A stretch of 64,000 bases of DNA from an uncultured Pseudokineococcus sp. (GTDB taxonomy: Bacteria; Actinomycetota; Actinomycetes; Actinomycetales; Quadrisphaeraceae): assembly GCF_947499845.1 (NCBI RefSeq), contig NZ_CANMPM010000010.1, positions 62,001 through 126,000 of the forward strand. The letters run 5' to 3'. The translations under genes and the position numbers were made by a program. A model generated the notes under the pieces. The model was given only the letters and a program-made list of their open reading frames with translations. It was not told where the DNA came from and did not search any database. Shown here piece by piece: positions 1-64,000 of the stretch (the stretch's first letter is position 1; each line of letters starts with the position of its first letter).

Positions 1-1844
1 CCGTCGGAGACCACGAGGTCGACCGCGGAGCCGGGCGCGGCGCTGGCCCCGGACGACGGGTCGCTCGTGAGGACGACGCCCTCGGGCGCGCTCGGGTCGG
101 GTCGGCGCTCGACGTCGCCGACGCGCAGCCCCGCCGCCGCGAGGTCGGAGGCCGCCTGCCCCTCCGTGCGCCCGGCGAGGGCGGGGACGGCGACGGCCGT
201 GGGGCCGGTGGAGACGACGACGGTGACGGTGCTCCCGCGGGCGGCCGTCCCGCCCGCGCCCGGGTCCTGCTCGGCCACGCGCCCCTCGGACACGTCCTCC
301 GACGGCGCCGACTCCTCGGCGTAGGCGAGCCCCGCCCGCTCGACGGCCGCCCGTGCGGCCTCGGCCGTGCTGCCGACGACGTCGGGGACGGTCGCCGTGG
401 GCGCCGGGTCGTCACCGGTGAGGCGGGGCACGAGCACCGCCGCCAGCGCGACGAGCGCCAGGGCCACGAGGGCGGCGAGCACGACGACGGCGCGGCGGCC
501 GCGGCGCCCCTCCTCCTTCCCCGGCTCCTCGTCCCCCAGCGGCACGGGAGGGAGCGGCACGGGGCCCGGGGAGGGGGGAGGGGGCGGCGGCACCGGCGGG
601 ACGACGGTCGTGCTGGCCGCCGCCACGGCGGCCGGGCCGGCGACGTCGAGCCCGCGCGCGGCGTCCTCGAGGTCGCGCCGGAAGGCCTCGGCGTCGGGGT
701 AGCGGTCCGCCGGCTCCTTGGCGAGAGCCCGGAGCACGACGCGGTCCAGGGCCGGGGGCAGCCCGGCGCGGTGGGCCGACGGCGGGTCGGGCACCTCGCC
801 GACGTGCTGGTAGGCGAGGGACACGGCGGAGTCACCCTGGAACGGCGGTCGACCCGTGAGCAGCTCGTAGAGCAGGCAGCCGGTCGAGTAGAGGTCGGTG
901 CGGGCGTCCACCGGACGGCCGCGCGCCTGCTCGGGCGAGAGGTACTGGGCCGTGCCGAGCACGGCGGAGGTGTGCGTGGCCGTCGCGCCGGCGTCCGCGA
1001 GCGCCCGCGCGATGCCGAAGTCCATGACCTTGACCTGGCCCTCGGGCGTCAGCATGACGTTCGCGGGCTTGATGTCGCGGTGCACGATGCCGGCCCGGTG
1101 GCTGTAGGCCAGGGCGCCGAGGACGCCGGTGGTGACGGCGACGGCCGTCTCGAGGTCCACGCCGGGCCGCCCGTCGCGCTCACCCCGTCCGCCCCGCCCG
1201 TCACCGGCCGAGGGGTGCTCGCCGACGCTCGTGCCCGGGGGAGGTCGGCGCTCGTCGGAAGGGTGGTGCTGGTCGGGAGGGCGGTGCTGGTCGGGAGGGC
1301 GGTGCTGGTCGGGAGGGCGGTGCTGGTCGAGCAGGTCGCGCACGGTGGCGCCGCGGACGAGCTCCATGACGAGGAAGGGGGTGGTGGTGCCCCCGTCGCG
1401 CCCCGGCTCCTCGCCGACGTCGTGGACGCCGACCACCGCGGGGTGGTTGAGCGCGGCGACGGAGCGCGCCTCCCGGCGGAAGCGCGCCAGCACCTCGCCG
1501 TCCTCCGCGAGGTCGCTGCGCAGCAGCTTGACGGCGACCTGGCGCCCGAGGAGGCGGTCGTGCGCCTCGTGGACGACCGCCATCCCGCCGCGACCCAGGA
1601 CGCGCCCCAGCTCGTAGCGCCCGCCGAGGACGCGAGGAGCCCTGGTCGTCGCCTCGGTCCGGGCCTCGGTCGGCGCCCCGCTCGGGGCCTCGGTCGGGGC
1701 CTCGTCCGTCCCGTCCGCTGTCGCGTCCGAGGCCCCGCCCGGTGAGGGGGTCACGGGCAGGGCGGCGGTCGGCTCATCCTCCTGCGCCCCCTCGTCCCGA
1801 CCCGTCGGGCGGCGGTCCCGGCCGCCCTCGTCGCTGCTCGTCAC
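1..1844 (-). CDS. pknB: Ser/Thr protein kinase PknB with PASTA repeats (C-terminus cut by window edge)
   Basis: Membrane kinase that senses peptidoglycan/lipid II through extracytoplasmic PASTA repeats and phosphorylates cell-wall and division proteins. At least 614 codons are present. The Gly-rich loop reads [11 protein letters not shown], the catalytic loop is HRDIKPAN (H255-D257), and DFG follows. One TM segment lies near residues 448-468, then a full PASTA repeat (about 483-548) and a second that runs off the left edge. The GTG start at 1844 overlaps the pknA stop by 4 bases (GTGA); an alternative in-frame GTG lies at 1754. Odd: the kinase domain carries an insert of about 45 residues between the hinge (FLVMELVRG) and helix E, starting with three RPPDQH repeats. 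It is the last visible gene of the operon. Confidence 0.93.
1253..1326 (-). repeat. Tandem 18-bp repeat inside the pknB kinase domain
   Basis: Three perfect copies of an 18-bp unit, plus flanking partial copies, encode consecutive RPPDQH hexapeptides in frame on the minus strand. They sit at about residues 175-195 of PknB, where other PknB kinases have a short linker between the hinge and helix E. Confidence 0.85.
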
Positions 1845-3751
1845 GGGCCGCCGACGCCGGCCCCGGCGCGCACCGGGGCACCGCGCCCGCCGCCGGGCGC
1901 CGCGGCCTCCGCGCCGCCACGGCCCCGCTCCTCGCCCGCGCCCTGCGCCCCCTCGCGCGCCTGCGCGGCCACGTCCTGGCCCGCGGCGCCGGGGCCGGAG
2001 GACACGCGCTCCACCCCGGCGCCGTCGGCGGCACCCTGGCCCTGGCCCTGGCCCTGGCCCTGGCCCTGGCCCTGGCCCTGGCCCTGGCCCTGGCCCTGGC
2101 CCTGGCCCTGGCCGCCGCTGTTGCCCTGGCCGTTGCCCTGGCCGCCGCCGTTGCCGCCGCCGTCCCCCTGGCCGCCGCTGCCACCGGTGTCGGTGCCCTG
2201 CCCGGTGCCGCCGCCCTGGCCGCCGGGGGTCGCCGCTCCGGCGTCCGTCGCGGTGCCGTCCCCGGTGGGTGTCGTCTCCGCGGGCTCGGGCGCCGGCGTC
2301 GTCTCCTCCGCGGTGGGCTGCGGCGCCGGTGTCGTCTCCTCCGGCTCGGGCTCGGGCGCCGGCGTCGTCTCCGGGGTCTCCGCGTAGGTGACGACGAGCT
2401 GCTGGTCGGTCGACAGGTCGCCCTCGGGGCTGACGTCGAGCACCGTGAGCGCGTCCTCCTGGCTCGTGGCCTGCGCCCGCGAGCTGACGCGGAAGCCGAG
2501 GTCCTGCAGCTCGCTGAGCACGTCGTCCAGCGGCCGACCGACGTAGTCGTCCGCGTCGACCTCGACCGTCTCCTCCGTGGGGGACGGCGAGGGGCTCGGC
2601 GTCGAGGCGCTGGGCGACGGCGAGGCGGAGGGCACCGGGTCGGGCTCCGCGCCGTCGCCCTGCGAGAGCACGTAGACGAGGCCGGCGAGGGCCCCCACGA
2701 GCAGCAGGACGAGCAGCACGACGAGCGGCGTGCGCGAGCGCCCGCCCCCGGAGGTCGGCTCCTGCTGCCCGGGCCGCGGGCCGGGCACGGGCGCGGCGGG
2801 CACCGGCGGGGTGACGGGGCCCTGGACGCGGGTGGCCGTCGTCGGGGCCTGCGCGGGCATCGCCGTGGTGGTCGCGGCGGCCGCCGCGCCCCCGAGCAGG
2901 CCGGCGGCGACGAGCGCCCGGTGCGCCCCGGCCTCGTCGCCGCGGCCGAGGGCCGCGGCCACGGCGGCCAGCTGGCTGCCGTCGGCGGGGCGGCGCGCCG
3001 GGTCCTTGCGCAGGCAGACCTCGACGAGCTCGCGGACGCCGTCCGGCACGTGGTCGGGCAGCGGCGGCGGCGCGTCGTTGACCTGCGCCATCGCGACGGC
3101 CACCTGCGAGTCGCCCGTGAAGGGCCGCTCGCCCGTGAGCATCTCGTGGGCCACGACCCCGAGGGCGTAGACGTCGCTGGCGGGCAGCGCGGGCCGCCCC
3201 ATCGCCTGCTCCGGCGCCAGGTACTGGGCGGTCCCCATGACCTGGCCCGTGCGCGTCAGGGGCGCCTGGTCGCCCGCCCGGGCGATGCCGAAGTCGGTGA
3301 CCTTGACGTCGCCGTCGGGGGTGATGAGGAGGTTGCCCGGCTTGACGTCGCGGTGGACGACGCCGGCGGCGTGCGCCGCGCCCAGGCCCGAGGCGGCCTG
3401 GGCCATGACGCGCACGGCGCGCAGCGGGTCCATCGGCCCCTCGCGGGCGATGAGGTCGGACAGGGGCGCACCGGGCACGAGCTCCATGACGAGGTACGCC
3501 GAGCCCTCGACCTCGCCGTAGTCGTAGACGCCGGCGATGTTCGGGTGCGACAGCCCCGCGGAGTGGCGGGCCTCGGCGCGGAAGCGCTCGAGGAAGCCGG
3601 GGTCGCCGGTGAACTCCTCCTTGAGGATCTTCACCGCGACCTCGCGGCCCAGGACCTCGTCGCGCGCGGCCCACACCTCGCCCATGCCGCCGACCGCGAC
3701 CCGGTCGACCAGCTCGTAGCGCCCGAGCACGTCACCCGCGGAGGGCCTCAT
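1841..3751 (-). CDS. pknA: Ser/Thr protein kinase PknA-type with one PASTA-like domain and Gly-Gln tail
   Basis: Partner kinase of PknB; in mycobacteria PknA controls cell shape and division. It has 636 residues. The P-loop is [11 protein letters not shown], Lys41 is in [14 protein letters not shown] contains D135, and DFG is at 153-155. The TM segment is at 343-363, followed by a Pro/Ser linker, one PASTA-like module (about 395-457), Thr/Pro/Glu repeats and a tail of about 13 Gly-Gln dipeptides (about 547-573) encoded by a hexanucleotide microsatellite. M. tuberculosis PknA has no PASTA domain, so the assignment rests on position and kinase type. ATG start overlaps the pbpA stop by 4 bases; the stop overlaps pknB. 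Confidence 0.92.
2034..2111 (-). repeat. CCCTGG hexanucleotide microsatellite, 13 perfect copies, in pknA
   Basis: Thirteen uninterrupted copies of CCCTGG on the plus strand read as alternating Gly-Gln in the pknA frame. Because the unit is 6 bp, slippage would change tail length by two residues without shifting frame or affecting the downstream pknB overlap. Confidence 0.95.
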
Positions 3752-5232
3752 CGTCCGATCACCGCTTCCACCACCTGGCGCGCGATCGGCGCCGCCGTCC
3801 GGCCGCCGGAGGCCTCGCTGCCGGCGTCACCACCGTTCTCCACGACCACCGCGACCGCGACCTGCGGGTCCTGCGCCGGCGCGAAGGCCGTGAACCACGC
3901 GTGCGGGTCCTCCGGGGAGCCGTCGCCGTCCGTGTCGCCCACCTCCGCCGTCCCCGACTTGCCGGCGACGTCGACGCCGCTGATCTGCGCCGCGGTGCCC
4001 GTCCCGTCCTGGACGACGAGCTCCATCATCTGCGTGAGCGCCGCGGCCGTGTCCTCCGACATCGCGCGGCCCAGCTCGCGGGGCTCCGGCGCGTCGACGA
4101 CGGACAGGTCCTCGGCGTTGACCGAGGCGACCATCTGCGGCGCCATGAGCACGCCGTCGTTGGCGATGGCCGCGCTCACCATGGCCACCTGCAGCGGGGT
4201 CACGCGCACGCTCCCCTGGCCGATGGCCGCGAGGGCGCGCTGGGGCTCGTCGAGGTCCTCGGGGTACGTGCTCGGCGTGACCCGCAGCGGCACCTGCAGG
4301 GCCCGGCCGAAGCCGAGCTCGGCCGCCTCGTCGGCGACGGCGCCGTCGGGGAGCGTGAGGCCGAGGGATCCGAAGGCGGTGTTGCACGAGATGCGCAGCG
4401 CGTCGGCGAGGGACACCTCGTCGCCGGGACCGCAGGCCTCGCCGCTGACGTTCGGCAGCGAGATCGTCGTCAGGGGCAGGGGCAGCTCGGCGGGGCCCGG
4501 CAGCACCGACTGGGGCGTGTAGTCGCCCGTCTCGAGGGCGGCCGCGGCCGTCACGAGCTTGAACACCGACCCCGGCGGGTAGAGGTCGCCCGCGACGGCC
4601 CGGTTGACCAGCGGGTCGGTGTCGTCCTCGAGCAGCCGCGCGTACGCCTGGCGCACCTCCTCGGTGTCGAGGGAGGCCAGCTCGCCCGGGTCGTAGGACG
4701 GCGAGGAGACCATCGCCAGCACCCGGCCCGTGCTCGGCTCGAGCGCGACGACGGCGCCGCGCTGGTCGCCGAGGGCCGCCGCCGCGGCCTCCTGGACCTC
4801 GGGCTGCAGCGTCAGCTCGACGGAGGCGCCGGAGGGCTCGCGGCCGGTGACGAGGTCGGACAGGCGGCGGTAGAAGAGCTCGTCCGCCGTGCCCGCCAGC
4901 AGGGAGCCGAGGGCGTCCTCGACGCCCGTGGCCCCGTAGACGACGGAGTAGAAGCCCGTGACGTGCGCCCACGTCGCGGCGGACGGGTCGCCGGGGTACG
5001 TGCGGCGGTAGGCGATGGGCCCCTCGGCCGGCACCGACTCGGCGAGGACCTCGCCCGTCGCGGCGGTGATGGGCCCGCGGTCGCGGCCGAGCTCGGCGAG
5101 CAGCGTCCGGGAGTTGCGCGGGTCGTCGCGCAGGTCGCCCGCGTCGACGAACTGCACCCAGGTGGCGCTGCCGAGCAGCAGGGCGAAGAGGAGGGCGACG
5201 ACGAGGGAGAGGCGGCGCAGCGGGGTGTTCAC
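3748..5232 (-). CDS. pbpA: Penicillin-binding protein A (peptidoglycan D,D-transpeptidase)
   Basis: Class B penicillin-binding protein cross-linking peptidoglycan as partner of the SEDS protein RodA. It has 494 residues with one N-terminal TM anchor (about 8-25). The transpeptidase motifs are S222-V-F-K225, S282-C-N284 and K425-S-G-T. This is close to M. tuberculosis PbpA (491 aa). I chose the GTG at 5232 because it overlaps the rodA stop by 4 bases (GTGA) and precedes the TM anchor; the frame stays open upstream but reads Arg-rich nonsense there. The 3-prime end overlaps the pknA ATG by 4 bases. Confidence 0.95.
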
Positions 5233-6614
5233 ACCGTCCTCACGATCTGCGTCTCGCTCGTCGCGGGCCCGGGGGGCGCCGGGGCCGGCGTCGGGGCGGG
5301 GCGGCGGGCGGCGTCGGAGATCCGCAGCAGGAGGCCGATGATGATCCAGTTCGTCAGCAGGGAGGAGCCGCCGGCGGCGAGGAACGGCATGGTGAGGCCG
5401 GTGAGGGGGATGACCCGCAGGACGCCCCCGGCGACGACGAAGCACTGCAGCGCGACGGTGAAGGCGAGGCCCCCGGCGAGGAGCTTGCCGAAGCCGTCGC
5501 GCACGCCGATGGCCGTCCGCAGCCCGCGCTCGACGAGGACGAGGTAGAGCGCGAGCACGGCGAAGAGGCCGGCGAGCCCCAGCTCCTCCCCGAGGCTCGC
5601 GAGCACGAAGTCGCTGTTGGCGAAGGGGACGATGTCGGGACGGCCCCGTCCGAGACCCGTGCCCGTGAGGCCGCCGTTGGCGAGGCCGAACAGGCCCTGG
5701 ACGAGCTGGTAGCTGCCGCCGGCGGCGCGGTCGTAGACCTCCGGGTCGAAGGGGTCGAGCCAGCCGGAGACGCGCTGCTGGACGTGGCCGAAGAGCTGGT
5801 AGGCGACGTACGCGCCGCCCGCGAAGAGGACCAGGCCGATGGCGATCCAGCTGACCCGCTCCGTCGCGAGGTAGAGCACGGCGACGAAGAGCCCGAAGAA
5901 GAGCAGCGACGTGCCGAGGTCGCGCTGGAGGACGAGGACGCCGACGCTGCCGGCCCAGGCGACGAGGATCGGCCCGAGGTCGCGGCCCCGGGGCAGCCGT
6001 AGCCCGAGGACGCGGCGCCCGGCGAGGGAGAGCGTGTCGCGGGCCGTGACGAGGTAGCCGGCGAAGAACACCGCCAGGGTGATCTTGGCGATCTCGCCGG
6101 GCTGGAAGGAGAGCGGGCCGACGCCGATCCAGATCCGCGCCCCGTTGATCGTGCGGCCGAGCACGGGCAGCAGCGGCAGGAGCAGCAGGACGAGGCTCGC
6201 CGCCATGGCGACGAAGGTGTACCGGCGCAGGAGCCGGTGGTCGCGCAGCGCCACGACCACCGCGGTCGCCGCGACGACGCCGATGGCCGACCACAGCAGC
6301 TGCCGCGGCGCCTGCGCGGAGCCCTCGGCGAGGTCGAGCCGGTGGATGACGGCCAGCCCGAGGCCGTTGAGCGCGACCGCCACGGGCAGGAGCACCGGGT
6401 CGGCGTAGGGCGCCCGCCACCGCAGGACGCCGTGGACGACGAGCGCCAGCGCGGCGAGGCCCCCGCCGTACTGCGGCAGGCCCGCGCTCCACTCCCCGTC
6501 GACCCCGAGGCCGACCATGCCGTAGGCGAGCACGGCCACGCCGACGGCGAGGACGAGGAGCAGCAGCTCCGTGCCGCGGCGGCTGCGCGCGGCGTGCTGG
6601 GTGACGACGGCCAC
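5229..6614 (-). CDS. rodA: SEDS-family peptidoglycan glycosyltransferase RodA
   Basis: Polymerises lipid II glycan strands at the membrane together with PbpA. It has 461 residues and at least ten hydrophobic segments. Recognisable SEDS segments include GARIWIGVGPLSFQPGEIAK, LQRDLGTSLLFF and the large extracytoplasmic loop ending GRGRPDIVPFANSDFVLAS. The GTG start lies 3 bases after the pstP stop; its 3-prime end overlaps pbpA. It is in the operon position occupied by Rv0017c in M. tuberculosis. Confidence 0.95.
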   Translation of the reverse strand: MAVVTQHAARSRRGTELLLLVLAVGVAVLAYGMVGLGVDGEWSAGLPQYGGGLAALALVVHGVLRWRAPYADPVLLPVAVALNGLGLAVIHRLDLAEGSAQAPRQLLWSAIGVVAATAVVVALRDHRLLRRYTFVAMAASLVLLLLPLLPVLGRTINGARIWIGVGPLSFQPGEIAKITLAVFFAGYLVTARDTLSLAGRRVLGLRLPRGRDLGPILVAWAGSVGVLVLQRDLGTSLLFFGLFVAVLYLATERVSWIAIGLVLFAGGAYVAYQLFGHVQQRVSGWLDPFDPEVYDRAAGGSYQLVQGLFGLANGGLTGTGLGRGRPDIVPFANSDFVLASLGEELGLAGLFAVLALYLVLVERGLRTAIGVRDGFGKLLAGGLAFTVALQCFVVAGGVLRVIPLTGLTMPFLAAGGSSLLTNWIIIGLLLRISDAARRPAPTPAPAPPGPATSETQIVRTV

Positions 6615-6617
6615 GGC

Positions 6618-8042
6618 TCAGCCCTCCCCGTCCAGGGCGGCGCAGCCCGCGGGCACGTCCTCGGCGCCGGCGTCGTCGTCCGCAGCGGTCGCCGACGGCG
6701 CCGGGGAGGCGGTCGCCCCCGTGGTCGGTGCGGCCGTGGGCGCCGAGGTGGTGGGGCCGGCGGTGGTCGCGGTCGTCGGGGACGGCGTCGGCTGGGGGGA
6801 CGGCTCGGGCTCGGGGGAGGGCGCCGGGCACGCCTGGCCCAGCAGCGTCGCGACGACCCGGCGGGCCGCGGCGAGGTCGTCGACGGTGATGCCCTCGCTG
6901 ACGGCGCCGCGGGAGACAGGGCGCAGGTCGCCGAGGTCGAGCCCGGCCTCCTCGACGACGGAGGACAGGCGCACCGGCCCGACGTCCTGCGGGAGGCCGC
7001 GGAAGACGGCGACGCGGCCGTCGGCGTCGGCGCCGACGAAGTACTGGTCCTGGCTCCAGCGCCACGCGGCGAGGACGCCGGCGACGAGGACGGCGAGGAC
7101 GACGGCGCCGGCGAGCAGGCGGGGCCACGGGCCGCGACGGCGCCCGCCCGCGGCCGCGCCCGTGGCGCCGGCGGCCCCGCCGGGCCCGTCGTCCCCCGCG
7201 GGCGCCGGGCGGCCGAGGGCGGCCCCGCGGGCGGCGGGCGACGTCGCGTCGCCGGTCGGCCTCGTGTGCTCGGCGGCGGCGGCGCCGACGACGGCCGTGT
7301 GGTCGGGCGGCGCGGTGGCGACGTCGACGACGTCGGCCACGACGACGGTGACGTTGTCGGAGCCGCCGCCGCGCAGCGCGAGCTGCACGAGGAGGTCGGC
7401 GCACTCGCCGACGTCGGGCACGCCCGCGAGCGCCTCGCGCAGCGTCGCGTGCCCGACCATCCCGGACAGGCCGTCAGAGCACAGGAGCCAGCGGTCGCCG
7501 GTGCGCGCCTCGCGGACCGAGGTGTCGAGCTCCTGGCTCGAGTCGATGTCGCCGAGGACGCGCAGGAGCACCGACCGCTGCGGGTGGTGCTCGGCCTCCT
7601 CGGCGGTGATGCGGCCCTCGTCGACGAGGTGCTGGACGAACGTGTGGTCGTGCGTGACCTGGGCGAGCTCGCCGTCGCGGAGCACGTACGCGCGGCTGTC
7701 GCCGATGTGGGCCAGCGCCAGGCGGTCCCCGCTGCGCAGCAGCGCCGTGACCGTGGTGCCCATGCCGGCGAGGGCCGGCTCCTCCCGCACGCGCTCGGAC
7801 AGGCGGGCGGAGGCCCGCCGCACGGCCTCCTCGAGGTGGCCCAGGGCGTCGGCGCCGTGGGACTCGCCCTCGAGCCGGCTCAGCTCGGCCACCGCGATGG
7901 AGGAGGCGACGTCGCCGCCGGCGTGCCCGCCCATGCCGTCGGCGACGACGAGCAGGTGCGGCCCCACGTAGGCCGAGTCCTGGTTCGAGGACCGGACGAG
8001 GCCGACGTCGGAGCGCGCGGCGTAGCGCAGGGCGGTGGCCAC
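6618..8042 (-). CDS. pstP: PP2C-family Ser/Thr phosphatase PstP
   Basis: Membrane phosphatase that reverses phosphorylation by PknA/PknB. It has 474 residues. The PP2C metal-site motifs are SNQDSAYV, VADGMGGHAGGD, IGDSRAYVLRDG, CSDGLSGM and GGSDNVTVVV. A Gly/Ala linker leads to one TM segment (about 306-325) and an extracytoplasmic domain with a Pro/Thr/Ser-rich tail. GTG start, 4 bases downstream of the fhaB stop. The Thr/Pro tail is longer than usual. Confidence 0.95.
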   Translation of the reverse strand: MATALRYAARSDVGLVRSSNQDSAYVGPHLLVVADGMGGHAGGDVASSIAVAELSRLEGESHGADALGHLEEAVRRASARLSERVREEPALAGMGTTVTALLRSGDRLALAHIGDSRAYVLRDGELAQVTHDHTFVQHLVDEGRITAEEAEHHPQRSVLLRVLGDIDSSQELDTSVREARTGDRWLLCSDGLSGMVGHATLREALAGVPDVGECADLLVQLALRGGGSDNVTVVVADVVDVATAPPDHTAVVGAAAAEHTRPTGDATSPAARGAALGRPAPAGDDGPGGAAGATGAAAGGRRRGPWPRLLAGAVVLAVLVAGVLAAWRWSQDQYFVGADADGRVAVFRGLPQDVGPVRLSSVVEEAGLDLGDLRPVSRGAVSEGITVDDLAAARRVVATLLGQACPAPSPEPEPSPQPTPSPTTATTAGPTTSAPTAAPTTGATASPAPSATAADDDAGAEDVPAGCAALDGEG

Positions 8043-8046
8043 GCCG

Positions 8047-8544
8047 CTACCGCCGCAGCTCGAGGACGGTGCGGCCGATGCGCAGCTGCGCGCCCGCCTC
8101 GACCGGCGCGGGCGCGCCCAGCGGCTCCCGGCCGAGCAGCGTGCCGTTCGTCGAGCCCAGGTCCTCGACCCACCAGCGCCCGTCGCGCGGGAAGAGGCGC
8201 AGGTGCCGCCCCGAGGCGTAGTCGTCCTCGAGGACGAGCGAGCAGTCCGGGGAGCGGCCCACGAGGACGGGCGCGGAGCCGAGCGCCAGGCCCGTCCCCC
8301 GCAGCGGACCCTCGACGACGACGACCTGCCGCGGCACGGTGCGGTCCTCCGGCGGCGGGGCCGGTCGGTCGTCGCGCGCCGCCCGCGGCGGGCGGCCGGC
8401 CGCGGCGGGTCGCCCCTCCGACGGGCGCGCGACGACGCGGGTGCCGAAGACGTCGCGCCGCAGGACGCCGACCACGGCGAGCACGAGCACCCACAGGAGC
8501 ACGAGCAGCCCGAGGCGCAGGACGGTGTAGGTGAGCTCGCTCAC
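8047..8544 (-). CDS. fhaB: FHA-domain membrane protein FhaB (FipA)
   Basis: Small phosphothreonine reader that couples the kinases to the division and cell-wall machinery. It has 165 residues: an N-terminal TM segment (about 6-27, VLRLGLLVLLWVLVLAVVGV) and a C-terminal FHA domain with GRSPDCSL, SGRHLRLF and DLGSTNGTLL, so the phosphopeptide-binding Arg, Ser, His and Asn are present. The GTG start overlaps the fhaA stop by 4 bases. Size and layout match mycobacterial FhaB. Confidence 0.94.
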   Translation of the reverse strand: MSELTYTVLRLGLLVLLWVLVLAVVGVLRRDVFGTRVVARPSEGRPAAAGRPPRAARDDRPAPPPEDRTVPRQVVVVEGPLRGTGLALGSAPVLVGRSPDCSLVLEDDYASGRHLRLFPRDGRWWVEDLGSTNGTLLGREPLGAPAPVEAGAQLRIGRTVLELRR

Positions 8545-9278
8545 CGGGCGGCCCCCGTCGTGCCGGTGCCGTCGTCGTCCCGGCGGCGGGTGCGGTCGCG
8601 GCTGGAGAAGGTGATGCGGGTGCGCCCGATGCTCACCACGGCGCCGTCGACGAGGGGGCCGGCGTCGACCCGGCGGCCGTCGACGTAGGTGCCGTTGGTC
8701 GAGCCGAGGTCGCGCACGCTCGCCCGGCCGCCGTCGAGGCGGATCTCGACGTGCCGCCGCGAGACGCCCGGGTCGTCGACGACGACGTCGGACTCGCTGC
8801 CCCGCCCGATGACGGTCGAGCGTCCCGTGAGCTGGTAGCGCGTGCCGTCGACGTCGACCACGGGGTGCTCGGGCGTCGCCGTCGCCGCGGTGGCGGGGGC
8901 GATGGACCCCTTGACCCGCGCGCTGCGGACGGTGAAGACGCCCGTCTCGAGGTCGTCGTCGCGCTCGAAGGCCACCGAGACGGGGCCGAGGAAGGAGTAG
9001 TGCTGGGTGCGGGCGTGCTCGGTGACGGCGTCGGCCAGCTCCTCGCCGAGGGCGTCGTCCCACGTGGCGATGCGCTCGTGGTCCGAGGGCCCGAGGGCCA
9101 CGGTGAAGGCGTTGGGGACGAGCGTGCGCTCGCGGCTGAGGACCTGGGCGGAGGTGTCGGTCTCCCGGCGCAGGGCGCTCGCGAGCTCGACCGGCTGCAC
9201 CTCGCTCTTGAAGGCGCGGGCGAAGACGCCGTTGACGGCGCGCTCGATGCGCTTCTCGAAGCGGTCGAGGACTCCCAC
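8541..9278 (-). CDS. fhaA: FhaA-type protein (DUF3662 + FHA domain)
   Basis: Adaptor with an N-terminal DUF3662 domain (residues 1-about 120, starting VGVLDRFEKRIERAVNG) and a C-terminal FHA domain (about 155-220) with GRGSESDV, SRRHVEIR and DLGSTNGTYV. In mycobacteria FhaA binds the pseudokinase MviN and regulates peptidoglycan synthesis. Here it has 245 residues, about half of M. tuberculosis FhaA, because the long Gly/Pro/Tyr linker is missing. The GTG at 9278 follows an AGGAGGG ribosome site by about 9 bases. First gene of the seven-gene operon. Confidence 0.93.
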   Translation of the reverse strand: MGVLDRFEKRIERAVNGVFARAFKSEVQPVELASALRRETDTSAQVLSRERTLVPNAFTVALGPSDHERIATWDDALGEELADAVTEHARTQHYSFLGPVSVAFERDDDLETGVFTVRSARVKGSIAPATAATATPEHPVVDVDGTRYQLTGRSTVIGRGSESDVVVDDPGVSRRHVEIRLDGGRASVRDLGSTNGTYVDGRRVDAGPLVDGAVVSIGRTRITFSSRDRTRRRDDDGTGTTGAAR

Positions 9279-9339
9279 GCCGGCCTCCCTCCTGCCCGTC
9301 CGCCGCCGCACCTGCTCGGCGGCGGTCGCCTGGCGCGCC

Positions 9340-9345
9340 ACCCTA
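9340..9345 (-). promoter_or_regulatory. Probable -10 element of the fhaA operon
   Basis: TAGGGT on the minus strand, about 62 bases upstream of the fhaA GTG, inside the 131-bp gap to the ABC exporter. It resembles the TAGCGT/TACCGT boxes before other genes here. I could not assign a convincing -35. Confidence 0.4.
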
Positions 9346-9409
9346 GCGACGACGTCCGACGGCACCGGGCGGCCACGCGGGGCGGCCCCGGACGGCGGCG
9401 GGTCCGCGG

Positions 9410-11170
9410 TCAGAGCCCCTGCGCGCGCTCGAGGGCGGCGTAGCGGCCGTCCGCGCCGAGCAGCTCCTCGCGGGGGCCGACCTCGCGGACCCGGCCGCCC
9501 TCGAGGACGACGATGCGGTCGGCGGCCCGCACGGTGGTGAGCCGGTGGGCCACGACGAGGGTCGTGCGACCCCGCATGAGGCGGCCCAGGGCCTCTTGGA
9601 CGACCCCCTCGGCCTCCGGGTCGAGCGCGGACGTGGCCTCGTCGAGCAGGAGGAGGCGCGGGTCGCGCACGAGCGCCCGGGCGATGGCGAGGCGCTGGCG
9701 CTGACCGCCGGACAGGCGGGCGCCGCGCTGGCCGACGACCGTGTCCCACCCCTGCGGGAGCGCGTCGACGAAGCCGTCGGCGCCTGCGTCGGCGAGCGCC
9801 CGCCGCACCTGCTCGTCGGGCACGTCGACGAGGCCGTAGGTGACGTTCTCGCGCACCGACCCCTCGAAGAGCACGGGCTCCTGCGGGACGACGGAGACGT
9901 GGCGGCGCACGGTGCGCAGGTCGAGCCCGGCGGCGTCGGCGCCGTCGACGAGCAGGCGGCCCGCCGTCGGGCGCAGGAAGCCCAGCACGAGGTTGAGGAC
10001 CGTCGACTTGCCCGAGCCCGACGGCCCGACGAAGGCGACGACCTCCCCGGGGCGGACCTCGAGGTCGACCGCGGAGAGCGCGTCCTCCTCGGCGCCGGGG
10101 TTGCGGTAGGAGACGCCCTCGAGCACGAGCCGGCCCTCGACGGCGCCGACGGCCCGCCGGCCCTCGTTGACCTCCAGGTCGGGCTCGGCGAGCACCTCGG
10201 CGATCGACCGGACCGACTCCAGGCCCCGGGCGCCCACGGGCAGGAGCATGAGCAGGCTCGTCATCGCGCCCGTGAGGAGCGCGAAGTAGGAGGAGAGCTG
10301 CACGACCTCGCCGGGGGTGATGGCGAGCAGCCCGGTGAGCGACGTCGACGCCGCGGCCACGAGGCAGACGACGCCGAGCAGCTGCAGGGACACCCACGAC
10401 GCGGACGCGAAGCGGCCGTTGAGCATGTCGAGGCGGAAGCCCGCCTCGCGCACGTCGAGCGCGCCCGTCGCGACGCGGTCGGCCGCGGTGCGCTCCAGCC
10501 CGTGGGCGCGCGTGATGGGCATGAGGACGGCCATCTCGCCCACGCGCGCGGAGAAGCGCTCGACCTCCTGGCGCAGGTCCTGGTTGCGCAGCCGCGAGCG
10601 GCGGCCGAGCACGTACCGCAGCCCCACGGCCAGCGGGATGGTGAGGGCGTACACCGGCAGGAACTGCGGCACGGCGACCGCCGTCATGACCACCGCGCCG
10701 ACGACGACGAGCGCCGCCGACAGCAGCGGGTGGGCGATCTGGGCGAGCATGAGCTCGACGTTCTCGACGTCGCGCACGACCTTCGTCTGGACGACGGCGG
10801 CGCTGACGCGCGTGTGGAAGCCGATGGACAGGGTCTGCAGGCGCTCGGTGAGGGCGTTGCGCAGGTCGGCGCCCACCGTGCGCACCGCGCCCATGTACCG
10901 CCTGGTGAACTGCACCATGCCGGGGTAGTTGACGGCGAGGGTCACGAGCGCCACGGCGGTCCACAGCCACAGCTCGCGCAGGGGCCCGCCCGCCACGAGC
11001 ACGTCGACGACCCGCCCGGTGACGACGGGCATGAGCCACACGGGCGTCTCCTTGACGGCCATGCAGGCGACGGCAGCGGCGACGCCCCGCCGGTGGGGCC
11101 GCAGGAGCCGCAGGGCCGAGCGCAGCGGACGCTCCCCGTCGAGGTCGGGCAGCGGTGCGCGGGAGGTCAC
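9410..11170 (-). CDS. ABC exporter, fused membrane and ATPase domains
   Basis: Half-transporter of 586 residues: a six-TM exporter domain (about 25-310) followed by an ATPase with Walker A GPSGSGKST, the LSGGQRQRLA signature, Walker B LLLLDEATSALD and the H-loop in VVAHRLTT. It probably forms a homodimer exporting lipids, peptides or drugs; the substrate cannot be told from sequence. GTG start at 11170. A LacI-type operator lies 32-45 bases upstream, so it is probably repressed by a sugar-responsive regulator that is not in this window. It sits between fhaA and tRNA-Leu, a spot often empty in related genomes. Confidence 0.88.
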   Translation of the reverse strand: MTSRAPLPDLDGERPLRSALRLLRPHRRGVAAAVACMAVKETPVWLMPVVTGRVVDVLVAGGPLRELWLWTAVALVTLAVNYPGMVQFTRRYMGAVRTVGADLRNALTERLQTLSIGFHTRVSAAVVQTKVVRDVENVELMLAQIAHPLLSAALVVVGAVVMTAVAVPQFLPVYALTIPLAVGLRYVLGRRSRLRNQDLRQEVERFSARVGEMAVLMPITRAHGLERTAADRVATGALDVREAGFRLDMLNGRFASASWVSLQLLGVVCLVAAASTSLTGLLAITPGEVVQLSSYFALLTGAMTSLLMLLPVGARGLESVRSIAEVLAEPDLEVNEGRRAVGAVEGRLVLEGVSYRNPGAEEDALSAVDLEVRPGEVVAFVGPSGSGKSTVLNLVLGFLRPTAGRLLVDGADAAGLDLRTVRRHVSVVPQEPVLFEGSVRENVTYGLVDVPDEQVRRALADAGADGFVDALPQGWDTVVGQRGARLSGGQRQRLAIARALVRDPRLLLLDEATSALDPEAEGVVQEALGRLMRGRTTLVVAHRLTTVRAADRIVVLEGGRVREVGPREELLGADGRYAALERAQGL

Positions 11171-11201
11171 GCGCCCATGGTCACACCGGGGGCCCGCCGT
11201 T

Positions 11202-11215
11202 GGAAAGCGCTTGCA
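11202..11215 (-). promoter_or_regulatory. LacI/GalR-family operator upstream of the ABC exporter
   Basis: GGAAAGCGCTTGCA on the plus strand, the exact reverse complement of the 14-mer at 12960-12973. The AAGCGCTT core is the classical LacI/CcpA-type half-site pair around a central CG. Confidence 0.75.
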
Positions 11216-11345
11216 CCACTGTCGGCGCGCCGACCGCCGTCACCGGCCGGGTCGCCCGACCGGCCCTGACCGCTCGGCCCGGCCACCCCCTCCCGCGCCG
11301 CGGGGCGCCGCCTCCGCGGCGGCGGGGCCGAGGGCGCCCACGTGC

Positions 11346-11351
11346 TAGCGT
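11346..11351 (+). promoter_or_regulatory. -10 box of tRNA-Leu
   Basis: TAGCGT 11 bases before the mature tRNA 5-prime end; the same hexamer precedes other genes in the window. Confidence 0.5.
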
Positions 11352-11362
11352 TCACCCCGCTC

Positions 11363-11446
11363 GCGCGAGTGGCGGAACAGGCAGACGCGCACGGTTCAGG
11401 TCCGTGTGCCCGAGAGGGCGTGGGGGTTCGACTCCCCCCTCGCGCA
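11363..11446 (+). tRNA. tRNA-Leu(CAG)
   Basis: An 84-nt class II tRNA. The acceptor stem pairs GCGCGAG with CTCGCGC, discriminator A, CCA not encoded. The D-arm contains GGCGGAACAGGCAGAC, the anticodon loop TTCAGGT gives anticodon CAG, the long variable arm is typical of leucine tRNA, and the T-loop is GGTTCGACTCC. A tRNA-Leu(CAG) beyond fhaA also occurs near oriC in mycobacteria, which supports the synteny reading. Confidence 0.96.
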
Positions 11447-11458
11447 CCGCGAGCACGC

Positions 11459-11483
11459 AGCCCCGGACCGGTGGTCCGGGGCT
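11459..11483 (+). terminator. Intrinsic terminator after tRNA-Leu
   Basis: Perfect 11-bp inverted repeat (11459-11469 with 11473-11483) closed by a 3-base loop, 12 bases after the tRNA. No U-tract, as is usual in GC-rich actinobacteria. Confidence 0.75.
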
Positions 11484-11557
11484 GCTGCCGTCCCGGCCGG
11501 GTGCCGCGGGTGCGCCGCCCCACCGGCCCTCGCCCGCCGCTCCGCCCGCCGCGCAGG

Positions 11558-11563
11558 TAGCGT
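11558..11563 (+). promoter_or_regulatory. Probable -10 of the LOV-SpoIIE gene
   Basis: TAGCGT about 55 bases upstream of the GTG at 11619, downstream of the tRNA terminator. Confidence 0.4.
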
Positions 11564-11618
11564 CGACGGCCTCGCCGCCCCGCGACCGCCCCCCGCCCGC
11601 CGTGTGAAGGAGCCCTCC

Positions 11619-12884
11619 GTGCCCCGCAGCCCGAGCCCCGGCGCGCCCGCCGGCGTCGGCGTCGGCGCGACCGTGGGCCCCGCGAGCGGCCACGGGCTGC
11701 TCGTCGCGGCGCTCGAGGCCGTCGACCAGGCGGTGTGCGTGGCCGACGTCACGGCGCCCGACGAGCCGCTGGTGTACGTCAACCCCGCCTTCACGCGCAC
11801 GACGGGCTACCCGGCCGCCGAGGCGCTCGGGCGCAACTGCCGCTTCCTCCAGGACGGGCTGGACGTCGGGGACGCGCCCGCCCGCATCCGCGCGCTGCTG
11901 GGGGCCGGGGCCTCCGGCGTCGTCACCCTGCCGAACCGGCGGGCGGACGGCGCGGTCTTCTCCAACGAGCTGTCGCTGTCACCGCTGCGCGACGCCGAGG
12001 GGCGGGTCACCCACTACGTCGCCGTGCAGCGCGACGTCACGGCGCAGGTCGCGGCCGAGCGCGCCCGGGACGTGCTGAGCGCGGAGCAGGCCGAGATCGC
12101 CGACCAGCTCCAGCGCACCCTGGTGCCCGCGTCGCTGCCGCAGCTGGCCGGGTACCGGACGGCGGTGCGCTACTCGCCGGCGACCCGGCCGGACGGCTCG
12201 CGCGGCGAGGTCAGCGGCGACGTCTACGACGTCCTCCCCCGCCCGGGCGGGGGCTGGTACGCCTTCATCGGCGACGTCTCCGGCCGCGGTCCCCGCGCCG
12301 CGGCGACGACCGGCGTCCTGCGCTGGGCCCTGCGCGGGGCGGCGGCGGGCGAGCGCCGCCCGGGGCCGCTCCTGCGCGAGGTCGGCGGCGTCGTCCGCGA
12401 CGCGATGGACGGCCGCTTCGCCACGCTGGCGCTCCTCGCCCTGCCCGCGGCGGACGGCGGGGTCGACGGCGGGGTCGCCGGCGAGGAGGCCCCCGAGGAC
12501 GAGGTCGTCGTCGCGCTCGCCGGCCACCCGCGGCCAGTGCTGCTGCCGGCGGAGGGGCCGCCGCGGCTCGTGGGCCGCCACGGCTCGCTGCTGGGGCTGC
12601 TGCCCGAGGTGGTCGTCCACGAGGAGCGGGTGGCGCTGCGCCACGGCGACCAGCTCGTCCTCTACACCGACGGCGTCACCGAGGCGATGGACGGCTCCCG
12701 GCGCATGCTCGGCGAGGAGGGCCTCCTCGCCGCGCTCGACGCCCTCCCGCCCGCCGCCCGCCGCGGCCCGGGGACGGCGGGGCGCACGGCCGACGCCGTC
12801 CTCGCCGCCGTCGAGCGGCACACCGGCGGTGCGGGGTCGGACGACCTCACCCTCCTCGTCCTGGCCCGCGACGGCGACGGCTGA
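11619..12884 (+). CDS. LOV-domain blue-light sensor fused to SpoIIE/PP2C phosphatase
   Basis: Predicted light-regulated phosphatase of 421 residues. The N-terminal PAS/LOV domain (about 30-145) has NPAFTRTTGYPAAEALGRN and the LOV signature NCRFLQ with photo-adduct cysteine C74, then NRRADG and an NELSLSPL strand. A helical linker (about 146-185) leads to a SpoIIE-type PP2C domain with SGDVYD, GDVSGRG, YTDGVTEAMD and SDDLTLLV, so the metal aspartates are present. This layout resembles RsbP/RsbU-type activators of anti-sigma antagonists in the general stress pathway. No RsbV/RsbW or sigma factor is adjacent. GTG start with AAGGAG about 6 bases upstream; upstream in-frame sequence belongs to the tRNA region. 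Confidence 0.9.
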   Translation: MPRSPSPGAPAGVGVGATVGPASGHGLLVAALEAVDQAVCVADVTAPDEPLVYVNPAFTRTTGYPAAEALGRNCRFLQDGLDVGDAPARIRALLGAGASGVVTLPNRRADGAVFSNELSLSPLRDAEGRVTHYVAVQRDVTAQVAAERARDVLSAEQAEIADQLQRTLVPASLPQLAGYRTAVRYSPATRPDGSRGEVSGDVYDVLPRPGGGWYAFIGDVSGRGPRAAATTGVLRWALRGAAAGERRPGPLLREVGGVVRDAMDGRFATLALLALPAADGGVDGGVAGEEAPEDEVVVALAGHPRPVLLPAEGPPRLVGRHGSLLGLLPEVVVHEERVALRHGDQLVLYTDGVTEAMDGSRRMLGEEGLLAALDALPPAARRGPGTAGRTADAVLAAVERHTGGAGSDDLTLLVLARDGDG

Positions 12885-12952
12885 ACCGCGGCGTCCTCTC
12901 CCTCCGACGCCGCCGTCCCGACGCCGCCGCCTCGACGACCCCGCCTTCGCAC

Positions 12953-12973
12953 TACGGTGTGCAAGCGCTTTCC
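12953..12973 (+). promoter_or_regulatory. -10 box plus LacI-family operator of the oxidoreductase gene
   Basis: TACGGT (12953-12958) is followed directly by TGCAAGCGCTTTCC (12960-12973), placing the operator over the likely transcription start. The 14-mer matches the one before the ABC exporter exactly in reverse complement. The ATG is 48 bases downstream. Confidence 0.7.
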
Positions 12974-13020
12974 GCCGCGGTCGGCGGACGTGACGGCGAC
13001 GAGGACGCGGAGGTCCGGCG

Positions 13021-14217
13021 ATGGCGACCACGACGACGGCGGGGACGGACGCCCCGGAGCCCCGCGGCGGTGGGCAGCGGGCCGCTGACCAGCGGAACTC
13101 GGGGGTCGAGGAGCCCGCGCGGACGCGCGTCGCCGTCGTCGGCACCGGTGGCGTGTCGGGGCTGCACGCCGAGGCCGTCGCCGCCGCGGACGACCTCGAG
13201 CTCGTCGGATGCGCCGACCCCGACGCCGGCCGCGTGGCCGACTTCGCGGGGCGCTGGGGGGCGCCGGTGGCCGCGGCGTCGCTCGAGGAGATGCTCGACC
13301 GGCTGCAGGGGGCCGGCGGCGTCGACGTCGTCGCCCTGTGCTCGCCGCCGTGGCTCCACGCCGAGCAGGCGGTGGCCTGCCTGGAGCGGGACGTGACCGC
13401 GCTGGTCGAGAAGCCGGTGGCCCTGTCCCTGGCCCAGCTCGACGAGGTCGCCGCCGCGGAGGCGGCCAGCCGCGGGTGGTGCGCGACCGTGGCGCAGCAC
13501 CGCTTCGGCGGCCGGGCCGTGGGCGTGCGCGAGATGCTCCGCCGCGGCGCCCTCGGCCGCGTGGACGTCGCCCTGTGCGAGACGCTCTGGTACCGGCCCG
13601 ACGCCTACTTCGCCGTCCCGTGGCGCGGCCGGTGGGACTCCGAGGGCGGGGGCCCGACGATGGGCCACGGCATCCACCAGGTGGACCTGCTCCTGTCCCT
13701 CGCGGGCCCGTGGCGCTCGGTGACGGCGCGGGCGGCCCGCCGGGCGCGCCCGACGGAGACCGAGGACGTGTCCACGGCGACGGTGGAGCTGGAGGACGGC
13801 GGGCTCGCCGTCGTCGTCAGCTCGGTGCTCTGCGCGCGCGAGACGAGCCGGGTGCGCCTGGACTGCGAGCGCGGCACGGTCGAGCTGGAGCACCTCTACG
13901 GCTACGACGACGACGACTGGACCCTCACGCCGGCCCCCGGCCGCGCGGAGGAGCTGGCCCCGGCGTGGGCGGCGACGGCGGGCGGCGGGCCGTCGGGCCA
14001 CGCCGCCCAGTACCGCGAGGTGCGCCGCGCCCTGCTCGAGGGACGCCCGCCGCCCGTGACGACGGCGGAGGCGCGCAGCACGCTCGAGCTGGCGGCCGCG
14101 CTCTACGCCTCGGCCGCCACGGGCGCCACCGTGGCGCGCGGCGAGGTGGACGCGGCCTCGCCCTTCCACGCGAGCATGCGGGGCGGCGCAGAGCCGGGCT
14201 GGTCGACGGGCGGCTGA
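13021..14217 (+). CDS. Gfo/Idh/MocA-family NAD(P)-dependent sugar dehydrogenase
   Basis: 398 residues. The Rossmann fold starts at about 35 (VAVVGTGGVSGLHAEAV), the family EKPVA motif follows at the cofactor site, and GHGIHQVD carries the conserved His near the active site. The C-terminal alpha/beta domain is complete. Family members oxidise sugars or inositols; the substrate is not predictable here. ATG with GGAGG 7 bases upstream. The LacI-type operator suggests induction by a sugar. It is monocistronic, convergent with the diguanylate cyclase. About 35 leader residues precede the fold, so translation might start further in. Confidence 0.88.
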   Translation: MATTTTAGTDAPEPRGGGQRAADQRNSGVEEPARTRVAVVGTGGVSGLHAEAVAAADDLELVGCADPDAGRVADFAGRWGAPVAAASLEEMLDRLQGAGGVDVVALCSPPWLHAEQAVACLERDVTALVEKPVALSLAQLDEVAAAEAASRGWCATVAQHRFGGRAVGVREMLRRGALGRVDVALCETLWYRPDAYFAVPWRGRWDSEGGGPTMGHGIHQVDLLLSLAGPWRSVTARAARRARPTETEDVSTATVELEDGGLAVVVSSVLCARETSRVRLDCERGTVELEHLYGYDDDDWTLTPAPGRAEELAPAWAATAGGGPSGHAAQYREVRRALLEGRPPPVTTAEARSTLELAAALYASAATGATVARGEVDAASPFHASMRGGAEPGWSTGG

Positions 14218-14239
14218 GGCCGCCCCGCCCAGCCGACCC

Positions 14240-14254
14240 GCTCCCCGGGGGAGC
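14240..14254. terminator. Short GC-rich inverted repeat between convergent genes
   Basis: A 15-bp near-perfect palindrome (GCTCCCC-g-GGGGAGC) lies in the 62-bp gap between the dehydrogenase and the diguanylate cyclase. Weak terminator candidate. Confidence 0.35.
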
Positions 14255-14279
14255 TCACCGGCCCGCTCAGCGGGGGTGC

Positions 14280-16619
14280 TCAGCCGGCCCGCTGCGCGGG
14301 GGTGAGCACGGCCGTCTCGGTCGTGGGGACGTCGTCGGCGGGCGGCGTGCCGTCGGACCACCGGTCGCCGCCCGCGCGCTTGGCGGCGTACATGGCGGCG
14401 TCGGCGCGGGCGAGCAGCGCCGCGGCGTCCTCGCCGGGGCCGGCGAGCGCGGTGCCGGCGCTGGCCGTGACGCGGTGGCGGCGCGCCGGCGGCGCGTAGG
14501 GGGCGCCCAGGGCGTCGACGACGCGCTGGGCCACGGCGGCGAGGTCGGCCTCCGCGGAGAGGTCGGGGCACACGACGACGAACTCGTCGCCGCCGAGGCG
14601 CGCCACCGTGTCGCCGGGCCGGACGGCGGCGTCGAGGCGCCGCGCGGCCTCGCGGAGGACGGCGTCGCCGACGGCGTGGCCCTCGGCGTCGTTGACGTCC
14701 TTGAAGCCGTCGAGGTCGAGGTAGACGACGCCGACGCGGGCGCCCTCGCGGGTGCCGCCGCCGACGAGGGCGGTCATGCGCTCGGTGAGGACCCGGCGGT
14801 TCGGCGCCCCGGTGAGGGGGTCGTGCCGGGCGGCGTGGGCGAGCGCCCGCTCCGCCTCGTGGCGGGCCGTGAGGTCCTCGAGCAGCAGCACGGCCTCGCG
14901 GCGCCCGTCGCCCTGCCGCACGACCGAGGCGGTGCACGAGGCGCGCAGGCGCCGCCCGCCGGGGCCGAGGAGGCGCACCTCGACGCGCCGGGGCGGGGCG
15001 CCGTCGGCGAGCGCGTCGAGCTCGGCGGCGAGCAGGGGCAGGTCGGTCGGGTCGACGACGTCGGCGACGTCCTCGCCGGGGAGGTCGGTGCGGGCCAGCA
15101 GCCGCTCGAGGGCGGGGTTGGTGCGCAGGACGCGGCGCGGCCGCTCGTCGAGCGGCAGGACGAGCATGCCGAGGGGCGAGGCGTCGAGGGCCCGGCGGCA
15201 CAGCCGCTCGCTCTCGGCGAGGGCCTGGGCGGCCTCGCGCTCGCGGGTGACGTCGTGGAGGGTCGCGACGGCGCCGTGGGCGCCCGCCGGCCCCGGCAGG
15301 GGGTGCGCGGTGACGACGACGCGCCGCGCCGTCCCGTCGCTGCGGCGCAGCAGCAGCTCGGCGCCGGTGGTCCGGATCCCGCGCAGGGCCCGGACGAGCG
15401 GCATCTCGTCCTCGGCGACCGGCGTCCCGTCGACGTGGAGCAGGGCGAAGGCGTCGTCCTGCGCGCGCCGCGAGGCGTCGGCGGGCACGCCCAGCAGGTC
15501 CCGCGCCGCGTCGTTGTCGAGGAGGACGCGCCCCGCGGCGTCGACGACGACGACGCCCTCCTGGGCGCTGGCGAGCACGCCGCCGAGGAGGTCCGCCTGC
15601 TCCTGGGCGCGCTCGCGGGCGCGGCGCTCGCGGGCGCCGGCGCGGACGAGGTCGTCGCGGTGAAGGGCCAGCACGAGGGTGACGAAGGTGACGACGCCCA
15701 CGAGGACCTGGGCCGTCGCCGTCCGCAGTCCCGGCGGCAGCGGCTCGACGGGGCCGAGGCCGTGCGCGGTGAGGAGGACGACCGCGCTCGCGTCGGCGAG
15801 GACGATCGCCGCCGTCCACGTGGTCGGCAGGCGGAGCCCGGCCCAGACGGCGAGCGGCAGCACGGTGAGGCCGAGCAGGACGACGTCCTCGGTGGCGGCG
15901 CTCGCGGCGTGGACGGCGGCGAGGACCGTGACGACGGCCGCGGCCTCGAGGACGTCCCCCGTCCGTGCGCGCGGGGTCGACCGGTCCGCGGCGGCGCGCC
16001 GCGGCCCGCGGGCGCCCCGCGAGCGCATCAGGGCGGCGTCCGCGGCGGCGACCAGCCGCAGGCCGACGGCGAGGACGACGAAGGTGCTCACGGCGCCGCG
16101 CAGGCCCCAGGGCCACACGACGAGGGGGAGCGGCTCGCCGTCGGCGGCGCTGACGACGCTGGGGCCGACGAGCGCCTGCACGAGCCCGCTCGCCGCCGAC
16201 GCCGCCAGCACGGCGCCGAGGTCGGCGGGGCGCTCGAGGCGGGGGGCGCGACCGGCGGCGGTCGGCGGGACCAGCCGGCGCACGACGAGGACCGCCACGA
16301 GCGAGGAGAGCAGCACCATGGCGCCGACGCCCAGGCCGCGCGCCGACGACGCGCCCACCGCGGCGTAGGCGAGGACGGTCGTGCCCAGGAGCAGCCCGGC
16401 GTCGCGGACGAGGCGGGACGGGCGCCCCCACGAGCCCAGGAGCCACAGCGTCGCGACGCCGCCGGCTGGCCACGCGAGCTCCAGCAGCGCCGGGTGGGCG
16501 CGCGCGGAGCCCGCGAGCGCGCCGTAGACGACGAGGGCGCCCGCGGTCCGCAGCGCGTCGTCGCGCCGGTCGACGTCGACGTCGGCCGACGCCTCGCGCC
16601 ACCCCGCCGGACGAGCCAT
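14280..16619 (-). CDS. Membrane diguanylate cyclase with tandem PAS domains and GGDEF
   Basis: Predicted c-di-GMP synthase of 779 residues. The N-terminal half (about 25-330) has eight or more hydrophobic segments resembling a MASE1-type sensor. Two PAS regions follow (about 345-460 and 465-590), then a GGDEF domain with DLDGFKDVND, an RPGD inhibitory I-site exactly five residues upstream, and R-L-G676-G-D-E-F680. All catalytic residues are present and no EAL domain follows, so it should be an active, product-inhibited cyclase. I chose the ATG at 16619; the frame stays open to 16784 but without a ribosome site. Confidence 0.9.
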   Translation of the reverse strand: MARPAGWREASADVDVDRRDDALRTAGALVVYGALAGSARAHPALLELAWPAGGVATLWLLGSWGRPSRLVRDAGLLLGTTVLAYAAVGASSARGLGVGAMVLLSSLVAVLVVRRLVPPTAAGRAPRLERPADLGAVLAASAASGLVQALVGPSVVSAADGEPLPLVVWPWGLRGAVSTFVVLAVGLRLVAAADAALMRSRGARGPRRAAADRSTPRARTGDVLEAAAVVTVLAAVHAASAATEDVVLLGLTVLPLAVWAGLRLPTTWTAAIVLADASAVVLLTAHGLGPVEPLPPGLRTATAQVLVGVVTFVTLVLALHRDDLVRAGARERRARERAQEQADLLGGVLASAQEGVVVVDAAGRVLLDNDAARDLLGVPADASRRAQDDAFALLHVDGTPVAEDEMPLVRALRGIRTTGAELLLRRSDGTARRVVVTAHPLPGPAGAHGAVATLHDVTREREAAQALAESERLCRRALDASPLGMLVLPLDERPRRVLRTNPALERLLARTDLPGEDVADVVDPTDLPLLAAELDALADGAPPRRVEVRLLGPGGRRLRASCTASVVRQGDGRREAVLLLEDLTARHEAERALAHAARHDPLTGAPNRRVLTERMTALVGGGTREGARVGVVYLDLDGFKDVNDAEGHAVGDAVLREAARRLDAAVRPGDTVARLGGDEFVVVCPDLSAEADLAAVAQRVVDALGAPYAPPARRHRVTASAGTALAGPGEDAAALLARADAAMYAAKRAGGDRWSDGTPPADDVPTTETAVLTPAQRAG

Positions 16620-16803
16620 GTGCGCCACCCCCCCTCGCCGCGGGGCCGGTCCCCGCGCGGGGCCGACCAGGGCCCCGCCGGTGCATCGGCACGCGGGTCG
16701 AGGTCCTTGAGCGGCGGGTGCGGCGGCTCCTCCACCCGCCGCGGCGGCGTCCCCCGCCCGGCTCCGCGACCGGCGCGCCTCCACCGCGCCGCCCGGCCCG
16801 CCG

Positions 16804-16856
16804 CCCTCGAGCCCGCCCTCGAGCCCGCCCTCGAGCGCCGGCCTCGAGCCCGCCCT
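16804..16856. repeat. 12-bp direct repeats with four CTCGAG palindromes
   Basis: Four CTCGAG sites at 16806, 16818, 16830 and 16843, spaced 12, 12 and 13 bp, within a GCCCTCGAGCCC-type unit. The helical phasing of about 12 bp lies 50-100 bp before the sqdB promoter. Confidence 0.7.
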
Positions 16857-16902
16857 GACGCGCCGTACGGCCCCGGGCGCCCCCGCGGCGGCGCTCGGCG
16901 GC

Positions 16903-16908
16903 TACCGT
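16903..16908 (+). promoter_or_regulatory. Probable -10 of the sqdB gene
   Basis: TACCGT 62 bases upstream of the sqdB ATG, identical to the -10 candidates at 27567 and before gntR. Confidence 0.45.
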
Positions 16909-16970
16909 CGGCCCCGTCGCGGCGCCGGTCCGCGGCTCAGCGGCGGGCGGGGCCCGCGAGAGGGAGTCCG

Positions 16971-18152
16971 ATGCGCATCCTGGTCCTGGGTGGAGACGGT
17001 TACCTGGGGTGGCCGACGGCCATGTACCTGTCCGCCCGCGGTCACGACGTCGGCGTGCTCGACAACGGCCTGCGGCGCCAGTACGACCACGAGCTGGGCG
17101 CCGGCAGCCTCGTCCCCATCGAGTCGATGGCGACCCGCGTGCGCGCCTGGCGCGAGGTCAGCGGGAAGGCCATCGCCTCCTACACGACCGACCTCTGCGA
17201 CGCCGACGGCCTCTACGCCGTCCTGCGCGAGTTCGCCCCCGACGCCGTCGTGCACTTCGCGGAGCAGCGGGCGGCGCCGTACTCGATGATCGACCGCAAG
17301 CACGCCGTGCACACGCAGGTCAACAACGTCGTCGGCACCCTCAACCTCATGTACGCGATCGGCGAGCTCGACCGCGACGTGCACGTCGTCAAGCTCGGCA
17401 CGATGGGCGAGTACGGCCAGCCGAACATCGAGATCGAGGAGGGGTGGCTCGAGGTCACCCACAAGGGCCGCACCGACCGGATGATGTTCCCCAAGAAGCC
17501 GGGCAGCTTCTACCACCTCAGCAAGGTGCACGACTCGCACAACCTCGAGTTCGGCTGCCGCATCTGGGGTCTGCGCGTCACCGACCTCAACCAGGGAGTC
17601 GTGTACGGCCAGGAGACCGACGAGACGGCGCTCGACCCGCGCCTCGCCACCCGGCTCGACTACGACTCGGTCTTCGGCACGGTCATCAACCGCTTCGCCA
17701 TCCAGGCCGTGCTCGGCGAGCCGCTCACGGTCTACGGCGGCGGCTCGCAGACCCGCGCGACGATCGACATCCGCGACACCGTCGAGTGCATCCGCCTGGC
17801 CTGCGAGAACCCGGCCGACCGCGGCGAGTTCCGCGTCTTCAACCAGGCGACGGAGAAGTTCTCCCTCTCGCAGATGGCCGAGACGGTGCGGTCCGCCTAC
17901 CCCGGCGTCGCCGAGGTCGTCCACGTCGACAACCCCCGCGTGGAGATCGAGGACCACTACTACAGCTTCGTCCACACGGCGCTGGAGTCCCTCGGCCTCC
18001 AGCCGCACACGCTCTCCGACACGCTGCTGACGTCGATGTTCAAGGTCGTCGAGGAGCACGCGCACCGGGTGGACCGCGAGGCCATGAAGCCCGTCGTCGA
18101 CTGGCGCCGCGCCGCCAACGAGGCCCCCGCCCTGCGCTTGTCCGGCTCGTGA
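16971..18152 (+). CDS. sqdB: UDP-sulfoquinovose synthase (SQD1/SqdB family)
   Basis: Converts UDP-glucose and sulfite to UDP-sulfoquinovose. 393 residues, the usual length, collinear with plant SQD1: GGDGYLGWPTAMYL, VVHFAEQRAAPYSMIDR, KLGTMGEYGQPNIEIEEGW, FYHLSKVHDSHN, TDLNQGVVYG, DIRDTVECIRLA and PRVEIEDHYY. The SDR catalytic residues are T144, Y181 and K185, matching T145/Y182/K186 of SQD1. ATG with GAGAGGGAG 5 bases upstream. The stop overlaps the next epimerase by 4 bases. No SqdX/SQD2 transferase is in the window, so the sulfosugar may enter a glycan or a lipid via the neighbouring glycosyltransferases. Confidence 0.93.
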   Translation: MRILVLGGDGYLGWPTAMYLSARGHDVGVLDNGLRRQYDHELGAGSLVPIESMATRVRAWREVSGKAIASYTTDLCDADGLYAVLREFAPDAVVHFAEQRAAPYSMIDRKHAVHTQVNNVVGTLNLMYAIGELDRDVHVVKLGTMGEYGQPNIEIEEGWLEVTHKGRTDRMMFPKKPGSFYHLSKVHDSHNLEFGCRIWGLRVTDLNQGVVYGQETDETALDPRLATRLDYDSVFGTVINRFAIQAVLGEPLTVYGGGSQTRATIDIRDTVECIRLACENPADRGEFRVFNQATEKFSLSQMAETVRSAYPGVAEVVHVDNPRVEIEDHYYSFVHTALESLGLQPHTLSDTLLTSMFKVVEEHAHRVDREAMKPVVDWRRAANEAPALRLSGS

Positions 18153-19144
18153 GCGCCGCGACGGGGGCGGCCGGGGGGCCGCGCGTCCTCGTCACGGGCG
18201 CCTCGGGCTTCGTCGGCCGCCACGTCGTCCGCGAGCTGCGCGCCGCGGGCGCCGTGGTGAGCGCGGTCGACCGCACCGAGCACCCGGACGTCCCCACGAC
18301 CCTCGGGGACCTGCGCGACGCGGGCGTCCGCGAGCGGGCGGTCGTGCCGGGGCTCGACGCCGTCGTGCACCTCGCCGCCATCACGTCCGTGCTCGGCTCG
18401 GTCGAGCAGCCGGCCGAGACGACGCAGCTCAACGTCGTCGCGACGGCGGGCCTGCTCGAGCTGTGCCGCGAGCGCGGCGTCGGCGCCTTCGTGCTGGCGT
18501 CGACCAACGCCGTCGTCGGCGACGTGGGCGCGGGCGCGGACGGGCGCGGCACCATCACCGAGGCGCTGCCGCTGCGCCCCCTCACGCCGTACGGCGCGAC
18601 GAAGGCCGCCGGCGAGATGCTCCTGTCGGGGTACGCGGGCGCCTTCGGGCTGCGCGCGCCGGTGGTCCGGCTCACGAACGTCTACGGGCCCGGGATGCGC
18701 GCGAAGGACAGCTTCGTGCCGCGGCTCATGCGCGCGGCGGCCGAGGGCCGCGGCGTCGTCGTCTACGGCGACGGCGAGCAGCGGCGCGACCTCGTGCACG
18801 TCCACGACGCCGCCCGCGCGCTCGCGCAGGCCGCCCTGGGCTGGCCGTCGGGGCCGGTGATCATCGGCGGGGCGCGCTCGTACACCGTCAACGAGATGGT
18901 CGCCGCCGCCCGCGAGGCCACGGGCGCGCCGATCCCCGTCGACCACCAGCCGGCCCGGCCGGGCGAGATGCCGGCCGTCGTCGTCGACGTCTCCCGCGCG
19001 CGCTCCCTCGGCTACGCGCCGTCGACCGCGCTCGCCGAGGGCATGGCGACCGTGTGGCCCGACTTCCGGCCCGACGGCGGGGGCGGGGCCGACGGCGGGG
19101 CTGCTGCGGGCGCCGGTGGGGGCGCGCGTGGCGACGTCGCCTGA
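18149..19144 (+). CDS. NAD-dependent sugar epimerase/dehydratase (extended SDR)
   Basis: 331 residues. The NAD motif is GASGFVGRH, the catalytic triad appears as STNAV and YGATKAAGE (Tyr-x3-Lys), and the substrate-binding segment is RLTNVYGPG followed by RDLVHVHDAARA. Typical of UDP-glucose/GDP-sugar 4-epimerases; exact substrate unknown. The GTG start overlaps the sqdB stop by 4 bases, so the two are co-translated and probably work on the same nucleotide-sugar pool. The tail after about residue 300 is Gly/Ala-rich and overlaps the next start. Confidence 0.88.
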   Translation: MSAATGAAGGPRVLVTGASGFVGRHVVRELRAAGAVVSAVDRTEHPDVPTTLGDLRDAGVRERAVVPGLDAVVHLAAITSVLGSVEQPAETTQLNVVATAGLLELCRERGVGAFVLASTNAVVGDVGAGADGRGTITEALPLRPLTPYGATKAAGEMLLSGYAGAFGLRAPVVRLTNVYGPGMRAKDSFVPRLMRAAAEGRGVVVYGDGEQRRDLVHVHDAARALAQAALGWPSGPVIIGGARSYTVNEMVAAAREATGAPIPVDHQPARPGEMPAVVVDVSRARSLGYAPSTALAEGMATVWPDFRPDGGGGADGGAAAGAGGGARGDVA

Positions 19145-20834
19145 GGTGGTGGTCCGCGCCCGCCCCGTCGAGGCCGGGGCGGCTCCCGCTCGGAGCCGGC
19201 TGGCGGGGGACTGGCCGCTCGGCGTGCTCCTCGCCGCGGCGATCGCCGTCCGGGTCCTCGCCCCCTCCGCCGTCGAGGGTCGGCTCGAGGAGGTCGTGGC
19301 CGGGCTGGTGGGGGCCGTCGCGGCGGTCCTCGTGGCCCACCTCGCCGTCCGGTGGGGCGCCTGGCGGTGGCTGGCCGCGCTCGCCGCGCTGCCCGCGGCC
19401 GTCGGCCCCGCGCAGGTGGCCGCGAGCGGACGGGGGCTCCTCGAGCCCCTGCTCGTCCTCGTCGTCGCCGCCGGGCTCGCCGCTGTCCTCTGGCGGGCGT
19501 CGGCCGGGCTGCTGGCCTCGGCCGGCGCTCTGCTGGCCGCGGTGACCGCCTCGCTCGTGCTCCTCGGCCTGTCGGCCGGTGGCGGCCGGGGCCCGCTCGC
19601 CGTCCTCGCGCCCCTGGCGCGCGAGGGCGCCCTCGACGTCGGCGGGCAGCTGCAGGGGCCCTGGGCCTCGGACGCGCTGACCGGGTCGGGGACGGGCCCG
19701 CTCGTGACGACCGAGGTCGTCGTGGCCGCCCTCGGCCTGCTCCTCGCCCTGGCCGCCGCAGCGGGCCTGGGCCGGGCGCGTCCCTCGCGCCTGCGGCGCA
19801 CCGCGCTCGTGCTCGCCGTCGTGCCGCTGCTCTTCGCCGCCGGCGCGCTCGTCGACGGCGTCACCCCAGCCGTCGTACTGCCGGCGCTCGCGGTGCTGCC
19901 GGCGGCCGGGGCCGTGGGCCTCACCGCCCTGCTGCGCGGGCGCCGCGGACGCCGCTCCGGGCCGGTGCCGCCCGACGACGTCGACCGCGCCGCCGTCGCC
20001 GACCTCCACGCGCGGGTGGGCGTCCCCGAGCTGCCGCCCGTGGCGATCGTCATCGCGGCCTACGACGAGGCGCCGGGCATCGGCGCCGTCCTCGCGGGCC
20101 TGCCCGCCGAGGTGCTGGGCCTGCGGACCGCGGTCGTCGTCGTCGACGACGGCAGCACCGACGGCACGGCGGAGGCCGTCGCCGCGTCGGGCCGCGCGCT
20201 CGCCGTCGCCTGCCCCGCCAACCGCGGCCAGGGCGCCGCGCTGCGTCTCGGCTACCGCGTGGCCCGCGAGCACGGCGCCCGCTACGTCGTGACGACCGAC
20301 GCCGACGGCCAGTACGACGTCGGCGACGTCCCCGCCCTGCTGCGGCCCGTCGTCGAGGGCGAGGCCGACTTCGTGTCCGGCTCGCGGCGCCTCGGGCACC
20401 AGCACACGCGCGACCGGGTGCGCCGCACGGGCGTCCACGTCTTCGCGTGGGTCGTCAGCGCGATGTCCGGGACGCGGGTCACCGACACCTCGTTCGGGCT
20501 GCGCGCGATGCGCGCCGACCTCACCGGCGTCGTGACGCTGCGCCAGCCGCAGTACCAGTCGTCCGAGCTCATGCTCGGGGTGCTCTCGCACGGCTACCGC
20601 GTGCGCGAGGTCCCGGCGACCATGCACGTGCGCAGCGCCGGCGCCAGCAAGAAGGGCCGCAACCTCGTGTACGGGTCGCGGTACGCGCGCGTCGTCGTCG
20701 GCACGTGGTGGCGCGAGGGCCTGCTCACCCCGGCCGACGAGGTGGCCCCCGCGCTGCGGGGCTCCGCGCTGCGGGGCCGCGCGCCGGGGGGCTCCGGCGG
20801 GGCCGCACCCGCGGCCCCCGCTCCGGCGCCGTGA
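19116..20834 (+). CDS. Membrane-anchored GT2 glycosyltransferase (polyprenyl-phosphate-sugar synthase-like)
   Basis: 572 residues. The N-terminal half (about 30-285) has eight or so hydrophobic segments. The C-terminal GT-A domain (about 305-545) has VAIVIAAYDEAPGIG, VVVDDGSTDGT and TTDADGQYDVGD, with the Asp pairs for nucleotide and metal, as in dolichol-phosphate-mannose synthases and GtrB. It probably charges polyprenyl phosphate with a sugar for use outside the membrane. The GTG at 19116 overlaps the epimerase by 29 bases; GTG at 19128 is an alternative. The fusion of a polytopic N-terminal domain to DPM-like GT2 is less common than the reverse order. Confidence 0.82.
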   Translation: MGARVATSPEVVVRARPVEAGAAPARSRLAGDWPLGVLLAAAIAVRVLAPSAVEGRLEEVVAGLVGAVAAVLVAHLAVRWGAWRWLAALAALPAAVGPAQVAASGRGLLEPLLVLVVAAGLAAVLWRASAGLLASAGALLAAVTASLVLLGLSAGGGRGPLAVLAPLAREGALDVGGQLQGPWASDALTGSGTGPLVTTEVVVAALGLLLALAAAAGLGRARPSRLRRTALVLAVVPLLFAAGALVDGVTPAVVLPALAVLPAAGAVGLTALLRGRRGRRSGPVPPDDVDRAAVADLHARVGVPELPPVAIVIAAYDEAPGIGAVLAGLPAEVLGLRTAVVVVDDGSTDGTAEAVAASGRALAVACPANRGQGAALRLGYRVAREHGARYVVTTDADGQYDVGDVPALLRPVVEGEADFVSGSRRLGHQHTRDRVRRTGVHVFAWVVSAMSGTRVTDTSFGLRAMRADLTGVVTLRQPQYQSSELMLGVLSHGYRVREVPATMHVRSAGASKKGRNLVYGSRYARVVVGTWWREGLLTPADEVAPALRGSALRGRAPGGSGGAAPAAPAPAP

Positions 20835-20876
20835 GCGTCACCCGGTCGTGACCCGCGGCACCCGTCCCGGCCGCCG

Positions 20877-22358
20877 ATGCCGCACCCTGGTGCCGTGACG
20901 ACGACCGCCGGCCGCCGGGCGAGCGCCCACCCCGCGCCGCCGTCGCCCGGGCCCGCCCGGGCAGGAGGGTCGCGCCGCTGGCGGGCGCGCCTCGGCGACC
21001 ACGCGCCCTTCCTCGTCGTCCTGGGCTTGGGGCTGCTCGTGCGCCTCGTCGTCACGGTCGCCTTCTGGCCGGCGATGATGGTGAGCGACGCCCCGTCCTA
21101 CCTGCGCTTCCTCGGCGACCTGCAGCCGAGCCTCGAGCGCCCCGACGGGTACGGCCTCCTCTTCCTCCTGCCGCTCTCGCTCGTCGCGGACGACGTCGCC
21201 CTCTTCGTCGGCGTCCAGCACGTGCTCGGGCTCGCGGCCGCCACGGGCCTGTACGCGCTGCTGCGCCGCTGGGGCGTGGGGCGCTGGTGGGCCGCCGCCG
21301 GCGTCCTCCCGCTGCTGCTCGACGCGATGGTGCTCGTCCTCGAGCACGGCCCGCTCAGCGACGCCGTCTTCCTCGACCTCCTCGTGCTGGCGGTCGTCCT
21401 CCTCGGCTGGCGGCGCCGGCCCTCGCCCGGCGTCGCGCTCGCGGCCGGCCTCGTCATGGGCTGCGCCGTCCTCGTCCGCCAGGTCGGGACGCCGCTCGTC
21501 CTCGCCGGCGCCCTCTTCTGCCTGCTCGCGGCGTCGGGGCGGTGGCGGCGCCTCGTGCCGGTGGCGCTGCTCGTCGTCGGTTTCGTCGTGCCCGTGGGCG
21601 CCTACAGCGCGTGGTTCGCCGGGACCTACGGCAGCCCCGGGCTGTCCGGCATCGGCGGGGTCTCCTCGTACATGCGCACGACGACGTTCGTCGACTGCGA
21701 CCGCATCGAGCTCGCGCCGTACGCGCGGGTGCTGTGCCCGCCCGAGCCGGTGGGCGAGCGGCGCGACCCCACCGACTACGGCTGGTACGAGATCGGCAGC
21801 GGCGTGCAGTCGCTCGTCGTCCCGCCCGGCGTGGACCGGCAGGCGGTGCTGCAGGACTTCGCCCGCCAGGCGCTCGCCGCCCAGCCGCTGGACTACGCGC
21901 GGGTCGTGCTGCGCGACGTCGCCCTCGGCTTCGACCCGTTGCGCACCGACCGCTTCGAGTACAACACCACCTTCAAGTGGAAGTTCTCCACGTACGTCGA
22001 CCGCGAGCCGACGCCGTGGACCGAGCCCGGCTTCGCCGACCACGGCGGCGTCCAGCAGCAGACCCGCCAGCCGTGGGCGGACCTCCTCGTGGCCTACGAG
22101 AAGGTCGTCTACACGTGGGGGCCGGTCGTCCTGCTGAGCCTCGTCGTCGGGGCGGTCGGAGCCCTGTCCCCGCGCGCCGGTGCCGCGCGGCCCCTCGTGC
22201 TGCTGCTCGTCCTCGTCGGCTTCGGCCTGTCGGTGCTGCCGGACATCACCACCCAGTTCGTGTGGCGGTACCAGCTGCCCGCGGTCGTGCTGCTGCCCGT
22301 CGCCGCCGTCCTCGCCGGCAGCGCCCTGCGGCACCGGGGCCCGCGCCGGGTTCCCTGA
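20877..22358 (+). CDS. Polytopic membrane protein, GT-C-like mannosyl/arabinosyl-type transferase
   Basis: 493 residues with about ten hydrophobic segments. The first extracytoplasmic loop contains MMVSDAPSYLRF with an acidic residue in the position used by GT-C enzymes that take sugar from polyprenyl phosphate. A large soluble loop (about 255-400) contains four Cys-poor, Trp/Tyr-rich stretches. It fits as acceptor-side enzyme for the sugar made by the upstream GT2. ATG at 20877; a GTG 18 bases later is also possible. No ribosome site is clear. Function is inferred from topology and context only. Confidence 0.65.
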   Translation: MPHPGAVTTTAGRRASAHPAPPSPGPARAGGSRRWRARLGDHAPFLVVLGLGLLVRLVVTVAFWPAMMVSDAPSYLRFLGDLQPSLERPDGYGLLFLLPLSLVADDVALFVGVQHVLGLAAATGLYALLRRWGVGRWWAAAGVLPLLLDAMVLVLEHGPLSDAVFLDLLVLAVVLLGWRRRPSPGVALAAGLVMGCAVLVRQVGTPLVLAGALFCLLAASGRWRRLVPVALLVVGFVVPVGAYSAWFAGTYGSPGLSGIGGVSSYMRTTTFVDCDRIELAPYARVLCPPEPVGERRDPTDYGWYEIGSGVQSLVVPPGVDRQAVLQDFARQALAAQPLDYARVVLRDVALGFDPLRTDRFEYNTTFKWKFSTYVDREPTPWTEPGFADHGGVQQQTRQPWADLLVAYEKVVYTWGPVVLLSLVVGAVGALSPRAGAARPLVLLLVLVGFGLSVLPDITTQFVWRYQLPAVVLLPVAAVLAGSALRHRGPRRVP

Positions 22359-22394
22359 GGCGCCGGGTCCCCTGGAGGGGCGCGTCGCCCGCGC

Positions 22395-23192
22395 TCAGCG
22401 GTCGGCGGCTCCCGGCAGCACCTCGGCCACGCCGAGCACCGACTGCCCGAACGGCGGGGTGACGACCTTCTCCAGCAGCCGGGTCACCGGCACGACGACG
22501 CCGTCGTAGACCCGCACGAGGCCCGGCTTCGGCGTCCCGACCCCGCCGCGCCGCACGGCCGCCCACCAGGCGACCCCGCCGAGGAGGTTGACCGGCCGGA
22601 CGAGGCGGGGCGCGAGCCCGGCGCGCTCGAAGGCGCCGCGCAGCGTCGCCGGCGTGTACCGGCGCACGTGCCCGACGCGGCGGTCGAAGTCGCCGTAGAG
22701 CTGCATGTACGCCGGCACGAACATGACGACGGTGCCGCCCGGCTCGACGAGGCGGGCGAGGCGCCGCAGGGCGCCGGCGTCGTCCTCGATGTGCTCGAGC
22801 ACGTTGGAGGCGAGCACGGTGGCGACGGGCGCGCCGAGGTCGGGCAGCTCGCCGTCGAGGTCCAGGCGCCGCGCCTCCACCTCGGGGCGGTCGGCGAAGC
22901 GCCGCGCGATCTGCGCCACCGCCCCGGGGTCGACGTCGGTGACGACGTGGCGCTCGAGGTCCATGCCGCGCGCGAAGGTCTCGGCCAGCTCGCCGAGCCC
23001 GGCGCCGACCTCGAGCAGCGAGCGGCCGACGTGCGGGCGCATGAGCTCGAGCTGGTACGCCTTGTAGTTCGGCTGGCCCGCGCCCGAGCCCTCCTCGAGG
23101 GTGCGCCCGGTCGCCTGCGAGAAGGCGCCGGCGCCCTCGTCCGGGGCGTCCGCGGGCTGCCGGGCCGCCGGCCCGGCGGGGGCGTCGGTCAT
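22395..23192 (-). CDS. SAM-dependent class I methyltransferase
   Basis: 265 residues. SAM motif I reads LLEVGAGLGELA, the acidic loop VVTDVDPG, motif II VLASNVLEHIEDD. Methyltransferase_11/23 type. The ATG overlaps the GtrA stop by 4 bases, so the pair is an operon convergent with the GT-C-like gene. In such cell-envelope clusters these enzymes usually methylate a sugar or lipid carrier; the target is not known. Confidence 0.85.
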   Translation of the reverse strand: MTDAPAGPAARQPADAPDEGAGAFSQATGRTLEEGSGAGQPNYKAYQLELMRPHVGRSLLEVGAGLGELAETFARGMDLERHVVTDVDPGAVAQIARRFADRPEVEARRLDLDGELPDLGAPVATVLASNVLEHIEDDAGALRRLARLVEPGGTVVMFVPAYMQLYGDFDRRVGHVRRYTPATLRGAFERAGLAPRLVRPVNLLGGVAWWAAVRRGGVGTPKPGLVRVYDGVVVPVTRLLEKVVTPPFGQSVLGVAEVLPGAADR

Positions 23193-23794
23193 CGGGTCTC
23201 CTCGCTCGGGCTGTGACTCGGGCTGTGACTCGGGTTCTGGCTCGGGCTGCGACTCTGGTCGGGCGGGGGGCTCGACCGGGGGCCGCGCGCCCCGGGCAGG
23301 CGGCGGAACAGCTGGTGCAGCACGGCGTAGCGCACGAGCGCCATGACGGCGTACACGCCGAGGAAGGCGACGTTGACGCCGAGGACCCGCACGGCGTCCG
23401 TGGCCCCGGCGCGCTCCAGCAGGGCCTCGGCGAGGGCCGTGGCGCCGGACGCCAGCGCGAGCGTGAGCAGGACGACGGCCACGTAGGGGCCGAGCTCGCG
23501 GCGCACGCTGGGCCGGCCCTCGACGCGCCACACCCAGGTGCGGTTGATGACGTAGTTCGGCACCGCGCCGGCGAGCCACCCGAGGAGGGTGGACGTCGTC
23601 GTCGACGCGCCGAGCGGGCCGTAGAGGAGCGCGAAGGCGACGGCGCTGCAGACGGTCGCGACGCCGGACCCGCCCGCGTACCGCAGCAGGCGCGCCCCGT
23701 GGGCGGACACGAGCCGCGGGACGAGCGCCCGCTCCCGGGAGCCGGCGCCCGACGACGCCGCGGACGGCGGCGTGGACGTCCGGTCGCAGGGCAC
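23189..23794 (-). CDS. GtrA-family membrane flippase-like protein
   Basis: 201 residues with four TM segments (about 37-60, 67-88, 100-122, 133-155) and the GtrA-type motif PNYVINRTWVW. GtrA proteins are linked to translocation of polyprenyl-phosphate sugars, which suits the GT2 gene nearby. GTG at 23794. The C-terminal tail is Ser/Pro/His/Gln-rich and encoded by a short degenerate tandem repeat of a CTCGGGCTGTGA-type unit. Confidence 0.85.
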   Translation of the reverse strand: MPCDRTSTPPSAASSGAGSRERALVPRLVSAHGARLLRYAGGSGVATVCSAVAFALLYGPLGASTTTSTLLGWLAGAVPNYVINRTWVWRVEGRPSVRRELGPYVAVVLLTLALASGATALAEALLERAGATDAVRVLGVNVAFLGVYAVMALVRYAVLHQLFRRLPGARGPRSSPPPDQSRSPSQNPSHSPSHSPSEETR

Positions 23795-23903
23795 CTGCGG
23801 AGCCTAGGCGCACCGCCCCCGCCCGCCTCCCCGGTGCTCGCGGTGCGCGCGCCTCCGGGGCGTGTCGCCCCTGGCGCCCGCAGCCGCTCCACCGGGCGTC
23901 ACC

Positions 23904-23909
23904 TAGCGT
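23904..23909 (+). promoter_or_regulatory. -10 box of a probably leaderless transcript
   Basis: TAGCGT lies 6 bases before the GTG at 23916, and there is no ribosome site. This spacing is typical of leaderless mRNAs in actinobacteria. Confidence 0.5.
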
Positions 23910-23915
23910 GGGCGC

Positions 23916-26072
23916 GTGGTGCAGGCGGCGCAGGCAGCGGGGACGGCGCCCGCTGCTGCGCCGGTCGAGCCCGTGGGTCCTGCGACGCCGGCCGCGACCG
24001 GGCGCCTCGAGCGAGGGGTCGGCCGCGTGCTGGACGCCGCGGTGCTGCTCCTGGCCACGTGGACGCCCGTCTACCACCTGTGCCTCCTGCTGCGGTGGGG
24101 CGTCGGCGCCGCCGTGGCGCTCGAGGTGCTCGCGCTCGCCGGGGTCGCCGTCGCGCTGCGGCTGACGCGCTCCCGCCGCAGCGGGCGCACGGTGCCCGCG
24201 CCCGGCGCCGCCACCGCGACGGTCACCGTCGGCCCCGGCAGCAGCGGCGGGCCGGTCGCCGGGGCCGACGAGCGTCCTCCGGGTCGACGCCGCGCGCGCG
24301 GGCGAGCCCCGGCCCTCGTCGTCGCCCTCGCGCTCGCCGAGGCCGTCCTCCTGGCCGTCCGCGCGCCGTGGCCGCTCGTGGCCGCGCTGTGGCTGGCGGC
24401 CGCGGCGGCGGGGACGGCCACCGCTGTCCGGGCGCTGCGGCGGGCGACCCGCTCGGGGGACGAGCCGGCGGGGGCGGTGGCGCGGCCGGGCCGGTCGGGC
24501 GTCGTCGTCGCGCTCGTCTGGGCGGCCGCGCTCGCGGTGCTGGCCGGCGCGACCCGGTGGCCCAACCCGGACGACCTCTACTACGTCAACCTCTCGCAGT
24601 GGACGGCCGAGCGGGGCACCTTCCCGCTGCGCGACACGATCTTCTCCGACGAGGTCTTCCCCATGACGAGCTTCCCGCCCGTCGCCTCCTACGACGGGCT
24701 GCTGGGGACGCTCGCCCACCTGCTCGGCGTGCCCGCGGCGTCGGTGGCCTACCTCGTCGTGCCGTCGGTGGCGACGGCGCTGTCGGTGCTCGCCCTGTGG
24801 CGCCTGCTGCGGGCGTGGCGGACGCCGCTCGTCGCGGTGGCACTGAGCCTCGCGCTCGTCTTCCTCCTGTGGGACGGCGGGCCGGGCTACGCGGCGCCGG
24901 GCAACCTGTTCCTCATCCGGCTGTGGCAGGGCAAGGTTGTGCTGCTGTGCCTGCTGGTGCCGCTGCTCCTCGTCGCGCTGCTGCGCCACGTCGAGCGCGC
25001 GCTGGCCACGGGCCGCTCGGCGCGCCGCGACCTGGCGGCCCTGGCCGCGGGCGGCACCGCGGCGGTGGGCCTGTCGACGACGGGCATCTTCCTCGTGCCG
25101 GTGCTCGCCCTCGGCGGGGTGGCCCCGCTCCTCGTCGCCCGCCGCTGGCGCGCGGCGGCGACGGGCTTCGTCGTGGCGTCGGCCTACCCGCTGGCCGCGG
25201 GCGCCGTGACCCTCGCCGTGGGCGGCCGGTCGGCCGACGACTTCGCCGAGCGCCGCCTCTTCCGCTTCGACCCGTCCTGGTTCGGGCACGAGATCTTCCG
25301 CGACGGCGTCTACGGGCTCGTCGGCGTCGCGGCGGTGCTGCTCGGGGCGCTGCTCGTGCCCTCGCGGGCGGCGCGGGTGACGACGGGCGTGCTCGCCCTC
25401 GTCGTCGGGGTGACCTTCGTGCCCGGGGTCACGCAGCTGGCGTACGACCTCGTCGGCCTCGGCCCGACGCTGTGGCGGATCAGCTGGGCCGTCACCGTCG
25501 CCGCGCTCGTCGGCGTCCTCGGCGCTCGCCTCGCCGCCGGCGGCCGCCGACGGCGCCTGCTCCTGCCCGCCGGCGTGGCCGCCGCGCTCGTCGCCGCCGG
25601 ACTGCCGATCTGGTCCCCGGCCAACGGCGTGTCCCTCGACTGGCCGCCGCGGTACGAGCGCGGGCTGGGGTCCGTCGTCGTCGCCGAGGACGTCATCGCC
25701 CGCGCCGCGCCGGGCGACACGGTGCTCCTGCCCGAGCAGGACGCCATCACCCTCACCGTGCTCACCACGCGCGTGAAGACCGTCGCGCCGCGCGACTACT
25801 TCCTCGACCAGCTGAGGGACGTGCCCGGCTTCCGCTACGAGCAGCGGCTGCTGCTCGTGCGCTTCGCGAACGGCGAGGTCGTCTTCGCCCCGGGCGACGA
25901 GGTGGTCGCTGCGCTCGACGACCTCGACGTCGACCAGGTCTGCCTGCTCTTCCCCGAGGAGGGCGAGCCGCCGTACCGGACCACGCGGGTCGTCGAGCGC
26001 GCGCAGCTCCTGCTCGGCGCGGGCTTCACCCCGACGCAGCGCGTGGGCCGCACGTCCTGCTACGCCCGCTGA
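23916..26072 (+). CDS. Large polytopic membrane protein (DUF6077-like, possible glycosyltransferase)
   Basis: 718 residues with 12 or more hydrophobic segments and a C-terminal soluble part (about 560-718). The segment WPNPDDLYYVNLSQW puts an Asp-Asp pair in an extracytoplasmic loop, reminiscent of GT-C catalytic acids. I recognise the family only loosely as an uncharacterised actinobacterial membrane family. GTG start right after a -10 box suggests a leaderless mRNA, divergent from GtrA. It probably belongs to the envelope-glycan cluster; no substrate is claimed. Confidence 0.7.
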   Translation: MVQAAQAAGTAPAAAPVEPVGPATPAATGRLERGVGRVLDAAVLLLATWTPVYHLCLLLRWGVGAAVALEVLALAGVAVALRLTRSRRSGRTVPAPGAATATVTVGPGSSGGPVAGADERPPGRRRARGRAPALVVALALAEAVLLAVRAPWPLVAALWLAAAAAGTATAVRALRRATRSGDEPAGAVARPGRSGVVVALVWAAALAVLAGATRWPNPDDLYYVNLSQWTAERGTFPLRDTIFSDEVFPMTSFPPVASYDGLLGTLAHLLGVPAASVAYLVVPSVATALSVLALWRLLRAWRTPLVAVALSLALVFLLWDGGPGYAAPGNLFLIRLWQGKVVLLCLLVPLLLVALLRHVERALATGRSARRDLAALAAGGTAAVGLSTTGIFLVPVLALGGVAPLLVARRWRAAATGFVVASAYPLAAGAVTLAVGGRSADDFAERRLFRFDPSWFGHEIFRDGVYGLVGVAAVLLGALLVPSRAARVTTGVLALVVGVTFVPGVTQLAYDLVGLGPTLWRISWAVTVAALVGVLGARLAAGGRRRRLLLPAGVAAALVAAGLPIWSPANGVSLDWPPRYERGLGSVVVAEDVIARAAPGDTVLLPEQDAITLTVLTTRVKTVAPRDYFLDQLRDVPGFRYEQRLLLVRFANGEVVFAPGDEVVAALDDLDVDQVCLLFPEEGEPPYRTTRVVERAQLLLGAGFTPTQRVGRTSCYAR

Positions 26073-26127
26073 GCGCCGGCCCGGGACGCGCGTGCGGCTC
26101 GGCCGCGGGGCTGTCGGCCTCCTCCGC

Positions 26128-26676
26128 CTACGGCACCCACGTCCAGAGCCGGTCGCCCGCACCCACGTGGCCGTGGGCGAGGTCGGCGAGGGCCTCGTCG
26201 GGGGTGTCCATCGCGATGACGGGCACGAGCGGCGAGCGGCCCCCGCGCTCCACGGCACCCGGGTCCCAGCGGACCACCGGCTGGCCGGCCTCGACCACCT
26301 CGCCCTGCTCGACGAGGAGCTCGAAGCCCTCGCCGCGCAGCTGCACCGTGCCGATGCCGAGGTGCACGAGGACGGCGGCGCCGTCGTCGCCCGCCACCAC
26401 GAAGGCGTGCGCGTAGATGACGACGACCCGTCCGCCGATGGGCGCGACGGCCTCGACCGGTCCGTCCCGGCCCGGGTCGAGCGCGACGCCGCAGCCGGGC
26501 AGGCCCTGCGCGAAGACGCGGTCGGGGACGTCGGCCAGGGGTCGGACGGCGCCGGCGAGAGGGGCGACCACGGGGCGGGTCGCCGACGGCCGGCGCGTCG
26601 CGGGTCCCCGTCCGCCGCGGGCGCTGCCGGGCTCGGGGCTCGGCACCTGGTCGGCGGGGTCCTGCTCGAGGTCCAC
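26128..26676 (-). CDS. PTS EIIA component, glucose family (orphan)
   Basis: Phosphocarrier domain of a sugar phosphotransferase system, 182 residues. Conserved EIIA-Glc features: VVAPLAGAVRPLADVPDRVF, IYAHAF with H90, and the phospho-accepting H105 in VLVHLGIGTVQL (E. coli H75/H90 equivalents). The usual Asp of the HxGxDTV motif is Gly. An N-terminal extension of about 35 residues is disordered. GTG with AGGAGG just upstream. No EI, HPr or EIIBC gene is present, so it must serve a permease encoded elsewhere, perhaps an N-acetylglucosamine- or MurNAc-type EIICB. Confidence 0.88.
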   Translation of the reverse strand: MDLEQDPADQVPSPEPGSARGGRGPATRRPSATRPVVAPLAGAVRPLADVPDRVFAQGLPGCGVALDPGRDGPVEAVAPIGGRVVVIYAHAFVVAGDDGAAVLVHLGIGTVQLRGEGFELLVEQGEVVEAGQPVVRWDPGAVERGGRSPLVPVIAMDTPDEALADLAHGHVGAGDRLWTWVP

Positions 26677-26861
26677 GGCTCCTCCTGGGCTGGACCGCCC
26701 GCCCCGTCGGCGGCCGGCTGGGCGCCAGAGGGTACGGGCGCGGGCGCCGACCGGCCCCCGACGTTTGACCCGAGGGCTGCTCGCCGGGCCGCCCACCGGG
26801 TACCCCAGGGGTCGCGCCGCCCGCCCTGCGGGGCACGGGGGACCGGTGCGACCCTCCGCCC

Positions 26862-27380
26862 GTGGACATCTGCGACTACATCCTCCACGACCACGACGAG
26901 CAGCGGCGCCTCTTCGCGATCCTCGACGAGGTGCCCCGCGACGACGCCCGGGCGCTCGGGATCGTCTGGCACCGCCTCGAGGTGCTGCTCGAGGTCCACG
27001 CCCAGGCGGAGGAGGAGCTCTTCTACCCCCGGCTGCTGCAGCTCGGGAAGGGCGAGGGCGACAAGGACAGCGCCGAGGACGAGACCCTCGACGCCGTCGA
27101 CGACCACGACGACATCCGCAAGGGCGTCCGGGCCGCGCGGGAGCACGAGGTCGGCAGCCAGGAGTGGTGGGACGCCGTCCAGGCGGCCCGCGAGGCCAAC
27201 GACGACCACATGGGCGAGGAGGAGCGCGAGGCGCTGCCGGACTTCCGCCACCACGCCACGCCGCAGGAGCGCCACGACCTCGCGGTCGCCTTCGCCGTCT
27301 ACGAGGCGGAGCACGCCGACGGCCACGGCGTCGACGCGAGCGACCGGGACCCGCAGGCGTACGTCGACGCCCACAGCTGA
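26862..27380 (+). CDS. Hemerythrin HHE-domain protein
   Basis: 172 residues, cytoplasmic. Helical protein with the di-iron ligand pattern HDHDEQR, HAQAEEELFYP, DDHDDIRKG and DDHMGEEEREALPDF, i.e. the His/Glu/Asp set of a hemerythrin cation-binding domain. It would bind O2 or NO or sequester iron. GTG at 26862, divergent from the EIIA gene. Very acidic C-terminal half. No adjacent partner. Confidence 0.88.
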   Translation: MDICDYILHDHDEQRRLFAILDEVPRDDARALGIVWHRLEVLLEVHAQAEEELFYPRLLQLGKGEGDKDSAEDETLDAVDDHDDIRKGVRAAREHEVGSQEWWDAVQAAREANDDHMGEEEREALPDFRHHATPQERHDLAVAFAVYEAEHADGHGVDASDRDPQAYVDAHS

Positions 27381-27825
27381 CGCCCCACGGCTGACGCCTC
27401 ACGGCTGACGCGCAGAGCGGCCGGCCGGCCCGACCGCCGTCGGCCGGCCAGGGCCGACGTGGCGGGCAGGACATGGCCGGCGCGGCGCGGGTGCCCGGCG
27501 ACGCAGCGAGGGCCGGCGTGGGCGGCGGCGGCCGGAACACGGTCGACCGGAGGTCGACGTCGGCGTACCGTCCCGGGCGTGACCAACTCGTCCCGGACGG
27601 CGCCGCGGCGCCCGGAGGTGGTCGGCGGCTCGTCCGCCGGCAGCAGGTAGCCGCCGCCCGGTGCTCGCCCCGCCCCTCGTGGCCGCGCGGGCACCGGCAG
27701 CGGCTCCGCGGCACCCGACGTCCCAGCCCCCCGCGCGACAGCGGGGCGTCCGGCGCGCCGCCGCGGGGCCCGCCCCCGGACGACGCCCGCGGGCCCGCGC
27801 CCGCGCCCTCCCGATCGGTGATGCC
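27381..27825. other. 445-bp intergenic region before the FBP-type gene
   Basis: Contains one -10-like TACCGT (about 27567) followed 7 bases later by a GTG opening a 23-codon frame that I do not accept as a gene. Otherwise GC-rich sequence without recognisable RNA, repeats or conserved protein. Confidence 0.5.
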
Positions 27826-28317
27826 GTGCTCCCCCTGACCCCTGACCGGATCCGCTCCTGCTTCGTCGGCGCCTCCCGCAAGGAGCTCGCCGACATGAGC
27901 CCCCCGCCGGAGCTCGCGACCCTCGACTGGGACCGCCTCGACGTCCTCGGCTGGCGCGACGCGAGGCTGCCGCGGCGCTCGTACGTCGTCGTCCCGGTGG
28001 ACTCCCGGCCCGTCGGCCTCCTCCTGCTGCAGGCCTCCGCCGCGCCGCGCCGGCGCGCCCAGTGCGCGTGGTGCCAGGACGTCGAGCTGCCCGCCGACGT
28101 CGTCCTGCGCTCGGCGCGCCGGGCCGGGGCGGCCGGGCGCGCCGGCGACACGGTCGGGACCCTCGTGTGCGAGGGCTTCGAGTGCTCGGCCAACGTCCGC
28201 CGCACCCCGCCCCTGCCCTACGAGGGGTTCGACCTCGAGGCGGCGCGCGCCGAGCGCGTCGCCGGGCTGCAGGCCCGCGCGGCCGGCTTCGCGCGGGCGG
28301 TGCTCGCGTCGTCCTGA
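27826..28317 (+). CDS. FBP-domain protein with treble-clef zinc finger (FusB/EF-G-binding type)
   Basis: 163 residues. Begins PLTPDRIRSCFVGASRKELADM, then a middle beta region, and ends with the CAWCQDV ... LVCEGFECSANVRR four-Cys treble clef. In Firmicutes FusB binds EF-G and rescues it from fusidic acid; the actinobacterial homologues are uncharacterised. The GTG at 27826 is chosen because homology starts there; the frame remains open upstream in Pro/Arg-rich sequence. Stand-alone gene 212 bp before nagZ. Confidence 0.8.
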   Translation: MLPLTPDRIRSCFVGASRKELADMSPPPELATLDWDRLDVLGWRDARLPRRSYVVVPVDSRPVGLLLLQASAAPRRRAQCAWCQDVELPADVVLRSARRAGAAGRAGDTVGTLVCEGFECSANVRRTPPLPYEGFDLEAARAERVAGLQARAAGFARAVLASS

Positions 28318-28421
28318 GCCCGTCACCGACGACGGCGGCCGGGCGAGGCGTCTGCTCGTCGTCACCCAGCCGCCGCCGGACGAGGCCTCCGCCCCGCCCC
28401 GCCGCGTCGGAGGTGGGGGTC

Positions 28422-28450
28422 TTGACCGATATGCACCCGAGGGCGATAGT
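28422..28450 (+). promoter_or_regulatory. Sigma-70-type promoter of the nagZ operon
   Basis: TTGACC (28422-28427), 17-bp spacer, GATAGT (28445-28450): the best consensus promoter in the window. The operator at 28447-28461 covers the -10, as expected for repression. Confidence 0.75.
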
Positions 28451-28461
28451 CCATTGGTCTA
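28447..28461 (+). promoter_or_regulatory. GntR-type operator of the nagZ-namZ-amiE operon
   Basis: Fifteen-base palindrome TAGTCCA-T-TGGTCTA, one mismatch between half-sites. The matching site TAGACCA-C-TGGTATG lies between gntR and the FAD oxidase. It resembles DasR/NagR (HutC subfamily) sites, which contain TGGTCTAGACCA. Confidence 0.75.
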
Positions 28462-28529
28462 CCGGCGGCGCGAAGGGGCGTCCCGGGCCGTGAGGCGCCG
28501 GTGGGCCCGTCGACCCCGAGGGAGCTCTC

Positions 28530-30461
28530 GTGAGCAGTCCGTCCGCCACCTCCGCCGGCGGTGCCCCGCCGCGGGCGCGCCGCCTCCGCCGGACGGCGGC
28601 GGCCGCGCTCGTCGGCGCCGCCACGGCCCTGTCCGCCGCGCTGCCCGTCTCGCTCGTCGCCGCGCCGGCCGCGTCCGCCGACGCCCCGAGCCGGGAGGAC
28701 GTCTACGTCAAGCGCGTCATGCACCGGATGACGCTGCCGCAGAAGGTCGGCCAGATGATGACCGGCTACGTCTACGGCAGCGACGCGCGCACGTCCGACC
28801 CGCGGAACACCGCCCTGTACGGGGTCGCGACGCCCGCGGAGGTCGTCGAGGAGTACGCGCTCGGCGGAGTCGTCCACTTCGCGTGGACCGACAGCTTCCG
28901 CGAGGGGCCGGAGCAGCTGGCCCGGCTGAACGACGGGCTCCAGGAGGCGGCTCGTGGCGCGAACCGGCGCGTGCCGCTGATGATCTCGACCGACCAGGAG
29001 ACCGGTCTCGTGGCCCGTCTCGGTCCGCCCGCGACCGGCTTCCCGGGCGCCATGGCGCTGGGGGCGGGGCGCAGCCCCGAGGACGCCCGCCGAGCGGCCG
29101 CCGTCACGGGCACCGAGCTGAGGGCCGTCGGCATCACGCAGGACTACGCGCCGGTCGCCGACGTCAACGTCGACCCGGCCAACCCCGTCATCGGGGTCCG
29201 CTCGTTCGGCTCCGACCCTCAGCTCGTCGCCGACATGGTCGCCGCGCAGGTCGTCGGCTACCAGGAGGACGGCGGCGTCGCGACGTCCGCCAAGCACTTC
29301 CCGGGGCACGGCGACACGGCGACGGACAGCCACGTCGGTCTCCCCGTCATCGACCACACGCGCGAGGAGTGGGAGCGGCTCGACGCCCCGCCCTTCCGCG
29401 CCGCCGTGGAGGCCGGCGTCGACGCGGTGATGACGGCGCACATCGTCGTCCCGTCGCTCGACCCCTCGGGCGTCCCGGCGACCCTGTCGGAGCCCATCAT
29501 GACCGGCGTCCTGCGCGAGGAGATGGGCTTCGAGGGCGTCATCACCACCGACTCCCTCGAGATGGAGGGCGTCCGGACGATGTTCGGCGACGGCGAGGTG
29601 GCCGTCCGCGCCGTCGAGGCGGGCGCCGACGTGCTGCTCATGCCGGCGCAGCCGCGGGTCGCCGTCGACGCCCTGCTCGGGGCCGTGGCGTCCGGTCGGC
29701 TCACGGAGGAGCGCCTCGACGAGAGCGTCGAGCGCGTGCTGCGCCTGAAGTGGCACCGCGGCGTCGTCGCCGACAGCTCCACGGACGTCGACGCCGTCCT
29801 GTCGACCCTCGGCTCGGCGGAGCACCAGGCCGTGGCGCAGGAGGTCACCGACCGCACCACGACGCTCCTGCGCGACGACGCCGGCCTGCTCCCCCTCGCG
29901 GGCGGCGAGCAGCGGGACGTCCTCGTCACCGGGTGGGGCGCGGCCCCGGCCGCGGCGCTCGGCGCGGCGCTCTCCGAGCACGGCGACGTCGTCGAGGTGC
30001 AGGAGGTCGGCGCGTCCGCGCCCGACCCGACCGACCCGCCGGACCCGGGCGACCCCGGCGGCGGCCCGGCGGACCCCGCGCTGGACACGGCCGTCGCGGC
30101 GGCCGAGGAGGCCGACCTGGTCGTCGTCCTGACGAACGGGGCGTGGAGCTCCCCGCGCGGCGACCGCCAGCGCCGGGCCGTCGCCGAGCTCGTCGCGACG
30201 GGCACCCCCGTCGTCCACGTCGCCGTCCGCGACCCGTACGACGTCGCCCACCTGCCCGGCGTGACGACCTCGCTCGCCACCTACTCGACGACGCCGGTGG
30301 CGATGCGCTCGCTCGCCCGCGTGCTGCACGGGGACGTCGCCCCGGCGGGCCGCCTGCCCGTCGACGTGCCGGCCGCCGACGGCTCCGGCGTGCTGCTGCC
30401 CCTCGGGTGGGGCCTGACCTACGGCGCCGACGGCGCGACCTCGCTGGGAGGGGCGCGATGA
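28530..30461 (+). CDS. nagZ: Exported beta-N-acetylglucosaminidase NagZ (GH3)
   Basis: Removes non-reducing GlcNAc from muropeptides. 643 residues. A Sec signal peptide (1-50, cleavage after ASA) exports it, as in Bacillus rather than the cytosolic Gram-negative NagZ. The catalytic domain has KHFPGHGDTATDSHVGLP (255-271) with the Asp266/His268 acid/base dyad, and nucleophile D341 in VITTDSLEM. A second alpha/beta domain with a Pro-rich linker (about 470-485) follows, as in two-domain Bacillus NagZ (YbbD). GTG with GGGAGC 7 bases upstream. First gene of a three-gene operon with 4-base overlaps. Confidence 0.94.
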   Translation: MSSPSATSAGGAPPRARRLRRTAAAALVGAATALSAALPVSLVAAPAASADAPSREDVYVKRVMHRMTLPQKVGQMMTGYVYGSDARTSDPRNTALYGVATPAEVVEEYALGGVVHFAWTDSFREGPEQLARLNDGLQEAARGANRRVPLMISTDQETGLVARLGPPATGFPGAMALGAGRSPEDARRAAAVTGTELRAVGITQDYAPVADVNVDPANPVIGVRSFGSDPQLVADMVAAQVVGYQEDGGVATSAKHFPGHGDTATDSHVGLPVIDHTREEWERLDAPPFRAAVEAGVDAVMTAHIVVPSLDPSGVPATLSEPIMTGVLREEMGFEGVITTDSLEMEGVRTMFGDGEVAVRAVEAGADVLLMPAQPRVAVDALLGAVASGRLTEERLDESVERVLRLKWHRGVVADSSTDVDAVLSTLGSAEHQAVAQEVTDRTTTLLRDDAGLLPLAGGEQRDVLVTGWGAAPAAALGAALSEHGDVVEVQEVGASAPDPTDPPDPGDPGGGPADPALDTAVAAAEEADLVVVLTNGAWSSPRGDRQRRAVAELVATGTPVVHVAVRDPYDVAHLPGVTTSLATYSTTPVAMRSLARVLHGDVAPAGRLPVDVPAADGSGVLLPLGWGLTYGADGATSLGGAR

Positions 30462-31831
30462 GCGGGCGGCAGCACGTCGCGGCCAGCCGCCGGTCCTTCC
30501 TCGGCGCGCTCGGCGCCGGCGCGGCCGCGGCCCCCGCCGCGGTGCTGGGGAGCGCGCTCCCGGCGTCGTCCTCCGGCGCCCCCTCGGCACCGGGACGGCC
30601 GGTGCGCACCGGCACCGGCCGGCGGCGCCCCCGCGTCCAGACGGGCGCCGACCGGCTCGCGGCGGACGGCTTCGCCGCGCTCGCCGGCCAGCGGGTCGGG
30701 GTCATCACCAACCCGACCGGCGTGCTGGCCGACCTGCGGCACGAGGTCGACGTCATGGCCGCGAGCGGCGCCGTCGACCTGCGCGCCGTCCTGGGACCCG
30801 AGCACGGCTTCCGCGGTGCCGCCCAGGCGGGCGAGTCGGAGGACACCTCCGTCGACGAGCGCACCGGCGTCACCGTCTACGACGCGTACGGGGCGGGCGC
30901 CGACGACTTCGCGCGCCTCTACGACGAGGCGGACGTGGAGACGGTCGTCTTCGACATCCAGGACGTCGGTGCCCGGTTCTACACCTACGTCTGGACGATG
31001 TACGACGCCATGGTCGCCGCGGCGACGACGGGGCGGCGCTTCCTCGTCCTCGACCGGCCGAACCCCGTCGGGGGCGACGCCCGCGGCCCGATGATGACCG
31101 ACGAGTTCCGCACCTTCGTCGGCAACCAGCGCATCGCCCAGCAGCACGGGATGACCGTGGGCGAGCTGGCGGCCTTCCTCGACGGCGAGCTCATCACCGA
31201 GGAGACCGGCGGGGCGCGCCTCGGGGACCGCCTCGAGGTCGTGCCGATGCGCGGCTGGCGGGGCAGCCTGCCGTGGGAGGACACCGGGCTGCCGTGGGTG
31301 CCGCCGAGCCCCAACGTGCCGACGCCCGACGTCGCCCTCGCCTACACGGGCACGTGCTGGTTCGAGGGCACGCTCATGTCCGAGGGCCGCGGCACGACGA
31401 CGCCCTTCCAGACGGTCGGGTCGCCGGGCGCGGACTGGCGCTGGCCGGAGGCCGTGGCCGGGTACGACCTCGACGGCCTCGCCGTCCGCGAGGCGTCCTT
31501 CACCCCGACCTTCTCCAAGCACGCCGGCGAGGTCTGCCACGGGCTGCAGCTGCACGTCACCGACCCGGTCGGGGGCGTCGACGCGATCACCGCCGCGACG
31601 GCGATGCTCGTGGAGGCCCGTCGACTCGTCGACGGCTTCGCCTGGCGGGAGGACGCCTACGACCCGGCCCGACCCTTCTGGGTCGACAAGCTGTCGGGCT
31701 CGAGCCGGCTGCGCGAGATGGTCGACGCGGGCGCCTCGGTCGCCGAGGTCACGGCGGCGTGGGCGCCCGAGCTGGCGGCGTTCGAGGCGCAGCGCCGGCC
31801 CTACCTGCGCTACCCGCGGGGGCTGTCGTGA
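30458..31831 (+). CDS. namZ: Exo-beta-N-acetylmuramidase NamZ (DUF1343, GH171), Tat-exported
   Basis: Releases MurNAc from the non-reducing end of glycan fragments. 457 residues. The Tat signal SRRSFLGALG is at 10-19. Family motifs: VGVITNPTG, GPEHGFRGAAQAGE with E115-H-G, VFDIQDVGARFYTYVWTM, LDRPNPVGG, LPWVPPSPNVPT and FEGTLMSEGRGTT. In Bacillus this gene (ybbC) sits beside nagZ and amiE, exactly as here. The ATG overlaps the nagZ stop by 4 bases; the stop overlaps the next gene by 4. Confidence 0.93.
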   Translation: MSGRQHVAASRRSFLGALGAGAAAAPAAVLGSALPASSSGAPSAPGRPVRTGTGRRRPRVQTGADRLAADGFAALAGQRVGVITNPTGVLADLRHEVDVMAASGAVDLRAVLGPEHGFRGAAQAGESEDTSVDERTGVTVYDAYGAGADDFARLYDEADVETVVFDIQDVGARFYTYVWTMYDAMVAAATTGRRFLVLDRPNPVGGDARGPMMTDEFRTFVGNQRIAQQHGMTVGELAAFLDGELITEETGGARLGDRLEVVPMRGWRGSLPWEDTGLPWVPPSPNVPTPDVALAYTGTCWFEGTLMSEGRGTTTPFQTVGSPGADWRWPEAVAGYDLDGLAVREASFTPTFSKHAGEVCHGLQLHVTDPVGGVDAITAATAMLVEARRLVDGFAWREDAYDPARPFWVDKLSGSSRLREMVDAGASVAEVTAAWAPELAAFEAQRRPYLRYPRGLS

Positions 31832-33663
31832 GCCGGCCGCTCGCGGTGCGGCGGGGCCGGCGCGCGGCGGTGCTGGGGACGGTGCTCGCCTGCGCCCTCG
31901 TCCTGCCGTCCACCGCCGTCGCCGCGGCCCCCGCGCCCGGGGCCGGGGAGGTCGGCGGTGAGGCGCCGGCCGGACGCTTCGACGTCCCCCTCGCCGGCTT
32001 CCTGCCACCGACGTCGCTGCGCCGCGGGGCGCCCGAGGAGGTCGGGCTCGACCCGGCCCCGCTGCGGGACGCGCTGGCAGAGGTGGCCGAGCACTCCGCC
32101 GACGGCCCCGCGGACGCACGCCTGTACCCGGGCTCCGTCGCCCTCGTGGGGCACCGGGGCGTCGTCGTCGCGGAGGAGGCGCACGGCCTGGCCGTCCAGT
32201 ACGCGGGCGAGCCGGGCGCGACGACGGCGACCGAGCTGCCGGGCTCGGAGCAGGTGCCCGTGACGACGGCCACGCGGTTCGACATGGCCTCGGTCTCGAA
32301 GCTCTTCACCTCCATCGCGGTCATGCAGCAGGTCGAGGCCGGGCGGGTCGACCTCGACGCCCGCGTGGTCCGCTACCTGCCCGAGTTCGCGGTCGGCGGC
32401 GAGGCGAAGTCGCGCGTGACCGTGCGGCAGCTGCTCACGCACACCGCGGGCTTCGCGCCCTTCGTGCCGCTCTGGAGCCTGTACCCGGATCGCGACAGCC
32501 GGGTCCGGGGAGCGCTGCAGCAGCCGCTGCAGAGCGAGCCGGGCACGGCCTACGTCTACAGCGACCTGTCGATGATCAGCCTCGGCGCGCTCGTCGAGGA
32601 GGTGACGGGGGAGCGCCTCGACACGGTCGTCCGCGACGCCATCACGGCCCCGCTGGGCATGGACGACACCGGCTACGCCACGCCGGGCGCGCCCGTCGAG
32701 GGCGCCGCGGCCACCGAGCTGCAGGTCGTGCCGCCGCGCGGCGTCGTCCGGGGGGAGGTGCACGACGAGAACGCGTGGTCGCTCGACGGCGTCGCCGGCC
32801 ACGCGGGCGTGTTCTCGACGGCCGAGGACATGGCGCGGCTGGCGCAGGCCCTGCTCTCCGGCGGCGTGGCGGGCGACGGCACGCGGGTCCTGCGCGAGAG
32901 CTCGGTGCGCCGGCTCGTGACGGACGAGAACACCGAGTTCCCCGGTGACGCCCACGGCCTCGGCTTCGAGCTCGACCAGCGCTGGTACATGGACGGGCTG
33001 TCGAGCGCCCGGACCGCGGGGCACACCGGCTTCACCGGCACCTCGCTGGTGCTCGACCTCGCGTCGGGCTCGTTCGCCGTGCTGCTGACGAACCGGGTGC
33101 ACCCCAGCCGGGACGGCGGCTCGGTGAACCCGGCGCGGCGGGCCCTCGCCCGCGGCCTCGGGCAGGCGCTGCGCGTGCCGCCGCGCGTCGGTGACGACGC
33201 CTGGTCCACGCAGCCGGTCGACGCCACGACGCAGGTCCTGGCGACGGCGGTGGACAGCCCGCCGCGCGGGGCCGTGCTGTCCTTCGCCGCCCTCGTCGAC
33301 GTCGAGGCCACCGACCCGCTCGTCGTCGAGTCCTCCGCGGACGGCGGCGTCACGTGGCAGCGGGTGCCCCTGCGGGCGCGGACGGCGCCCGAGCAGGGGA
33401 TCGTCGGGCGCGTGGTCCACGCGCGGGACGGCGCGCTGGCCGCGCACGGGCACCGCACGTGGTGGGACGTCACGGGCCGGCTGCCCGCCGGGCCCTCGGA
33501 CGGCGACCTGCTCGTGCGCTGGCGGTACACGACGGACGCCCTCTACCAGGGCCGCGGCGTGGTCGTCGACGACGTGCGGGTCGCGGCGCGCGGCGACGTC
33601 CTGCTCGACGCCGAGGCGGACCCGGGCGCTCTCGTCGCGGACGGCTGGGTCCGCACCGGGTGA
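31828..33663 (+). CDS. Exported serine hydrolase, AmiE (YbbE)-like, with C-terminal beta-sandwich domain
   Basis: 611 residues with a Sec signal (1-33). Beta-lactamase/PBP4* fold: S155-V-S-K158, Y244-S-D246 and H399-T-G. In the Bacillus MurNAc-recovery operon the same family member AmiE is an N-acetylmuramyl-L-alanine amidase that strips peptides from MurNAc; operon position is the reason for that call here. The extra C-terminal region (about 460-611) looks like a beta-sandwich, probably for carbohydrate or wall binding, not found in Bacillus AmiE. The GTG overlaps the namZ stop. Other members are D,D-carboxypeptidases or esterases, so the activity is inferred. Confidence 0.8.
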   Translation: MSRPLAVRRGRRAAVLGTVLACALVLPSTAVAAAPAPGAGEVGGEAPAGRFDVPLAGFLPPTSLRRGAPEEVGLDPAPLRDALAEVAEHSADGPADARLYPGSVALVGHRGVVVAEEAHGLAVQYAGEPGATTATELPGSEQVPVTTATRFDMASVSKLFTSIAVMQQVEAGRVDLDARVVRYLPEFAVGGEAKSRVTVRQLLTHTAGFAPFVPLWSLYPDRDSRVRGALQQPLQSEPGTAYVYSDLSMISLGALVEEVTGERLDTVVRDAITAPLGMDDTGYATPGAPVEGAAATELQVVPPRGVVRGEVHDENAWSLDGVAGHAGVFSTAEDMARLAQALLSGGVAGDGTRVLRESSVRRLVTDENTEFPGDAHGLGFELDQRWYMDGLSSARTAGHTGFTGTSLVLDLASGSFAVLLTNRVHPSRDGGSVNPARRALARGLGQALRVPPRVGDDAWSTQPVDATTQVLATAVDSPPRGAVLSFAALVDVEATDPLVVESSADGGVTWQRVPLRARTAPEQGIVGRVVHARDGALAAHGHRTWWDVTGRLPAGPSDGDLLVRWRYTTDALYQGRGVVVDDVRVAARGDVLLDAEADPGALVADGWVRTG

Positions 33664-33667
33664 CCTC

Positions 33668-33725
33668 TCGACCGCCGTCTGCCGCTCTCTCGTCGGGGTC
33701 GTAGAGAGCGGCAGACGGCGGTCGA
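33668..33725. terminator. Bidirectional terminator: perfect 23-bp hairpin between amiE-like gene and murQ
   Basis: Arms 33668-33690 and 33703-33725 are perfectly complementary with a 12-base loop. It sits between convergent genes, 5 bases after one stop codon and 30 bases before the other. Similar palindromes occur at 39504-39527 and 44035-44074. Confidence 0.85.
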
Positions 33726-33754
33726 CGACCTGGTCCGGGACCCTGCCGTCAGCG

Positions 33755-34699
33755 TCAGCGCCATCCCCCGGCGCGCGCCCGCTCCACCGCCGCCCGCACC
33801 CGGCCCCCGGCGGCGTCGAGCAGCTGCCGGGCCCGCTCGGCGTCGACGCCCCCGAGCAGGGCGACGACCGCCGTGCCCGCGTGGCCGTCGGCGGCCGTGA
33901 CGGCGCGCTCGACGTCCTCGTCGTCGGCCCCGGTCGCCTGGGCGACGATGCGCCGCACGCGCTCGGCGAGCTTGGCGTTGGTCACGCGGACGTCGACCAT
34001 GAGGTTGCCGTAGGTGCGGCCGCGGCGGACCATCACCGCCGTCGAGAGCTGGTTGAGCACGAGCTTCTGCGCCGTGCCGGCCTTGAGGCGGGTGGAGCCG
34101 GCGACGACCTCGGGCCCGGTGGGCACCTCGACCGCCACGTCGACCCGCGCGCTCAACGCTGCTGCCGCGTTGCTGCTGACGCCCACGGTGCCGGCGCCCG
34201 CGGCGCGGGCGGCGTCGACGGCGCCGAGGACGTAGGGCGTGCGCCCCGACGCGGTGATGCCGACGACGACGTCGTCCGGCCCCACGTCGTGGGCGCGCAC
34301 GTCCGCGGCGCCGGCGGCCTCGTCGTCCTCCGCCCCCTCGCGGGCGCCGAAGACGGCCTGCGGGCCGCCCGCCATGACGGCGACGACGAGACCGGGGTCG
34401 GTGCCGTACGTCGGGGGCAGCTCGGCGGCGTCGACGACGGCGAGGCGTCCTGGCGTGCCCGCCCCGACGTAGAGGAGCCGCCCCCCGCGCTCCGTCCGCT
34501 CGACGACGAGGTCGACGGCCGCGGCCACGGCGTCGCCGGCGGCGGCCACGACGGCGGGGACCTCCGCGTCGGCCTCGGCGAGCAGCGCGACCACCTCACG
34601 GGTGCTGCGCACGTCGAGGTCGGCGAGCTCGGGGCGGACGGCCTCCGTGGGCAGGCGGCCGAGGGCGGCGGCGTCCACCGGTGCGGCGTGGGCGGTCAT
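33755..34699 (-). CDS. murQ: N-acetylmuramic acid 6-phosphate etherase MurQ
   Basis: Cytosolic lyase that cleaves the lactyl ether of MurNAc-6P to GlcNAc-6P and D-lactate. 314 residues, SIS-fold. Motifs: LLYVGAGTPGRLAVVDAAEL with E93 in AELPPTYG (E. coli E83 region), EGAEDDE for the second catalytic acid, GITASGRTPYV, and RLKAGTAQKLVLNQLSTAVM. ATG at 34699. It lies 81 bp downstream of gntR on the same strand, so probably cotranscribed. No MurK or MurP kinase/permease is in the window. Confidence 0.95.
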   Translation of the reverse strand: MTAHAAPVDAAALGRLPTEAVRPELADLDVRSTREVVALLAEADAEVPAVVAAAGDAVAAAVDLVVERTERGGRLLYVGAGTPGRLAVVDAAELPPTYGTDPGLVVAVMAGGPQAVFGAREGAEDDEAAGAADVRAHDVGPDDVVVGITASGRTPYVLGAVDAARAAGAGTVGVSSNAAAALSARVDVAVEVPTGPEVVAGSTRLKAGTAQKLVLNQLSTAVMVRRGRTYGNLMVDVRVTNAKLAERVRRIVAQATGADDEDVERAVTAADGHAGTAVVALLGGVDAERARQLLDAAGGRVRAAVERARAGGWR

Positions 34700-34780
34700 G
34701 GCGCTCCAGACGGTCGTGGGCGGTGGGTCGTGGCGGCGGCGGCGCCGGTCGGGCGGTGCCGGGGTGCTCGGCTCCCCCTC

Positions 34781-35569
34781 TCAGGAGGGAGCGCTCGTGC
34801 GTCCCGTGGCCGGGGGCGCGACGGTGGGCGACGCCGTGCCCAGCGGCGCGACGATCCGGTAGCGGTCACCGCGGTAGACGGAGCGCACGAGCTCCAGGCG
34901 GCGGCCGTCCGCGTCACGGGTCGTGCGCTCGATGAGGAAGGCCGGCGCGTGCAGCGGCACCTGGAGGAGCGTGGACTCCTCGGCGCTCGCCGCGGTCACC
35001 TCGAGGAGCTGCTCGCCCGAGGCCACCTCGACGCCGTACCGGTGGGCGAGGACGGCGTAGAACGACGTGTCGACGAGGTCCTCGCCGACGAGGCCCGGCA
35101 CGAGATCGGCCGGCACGTGCAGGTCCTCCAGGGCCATCGGCTCGTCGTCGGCCAGGCGCAGACGGCGCACGCGCAGGACCTCCGTGGCCGGGTCCACCTC
35201 GAGCCGCTGCGCGACCGCCGCACCCGCCGGCTCCGTGCGGGCCGTCACGAGGCGAGCGCCCGGCCGCATCCCGCGGGCCACCATGTCGGCGCTGAAGGAG
35301 GTGACGCGCAGCGGCTGGGCGAGCTTCGGCGCCGCCGCGAAGGTCCCGGCGCCCTGCCGGCGGACGAGCCGGCCAGCTGCCGCGAGGTCGTCGACGACCC
35401 GGCGCAGCGTCACCCGCGACGTGCCGATGCGGGCGGCCAGGTCGCGCTCCGGCGGCAGCGGCTCCCCGGGGCTGAGGGTGGCGAGCAGGTCCTCGACGGC
35501 GGAGGCGACGTCGATCGCGCGCACGGGCTCCTCCGGGGGCTGGGCGGTGCGGGCGGACGGGACGGCCAC
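34781..35569 (-). CDS. GntR-family (HutC subfamily) regulator with UTRA ligand domain
   Basis: 262 residues. The N-terminal winged helix (about 18-80) includes LPPERDLAARIGTSRVTLRR and the wing GRLVRRQGAGTF. The UTRA domain (about 90-245) has the typical LRVRRLRLADDEPMALEDLH and IERTTRDADGRRLEL segments. HutC-type regulators such as NagR/DasR sense phosphorylated amino sugars; MurNAc-6P or GlcNAc-6P is a sensible ligand here. It likely binds the palindromes at 28447 and 35627. The -10 TACCGT at 35628-35623 overlaps the operator, suggesting autoregulation. Confidence 0.9.
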   Translation of the reverse strand: MAVPSARTAQPPEEPVRAIDVASAVEDLLATLSPGEPLPPERDLAARIGTSRVTLRRVVDDLAAAGRLVRRQGAGTFAAAPKLAQPLRVTSFSADMVARGMRPGARLVTARTEPAGAAVAQRLEVDPATEVLRVRRLRLADDEPMALEDLHVPADLVPGLVGEDLVDTSFYAVLAHRYGVEVASGEQLLEVTAASAEESTLLQVPLHAPAFLIERTTRDADGRRLELVRSVYRGDRYRIVAPLGTASPTVAPPATGRTSAPS

Positions 35570-35622
35570 CGGCGGGGCGTCCGTCCGCCCGCGGGCCCCG
35601 CTGGACGGCAGGACGTCCCCGC

Positions 35623-35641
35623 ACGGTAGACCACTGGTATG
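35623..35641. promoter_or_regulatory. Divergent operator/promoter between gntR and the FAD oxidase
   Basis: The operator TAGACCA-C-TGGTATG (35627-35641) is the partner of the site before nagZ. The gntR -10 candidate TACCGT (minus, 35628-35623) overlaps its edge. The oxidase starts 49 bases to the right. Confidence 0.7.
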
Positions 35642-35689
35642 TCACCGTGGGGGGACGGTGCGAGCCGGCGGGACGACGAGGAGACGGCC

Positions 35690-37045
35690 ATGACGGTGCA
35701 CGAGGAGCGCGAGGCGCCGCAGGTCCGGGTGGACCGCGCGAGCCGCGAGGCGGCCTCCACGGACTGGTCGGGCCACCGGCCCGCCGGCCTGCCCGACGCG
35801 GTGGTGCGGGCGCGCAGCACCGAGGACGTCGTCGCCGTCCTGCGGCGGGCGACGGCGGAGCGCACGCCGGTCGTGACGCGCGGCGCCGGCACGGGTCTCG
35901 CCGGCGCGGCGTCCGCGACGACCGGTGAGCTGGTCCTCGACGTCTCGGGCATGGACCGCGTGCTCGACCTCCGCGTCGACGACCAGGTCGCCGTCGTGCA
36001 GCCGGGCGTCCTCGTCGCCGACCTCGACGCCGCCGCGGCCGAGCACGGGCTGATGTACGCCCCCGACCCGGCGAGCGCCGCCCTCGCGAGCGTCGGCGGC
36101 AGCATCGCCACCAACGCCGGGGGCCTGCGCTGCGCCAAGTACGGCGCCACCCGGGAGGCCGTCCTCGGCCTGGAGGTGGTGCTCGCCGACGGGCGCGTGC
36201 TGCGCACGGGCCGCGCGACGACGAAGGGCGTCGCCGGCTACGACCTCACCGCCCTGCTCGTCGGCTCCGAGGGCACGCTCGGCGTCGTCGTCGAGGCGAC
36301 GCTGCGGCTTCGCCCGCGGCCCCGGCAGCAGGCGACGACGAGCGCCTTCTTCGCCGACGTCGCGGCCGCCGCCCGGGCCGCCGTCGCGGTGACCCGCGCG
36401 GGCGTCCAGCCCGCGGTGCTCGAGCTCGTCGACGCGGCGACGCTCGAGGCCGTCGACGCCGCCCGGGGCACCGACCTGCGCGCCCGCGGCGCCGCCCTGC
36501 TCCTCGCGCAGACCGACGGCGACGGTGCGGCCGCCGAGGCCGAGGCCGTGCTCGCCGCCGTCTCCGGTGAGGCGCTCGAGGCGGAGACGACGACCGACCC
36601 CTCTCGCGCCGCCGAGCTCATGACGGCGCGCCGCGAGGCCCTGCCGTCGTTGCAGCGGCTCGGCCAGGCCGTCATCGAGGACGTCGCGGTGCCGCGCTCC
36701 CGGCTCGCCGACGCCGTGACGGGGGTCGAGGAGGTCTCCCGCCGGACAGGCGTGCGCATCGCCGTCTTCGCGCACGCCGGCGACGGGAACCTCCACCCCG
36801 TGCTCGTCGTGCCCGAGGGCGAGGACGTCCTGTCCGGGGCGCCCTGGGACGCCGCCTGCCAGGTCTTCGCGCTGGCGCAGCGTCTCGGCGGCACGCTCAC
36901 GGGCGAGCACGGCGTCGGGCTGCTCAAGCGGGCCTGGCTGCGCGAGGAGCTCGGCGACGTGTCGATGGACGTCCACGCCGCCGTGAAGGCCGCCTTCGAC
37001 CCCCTCGGCATCCTCAACCCGGGCAAGGCCGTCGTCGACGGGTGA
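35690..37045 (+). CDS. FAD-linked oxidase, D-lactate dehydrogenase/glycolate oxidase (GlcD/Dld) type
   Basis: 451 residues. FAD-binding PCMH domain (about 30-210) with RGAGTGLAGAASATTGELVL, GGSIATNAGGLRCAKYG and GSEGTLGVVVEATLRL; FAD-oxidase C domain with AHAGDGNLHP, GEHGVGLLKR and the terminal DPLGILNPGK. Oxidises D-2-hydroxyacids such as D-lactate or glycolate. Next to murQ, which releases D-lactate, D-lactate is the natural substrate. I chose the ATG at 35690 (GAGGAG 8 bases upstream); the earlier in-frame ATG at 35639 falls within the operator. Stand-alone gene, no GlcE/GlcF. Confidence 0.9.
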   Translation: MTVHEEREAPQVRVDRASREAASTDWSGHRPAGLPDAVVRARSTEDVVAVLRRATAERTPVVTRGAGTGLAGAASATTGELVLDVSGMDRVLDLRVDDQVAVVQPGVLVADLDAAAAEHGLMYAPDPASAALASVGGSIATNAGGLRCAKYGATREAVLGLEVVLADGRVLRTGRATTKGVAGYDLTALLVGSEGTLGVVVEATLRLRPRPRQQATTSAFFADVAAAARAAVAVTRAGVQPAVLELVDAATLEAVDAARGTDLRARGAALLLAQTDGDGAAAEAEAVLAAVSGEALEAETTTDPSRAAELMTARREALPSLQRLGQAVIEDVAVPRSRLADAVTGVEEVSRRTGVRIAVFAHAGDGNLHPVLVVPEGEDVLSGAPWDAACQVFALAQRLGGTLTGEHGVGLLKRAWLREELGDVSMDVHAAVKAAFDPLGILNPGKAVVDG

Positions 37046-37062
37046 GGCGGCGGGCCGCCGCG

Positions 37063-37150
37063 CCGGTGACCTCCGTCCTGTCCGGTGACTTCTGTCCTGT
37101 CCGGTGACCTCCGTCTTGCCGGATAACCTTTGTCCTGCCCGGTGACCTCG
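37063..37150. repeat. Five degenerate 19-bp direct repeats
   Basis: Units of CCGGTGACCTCCGTCCTGT type start at 37063, 37082, 37101, 37119 and 37139, between the convergent FAD oxidase and the HNH endonuclease. They abut without spacers. Confidence 0.8.
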
Positions 37151-37202
37151 TCCGGAGCGGTGGACCTGCCGTGTCCACTCGGGTGGGTCGAGCGCTTCGG
37201 CC

Positions 37203-39371
37203 TCAGAAGGGCGGATCCCCGCCGCCCCAGGAGTCCGGTGGCGCCGGCTCGGCGCGGAGGCCGTCGGGGCGCGGGTCGCCGCCGTCCTCCTGCTGGCGCT
37301 CACCCTGCCGCCGCTCCTCCTGCCGGCGCTCACCTTCCTCGAGCTCCTCTCGGTCGCGGGCGACGCAGCTGCGGGCCCACCGCGCGTCGTCGGCGCCCGC
37401 GTCGTGCGCCGGGTAGGTCGCCTCGGTCGGACGGGCTGTCTCGCTCCCCGAGGACCCACCGGCAGCAGGAGCACCGGAGGCGGCAGGGATGGCGGGCGGC
37501 AGCAGCGGCTCGGCGCGCGTGGTGGCGGTCTGCCCCAGCGGGCTCGTCCAGCGGGTCGGGCCGCCGCCACCGGCAGGGCGCTGGACCCGCCAACCGAAGC
37601 GGTGCTTGGCCAGGTGGTGGCGTCGGCACAGCGGGTGGAGGTTGCACGGGCACGTGGGGCCGCCGGTCGCGTAGGGCTCCACGTGGTCGAGGTCGCAGCG
37701 CTCGGCCGGCACGCGGCAGCCGGGGAAGGCGCACCGGGTCCGCGTGGCACGCAGGTGCCGCTGCGTGGCCGCGCTCGGCGTGTACGGGCCGCCTCCGGCG
37801 GCGGCGACGGGGCAGGCCGGGCGAGGACGCGCCGGTGCGCCGCGACGACGCCCGGGAGGACCGGAGGTGGTCGGGGGAGTCGACGGCTCGGGGACGTCCG
37901 GCGGTGAGGTGTCGGGCGGGGGGTCGCTCGCGGCCGGCCCGCAGTCACGCGCGCCTCCGTCGCTCGGCCCGATGGACGCAGGTCCGCTCGGCGCAGGTCC
38001 GCCGCTGGCCGCGCCGGCGTCCGCGGGCGAGCCCTCCGCGAGGAGCCTCTGCAGTCCCGGCAGCGGCACCGTCGCCGTGGTCCGGCGGCCCGCCCCGCCG
38101 GAGACGCGCAGGAGGTGCCCGTCCAGGGCGACCAGACGCCCGGTGGCGGGGTCGGTGAAGGCCCGACGGAACGGGTGGTGGCGCAGGTGCTCGGCGAGGT
38201 GGGCGGCGGGGACGGGCCCGACGCCCGCCAGCTGCGCGGGCTCGTCGTCGAGGCCGAGCAGGCTCGTCATCGCGACGACCACCTGCGGCCCGTGGCAGCG
38301 ACCGCCGTGCGCGCCGGTGCGCTCGGCGGAGTGGTCGTCGGCGTCGTCGTCAGCGGCCGGCCGACCTCCCGCCGCGCCGGCGTCCTCGTCGGTCGCGCGC
38401 CCGGCGGTCGCACCGGGCTCCGCGACCCCCGCCGGCGGCCGCACGAGGACGTCGACGAGCGCGTCGAAGCGCCGCGCGTCCACGCCGCGACGGTCGGGCA
38501 GCGACGCCGGGTCGACGACGAGCGGGTCGACCCCGGCGGCCTGGGCGGCGTGCGGGTCGGTGCGCCCGTGAGGGCCGGAACGGTTCCGGGCGGCACCGGT
38601 GAGGGCGTCGAAGGCGCAGGCGAGGTCGAGGGCGGGACCGGTGGCGCGCAGCTCGGCCAGCCCGTCACCCAGGGGCAGCAGGCGGACGCCGCGGGCGCAG
38701 ACTCCCTCCCGGCTCCGGGCGGCCTGCTCGGCGGGCTCCACCACGGCGGCGAGGTGCCGGACCCGCGCGCGGAGCTCGGCCGTCGTCAGCCCGGCGAGCT
38801 CGGCGGGCTGCAGCAGCGCGTCGACCCGCCGCGCCGACGCCGCGGGCAGGTGCGCCGTCCCGTCGACGACCACCTTCGCGCGGGCCTCGTCCGTGGTCCC
38901 GGCCGCCAGCGCGGCGTAGGTGGCCGTGAGGTCGGTGGTGAGCGCCAGCGCCTGGTCGACGAGGTGGGCGGCGGCCGCCGTCGTCAGGCGCATCGCCAGG
39001 GCCACCTCGGCGACGGCGGCCTCCACGGGGTCGCCCGTGGCGTGCGCGCGCACGACCTGCGCCCGCGCCCGCTGACGAGCCCGGTGGCGGGCTCGGGCGG
39101 CCGCGGGCGACCCGGCGCGCGCGCCTCCGGTGGCCGTGAGCGCCGACGTGACCTCGGCTCCGCCGCTGAGCGGCCCGGCGAGCCCGTCGGGGGCGGAGAG
39201 GGCGTCGACGAGGTCCGCGACCGCCCGCAGGGTCCCGGCCCAGGACCGCGCTCGCTCCGCCTGCCCGACGACCATGCCGTCGACGAGGGCGCGGGCGCGG
39301 TCACGCGCCGGGTCGGTGGCGCCTGGCGGGCCGTCCTCCGAGGGGGCGCGCTCGCCGTCCGTGGCCTCCAC
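37203..39371 (-). CDS. 13E12-repeat family protein: DUF222 + HNH endonuclease
   Basis: 722 residues. The N-terminal two thirds is the helical DUF222 domain; a Pro/Gly-rich insert (about 445-520) precedes an HNH nuclease at about 545-600 with CAFPGC, CDLDHVEPYATGGPT (H563), CNLHPLCRRHHLAKH. The four cysteines suggest a bound zinc. Function is unknown, but mycobacterial members are DNA-damage induced. A perfect LexA box 21-36 bases upstream of the GTG shows the same wiring here. GTG with GAGGAGGGGG upstream. Length is larger than typical (400-550 aa) because of the linker. Confidence 0.9.
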   Translation of the reverse strand: MEATDGERAPSEDGPPGATDPARDRARALVDGMVVGQAERARSWAGTLRAVADLVDALSAPDGLAGPLSGGAEVTSALTATGGARAGSPAAARARHRARQRARAQVVRAHATGDPVEAAVAEVALAMRLTTAAAAHLVDQALALTTDLTATYAALAAGTTDEARAKVVVDGTAHLPAASARRVDALLQPAELAGLTTAELRARVRHLAAVVEPAEQAARSREGVCARGVRLLPLGDGLAELRATGPALDLACAFDALTGAARNRSGPHGRTDPHAAQAAGVDPLVVDPASLPDRRGVDARRFDALVDVLVRPPAGVAEPGATAGRATDEDAGAAGGRPAADDDADDHSAERTGAHGGRCHGPQVVVAMTSLLGLDDEPAQLAGVGPVPAAHLAEHLRHHPFRRAFTDPATGRLVALDGHLLRVSGGAGRRTTATVPLPGLQRLLAEGSPADAGAASGGPAPSGPASIGPSDGGARDCGPAASDPPPDTSPPDVPEPSTPPTTSGPPGRRRGAPARPRPACPVAAAGGGPYTPSAATQRHLRATRTRCAFPGCRVPAERCDLDHVEPYATGGPTCPCNLHPLCRRHHLAKHRFGWRVQRPAGGGGPTRWTSPLGQTATTRAEPLLPPAIPAASGAPAAGGSSGSETARPTEATYPAHDAGADDARWARSCVARDREELEEGERRQEERRQGERQQEDGGDPRPDGLRAEPAPPDSWGGGDPPF

Positions 39372-39391
39372 GGCACCCCCCTCCTCGACAG

Positions 39392-39407
39392 TCGAACACG
39401 TGTTCGA
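39392..39407 (-). promoter_or_regulatory. LexA (SOS) box
   Basis: TCGAACACGTGTTCGA, a perfect 16-bp palindrome identical to the actinobacterial SOS consensus TCGAAC-N4-GTTCGA. It lies between the -10 candidate TACCTT (minus, 39423-39418) and the GTG start of the HNH gene. Confidence 0.92.
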
Positions 39408-39503
39408 ACAACCACCAAGGTAGCGCGCCCCACCGACAGCGGCCCGTCGACGGCGGCCGCCTGTGGACGACCGGTCGACGGCGCCCGATGCCGTCGTCTG
39501 CGT

Positions 39504-39527
39504 CCGTCTCGACACGGCGCTAGACGG
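39504..39527. repeat. Palindrome with 12-base loop (degenerate copy of the dispersed hairpin)
   Basis: CCGTCT (39504-39509) pairs with AGACGG (39522-39527) around a 12-base loop; flanked by GTCGACGG and GAGAGACCTCGATCGACGG, like the copies at 33668 and 44035. Confidence 0.5.
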
Positions 39528-39644
39528 GGCGAGAGACCTCGATCGACGGCCAGGCCGCTGTGACCGCCGCAGTGGTCGACGACCCGCCGGTGCGCTCACC
39601 ACCGCACGGCGGCAGCGTGTGCCTTGATGTCCGAGCCGGACCCC

Positions 39645-39710
39645 CCGACGACCGGACCCCCCGACGACCGGACCCACCGACGACGGGAACCACCGACGAC
39701 CGGACCCACC
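39645..39710. repeat. 16-bp tandem repeat, four copies, upstream of the alpha-mannosidase
   Basis: CCGACGACCGGACCCA-type units start at 39645, 39661, 39677 and 39693. They lie 120-185 bp before the GTG of the mannosidase gene. Confidence 0.8.
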
Positions 39711-39828
39711 GGGGACCGGCCCCCACCCCGACCCGGCCCCGAGACCCGCCGACCACCGCCCCGCCGACCGCCCCACCGACCGCGACCACCGCCGACCGCG
39801 CCCACCGGCTGACCCGAGCGGAGACCCC

Positions 39829-42800
39829 GTGCACGACGACCGCGACCTCCTCCGCGCCCGGCTGGCGCGCACCCTCGAGCACCGCCTGCGTCCCGCCGTG
39901 CACCGCACGGTGGCGCCCCTGCACGTCGAGGCCTGGCACGTGGCCGACGAGGAGGGGCGCCCTGGCCGGGGGGAGCCCGTGGCCCCCGCCGCCGCCCTGC
40001 CCGGCCCGGCGCGCGCCGTCGACGCCCTCTACGAGCCGATGGCCGTGGGCGACGCGTGGGGCCCGGCGTGGGGCACCACCTGGCTCCACCTCACCGGTGA
40101 CGTGCCCCCCGAGGCGGCCGGGCGCCGGGTCGAGCTCGTCGTCGACCTCGGCTGGCGGGGCGCGACGCCGGGCTTCCAGGCCGAGGGCCTCGCCTACCGC
40201 CCCGACGGGACGCCCGTGAAGGGCCTCAACCCCCGCAACGGCTGGGTGCCCGTGGCCGACCCCGCCGCGGGCGGCGAGCGCGTCGACCTCTTCGTCGAGG
40301 CCGCGGCCAACCCCCTCGTGCTGCCCGACGAGGGCGACCGCTTCGGCCCGACCGCGCTGGGCGACCGGTCCACCGCGCCCTTCGCCCCGCTGTACCGGCT
40401 CGACCGCGCCGACGTCGCCGTCCTCGAGACCGACGTCCACGAGCTCGTCGCGGACCTCGAGGTCCTGGGCGGCCTCCTCGCCGAGCTGGCCGACGGCGAC
40501 CCGCGCGGCTGGCAGGTGGCGCGCGCGCTGGAGCGCGCCCTCGACGCCCTCGACCTGCAGGACGTCGCCGGCTCGGCCGCCGCGGCCCGCGCGGAGCTGA
40601 CGCAGGTGCTCGTTGCGCCGGCGACGGCCAGCGCGCACCGCGTCACCGCCGTCGGGCACGCGCACATCGACTCGGCGTGGCTCTGGCCGCTGCGGGAGAC
40701 GGTGCGCAAGGTCGCGCGGACGGCGTCGAACGTCGTCGACCTCATGGACGCGCCCGAGGGACGCGACCTCGTCCACGCCATGAGCTCCGCGCAGCAGTAC
40801 GCGTGGCTCGAGGAGCACCGCCCCGAGGTCTTCGCCCGCGTCGCGGAGAAGGTGCGCGACGGGCGCTTCGTGCCGGTCGGCGGCATGTGGGTCGAGTCCG
40901 ACACGAACATGCCGGGCTCGGAGGCCATGGCGCGCCAGCTCGTCCACGGCAAGCGGTACTTCCTCGAGCGCTTCGGCGTCGACTCGCAGGAGGTCTGGCT
41001 GCCGGACTCCTTCGGCTACTCGGCGGCGCTGCCCCAGCTCGTGCGCCTCTCGGGCTCCCGGTGGTTCCTCACGCAGAAGATCAGCTGGAACACGACGGAC
41101 GTCTTCCCGCACCACACCTTCTGGTGGGAGGGCCTCGACGGCACCCGCGTCCTCACCCACTTCCCGCCCGTCGACACGTACAACGCCGAGCTGACGGGCG
41201 CGGAGCTCGCCCACGCCCAGCGCAACCACCGCGACACGGCCTGGTCGAACCGGTCCCTCGTGCCGTTCGGGTACGGCGACGGCGGCGGCGGCCCCACCCG
41301 CGAGATGCTCCAGCGAGCGCGGCGCACCGCCGACCTCGAGGGCTCGCCCCGCGTCGCCGTCGAGGCGCCGTCGGCCTTCTTCGCCGCGGTCGAGGACGAG
41401 GACGCCGACGGACCCGTGTGGGTGGGCGAGCTGTACCTCGAGATGCACCGGGGCACCTACACCTCGCAGGCGGCCACCAAGCGGGGCAACCGCCGCAGCG
41501 AGCACCTCCTGCGGGAGGCCGAGCTGTGGTCGACGGCGGCCGCGCTCGCCGACGAGACCTTCGCCTACCCCCACGACGACCTCGACCGGCTGTGGAGGAC
41601 GGTGCTCCTGCACCAGTTTCACGACATCCTCCCCGGCTCGTCCATCGCCTGGGTGCACCGCGAGGCGCGCGCGACCTACGCCCGCGTCGCCGAGGAGCTC
41701 GAGGGCCTCGTCGCGTCCGCCCTGGACGCGCTCCCGGGTGACGGGAGCGACGGCGACGTCGTCCTCAACGCCGCCCCGCACGCCCGTCGCGGCGTCCCCG
41801 CGCTGGGCGCCGGCGTCCCCGACGACGGCGCGGCGCCCGCGCGGGCCGAGCGGGACGGCGACGGGTGGGTGCTCGACAACGGCCTGGTCCGCGCCGTCGT
41901 GGACGCCCGCGGGCTGCTCACCTCCGTGCGCGACCTCGCTGCCGACCGCGAGGTCCTCGCCCCGGGGGGCGCGGGCGCGCTGCTCCAGCTGCACCCCGAC
42001 GCCCCGAACGCCTGGGACTCCTGGGACCTCGACGCCTCCTACCGCCACCGCGTGAGCGACCTCGTCGGCGCCGACGCCGTCGAGCTGCTGCCGGACGCCG
42101 GCGACGGCGCCGCCGGCGTGCGGGTGCGCCGCTCCTTCGGCGCCTCGACCGCGGTGCAGGACCTCGTGCTCGTCCCCGGCGCGGCCCGCGTCGACGTCCG
42201 CTGCGAGGTGGGGTGGGCCGAGCGCGAGAAGGTCCTCAAGCTCGCCTTCCCGCTCGACGTGCACACCGACTCGGCCGCCTTCGAGACGCAGTTCGGCCAC
42301 CTGCGGCGCGCCACCCACGTCAACACGACGTGGGACGCCGCCCGCTTCGAGGTCTGCGCCCACCGGTTCGTCCACGTCGGCGAGCCGGGCTACGGCGTCG
42401 CCGTCGTCAACGACGCCACCTACGGGCACGACGTCACCCGGCACCCCCGCGAGGGCGGCGGCACGACGTCGACCGTCCGCCTGTCGCTCCTGCGCGCGCC
42501 GCGCTTCCCGGACCCCGACACCGACCAGGGGACCCACGTGCTGCGCGCGTCCCTCGTCGTCGGCGCCGGGACGGCCGACGCCGTCCGGGAGGGCTACGCC
42601 CTCAACCTGCCGGAGCGGCGCGTCGCCGGGGGCTGCGCCGTCGCCCCGGTCGTCCGCCTGGAGGACGAGAGCGCCCCGGGCGCCGTCGTCGTCGAGGCGG
42701 TCAAGCTCGCCGACGACCGGTCCGGTGACGTCGTCGTCCGGCTCTACGAGGCGCTCGGCGGCCGCGCCCGCGCCCGCCTCCTCCCGTCCTTCCCCGTCGC

Positions 42801-42954
42801 GGGCGTCGACGAGGTCGACCTGCTCGAGCGCCCCGCGCCCGACGACGTCCGCGGCGCGCTGGCGAGCGGCGACCCCGACGAGGGGGGCGGCGCGGCGCTG
42901 CGGCTGCGGCCGTTCCAGGTGGTGACCCTGCGCCTGACCCGCCGCACGACCTGA
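39829..42954 (+). CDS. Alpha-mannosidase, GH38
   Basis: Retaining exo-alpha-mannosidase, 1041 residues, cytosolic (no signal). GH38 metal and catalytic motifs: GHAHIDSAWLWPLRETVRK with His277, His279 and Asp281; nucleophile D393 in WLPDSFGYSAALPQ; QKISWNTTDVFPHHTFWWEG; and HDILPGSSIAWVHRE. The C-terminal beta domains are complete. The GTG at 39829 was selected since the frame begins there. Upstream repeats hold no clear promoter. The following AKR gene could process the released sugar. No mannan transporter is adjacent. Confidence 0.93.
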   Translation: MHDDRDLLRARLARTLEHRLRPAVHRTVAPLHVEAWHVADEEGRPGRGEPVAPAAALPGPARAVDALYEPMAVGDAWGPAWGTTWLHLTGDVPPEAAGRRVELVVDLGWRGATPGFQAEGLAYRPDGTPVKGLNPRNGWVPVADPAAGGERVDLFVEAAANPLVLPDEGDRFGPTALGDRSTAPFAPLYRLDRADVAVLETDVHELVADLEVLGGLLAELADGDPRGWQVARALERALDALDLQDVAGSAAAARAELTQVLVAPATASAHRVTAVGHAHIDSAWLWPLRETVRKVARTASNVVDLMDAPEGRDLVHAMSSAQQYAWLEEHRPEVFARVAEKVRDGRFVPVGGMWVESDTNMPGSEAMARQLVHGKRYFLERFGVDSQEVWLPDSFGYSAALPQLVRLSGSRWFLTQKISWNTTDVFPHHTFWWEGLDGTRVLTHFPPVDTYNAELTGAELAHAQRNHRDTAWSNRSLVPFGYGDGGGGPTREMLQRARRTADLEGSPRVAVEAPSAFFAAVEDEDADGPVWVGELYLEMHRGTYTSQAATKRGNRRSEHLLREAELWSTAAALADETFAYPHDDLDRLWRTVLLHQFHDILPGSSIAWVHREARATYARVAEELEGLVASALDALPGDGSDGDVVLNAAPHARRGVPALGAGVPDDGAAPARAERDGDGWVLDNGLVRAVVDARGLLTSVRDLAADREVLAPGGAGALLQLHPDAPNAWDSWDLDASYRHRVSDLVGADAVELLPDAGDGAAGVRVRRSFGASTAVQDLVLVPGAARVDVRCEVGWAEREKVLKLAFPLDVHTDSAAFETQFGHLRRATHVNTTWDAARFEVCAHRFVHVGEPGYGVAVVNDATYGHDVTRHPREGGGTTSTVRLSLLRAPRFPDPDTDQGTHVLRASLVVGAGTADAVREGYALNLPERRVAGGCAVAPVVRLEDESAPGAVVVEAVKLADDRSGDVVVRLYEALGGRARARLLPSFPVAGVDEVDLLERPAPDDVRGALASGDPDEGGGAALRLRPFQVVTLRLTRRTT

Positions 42955-42983
42955 CCCGCCGCACGAATTGACCCGCCGCACGA
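42935..42983 (+). repeat. Three 17-bp direct repeats across the mannosidase stop codon
   Basis: TGACCCGCCGCACGA at 42935, 42952 and 42969. The second copy supplies the TGA stop of the GH38 gene. Confidence 0.8.
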
Positions 42984-43034
42984 CCCGCCCAGCCCGACCA
43001 CCCGACCGACCGACCCGACGGATGCGGAGCCCCT

Positions 43035-44000
43035 GTGCCGACCACCACCACCGACCCCCTCGCGACCCGCCCGCTGGGCCGCACGGGCCTGACCACCACC
43101 GCCCTGGCCCTCGGGACGAGCTCGCTCGGCGGGACGACGATCCCGCCCGCGCACGACGTCCCGGAGGAGGAGGCGCTCGCGACGGTCGAGGAGGTGCTCC
43201 GCCGCGGCATCACCCACCTCGACACCTCGAACCAGTACGGCGACGGCGAGAGCGAGCGGCGCCTCAGCCTCGGGCTGCGGCGCGCGGGCGGTCTGCCCGA
43301 CGGCGTCCTGCTCGCGACGAAGGTCGACCCGCTGCCCGGCGGCGACGACTTCTCCGGCGCCCGGGTGCGCCGCTCGGTGCAGGAGAGCCTCGAGCGCCTC
43401 GGGCAGGAGCGCTTCGACCTCGTGCACCTCCACGACCCCGAGCGGATCTCCTTCGAGGACGCCACGGCCCCCGGCGGCCCCGTCGAGGCGCTCGTCGCCC
43501 TGCGCGAGGAGGGGCTCGTCGGCCACCTCGGCGTCGCCGGCGGGCCCGTGGACCTGCTGCGCCGCTACGTCGCCACGGGCGTCTTCGAGGTCGTCCTCAC
43601 CCACAACCGGCTCACCCTCGTCGACTCCTCCGCGGAGCCGCTCGTCGCGGACGCCGCGGCCGCGGGCGTCGCCGTCGTCAACGCGGCGCCGTACGGCGGC
43701 GGGATGCTCGTGCGCGGCCCTGACGAGGTCCCCACCTACTGCTACCGGCCCGCGGGTGAGGACGTCCTCGCCCGCGTGCGCGAGATGCAGCGGGTCTGCG
43801 AGGAGGCCGGCGTCCCCCTCGCCGCCGCCGCCCTCCAGTTCTCGCTGCGCGACGAGCGCGTCGCCTCGACCGTCGTGGGCATGTCCGCGCCCGGACGCGT
43901 GGCGCGCACGCTCGAGCTGGCGCGCCACCCGGTCGACGACGCGACGTGGGCGCGCCTGCAGGAGCTCGCCGCACCGGGTCGCGCCGGCGTCGGGCTCTGA
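43035..44000 (+). CDS. Aldo/keto reductase, aldose 1-dehydrogenase-like
   Basis: 321 residues, TIM barrel. LGRTGLTTTALALGTSSLGG, HLDTSNQYGDGESERRLSLG (Asp, Tyr), ATKVDPL (Lys) and DLVHLHDPE (His) give the AKR catalytic tetrad. Similar to D-threo-aldose/L-fucose 1-dehydrogenases. GTG at 43035, 80 bp after the GH38 gene on the same strand, so probably in one operon and oxidising a released sugar. Ends before a strong hairpin. Confidence 0.88.
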   Translation: MPTTTTDPLATRPLGRTGLTTTALALGTSSLGGTTIPPAHDVPEEEALATVEEVLRRGITHLDTSNQYGDGESERRLSLGLRRAGGLPDGVLLATKVDPLPGGDDFSGARVRRSVQESLERLGQERFDLVHLHDPERISFEDATAPGGPVEALVALREEGLVGHLGVAGGPVDLLRRYVATGVFEVVLTHNRLTLVDSSAEPLVADAAAAGVAVVNAAPYGGGMLVRGPDEVPTYCYRPAGEDVLARVREMQRVCEEAGVPLAAAALQFSLRDERVASTVVGMSAPGRVARTLELARHPVDDATWARLQELAAPGRAGVGL

Positions 44001-44034
44001 GCCGGGGCGGCCGCGTCGACCGCTCGATCACCGC

Positions 44035-44074
44035 CTCTGCCGCCGTCTGGGACGAGCCCTAGACGGCGGCAGAG
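44035..44074. terminator. Bidirectional hairpin terminator with 12-base loop
   Basis: Perfect 14-bp arms 44035-44048 and 44061-44074, loop 44049-44060. Lies between the convergent AKR gene and the TctA remnant. Shares arm sequence (CCGCCGTCT/AGACGGCGG) and flanking GTCGA with the hairpin at 33668-33725. Confidence 0.8.
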
Positions 44075-44102
44075 ACCGGTCGAGACCCCCGGTGGCCGAG
44101 CC

Positions 44103-45350
44103 TCAGACGTCCGCGCTGCGGCGCCGCCGCACCTGCGCGACGAGCGCGACGACGAGGAGCGCGTAGATGACGACGGTGATGGGCGTGGAGACGAGCACCG
44201 TCGGGTCGCCCTGGCTGATCGTCAGGCTCCGGCGGAGGTTCAGCTCCGCGAGGGGGCCGAGGATGACGGCGATGAGCACCGGGGCCAGCGGGACGTCGTG
44301 GCGGCGCATGACGAAGCCGAGCAGCCCCAGCAGGAGCAGCAGCACGAGGTCGACGACGGAGCCCGCCGAGGCGTAGATGCCCAGCCCCGCGAAGACGGCG
44401 ATGCCGGCGTAGAGGTACTGCCGGGGGATGCGCAGGAGCTGCGCCCACACCGGGGCGAAGGGCAGGTTGAGCACGAGCAGCACGACGAGCCCGATGAAGA
44501 GGCTCGCGATGAGCGCCCAGACGAGGTCGCCCGAGCGGGCGAAGAGCAGCGGCCCGGTCTGGAAGCCGAACTGCTGGAAGGCGCCGAGGAGCACGGCGGC
44601 CGTGGCGGACGTCGGCAGGCCGAGCGCCAGCAGCGCGCCCATGGCCGTGCCGGCGGTGGCGTTGCCGGCGGCCTCCGGGCCGGCGACGCCGCGGATGGCG
44701 CCGCGGCCGAACATCGGGCGCCGGCGCCGGGCGTCGAGCCGCCGCTCGGTGCCGTAGGCGAGGAAGGTCGGCACCTCGGACCCGCCGACGGGGATGACGC
44801 CGAAGGGGACGCCGAAGGCCGTGCCGCGCAGCCACGCCGGCAGCGCCTCCCGGAACTCCGCCCGCGAGAGGAAGGGGCGGCCCCTCACCGTGACGAGCCG
44901 GTCGCCGCTCTGCCAGCGCGAGCGGGACGCGACCTGGAGCACCTCGCCGAGCGCCAGCAGGCCGACGGTGATGACGACGATCCCGATGCCGTCGAGGAGC
45001 TGCGGCACCCCGAGCGTGAAGCGCACCGTCCCCGTCAGGGTGTCGATGCCCATGACGCCGACCGTGAACCCGATGACGAGCGCCGCCAGCCCCTTGAGCG
45101 CCGAGTCGGCGACGACGAAGGCCGTGGCGACGAAGGCGAAGACGGTGAGGGCGAAGAACTCCTCCGGACCGAACGCCGAGGCCAGGTCCGCGAAGGCCGG
45201 CGCCCCGAAGGCGACGACCGTCGTCGCGATGAGGCCGCCGGTGAAGGCGCCGATGGCCGACGTCGCGAGCGCCTGCGCGGCGCGCCCGTCGAGGGCCATC
45301 CGGTGGCCCTCGAACGTCGCGGCGATGGCCGAGGAGTTGCCCGGCGGCCC
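44103..45350 (-). pseudogene. TctA-family tripartite tricarboxylate transporter, 5-prime truncated
   Basis: About 415 codons of the large membrane subunit of a TTT carboxylate transporter. Homology begins at GPPGNSSAIAATFEGHRMA, equivalent to the GTPGNxAA motif near residue 90-100 of intact TctA (about 500 aa), and continues to a normal C-terminus with GGSEVPTFLAYGTE and the TM segments. The N-terminal part, including the PGLG motif, is missing; immediately upstream and in another frame is an MFS remnant. TctB and TctC genes are absent. So this is either a decayed fusion or an assembly join. Confidence 0.75.
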
Positions 45351-45661
45351 CCGAGGAGCAGCCCGTACGTCGGCGGGAGGCACAGCGCCAGGGAGGCCAG
45401 GGCGTTGACGAGGACGGCCGCCGGCAGCACGCGCCGGACCGGGACGACGTCGAGCAGGGGGCCGAGCAGGAGGCTCCCGACTGCGGCGGCGAGGGCGTGC
45501 GCACCGACCGTCAGGCCGACCTGCGAGCCGGTGAGCCCCACCTCCTCGCCGAGGCCCACCGAGACGGGGATGTAGGCGAGGCCGCTCAGCGGCCCGTAGA
45601 GGACGAGCACGCCCGCGGTGGTCGCGGCAGGGAGGGTCCGTCTCGTCCGGGTCCGTCCCAC
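45341..45661 (-). pseudogene. MFS transporter, N-terminal remnant joined to the TctA fragment
   Basis: About 105 codons from the GTG at 45661: TM1 (VLVLYGPLSGLAYIP), TM2 and the loop-A-like GPLLDVVPVRR, TM3 (VLVNALASLALCL) and the start of TM4 (TYGLLLGGRRA). The MFS homology stops at about 45345, where TctA homology starts in the +1/-1 frame; the MFS frame then reads Arg/Pro-rich nonsense to a stop at 45035. It looks like a deletion joining two transporter genes. Confidence 0.7.
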
Positions 45662-45744
45662 CGGGGCAGCCTCTCCCGCCCCGACGTGGGGCGCCACACC
45701 CCGTCGTCGTCCGCGGTGCGGGCGCCGGACCGGGACGCGCCGGG

Positions 45745-46143
45745 TCAGGCCCGGCGTCGCCCGGCGACGAGCGCGGCGACGAGGAGCCACGCCGTCGTGG
45801 CGACGACGGTGAGCGAGAGCGGCACGTGCACCGAGAGCGGGGCGTGGTCGCCGCTCCACGCCTGGAGGAACGTGATGGCGAAGGTCACGACGGCGAGGAC
45901 GCCGAGGCGCAGCGACGCGCCGGTGCGCCACCACCACAGCGCCGCCAGCGCCGCCAGGCCGGAGGTGACGTGGAGGACGATCGCGCCGCCGCCGTGCAGC
46001 CCGAGCCAGGAGGGGTCCTGGACGAGGCTGCCCGCGGTGACGAACTGCCAGACGACGGCGAGCACGCTGAGGGCGGCGGTGACCTGCAGGGCGCGAAGGG
46101 CGCCGTGCGAGCCGGACGTGGTGGTGCGGGCGGTCGTCGCCAT
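45745..46143 (-). CDS. Small four-TM membrane protein (DUF6220-like)
   Basis: 132 residues with four hydrophobic segments (about 18-36, 50-70, 77-95, 105-126) and conserved-looking His in LHGGGAIVLHVTSG and SVHVPLSL, as in small cytochrome-b-like proteins. Function unknown. ATG at 46143 with GAGAGG 8 bases upstream. Lies upstream of the MFS remnant on the same strand. Confidence 0.7.
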   Translation of the reverse strand: MATTARTTTSGSHGALRALQVTAALSVLAVVWQFVTAGSLVQDPSWLGLHGGGAIVLHVTSGLAALAALWWWRTGASLRLGVLAVVTFAITFLQAWSGDHAPLSVHVPLSLTVVATTAWLLVAALVAGRRRA

Positions 46144-46280
46144 GGGGGTGCCTCTCGGGCGGGGGGCCGCTCCGCAGCGGCCCGTCGTGCCCACACCAGC
46201 ACCCCCGGCGCCGCTCCGCCATCCCGGCGACCCGTCCGGGGGAGGGCGTCCGACGGCGGGCCGGGGGCGCTCGTGGTGCG

Positions 46281-47639
46281 TCAGCGGCCGAAGTCGGCCT
46301 TGCGGATGAGGGCGTGGACGCCCGTCGTGCGGTCGACGACCTGCGAGACGGCGAAGTCCGTGGCCGCCGAGAGGTAGGTGTAGGCCACGGGGCCCGGCAT
46401 CCCCAGCTCCTCGGTGAGGAAGGCCAGGGCGTGGCGCACGGCCTGGCGCATGGCGACGTCGAGGTCCGTGACGTTGCCGCCGCCCTCGGGGCCGTCCTGG
46501 TCGGACAGGCCGATGGGGATCCAGTGCTCGGGCGTCTCCGCGAAGGGCTGCTCCGCGGTGATGAGGGGGGCGCCGTCGCCCGGGCGGACGACGGACAGGC
46601 GGAGCCGGGCGCGCAGCGAGCCCTCCATCGCCGTGAGCGCCACCTCGCCGTCGCCCTGCGCCATGTGCGGGTCGCCGACGAAGAAGAGGGCGCCCGGCAC
46701 GCGCACCGGCAGGTAGAGGGTGGCGCCGACGCCGACGTCCGCGACGTCGATGTTGCCGCCGGCGTCCGTGGGCGGCACGGAGTCGACGACGGCCGTCGTG
46801 TCGCGGGCCACGCCCATCATCCCGAGGAAGGGCCGCAGCGGGAAGCGCGCCGGCACGGGGCCGGGCATGGCGCCGACCAGGCGGCCCTGCCGGCTCTGCA
46901 CCTCGGTGAAGACGCTGACGTTGCCGCCCTGGTTGAACCACTCGGCGAGCGACGGGTCGCCGCGCCAGGCCTCCGGGTACTCCCCGGGCAGGGCGCCCTT
47001 GCCGTGGCGGTTGGAGATGACGCCGTAGGGCACGCGCGGGGTGAGCTCGAGGACGTCGATCTTGAGGACGTCGCCGGGCCGGGCGCCCCGCACGTGCACC
47101 GGGCCGGTGACGACGTGCGGCCCCGGGCCGTCGTGCGGGGTCCGCGCCGCCACCCCGATCGCGTCCTGGAGCACGGCGTCCGGACTCACCCCGAAGCCCG
47201 TGAAGTAGCCGAGGGGGTCCTTGCCCTGGTCCTCGAGGACGCCCTCGTGGGACACGGTGTCCATGGTCAGGACCGTCCCCGACGTCACCCGCGCCACCGG
47301 GTCGGTGCTCCGCGTGGGCAGCCGCCCCCACAGCGCGGTGGCCGGGTCGCAGGGCACGTAGGTCTCCCGCGCCGGCGGCCGCCGCAGCGGCTGCAGCACC
47401 TGGACCGGTCCGCCCGCGGCGCCGGGCGGGCCGGCGAGCGCCGGGGCGGCCGTCCCGCCGACCACCGCGGCGGCGGCCGCGCCCATGCCCGCCGCGGCGC
47501 GGACGAAGCCCCGCCGACCCGGGCCGCGCGCGAGCACCTCCGCCGCCTGCTCCGGCGTCGGCCCGCTCGCCGGTCCGCCGGTCGGCCCGTCGGTCAGCCG
47601 GACGGCCCCGTCGAGCCGCTGGGTCGTGAGCTCGTCCAC
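46281..47639 (-). CDS. Tat-exported acetamidase/formamidase
   Basis: 452 residues. Tat signal GRRGFVRAAAGMGAA at about 40-55, then the FmdA_AmdA fold: VTSGTVLTMDTVSHEG, GPVHVRGARPGDVLKIDVLE, DPHMAQGDGEVALTAMEG and PEHWIPIGLSDQDG. Hydrolyses formamide or short amides to ammonia and acid. Family members are usually cytosolic and about 320-410 aa, so the Tat leader is unusual. GTG at 47639 with AGGAGG 7 bases upstream. Divergent from the Dha kinase across a repeat array. Confidence 0.88.
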   Translation of the reverse strand: MDELTTQRLDGAVRLTDGPTGGPASGPTPEQAAEVLARGPGRRGFVRAAAGMGAAAAAVVGGTAAPALAGPPGAAGGPVQVLQPLRRPPARETYVPCDPATALWGRLPTRSTDPVARVTSGTVLTMDTVSHEGVLEDQGKDPLGYFTGFGVSPDAVLQDAIGVAARTPHDGPGPHVVTGPVHVRGARPGDVLKIDVLELTPRVPYGVISNRHGKGALPGEYPEAWRGDPSLAEWFNQGGNVSVFTEVQSRQGRLVGAMPGPVPARFPLRPFLGMMGVARDTTAVVDSVPPTDAGGNIDVADVGVGATLYLPVRVPGALFFVGDPHMAQGDGEVALTAMEGSLRARLRLSVVRPGDGAPLITAEQPFAETPEHWIPIGLSDQDGPEGGGNVTDLDVAMRQAVRHALAFLTEELGMPGPVAYTYLSAATDFAVSQVVDRTTGVHALIRKADFGR

Positions 47640-47984
47640 GTCGTCCTCCTCGTCCGCCGGCCCCGGGCGGGACGGCGGGTGCACGCTCCTGCGCCCGTGT
47701 TGCCCCGACGTGTCCCCGCGTTGCCGGCACGTGACGACGCCGGCCCCCCGGGGCGAGTCGTCGCCGGTTCGCCGTCCGCACGGCCCCCGGGGGCGAGTCG
47801 TCGCCGGTTCGCCCTCCGAGCGGCCCACCGGAGGGCGAGTCGCCGCCGGTTCGCCCTCCGAGCGGCCCACCGGAGGGCGAGTCGTCGCCGCTCCGCCCCG
47901 AGGGGCGGGTTGCCCCCGGTCAGTCGCGGCGCGGAGGATCGGCCCCGCTGCGCGGTGCCGACGCCGCGCAGCGGAGGAGGAGCC
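47640..47984. other. 345-bp divergent intergenic region with tandem repeats
   Basis: Contains the tandem repeat array (47751-47900). Promoters of the formamidase and Dha kinase genes must lie here, but no -10 could be placed with confidence. Confidence 0.5.
47751..47900. repeat. Tandem 40-42-bp repeat, four copies, each a hairpin
   Basis: Units beginning GGGCGAGTCG start at 47751, 47791, 47833 and 47875. Within the array CGGAGGGCGA is followed by TCGCCCTCCG, so adjacent units form 10-bp stem hairpins with loops of about 12 bases. Confidence 0.85.
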
Positions 47985-49787
47985 GTGGCCGCCCCGTTCG
48001 CCCACCCCGAGCACGAGCCCGTCGCCCGCGCCGCCGCCGGCTTCGCGCGGACCCACGCCGACCTCGTCGCGCTGCGGCCCGAGCCGCTGCACCTGCTGGC
48101 CCGCACCCGGCACGCCGGCCGGCGCACCGGCCTCGTCTCGGGCGGCGGCGCCGGCCACGAGCCGCTGCACGTCGGCCTCCTCGGCCCCGGCCTGCTCGAC
48201 GGCGCCGCGCCCGGCATGGTCTTCACCTCCCCGCACAACCGGCAGGTCCTCGAGGCCGGCCGGGCGGCGGCGGGGCCGGACGGCGTCGTGCTCGTCGTGA
48301 AGAACTACACGGGCGACGTCATCAACTTCCGCATCGCCGCGGAGCGCCTGCGCCTCGAGGGGGTCCGCGTCGGCGAGGTGCTCGTGGACGACGACGTCGC
48401 CACCGACTCCGCCGACAACGCCGCCGGACGCCGGGGCACCGCGGCCACCGTCGTCGTCGAGAAGCTGCTCGGCGCGGCGGCGGACGCCGGGGCCGACGTC
48501 GACGCCCTCGCGGACCTCGGCACCCGCGTCGTCGCGGCGAGCCGCAGCCTCGCGGTCGCGTCCCGGGCGCAGACCGACCCGGCGACGGGCGAGCCCGCCT
48601 TCGCGCTGGGCCCCGACGAGCTCGAGCTCGGCGTCGGCATCCACGGCGAGCGCGCGGAGCGCACCGTCGCGCGCCCGCCCCTGCCCGAGCTCGTCGAGCA
48701 GCTCGTCGACCAGGTCCTCGCCGCCCTGCCGGTGGAGCCGGGCGAGGCGTCCGGCGCGGCCGGCGACGGCGTGCTCGTCGTCGTCAACGGCCTCGGCGCG
48801 ACGACGCAGCTCGAGCTCTACGCGGTGATGGAGGAGGTGGCCGAGGCGCTCGACCGGCGCGGGGTCGCCGTCGCCGGCGCGCTCGTCGGCACCTACGTGG
48901 CGGCCCTCGACATGCACGGCTTCTCGGTGACGCTGACGGCGCTCGAGGAGGGCTGGCTCGACCTGTGGCGGGCGCCGTCGTCCTCGGCGGCGCTCTCGGG
49001 CGGCGGCCCCGGCGGGCCCGAGGTCGTGCCCGCGCCGTGGTCGGGCGCCGGTGGTGAGCCCCCGGCGGCCGCGGCGCCGGTGGACGGCGCGGCCCCCGCC
49101 GACGGGTCGCTGCCGCAGGGCGCCTCCGCGCCCGAGCGGGCCCTGCGCCGCTGGGCGGGCGACGTCGAGGCCTCGCACGACGACCTCACGCGCCTGGACC
49201 GCCTGGCCGGCGACGGGGACTTCGGCGACAACGTGCGCGGCGGCCTGCGCCGCGTCGTCGCCCGCCTCGACGCCGACGGCCCCGCGGAGGGCCGCACGGG
49301 AGCCGAGGCGCTCGCGGCGGCCGGCGAGGTGTTCCTCGACGAGGTCGGCGGCACGAGCGGCCCGCTCGTGGGCCTGCTCCTCGCCGAGCTCGCGGCGGCC
49401 GCCGAGCGGGCCGGCGGCGAGACCTCGGCCGGCGACGCGGCGTGGGCCGACGGGCTGCGCCAGGGCGTCGCGGCCGTGCAGCGGGTCGGCGGCGCGCAGG
49501 TGGGCGACCGCACCCTCGTCGACGCCCTCGACCCCGCGGTGCGGGCTCTCGCCGACGGCGGCTCGCTGGGCGCCGCGGCCACCGCCGCGGCCGACGGCGC
49601 GACGGCGACGGCGCAGGTCCGGGCCCGCCGCGGCCGGGCCGCCTACCTCGGCGACCGCGTCGTCGGCACCCCCGACCCGGGCGCCGTCGCCATGGCGATG
49701 CTCCTGCGGGCCGCCGTCGTCACGGGCGACGAGGCCGAGGACCCGTCGGCCGCCGCGGTGGCGGCGCTGCTCGCCGCCGGTCGCTGA
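47985..49787 (+). CDS. dhaK: ATP-dependent dihydroxyacetone kinase, DhaK-DhaL fusion
   Basis: 600 residues. DhaK domain (1-about 330) with SGGGAGHEPLHVG, VKNYTGDVINF and the substrate-binding H220 in GVGIHGERA, the same number as in Citrobacter DhaK. A Pro/Ala linker (about 345-385) precedes the DhaL ATP domain (about 385-600) with RLAGDGDFGDN (Mg-binding Asp) and GGTSGPLVG. The fusion uses ATP rather than PTS phosphate, so it does not depend on DhaM. GTG with GGAGGAGG 5-6 bases upstream. No glycerol dehydrogenase is adjacent. Confidence 0.94.
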   Translation: MAAPFAHPEHEPVARAAAGFARTHADLVALRPEPLHLLARTRHAGRRTGLVSGGGAGHEPLHVGLLGPGLLDGAAPGMVFTSPHNRQVLEAGRAAAGPDGVVLVVKNYTGDVINFRIAAERLRLEGVRVGEVLVDDDVATDSADNAAGRRGTAATVVVEKLLGAAADAGADVDALADLGTRVVAASRSLAVASRAQTDPATGEPAFALGPDELELGVGIHGERAERTVARPPLPELVEQLVDQVLAALPVEPGEASGAAGDGVLVVVNGLGATTQLELYAVMEEVAEALDRRGVAVAGALVGTYVAALDMHGFSVTLTALEEGWLDLWRAPSSSAALSGGGPGGPEVVPAPWSGAGGEPPAAAAPVDGAAPADGSLPQGASAPERALRRWAGDVEASHDDLTRLDRLAGDGDFGDNVRGGLRRVVARLDADGPAEGRTGAEALAAAGEVFLDEVGGTSGPLVGLLLAELAAAAERAGGETSAGDAAWADGLRQGVAAVQRVGGAQVGDRTLVDALDPAVRALADGGSLGAAATAAADGATATAQVRARRGRAAYLGDRVVGTPDPGAVAMAMLLRAAVVTGDEAEDPSAAAVAALLAAGR

Positions 49788-49822
49788 GCCCGGGGACGAC
49801 GCCGCGCAGGCGTCCCGTCGTC

Positions 49823-49883
49823 GCCGAGATGGAGGCTGTGGTCACGCCCGACCCCCCGTCGTGACCACAGCCTCCGTCTCGGC
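49823..49883 (+). terminator. 24-bp hairpin terminator after the Dha kinase
   Basis: Arms 49823-49846 and 49860-49883 differ by one position, which is a U-G pair in the plus-strand RNA but an A-C mismatch in the minus-strand RNA, so it favours the Dha kinase transcript. 13-base loop. Confidence 0.8.
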
Positions 49884-49891
49884 GGACCGGC

Positions 49892-50506
49892 TCAGCTCCC
49901 GGTCGTCGGCTGCAGGTCCTCGGGCAGCTGGCTCTGCAGCTGCTGCACCTGCTCCTGCAGCCGCTGGACGGCCTGGTCGTCGTTGAGGACGGTCGTGATG
50001 CCGATGATGAGCACGAGGCTGACCACCAGGCCGAGCACCGACAGCACGAGGCCGCCGACGGCGAGACCGCGGCCGGTGACGCCGACGCGCCTGGTCATCG
50101 AGATGCCGACGACGCCGAGCACGAGGCCGATGATGCCGAGCACCAGCGCGAGCGGCGTGAGCAGCAGGGTCAGGGCCGACAGCAGCGACGACAGGCCGAA
50201 GACGAGGGCGAAGGTCGCCGCCGCGCTCGTCTTCGCGGGCTTGGGCGACCGCGTGCCCTCGCGCTGCGCGACGCGCTCGCCGGTCGCGGCGCCGGCACCC
50301 AGAGCGGCGGCCCGCCCCTCCTCGTAGCCCCGGTCGTAGCCACGCCGGTCGTCGCCCGGCTGGTCGTAGGCGGAGCCCGCGGTGCGGGGCAGCGGCTCGG
50401 TGCCGCCGCGGTGCGCGTGCCCGCGGACGTCGTCGGCGGGCCGGTCGTCGTGGTGGTCGTCGGGGCGGCGCGCGGGGCGCTCGCCGGGGGAGGTCTCGTG
50501 GGCCAC
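49892..50506 (-). CDS. DUF4190-like membrane protein with hydrophilic N-terminus
   Basis: 204 residues. A charged His/Asp/Arg-rich N-terminus (1-90) with DRRGYDRGYEEGRA is followed by two close TM segments (about 97-130 and 147-172) separated by a GRGLAVGG-type turn, and a Gln-rich C-terminal helix. Typical of the DUF4190 family, function unknown. GTG at 50506; -10 candidate TACCTT at 50603-50598 (minus). Confidence 0.75.
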   Translation of the reverse strand: MAHETSPGERPARRPDDHHDDRPADDVRGHAHRGGTEPLPRTAGSAYDQPGDDRRGYDRGYEEGRAAALGAGAATGERVAQREGTRSPKPAKTSAAATFALVFGLSSLLSALTLLLTPLALVLGIIGLVLGVVGISMTRRVGVTGRGLAVGGLVLSVLGLVVSLVLIIGITTVLNDDQAVQRLQEQVQQLQSQLPEDLQPTTGS

Positions 50507-50660
50507 GGGGGCTCCTCGGGGTGGGCGCAGCCGCGAGTGCTGCGGGCGGACCGCCGCGGCGCCCGGACGACGAGCACCCCGGCGGAGGGGACGTCCGAAG
50601 GTAGGGGGCGACGTCGTCGCCCGCGACCGCTGCCGACGGGTGGCGGCGGCGCGGCGCGCC

Positions 50661-50666
50661 TACGGT
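50661..50666 (+). promoter_or_regulatory. Probable -10 of the HAD hydrolase gene
   Basis: TACGGT 78 bases upstream of the GTG at 50744, same family as the -10 at 12953. Confidence 0.35.
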
Positions 50667-50743
50667 CGGCAGGTCCCGCGGCTCCCCGCCCCCGCGCCCG
50701 TCGCGGCGCCGCGAGCGCCCCGCCACCGCCAGGAGGTCCCCCC

Positions 50744-51493
50744 GTGCCCAGCTCCCCCGACGACCGACCCGCCGACGACGCCGCCGACTCCCCGGGCGCC
50801 GGCGTCCTGCTCGACGTCGACGGCACCCTGCTCGACACGAACTTCCTCCACGTCGTCGCGTGGTCCCGGGCCTTGCGCGCCGAGGACGTCCACGGCGTGC
50901 CGATGGCGGTGCTGCACCGCGCGATCGGGCTCGGCAGCTCCGAGCTCGTGCGCCGCGTCCTCGGCGACGGCCTCGGCTCCCCGGGCTCGGACGCCGTCGA
51001 CGACGACCTCGTCGAGGCCGTGACGAGCGGGCACTCCGAGCAGTACGGGCGGATGCGCGAGGAGGTCGAGCCGTTCCCGCGGGCCGCCGACCTCATCGAC
51101 GCCCTCGCGCAGCGCGACCTCGCCGTCGTCCTCGCGACGAGCGGCGACAAGAGCGACCTCGACTGGATGCTGCCCGCCGTCGGCGCGGGCGACGAGCTCA
51201 CCGGCGTGCTCACGTCCGGCGACGTCGAGGCGGCCAAGCCGGCCCCGGACATCTTCGGCCGGGCCGCCGAGGCCCACGGCCTCGACCCGAGCCGCTGCGT
51301 CGCGGTGGGGGACACGGTGTGGGACGTCGAGTCCGCCGGCTCCGCCGGCATGCCGTGCATCGCCCTCACCTGCGGCGGCAGCTCGCGCGAGGAGCTGCTC
51401 GGCGCCGGCGCCGCGGCGGTGTACCGCGACCCCGCCGACCTGCTGGAGAACCTCGACGGCTCGCCCGTCGGGGAGCTGCTCCGCACGCGCTGA
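50744..51493 (+). CDS. HAD-superfamily hydrolase, phosphoglycolate-phosphatase-like
   Basis: 249 residues. HAD motif I VLLDVDGTLLDTN (nucleophile Asp), motif II LATSGDKSD, motif III with AAKPAPDIF and motif IV GDTVWDVESA; a helical cap of C1 type lies between motifs I and II. Dephosphorylates a small phosphosugar or 2-phosphoglycolate-like metabolite. GTG with AGGAGG 7 bases upstream. Monocistronic; ends at a hairpin. Confidence 0.9.
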   Translation: MPSSPDDRPADDAADSPGAGVLLDVDGTLLDTNFLHVVAWSRALRAEDVHGVPMAVLHRAIGLGSSELVRRVLGDGLGSPGSDAVDDDLVEAVTSGHSEQYGRMREEVEPFPRAADLIDALAQRDLAVVLATSGDKSDLDWMLPAVGAGDELTGVLTSGDVEAAKPAPDIFGRAAEAHGLDPSRCVAVGDTVWDVESAGSAGMPCIALTCGGSSREELLGAGAAAVYRDPADLLENLDGSPVGELLRTR

Positions 51494-51499
51494 CGGCGA

Positions 51500-51549
51500 G
51501 ACCGACGGACGGCGGCTCCCCGCGTCGGGTGGGTCGCCGTCCGTCGGTC
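51500..51549. terminator. 15-bp hairpin between convergent HAD and MerR genes
   Basis: Perfect arms 51500-51514 and 51535-51549 with a 20-base loop, 7 bases after the HAD stop codon. Confidence 0.75.
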
Positions 51550-51589
51550 CCGGCGAGCGCGTCCGTCGTCCGACGGGTCGCAGCCCGCG

Positions 51590-52000
51590 TCAGCGCGCCC
51601 GCAGCCGCTCGAGCAGCTCGTCGGCCATGGCCACGCGCTCGACCATGCGCCGCCGCGCGTCCTCGGCGAGGGCGGTGAAGCCGGCGAGCCGCTCCCGCAG
51701 CGCCGCCTCCCGCGCCCCGGTGGCCGAGGGCAGCGCGTCCACCACCTCGAGCAGCTCGCGCATCTGCTCGAGGGAGAAGCCGAGCGGCTTCATCCGGCGG
51801 ATGACGAGGAGGCGGTCGACGTCGCCGGCGGTGTAGAGCCGGAAGCCGCCCTCGCTGCGCGCCGAGGGCCGCAGGAGGTCCACCTCGTCGTAGTGCCGCA
51901 GCGTGTGCAGCGAGAGGCCGGTGATCTCGGCGACGCGCCCGATCTGCAGCGGCCGCGCGCCCTCGTCCCCGCCGGCCCCGGCCCCGGCAGCGCCGACCAC
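51590..52000 (-). CDS. MerR-family transcriptional regulator
   Basis: 136 residues. The winged helix-turn-helix starts LQIGRVAEITGLSLHTLRHY and continues DEVDLLRPSARSEGGFRLYTAGDVDRL; then RRMKPLGFSLEQMRELLEV and a dimerisation coiled coil to the end. No C-terminal ligand domain or Cys cluster for metals. The GTG is 3 bases after the sulP stop, so it is the distal gene of the sulP operon and could control it. Confidence 0.88.
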   Translation of the reverse strand: MVGAAGAGAGGDEGARPLQIGRVAEITGLSLHTLRHYDEVDLLRPSARSEGGFRLYTAGDVDRLLVIRRMKPLGFSLEQMRELLEVVDALPSATGAREAALRERLAGFTALAEDARRRMVERVAMADELLERLRAR

Positions 52001-52002
52001 CG

Positions 52003-53685
52003 TCAGTGCCCCCCGCCGAGGTGGCCGGCGAGGCGGTCGCGGCGGCGGGCCGAGTGCTCGTCGAGCCCGGTGATGCGCACCGTCTTGCCGCGGGCGGCGT
52101 ACTTCGTCTCGATGGCGTCGAGGGTGGCCACCGTCGAGGCGTCCCAGACGTTGGCGCCCGACAGGTCGATGACGACGTCGTGCGGGTCGCCGACGTAGTC
52201 GAACTGGTGCACCAGGTCGTTGCTGGACGCGAAGAAGAGCTGGCCGGTGACGGCGTAGACGCGGGTGCCCTCGTCCGGCTGGGCGACCTCGACGACCTCC
52301 GTGAGGTGGGCGACGCGGCGCGCGAAGAGCGTCATGGCCACGAGCACGCCGACGACGACGCCGTAGGCGAGGTTGTGCGTGGCCACGGTGACGGCGACGG
52401 TCGAGAGCATCACCGCGGTCTCCGACAGCGGCATCCGGCGCAGCGTGGCGGGGCGGACGCTGTGCCAGTCGAAGGTCCCCACCGAGACCATGACCATGAC
52501 GGCGACGAGCGCGGCCATGGGGATCACCGCGACGACGTCGCCGAGGACGACGACGAGCAGCAGGAGGAAGACCCCGGCCAGGAAGGTCGAGATCCGCGTG
52601 CGGGCCCCGGAGGACTTCACGTTGATCATCGTCTGGCCGATCATCGCGCAGCCGCCGAGGCCGCCGAAGAAGCCGGTGACGATGTTGGCGCCGCCCTGGC
52701 CCCAGGCCTCGCGGGTCTTCGAGGAGCCGGTGTCGGTGACGTCGTCGACGAGCTTCGCCGTCATGAGCGACTCGAGGAGCCCGACGACGGCGACGCCCAG
52801 CGCGTACGGGGCGACGAGCTGCAGCGTCTCCCAGGAGAGCGGCACGTCGGGGAAGAGGAGCGAGGGCAGGTCCTGGGGCAGCTCGCCCTGGTCGCCGACG
52901 TCCGGCACGGTCACGGACGCGAGGACGACGAAGCCGGTGAGCGCGACGATCGCGACGAGGGGCGAGGGCACCGCGGTGGTCAGCCGCGGCAGCAGCACGA
53001 TGACGGCGATGCCCACGGCCACGAGCGGGTAGACGGCCCACGGCACGTCGACGAGCTGGGGCACCTGCGACATGAAGATGAGGATCGCCAGGGCGTTGAC
53101 GAAGCCGACCATGACGCTGCGCGGGATGAAGCGCATGAGCCGTGCGACGCCGAGCACGCCGAGGACCACCTGCACGACGCCGCCGAGGATGACGGCGGCG
53201 AAGAGGTACTCCACGCCCTGCTCGCGCACGAGCGGCGCGACGACGAGCGCCGTCGCCCCGGTGGCCGCCGAGATCATCGCGGGCCGGCCGCCGAGGAAGG
53301 AGATCGTCACGGCCATCGTGAAGGACGCGAAGAGCCCGAGGCGGGGGTCGACGCCCGCGATGATCGAGAAGGCGATGGCCTCGGGGATGAGCGCGAGCGC
53401 CACGACGAGGCCGGCGAGGACCTCGATGCGCAGGCGGCGCGGGTCCTTGAGGGCCTCGAGGACGGAGATGCCGCCGTGCGGCCGCGCCGGGGCGGACACG
53501 CGACGGCGCCCGCCCGAGGACTCGGCGGCGCTCTCCGCGGGGCCGGGCGGCACGGTGCCGACGGTCGCGCCGTCGGCCGTCGTGGCGTCGGCGAGGGCGT
53601 GACGGGCGCCGCCGTCGGGGCCGCCCCGGTGGTCGTCGGAAGGGGTCCCGGGCGATGTGCCGGGAGGTGTGGTGGGCGTGCTCAT
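52003..53685 (-). CDS. SulP-family anion transporter with STAS domain
   Basis: 560 residues. An N-terminal disordered stretch (1-70), a SulP core of about 12-14 TM segments with ALALIPEAIAFSIIAGVDP and GGRPAMISAATGATAL, and a C-terminal STAS domain (about 455-560) with VYAVTGQLFFASSND and VIDLSGANVWDAST. Substrate may be sulfate, bicarbonate or another anion; sequence does not decide. ATG at 53685. A possible -10 TAGAGT (minus, 53889-53884) lies about 200 bases upstream. Sulfate import would feed the sulfosugar pathway at 16971, but nothing proves the link. Confidence 0.9.
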   Translation of the reverse strand: MSTPTTPPGTSPGTPSDDHRGGPDGGARHALADATTADGATVGTVPPGPAESAAESSGGRRRVSAPARPHGGISVLEALKDPRRLRIEVLAGLVVALALIPEAIAFSIIAGVDPRLGLFASFTMAVTISFLGGRPAMISAATGATALVVAPLVREQGVEYLFAAVILGGVVQVVLGVLGVARLMRFIPRSVMVGFVNALAILIFMSQVPQLVDVPWAVYPLVAVGIAVIVLLPRLTTAVPSPLVAIVALTGFVVLASVTVPDVGDQGELPQDLPSLLFPDVPLSWETLQLVAPYALGVAVVGLLESLMTAKLVDDVTDTGSSKTREAWGQGGANIVTGFFGGLGGCAMIGQTMINVKSSGARTRISTFLAGVFLLLLVVVLGDVVAVIPMAALVAVMVMVSVGTFDWHSVRPATLRRMPLSETAVMLSTVAVTVATHNLAYGVVVGVLVAMTLFARRVAHLTEVVEVAQPDEGTRVYAVTGQLFFASSNDLVHQFDYVGDPHDVVIDLSGANVWDASTVATLDAIETKYAARGKTVRITGLDEHSARRRDRLAGHLGGGH

Positions 53686-54032
53686 GCGTCTCCGTCCCGG
53701 GCGCGGCGCCGCTCGCGCGGGCGCGCCCGCTCGTCACGTGCTGGCGGGTGGGCGCGTCGTCGCGCAGAGGTCGGGGTGGCGGTCCGCGGCCGCGCTCGCG
53801 CGCGCCGGGGAGGCCGGGGGGCGGCGGCCGTGCCGGTGCTGCCTCAGGGGCGCACCGGGTCGTCGACCGGCGTGTCGGCGTGAACTCTACAGGCACCCGA
53901 GGGTTGGTCCGTCACGGCGGGGCGCGGTCAGGCCCCGAGCCCGGCCGGGCCGGTGCGGCCGCGGAACGGCCGGCCGGGCTGTCGCCGCGACGCCTCCCGT
54001 GGTCTAGTTGAAACCGACACGGAGGGTCGACG
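53686..54032. other. 347-bp divergent intergenic region (sulP / GH13)
   Basis: Contains the sulP -10 candidate TAGAGT (53889-53884, minus) and a relatively AT-rich GGTCTAGTTGAAACCGACAC just before the GH13 ribosome site (54001-54020). No gene seen. Confidence 0.45.
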
Positions 54033-55904
54033 GTGAGTCTCCACCGCCCTCGACACCCTCCTGGAGCGCCTGTGCCCTCGCCTGCGCCGCCCCCGCCGGA
54101 CCCGTCCGGCCCCGACGCCGCCCCCGCGAGCCGGGCCCCCGGGCCGGACCTCCCCGGGGCTGACGACAGGGGTGAAGGAGGGCGACCCGCCCGCCGATAC
54201 ACCCGCATGGCCCAGACCGCCGCTCCCGCGAACGCCACGCGACGCCTGCCGCAGCAGCGCCAGAGCTGCAGCGCCGCCCCGGCCTCGAGCCCCCGCCCCG
54301 ACCTGGCCCCGGGCGTCGAGGACGCCTGGTGGCGCGACGCCGTCGTCTACCAGGTGTACCTGCGCTCCTTCGCCGACGGCGACGGCGACGGCGTGGGCGA
54401 CCTCGCCGGCCTGCGGTCGCGGCTGACGCACCTCGCCTGGCTGGGCGTCGACGCGCTCTGGATCACCCCGCACTACCCCTCCGGCGGGGCCGACGGCGGC
54501 TACGACGTCTGCGACTACCGCTCCGTGGACCCCGAGCTCGGCGACGTCGAGGACGTGCGCCTGCTCGTCGAGGACGCCCACGCCGTGGGCCTGCGCGTGC
54601 TGCTCGACGTCGTCCCCAACCACACCTCCGACCAGCACCCGTGGTTCCGAGCGGCGCTCGCCGACCCGGACGGCCCGCACGCCCGCAAGTACGTCTTCGC
54701 GCCTCCCTCGGAGGAGCCGCCGAACAACTGGCGCAGCCTCTTCGGCGGCAGCGCGTGGTCGCGCACGCCGGACGGCCGCTGGTACCTCCACCTCTTCTCC
54801 CCCGAGCAGCCCGACCTCGACTGGCGCGAGCCGTCCGTCGCGGAGGACTTCGAGGAGACCCTCCGCTTCTGGCTCGACCTGGGTGTCGACGGCTTCCGCG
54901 TCGACGTCGCCTACGGCCTCTTCAAGGACGCCGGCCTGCGTGACAACCCGGGCACCTACTCGCCGACGCTCTTCGGGCACGGCGACGAGCAGCGCCACAC
55001 CTGGGACCAGCCGGAGGTCCACGCCGTCTGGCGGCGCTGGCGCGCGCTTGTGGACTCGTACCCGGGGAAGCGGATGCTCGTCGGGGAGGTCTGCCTCGCC
55101 GACCTCGACCGGGTCGCCGCCTACGTCCGGCCCGACGAGATGCACCAGTCCTTCGCCTTCCGTCTGCTCAAGTCGCCGTGGGACGCCGCCGCCTTCGCCG
55201 AGGGCGTCTGCTCGGCCCTGACGGCGTTCGAGCGCGTCGGCGCGCCCGTCTCGTGGGTGCTCGGCAACCACGACAAGGACCGCCAGGTCACCCGCTTCGG
55301 CGGCGGCGCGCACGGCCTCTCCCGGGCCCGCTCGGCCGCGATGCTCGTGCTCGCGCTGCCCGGCTCGCCGTACCTCTACGCCGGCGAGGAGCTGGGCCTG
55401 CCGCAGGTCGTCGTCCCGGACGAGGCCAAGCAGGACCCGATCTTCTTCCGCTCGGGCGGGCTGCGCGCCGGTCGCGACGGGTGCCGCATCCCCCTGCCGT
55501 GGACGACCGGCCCCGCGGCGGGCTTCTCCGGCGAGGGCTCCTCCGTGGAGCCGTGGCTGCCCCAGCCGGCCCGCTGGGAGGAGCTGTCCGTCGAGCGGCA
55601 GGGGGCCGACCCGGCGTCGACGCTGACCCTGTACCGCACCGCCCTCGTCCTGCGCCGCGAGCTGCGCGCCCTCGGCCGCGGCCCGGCCTCCCTCGAGCGG
55701 CGGGGCGACGTCCTCGTCGTCCACCGCGGCGACGACACCACCGGGCGCGTCTCCTGCTGGGTGAACATGGGCCACGAGGCCGTCGCCGTCCCGTGCGACG
55801 GCGAGGTCCTCCTCGCCTCGGAGGGCTCGGTCACCGCCGGCGACGGCTGGGTGAGCCTGCCCGCCAGCACGGCGGTCTGGGTCTCCGCGCCCGCGGGGCG
55901 CTGA
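54033..55904 (+). CDS. Alpha-glucosidase/oligo-glucosidase, GH13
   Basis: Cytosolic hydrolase of alpha-glucosides. 623 residues. GH13 regions: DVVPNHTSD (I), GFRVDVAYG with nucleophile D291 (II), LVGEVCLAD with acid/base E352 (III), and VLGNHDKDR with D414 (IV). GGYDVCDYRSVDPELG and WWRDAVVYQVYLRSFAD place it with maltases and oligo-1,6-glucosidases. The GTG at 54033 has GGAGGG 6 bases upstream but adds a Pro-rich leader of about 100 residues; an ATG at 54207, without ribosome site, would give a more usual length. Confidence 0.92.
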   Translation: MSLHRPRHPPGAPVPSPAPPPPDPSGPDAAPASRAPGPDLPGADDRGEGGRPARRYTRMAQTAAPANATRRLPQQRQSCSAAPASSPRPDLAPGVEDAWWRDAVVYQVYLRSFADGDGDGVGDLAGLRSRLTHLAWLGVDALWITPHYPSGGADGGYDVCDYRSVDPELGDVEDVRLLVEDAHAVGLRVLLDVVPNHTSDQHPWFRAALADPDGPHARKYVFAPPSEEPPNNWRSLFGGSAWSRTPDGRWYLHLFSPEQPDLDWREPSVAEDFEETLRFWLDLGVDGFRVDVAYGLFKDAGLRDNPGTYSPTLFGHGDEQRHTWDQPEVHAVWRRWRALVDSYPGKRMLVGEVCLADLDRVAAYVRPDEMHQSFAFRLLKSPWDAAAFAEGVCSALTAFERVGAPVSWVLGNHDKDRQVTRFGGGAHGLSRARSAAMLVLALPGSPYLYAGEELGLPQVVVPDEAKQDPIFFRSGGLRAGRDGCRIPLPWTTGPAAGFSGEGSSVEPWLPQPARWEELSVERQGADPASTLTLYRTALVLRRELRALGRGPASLERRGDVLVVHRGDDTTGRVSCWVNMGHEAVAVPCDGEVLLASEGSVTAGDGWVSLPASTAVWVSAPAGR

Positions 55905-55952
55905 CCGCGGGCGACGTCCGGCGGGCCGCCCCGACCCAGCGGCCGCTCCGCC

Positions 55953-56309
55953 TCAGAGGTCCTGGGCCAGCGTGAGGGCGGCGCCGTCCGGGTCCTGGAC
56001 CGAGGCCACGCGCTGGCCCCAGGAGACGTCCTGCGGCTCGGCGAGCACCGCGCCGCCGAGGTCGACCGCCCGGCCGACGGCCGCCGCCACGTCGCGGACC
56101 CCGAGCGTCAGCACGGTCCGTCCCGCCCCGGGCTCGGCGCCGTCCTCGGCGACGAGGCTCAGCGCGACGCCGTCGAGGTCGAAGGTGACGGCCACCGCCG
56201 GGCCGTCCTCGGGCGTGCGCCCGACGGGGTCGGCGCCGAGGACGCCCGCGTAGAAGGCGGCCAGGCGCTCGAGGTCGGGGGTGGTGAGGGCGATCTCCAC
56301 GGTGCTCAC
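55953..56309 (-). CDS. VOC-superfamily (glyoxalase/bleomycin-resistance fold) protein
   Basis: 118 residues with paired beta-alpha-beta-beta-beta units: VEIALTTPDLERLAAFYAGV and ASVQDPDGAALTL. Small stand-alone VOC domain; substrate unknown, and metal ligands are not obvious. GTG at 56309 with GTGAGG just upstream. Located downstream of the GH2 operon terminator on the same strand. Confidence 0.8.
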   Translation of the reverse strand: MSTVEIALTTPDLERLAAFYAGVLGADPVGRTPEDGPAVAVTFDLDGVALSLVAEDGAEPGAGRTVLTLGVRDVAAAVGRAVDLGGAVLAEPQDVSWGQRVASVQDPDGAALTLAQDL

Positions 56310-56423
56310 GCCCTCACCGTGCCCCACCCGCCGACCCCCGGCGAGGCGGTGCGCCGTCGGCGACGCGCAGCGACCGGCAGGACGCGGAGGAAGCGCCCCG
56401 CCCCACCCCGCCCCCTCCTCAGG

Positions 56424-56488
56424 GGGCGACGTGTGGCCATGTCGCCCCCTCCCGGTCGCGAGCGGGGCGACATGGCCACACATCGCCC
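56424..56488 (-). terminator. 25-bp hairpin terminator after the GH2 gene
   Basis: Arms 56424-56448 and 56464-56488 with one mismatch that is a G-U pair in minus-strand RNA but C-A in plus-strand RNA, so it fits termination of the minus-strand sugar operon. The left arm also folds on itself (GGGCGAC ... GTCGCCC). Confidence 0.8.
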
Positions 56489-56542
56489 TGGCGGGCTGGT
56501 GGGGCGACGTGCTCTCGGGTCGGTGCGCCGGGCACCGAGGGC

Positions 56543-61624
<5,082 letters not shown>

Positions 61625-61628
<4 letters not shown>

Positions 61629-62977
61629 GACGCCACCTCGGCCGACAGGCCCTTCTCGCGGAAGATCTCGACGACCTCGCCCTCCATGGCGGCGACGGCG
61701 TCGACCATCGTGGTCCCGCCGGTGAGCACCCCGCGGAAGCGGTCGCCGAGCCCGTCCATGACCTGCTGGGCGATGGGCGGCCACGTCCAGTCGAGGTTCT
61801 GCTCCTGCGCCGCCGGCGCGAAGACCTCCGCGCCGTACGCCTGCCCGCCGAAGAAGTCCGAGCCCTCCTGGCGGGCCGCGCCGATGTAGTCGGTGGCGGG
61901 CGACCAGCCGATGCCCGAGTACTGGATCATCGCGTCGATGCCCTCCTGGCTCGTCGTCATCCACGTCGCGAACTCGAGCGCCTCGTGCGGGTGCTCCGAC
62001 CCGGCCATGAGCGCGGCCGTCGACCCGCCGAGGTAGCTGGAGCCGTAGCTGCCGGGGAGGTCGGCCCACACCGGCATGGGCGCGACCCGCCACTTGCCCG
62101 CGGCGCCCGTGGCGCCCTCGAGCAGGGCGTCGCCCCACGAGCCGCTCGTCAGCGCGGCGATGCGCCCGTCGCCGACCGCCGCGAACCAGCCGGGGGAGTA
62201 CGGGGCGAGCGCGGTGTTGACGACGCCCTCGCTGATGGCGGTGTCGAAGTGGCGCGCGACCGCCATCGTCGCGTCGTCCGTCATGCGCACGACCCAGCGG
62301 TCGTCCTCGGGCGTGAACCACACGGCGCCCGCCTGCGCCGCGTAGGCGAGGAAGACCGAGGTGTCGCCCACGGGGAAGCTCTCCAGCCAGCGGTCCGGGT
62401 CCGCCTCGTGGACGGCCCGGGCCGTGTCCAGCCACTCCGCCCACGTCGCCGGCGGCCCCGCGCCGACCTCCTCGAGGAGGTCGGGGCGGTAGAAGGTCGC
62501 CATCGGCCCGGAGTCCTGGGGGACGGCCCACGCGCCGTCGAGGAAGGTCACCTGCTCGACGAGGGCCCGGTCGTACCGGTCCTCGACGGCGCCGAAGCCG
62601 TAGCGCGAGACGTCGACGAGCCCGCTCTGCAGGAGGAAGCTCGGGACGTTGCGCATCTCGACCTGGGCGAGGTCGGGCCCGCTGCCCGCGGCGATGGCCG
62701 CGAAGAGCTTCTGGTAGCCGCCCGTGTTGCCGCCCGGGATCCAGACCGCCTCGACCTGGATGTCGGGCCGCTGCGCGTTCCACACGTCGCACACCTGCTG
62801 CAGGTCCTTGAGCCAGGCCCAGTACTGCAGCCTCACCACCTCGCCGGGTGCCTTCGGGGGGATCGTGCCGGTCGCTGCCGGCGCCGTCCCGACGGTGCCG
62901 CACCCCGCGAGGCCGGCGAGCCCGGCGGCGCCGAGCGCACCTCCCCTCAGCAGGGCGCGGCGGCTGAGGGTCGTCAT
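61625..62977 (-). CDS. Sugar ABC transporter substrate-binding lipoprotein
   Basis: 450 residues. The signal peptide combines an SRRALLRGG twin-arginine motif with a lipobox LAGLAGC (Cys26), so it is probably a Tat-exported lipoprotein. Mature domain: extracellular solute-binding family 1, with LQYWAWLKD and the two-lobe layout. ATG at 62977 with GGAGGT 6 bases upstream. First gene of the importer-GH2 operon. -10 candidate TTAGCGT on the minus strand near 63028. The GH2 at the operon end argues for a beta-galactoside ligand. Confidence 0.9.
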
Positions 62978-63065
62978 GTCGCACCTCCCCGTCCGGTCGC
63001 CGTCGACCGATCGCGACGACGCTAACCCCGTTCGCGTCCGGTACGACGGTTCCGGTCGGCGCCGA

Positions 63066-63632
63066 TCACCCCCGGTCGGCCACCCGCGCCCGGTACGCCG
63101 CAGCCGCGGCGCGGTTGCCGCACCCGCCGTCGCAGAAGCGCTTGGAGCGGTTGCGCGAGAGGTCGACGAGGACGTCGTCGCAGTCCTCCGCCGCGCACGT
63201 GCGCAGCCGCGAGCGCTCGCCCGAGCGCAGGACGTCGACGAGCGCCATCGCCGCCTCGACCGCCATCCGCTCGGCCAGGGGCGCGTCCGGCGTCGTGGCG
63301 TGCAGGTGCCAGTCCCACCCGTCGTGGCGCACGAGCTGCGGCAGGGCCCGCGCCCGGGCGAGGAGGTCGTTGACGCCGGCGACCTGCTCCTCCTCCTCGC
63401 CCGTCCACAGCCGCCGCAGCTGCGGTCGCAGGGCCCTGACGGCGTCCAGCTCGGCGGCGTCGTGGGTGCGCGACCCCGTGTAGTCCCACTCCTCGACGAA
63501 GGCGTCGAGGTCACCGGGGGTGGCCAGCTGGTCGACGCCCCCCCGCCGGTGCCCGGGCGCCGCCGGGGAGGCGGTGTTGGCGAGCGCCGCCGCCGTCGTC
63601 AGCGACACCTCCGTGTCATGGGCGAAGACCAT
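63066..63632 (-). CDS. CGNR zinc-finger transcriptional regulator (ABATE domain)
   Basis: 188 residues. N-terminal stress-induced ABATE domain (about 10-130) with LANTASPAAPGHRRGGVD and a C-terminal CGNR zinc finger: CAAEDCDDVLVDLSRN, KRFCDGGCGNRAAAAAYR (four Cys). Presumed DNA-binding regulator. ATG with AGGAG 6 bases upstream. Divergent from the EamA gene over a 93-bp gap, which it probably regulates. Confidence 0.9.
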   Translation of the reverse strand: MVFAHDTEVSLTTAAALANTASPAAPGHRRGGVDQLATPGDLDAFVEEWDYTGSRTHDAAELDAVRALRPQLRRLWTGEEEEQVAGVNDLLARARALPQLVRHDGWDWHLHATTPDAPLAERMAVEAAMALVDVLRSGERSRLRTCAAEDCDDVLVDLSRNRSKRFCDGGCGNRAAAAAYRARVADRG

Positions 63633-63641
63633 GTTGACTCC

Positions 63642-63664
63642 TGACGTCGTCGGACCTAACGTCA
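63642..63664. promoter_or_regulatory. Possible operator between the CGNR and EamA genes
   Basis: Inverted repeat TGACGT (63642-63647) and ACGTCA (63659-63664) with 11-base spacing, centred two helical turns in the divergent gap; TAACGT within it could serve as a -10 for the EamA gene. Confidence 0.4.
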
Positions 63665-63725
63665 CCAGCGTACGCACCAATGACTGATGACGAGCCGGCT
63701 CTGACCGGCGGAGGAGGTGGATCGC

Positions 63726-64000
63726 ATGAGCGCTCCCACGACGACGGCGCCCGCCGGCGGCCGCACCCGGGCCGTCGGCCTCGTCGTCGCGCTGCTGTCG
63801 GCGCTCGCCTTCGGCACCTCCGGGACCCTCGGCAAGGGCCTGCTCGACGCGGGCTGGACGCCGGGGGCCGCCGTCCTCGTGCGGGCGGTCGTCGGCGCCG
63901 TGGTCCTGCTCGTGCCCGCGGTGCTCGTCCTCCGCGGGCGATGGCACCTCCTGCGCGCGGACGCCGGCCTCGTCGTCGCCTACGGCGTCATCGCCGTGGC
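63726..64000 (+). CDS. EamA/DMT-family transporter (3-prime end beyond window)
   Basis: First 91 codons: MSAPTTT leader, TM1 (LVVALLSALAFGTSGTLGKG), short loop DAGWTPGAAV and TM2 (LVRAVVGAVVLLVPAVLVL), then start of TM3. FGTSGTLGKGLL matches the first repeat of drug/metabolite exporters. ATG with GGAGGAGG 7 bases upstream. Divergent from the CGNR regulator. Confidence 0.85.
   Translation, partial: MSAPTTTAPAGGRTRAVGLVVALLSALAFGTSGTLGKGLLDAGWTPGAAVLVRAVVGAVVLLVPAVLVLRGRWHLLRADAGLVVAYGVIAV

Follow-up and report, generated by a model that had tools for sequence, protein, structure and literature searches.

Sulfoquinovose is known chiefly as the head group of the photosynthetic sulfolipid and as a sugar of archaeal N-glycans. 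In the SQDG route, the UDP-sulfoquinovose synthase SqdB/SQD1 works with SqdX/SQD2. In Sulfolobus acidocaldarius, the synthase Agl3 feeds a surface N-glycan and not SQDG, and this pathway uses the glycosyltransferase Agl16 and a lipid-pyrophosphate oligosaccharide. A related gene arrangement without a sulfosugar is found in mycobacteria, where Rv3631 (PpgS) and Rv3632 make the galactosamine substituent of arabinogalactan and Rv3634c, a UDP-Gal/GalNAc 4-epimerase, is encoded nearby (PMC5389812). The actinomycete sqdB locus analyzed here resembles each of these systems in part. It shares the synthase family with the SQDG route, but a dedicated GT2 protein, a GT-C protein and GtrA are encoded beside sqdB instead of an SqdX-grade GT4. 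As in the Agl3 pathway, the synthase would feed a surface glycan, whereas the enzymes predicted to use the sugar are a DPM-like GT2 and an ArnT/Pmt-type GT-C. As in mycobacteria, an epimerase, a polyprenyl-phosphate GT2 and a GtrA-like helper occur in one neighbourhood; in contrast to the mycobacterial genes, the subfamilies of the GT2 and the epimerase occur only together with sqdB, and the sugar would be sulfonated.

The sqdB locus and its predicted enzymes

The window, that is, the whole 64,000-nucleotide stretch of DNA analyzed (GC ~78%), comes from contig C10 of a genome of 3.72 Mb and 97.6% completeness. The region 16971-26072 consists of seven genes (Table 1), and an anti-phage defence library gave no match for the locus. 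The nearest named sqdB locus among the matches listed is that of an uncultured Pseudokineococcus, with a SqdB identity of 95%. The start of the epimerase gene overlaps the stop of sqdB (GTGA), which indicates translational coupling. The end of the epimerase gene is in turn overlapped by the start of the GT2 gene, and the stop of the GtrA gene by the start of the methyltransferase gene. These overlaps, together with the Pfam assignments of the GT2, the methyltransferase and GtrA, bear out the preliminary description, in which sqdB was coupled to an epimerase, a DPM-like GT2, a methyltransferase and GtrA.

Table 1. Genes of the sqdB locus, with positions numbered along the window
Gene or product	Position	Strand	Length (aa)	Assignment
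sqdB	16971..18152	+	393	UDP-sulfoquinovose synthase (SQD1/SqdB/Agl3 family)
SDR epimerase	18149..19144	+	331	Predicted UDP-sulfoquinovose 4-epimerase; Pfam Epimerase, E=5e-54
GT2 protein	19128..20834	+	568	Apparently shrunken GT-C domain fused to DPM/PpgS-like GT2; Pfam Glycos_transf_2, residues 307-436
GT-C glycosyltransferase (GTC1)	20877..22358	+	493	Predicted user of polyprenyl-P-sulfosugar outside the membrane
SAM-dependent methyltransferase	22395..23192	-	265	Pfam Methyltransf_12, E=3e-13
GtrA/DPMS transmembrane protein	23189..23794	-		Pfam GtrA_DPMS_TM, E=3e-10
DUF6077 multi-pass membrane protein	23916..26072	+	718	Pfam DUF6077, E=7e-19

SqdB was aligned with Arabidopsis SQD1 (1qrr) over residues 2-382 (E=2e-146), and it covered the whole of the NCBIfam model UDPsulfquin_syn (NF041015; E=9e-135). 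Since its score of 449.6 bits is below the curated equivalog cut-off of 575 bits, the protein is regarded as a UDP-sulfoquinovose synthase homologue predicted to share the activity, and not as a curated equivalog. The Thr/Tyr/Lys triad of SDR enzymes is present as T144, Y181 and K185. Both the collinearity with the plant enzyme and the retention of the triad at exactly these residues had been noted in the preliminary description and are confirmed. Positions important in archaeal Agl3 are also kept (H95, R100, M145, E147 and Y148), so that the catalytic residues are intact. In Agl3, Ala changes at His95, Arg101, Met145, Tyr182 and Lys186 abolished the activity, changes at Glu147 and Tyr148 impaired it, and T144A retained it (PMC4388408).

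The epimerase belongs to the generic SDRs of the GalE/MoeE5 type; among solved structures, the UDP-glucuronate 4-epimerase MoeE5 is most closely related to it. Like the substrates of MoeE5 and BcUGAepi, the substrate of the window enzyme would be negatively charged at C6. BcUGAepi binds the carboxylate of its substrate through Thr126, Ser127, Ser128 and the main chain of Thr178, and that of its product through Arg185 (PMC7984243, PMC12338863). The window epimerase keeps the threonine (Thr119) but has Asn120 and Ala121, invariant among all 20 aligned homologues, in place of Ser127 and Ser128, and the Thr126-Ser127-Ser128 signature of UDP-uronate 4-epimerases is lacking. Lys186 is invariant and lies near the position of Arg185, where the alignment contains a one-residue insertion. 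These pocket residues are only suggestive; they would suit an anionic and bulkier C6 group such as CH2-SO3-.

The best NCBIfam matches of the GT2 protein were PpgS, dolichyl-P hexose transferase and AglJ. It is predicted to work in a PpgS-like manner, although its 94 bits against a cut-off of 370 do not assign it to the PpgS equivalog (NF058614). Its GT2 domain has the DDG and DAD motifs and is most similar to synthases of the DPM type, and its solved relatives are ArnC and DPM synthase. In Pseudonocardiales, GTC1 and GT2 are encoded by a single ORF, the former at the N-terminal and the latter at the C-terminal end (e.g., L024:6916-9198, 761 aa). The N-terminus of the window GT2 protein and of its Nocardioidaceae relatives matches a GT-C profile (hhalign 99.9%, E=2.9e-32), and the protein thus looks like a shrunken copy of the GTC1-GT2 fusion; in the window a separate full GT-C gene follows downstream.

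The product of this downstream gene, GTC1, gave no Pfam match. Its AlphaFold model, built from 27 sequences (pLDDT 89.6), resembled Pmt4, ArnT and OST with VIA Z of 20-22 over residues 31-492, and the best E value by Foldseek was 1e-3. D71, which corresponds to the Asp of the first external loop, and E156 are invariant in the 27 sequences. The model supports a GT-C enzyme of ArnT/Pmt-type fold, in agreement with the GT-C-like membrane protein proposed earlier for this gene. Protein O-mannosyltransferases, ArnT and oligosaccharyltransferases take polyprenyl-linked sugar donors. GtrA is a predicted translocator of lipid-linked sugar. The DUF6077 protein, for which the model was poor (pLDDT 52.5), is perhaps a second GT-C enzyme, an uncertain assignment.

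Conservation and co-occurrence of the sqdB partners

At least 80 sqdB loci were obtained by scanning 84,980 species genomes, and the matches listed comprise 54 actinomycete loci (Nocardioidaceae, Kineosporiaceae, Streptosporangiaceae, Thermomonosporaceae, Pseudonocardiaceae, Actinopolysporaceae and others) and 26 others. Among the 54 actinomycete loci listed, GT2 and the epimerase were each found near sqdB in 50 and GtrA in 45; the counts are lower for GTC1 (32), the methyltransferase (23) and DUF6077 (8). The DUF6077 gene adjoins sqdB in loci of Pseudokineococcus, Quadrisphaera and Nocardioidaceae. The four listed loci lacking GT2 are all on contigs that end close by. The gene order differs between lineages, indicating that the linkage has been retained despite reshuffling. 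Conservation of the neighbourhood, which the preliminary description had named as a check, is thus favourable to it. The 26 remaining loci listed, mostly from Acidimicrobiales and Bacillota-type MAGs, have GtrA in 6 cases and otherwise no partner. The partner counts and the tree described below leave aside L068, L071, L074, L075, L077, L080 and L082, in which a simple gene caller gave no sqdB ORF. The same caller overlooked the GT2 of genome G150 (locus L117), which was recovered by a genome search.

In a maximum-likelihood tree of 87 SqdB proteins, the window SqdB groups with GT2-linked relatives in a large clade. Four other GT2-linked proteins (L113, L114, L116 and L117) share a distant clade with alphaproteobacterial SqdB and one GT4-linked SqdB. 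The split between the two clades was strongly supported, with a long-branch warning that leaves the fine detail unsure. The GT2 partner is accordingly common to two well-separated SqdB clades. The epimerase is absent from some loci of the distant clade that still pair sqdB with GT2, which indicates that the core can do without it.

To this we can add a sample of 247 genomes of the class, each at least 90% complete, of which 10 contained sqdB (E<=1e-60). Seven genomes, all of them sqdB-positive, had the GT2 domain (E<=1e-50), in each case at a distance of no more than about 3 kb from sqdB; the 237 sqdB-negative genomes had none at this threshold. The Fisher p value of ~1e-11 treats as independent genomes that share ancestry, yet the seven span six families. 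The epimerase (E<=1e-65) was confined to four sqdB-positive genomes, where it too lies near sqdB, and was not detected in any of the 237 sqdB-negative ones (Fisher p 1e-6, to be weighed against shared ancestry). In G085, the eighth of the sqdB genomes, the GT2 located 2.6 kb from sqdB is more distant (42%). The last two sqdB genomes, G222 and G213, belong to the same order as the window, and in them a GT4 gene directly follows sqdB. Within the family, GTC1 was detected in the five sqdB genomes and in G005, where the contig ends inside GT2; the other genomes of the family lacked it. The methyltransferase was considered as a dedicated part and rejected: 14 of the 16 genomes that have it are sqdB-negative and only 2 are sqdB-positive (p=0.13), and it is thus regarded as accessory.

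One donor-making enzyme has two alternative partners, GT4 in some actinomycetes and GT2 with GT-C in most. The GT4 partner presumably serves SQDG. This pattern favours, at a probability of about two in three, a conserved actinomycete pathway in which the sulfosugar would be linked to a polyprenyl carrier in place of SQDG use.

Predicted route and destination of the sulfosugar

In the proposed pathway, SqdB would convert UDP-glucose and sulfite to UDP-sulfoquinovose, and the coupled epimerase would probably invert C4 to give a donor of the UDP-6-deoxy-6-sulfo-galactose type. GT2 would then move the sugar onto polyprenyl phosphate at the cytoplasmic side, and GtrA would assist the flipping of the lipid-linked sugar. 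GT-C, with the DUF6077 protein in the window's lineage, would add the sugar to an extracytoplasmic acceptor, which may be a wall glycopolymer, a glycolipid or a glycoprotein. These chemical steps are inferences, as are the product of the epimerase, the acceptor and the side to which the lipid-linked sugar is flipped. The preliminary description had likewise placed the sulfosugar on polyprenyl phosphate and not on diacylglycerol. That part stands as the best-supported reading, given the conserved neighbourhood and the lack of an SqdX-grade GT4, whereas the methyltransferase that it had included is not specific to sqdB.

The epimerase may instead act on another donor, in which case the product would be a mixed oligosaccharide with sulfoquinovose as one residue, and GT2 might carry a different sugar. 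The generic GalE/MoeE5 character of the epimerase, the several GT and GT-C genes of the locus and the position of the mycobacterial UDP-Gal/GalNAc 4-epimerase Rv3634c near Rv3631 and Rv3632 (PMC5389812) are in line with this. However, the confinement of both the epimerase and GT2 to sqdB genomes fits better with a dedicated sulfosugar donor, and we consider a mixed oligosaccharide unlikely. GT2 may also handle another sugar and be merely linked to sqdB.

If SqdB fed a GT4 encoded elsewhere, the product would be ordinary SQDG and the GT2 and GT-C genes would be an unrelated neighbouring envelope locus. No SqdX was found within the cluster, as the preliminary description had also noted, and genome searches with an SqdX-like profile and for GT4 proteins found no SqdX-grade GT4 in the window's genome. 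The profile was made from three sqdB-adjacent GT4s, two of them from G222 and G213; we take these GT4s to be SqdX from what is known of sqdB-sqdX operons. A Roseiflexaceae MAG (L064) has such a GT4 (42%) beside sqdB too. The best GT4 of the window's genome (G000:C3:265330) scored 270 bits, against 680-717 bits for the sqdB-adjacent GT4s (G222, 682 bits; G213, 717 bits), whose scores are inflated because these sequences helped to build the profile. This GT4 shows 36-41% identity to the SqdX-like proteins, which is the point in favour of SQDG. It adjoins another GtrA-like ORF, and a PDB search with it gave no strong relative.

The distribution of such GT4s speaks against this role. The band of 240-310 bits is also filled in sqdB-negative relatives of the family and order (G007-G010, G014, G038 and G054), and G222 and G213 have a lower-band GT4 in addition to the one adjacent to sqdB. 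Among the GT2-type sqdB genomes, one lower-band GT4 occurs in G150, G004, G006 and the window's genome, whereas no GT4 at E<=1e-40 was detected in G023, G044, G052, G059, G126, G085, G001 and G002, so that most of those outside the family lack a GT4 even of this level. Close orthologues of G000:C3:265330 are missing from the sqdB-positive relatives G004, G001 and G002, and every genome with GT2 in the 247-genome sample also has sqdB. Ordinary SQDG made with an SqdX encoded elsewhere, which the preliminary description had named as the outcome that would refute it, is thus not favoured and seems rather improbable.

It is very doubtful that the SqdB homologue adds no sulfite in vivo and supplies a different product (the 5,6-ene, for example) for a non-sulfonated sugar: its score is under the NCBIfam cut-off, and SQD1 and Agl3 yield the 5,6-ene when sulfite is lacking (PMC8987622, PMC4388408), but it is very close to SQD1 over its full length and keeps the reported catalytic residues.

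The pairing of sqdB with predicted machinery for sugar loading and export makes a sulfonated sugar in the cell envelope probable. A more specific reading, in which a dedicated sulfo-epimerase, GT2 and GT-C build a new class of sulfonated envelope glycan by way of a polyprenyl-phosphate-linked 4-epimer of sulfoquinovose, is tentative, with somewhat less than an even chance; such a glycan would be widespread, occurring in Nocardioidaceae, Kineosporiaceae, Streptosporangiales and Pseudonocardiales. A search of open-access titles and abstracts, with little coverage of subscription journals, returned nothing on sulfoquinovose or on SqdB in relation to actinomycetes, envelopes or polyprenyl pathways and nothing relevant on sulfonated wall glycopolymers; owing to this limited coverage it argues only weakly for novelty. 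If the polyprenyl route is correct, non-photosynthetic Gram-positive soil bacteria would employ sulfoquinovose through a different carrier chemistry. A sulfonated surface glycan and a new donor, a polyprenyl-phosphate sulfosugar, would be added to those known, and these bacteria would be a source of sulfosugar in soil. The locus would also provide a handle for assigning functions to the unannotated GT-C and DUF6077 proteins.

Partners of sqdB in distant genomes

The gene for the UDP-sulfoquinovose synthase homologue, sqdB, was present (60-66%) in Acidimicrobiales and Bacillota-type MAGs (loci L055-L082, excluding L060, L064 and L079), and examination of the locus DNA found neither its DPM/PpgS-like GT2 nor its SqdX-like GT4 partner there. 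In several of these loci, the immediate neighbours of sqdB include a citrate-synthase-like ORF and a gene for a membrane protein. The nearest SqdX-like GT4 of the window's own genome immediately precedes a second GtrA-like ORF.

Coordinates of the loci and ORFs discussed
Source	Positions	Content
Window	28530-31831	GH3 beta-N-acetylhexosaminidase-like ORF, then DUF1343-like ORF (read by eye)
Nocardioides mangrovicus, L011	13193-17229	methyltransferase and GtrA, flanked by GTC1 copies
Window's own genome (G000:C3), L122	1501-3320	SqdX-like GT4, GtrA-like ORF
Rhodococcus qingshengii plasmid, L099	9001-13998	sqdB, then 639-aa exported-looking protein and 624-aa processive-type GT2

GTC1 and methyltransferase families

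The two copies of the GT-C family GTC1 around the methyltransferase and GtrA genes of Nocardioides mangrovicus suggest that the predicted acceptor-side enzyme was duplicated in this species. Among loci L128-L132, the methyltransferase family was also detected in sqdB-negative Streptosporangiaceae genomes, several of which share a common setting for it. In G027 it adjoins a GTC1 homologue (34-39%), and no sqdB was found in that genome at the threshold used.

Further window ORFs and a plasmid-borne sqdB

Judged by eye, the GH3-like and DUF1343-like ORFs of the window may form a peptidoglycan-recycling pair. The plasmid NZ_CP054208.1 carries a divergent sqdB (45%), and a SulP anion transporter lies upstream in the same region. 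The 624-aa GT2 encoded there is Chitin_synth-like (PF13641); the region could be a sulfosugar polymer locus.
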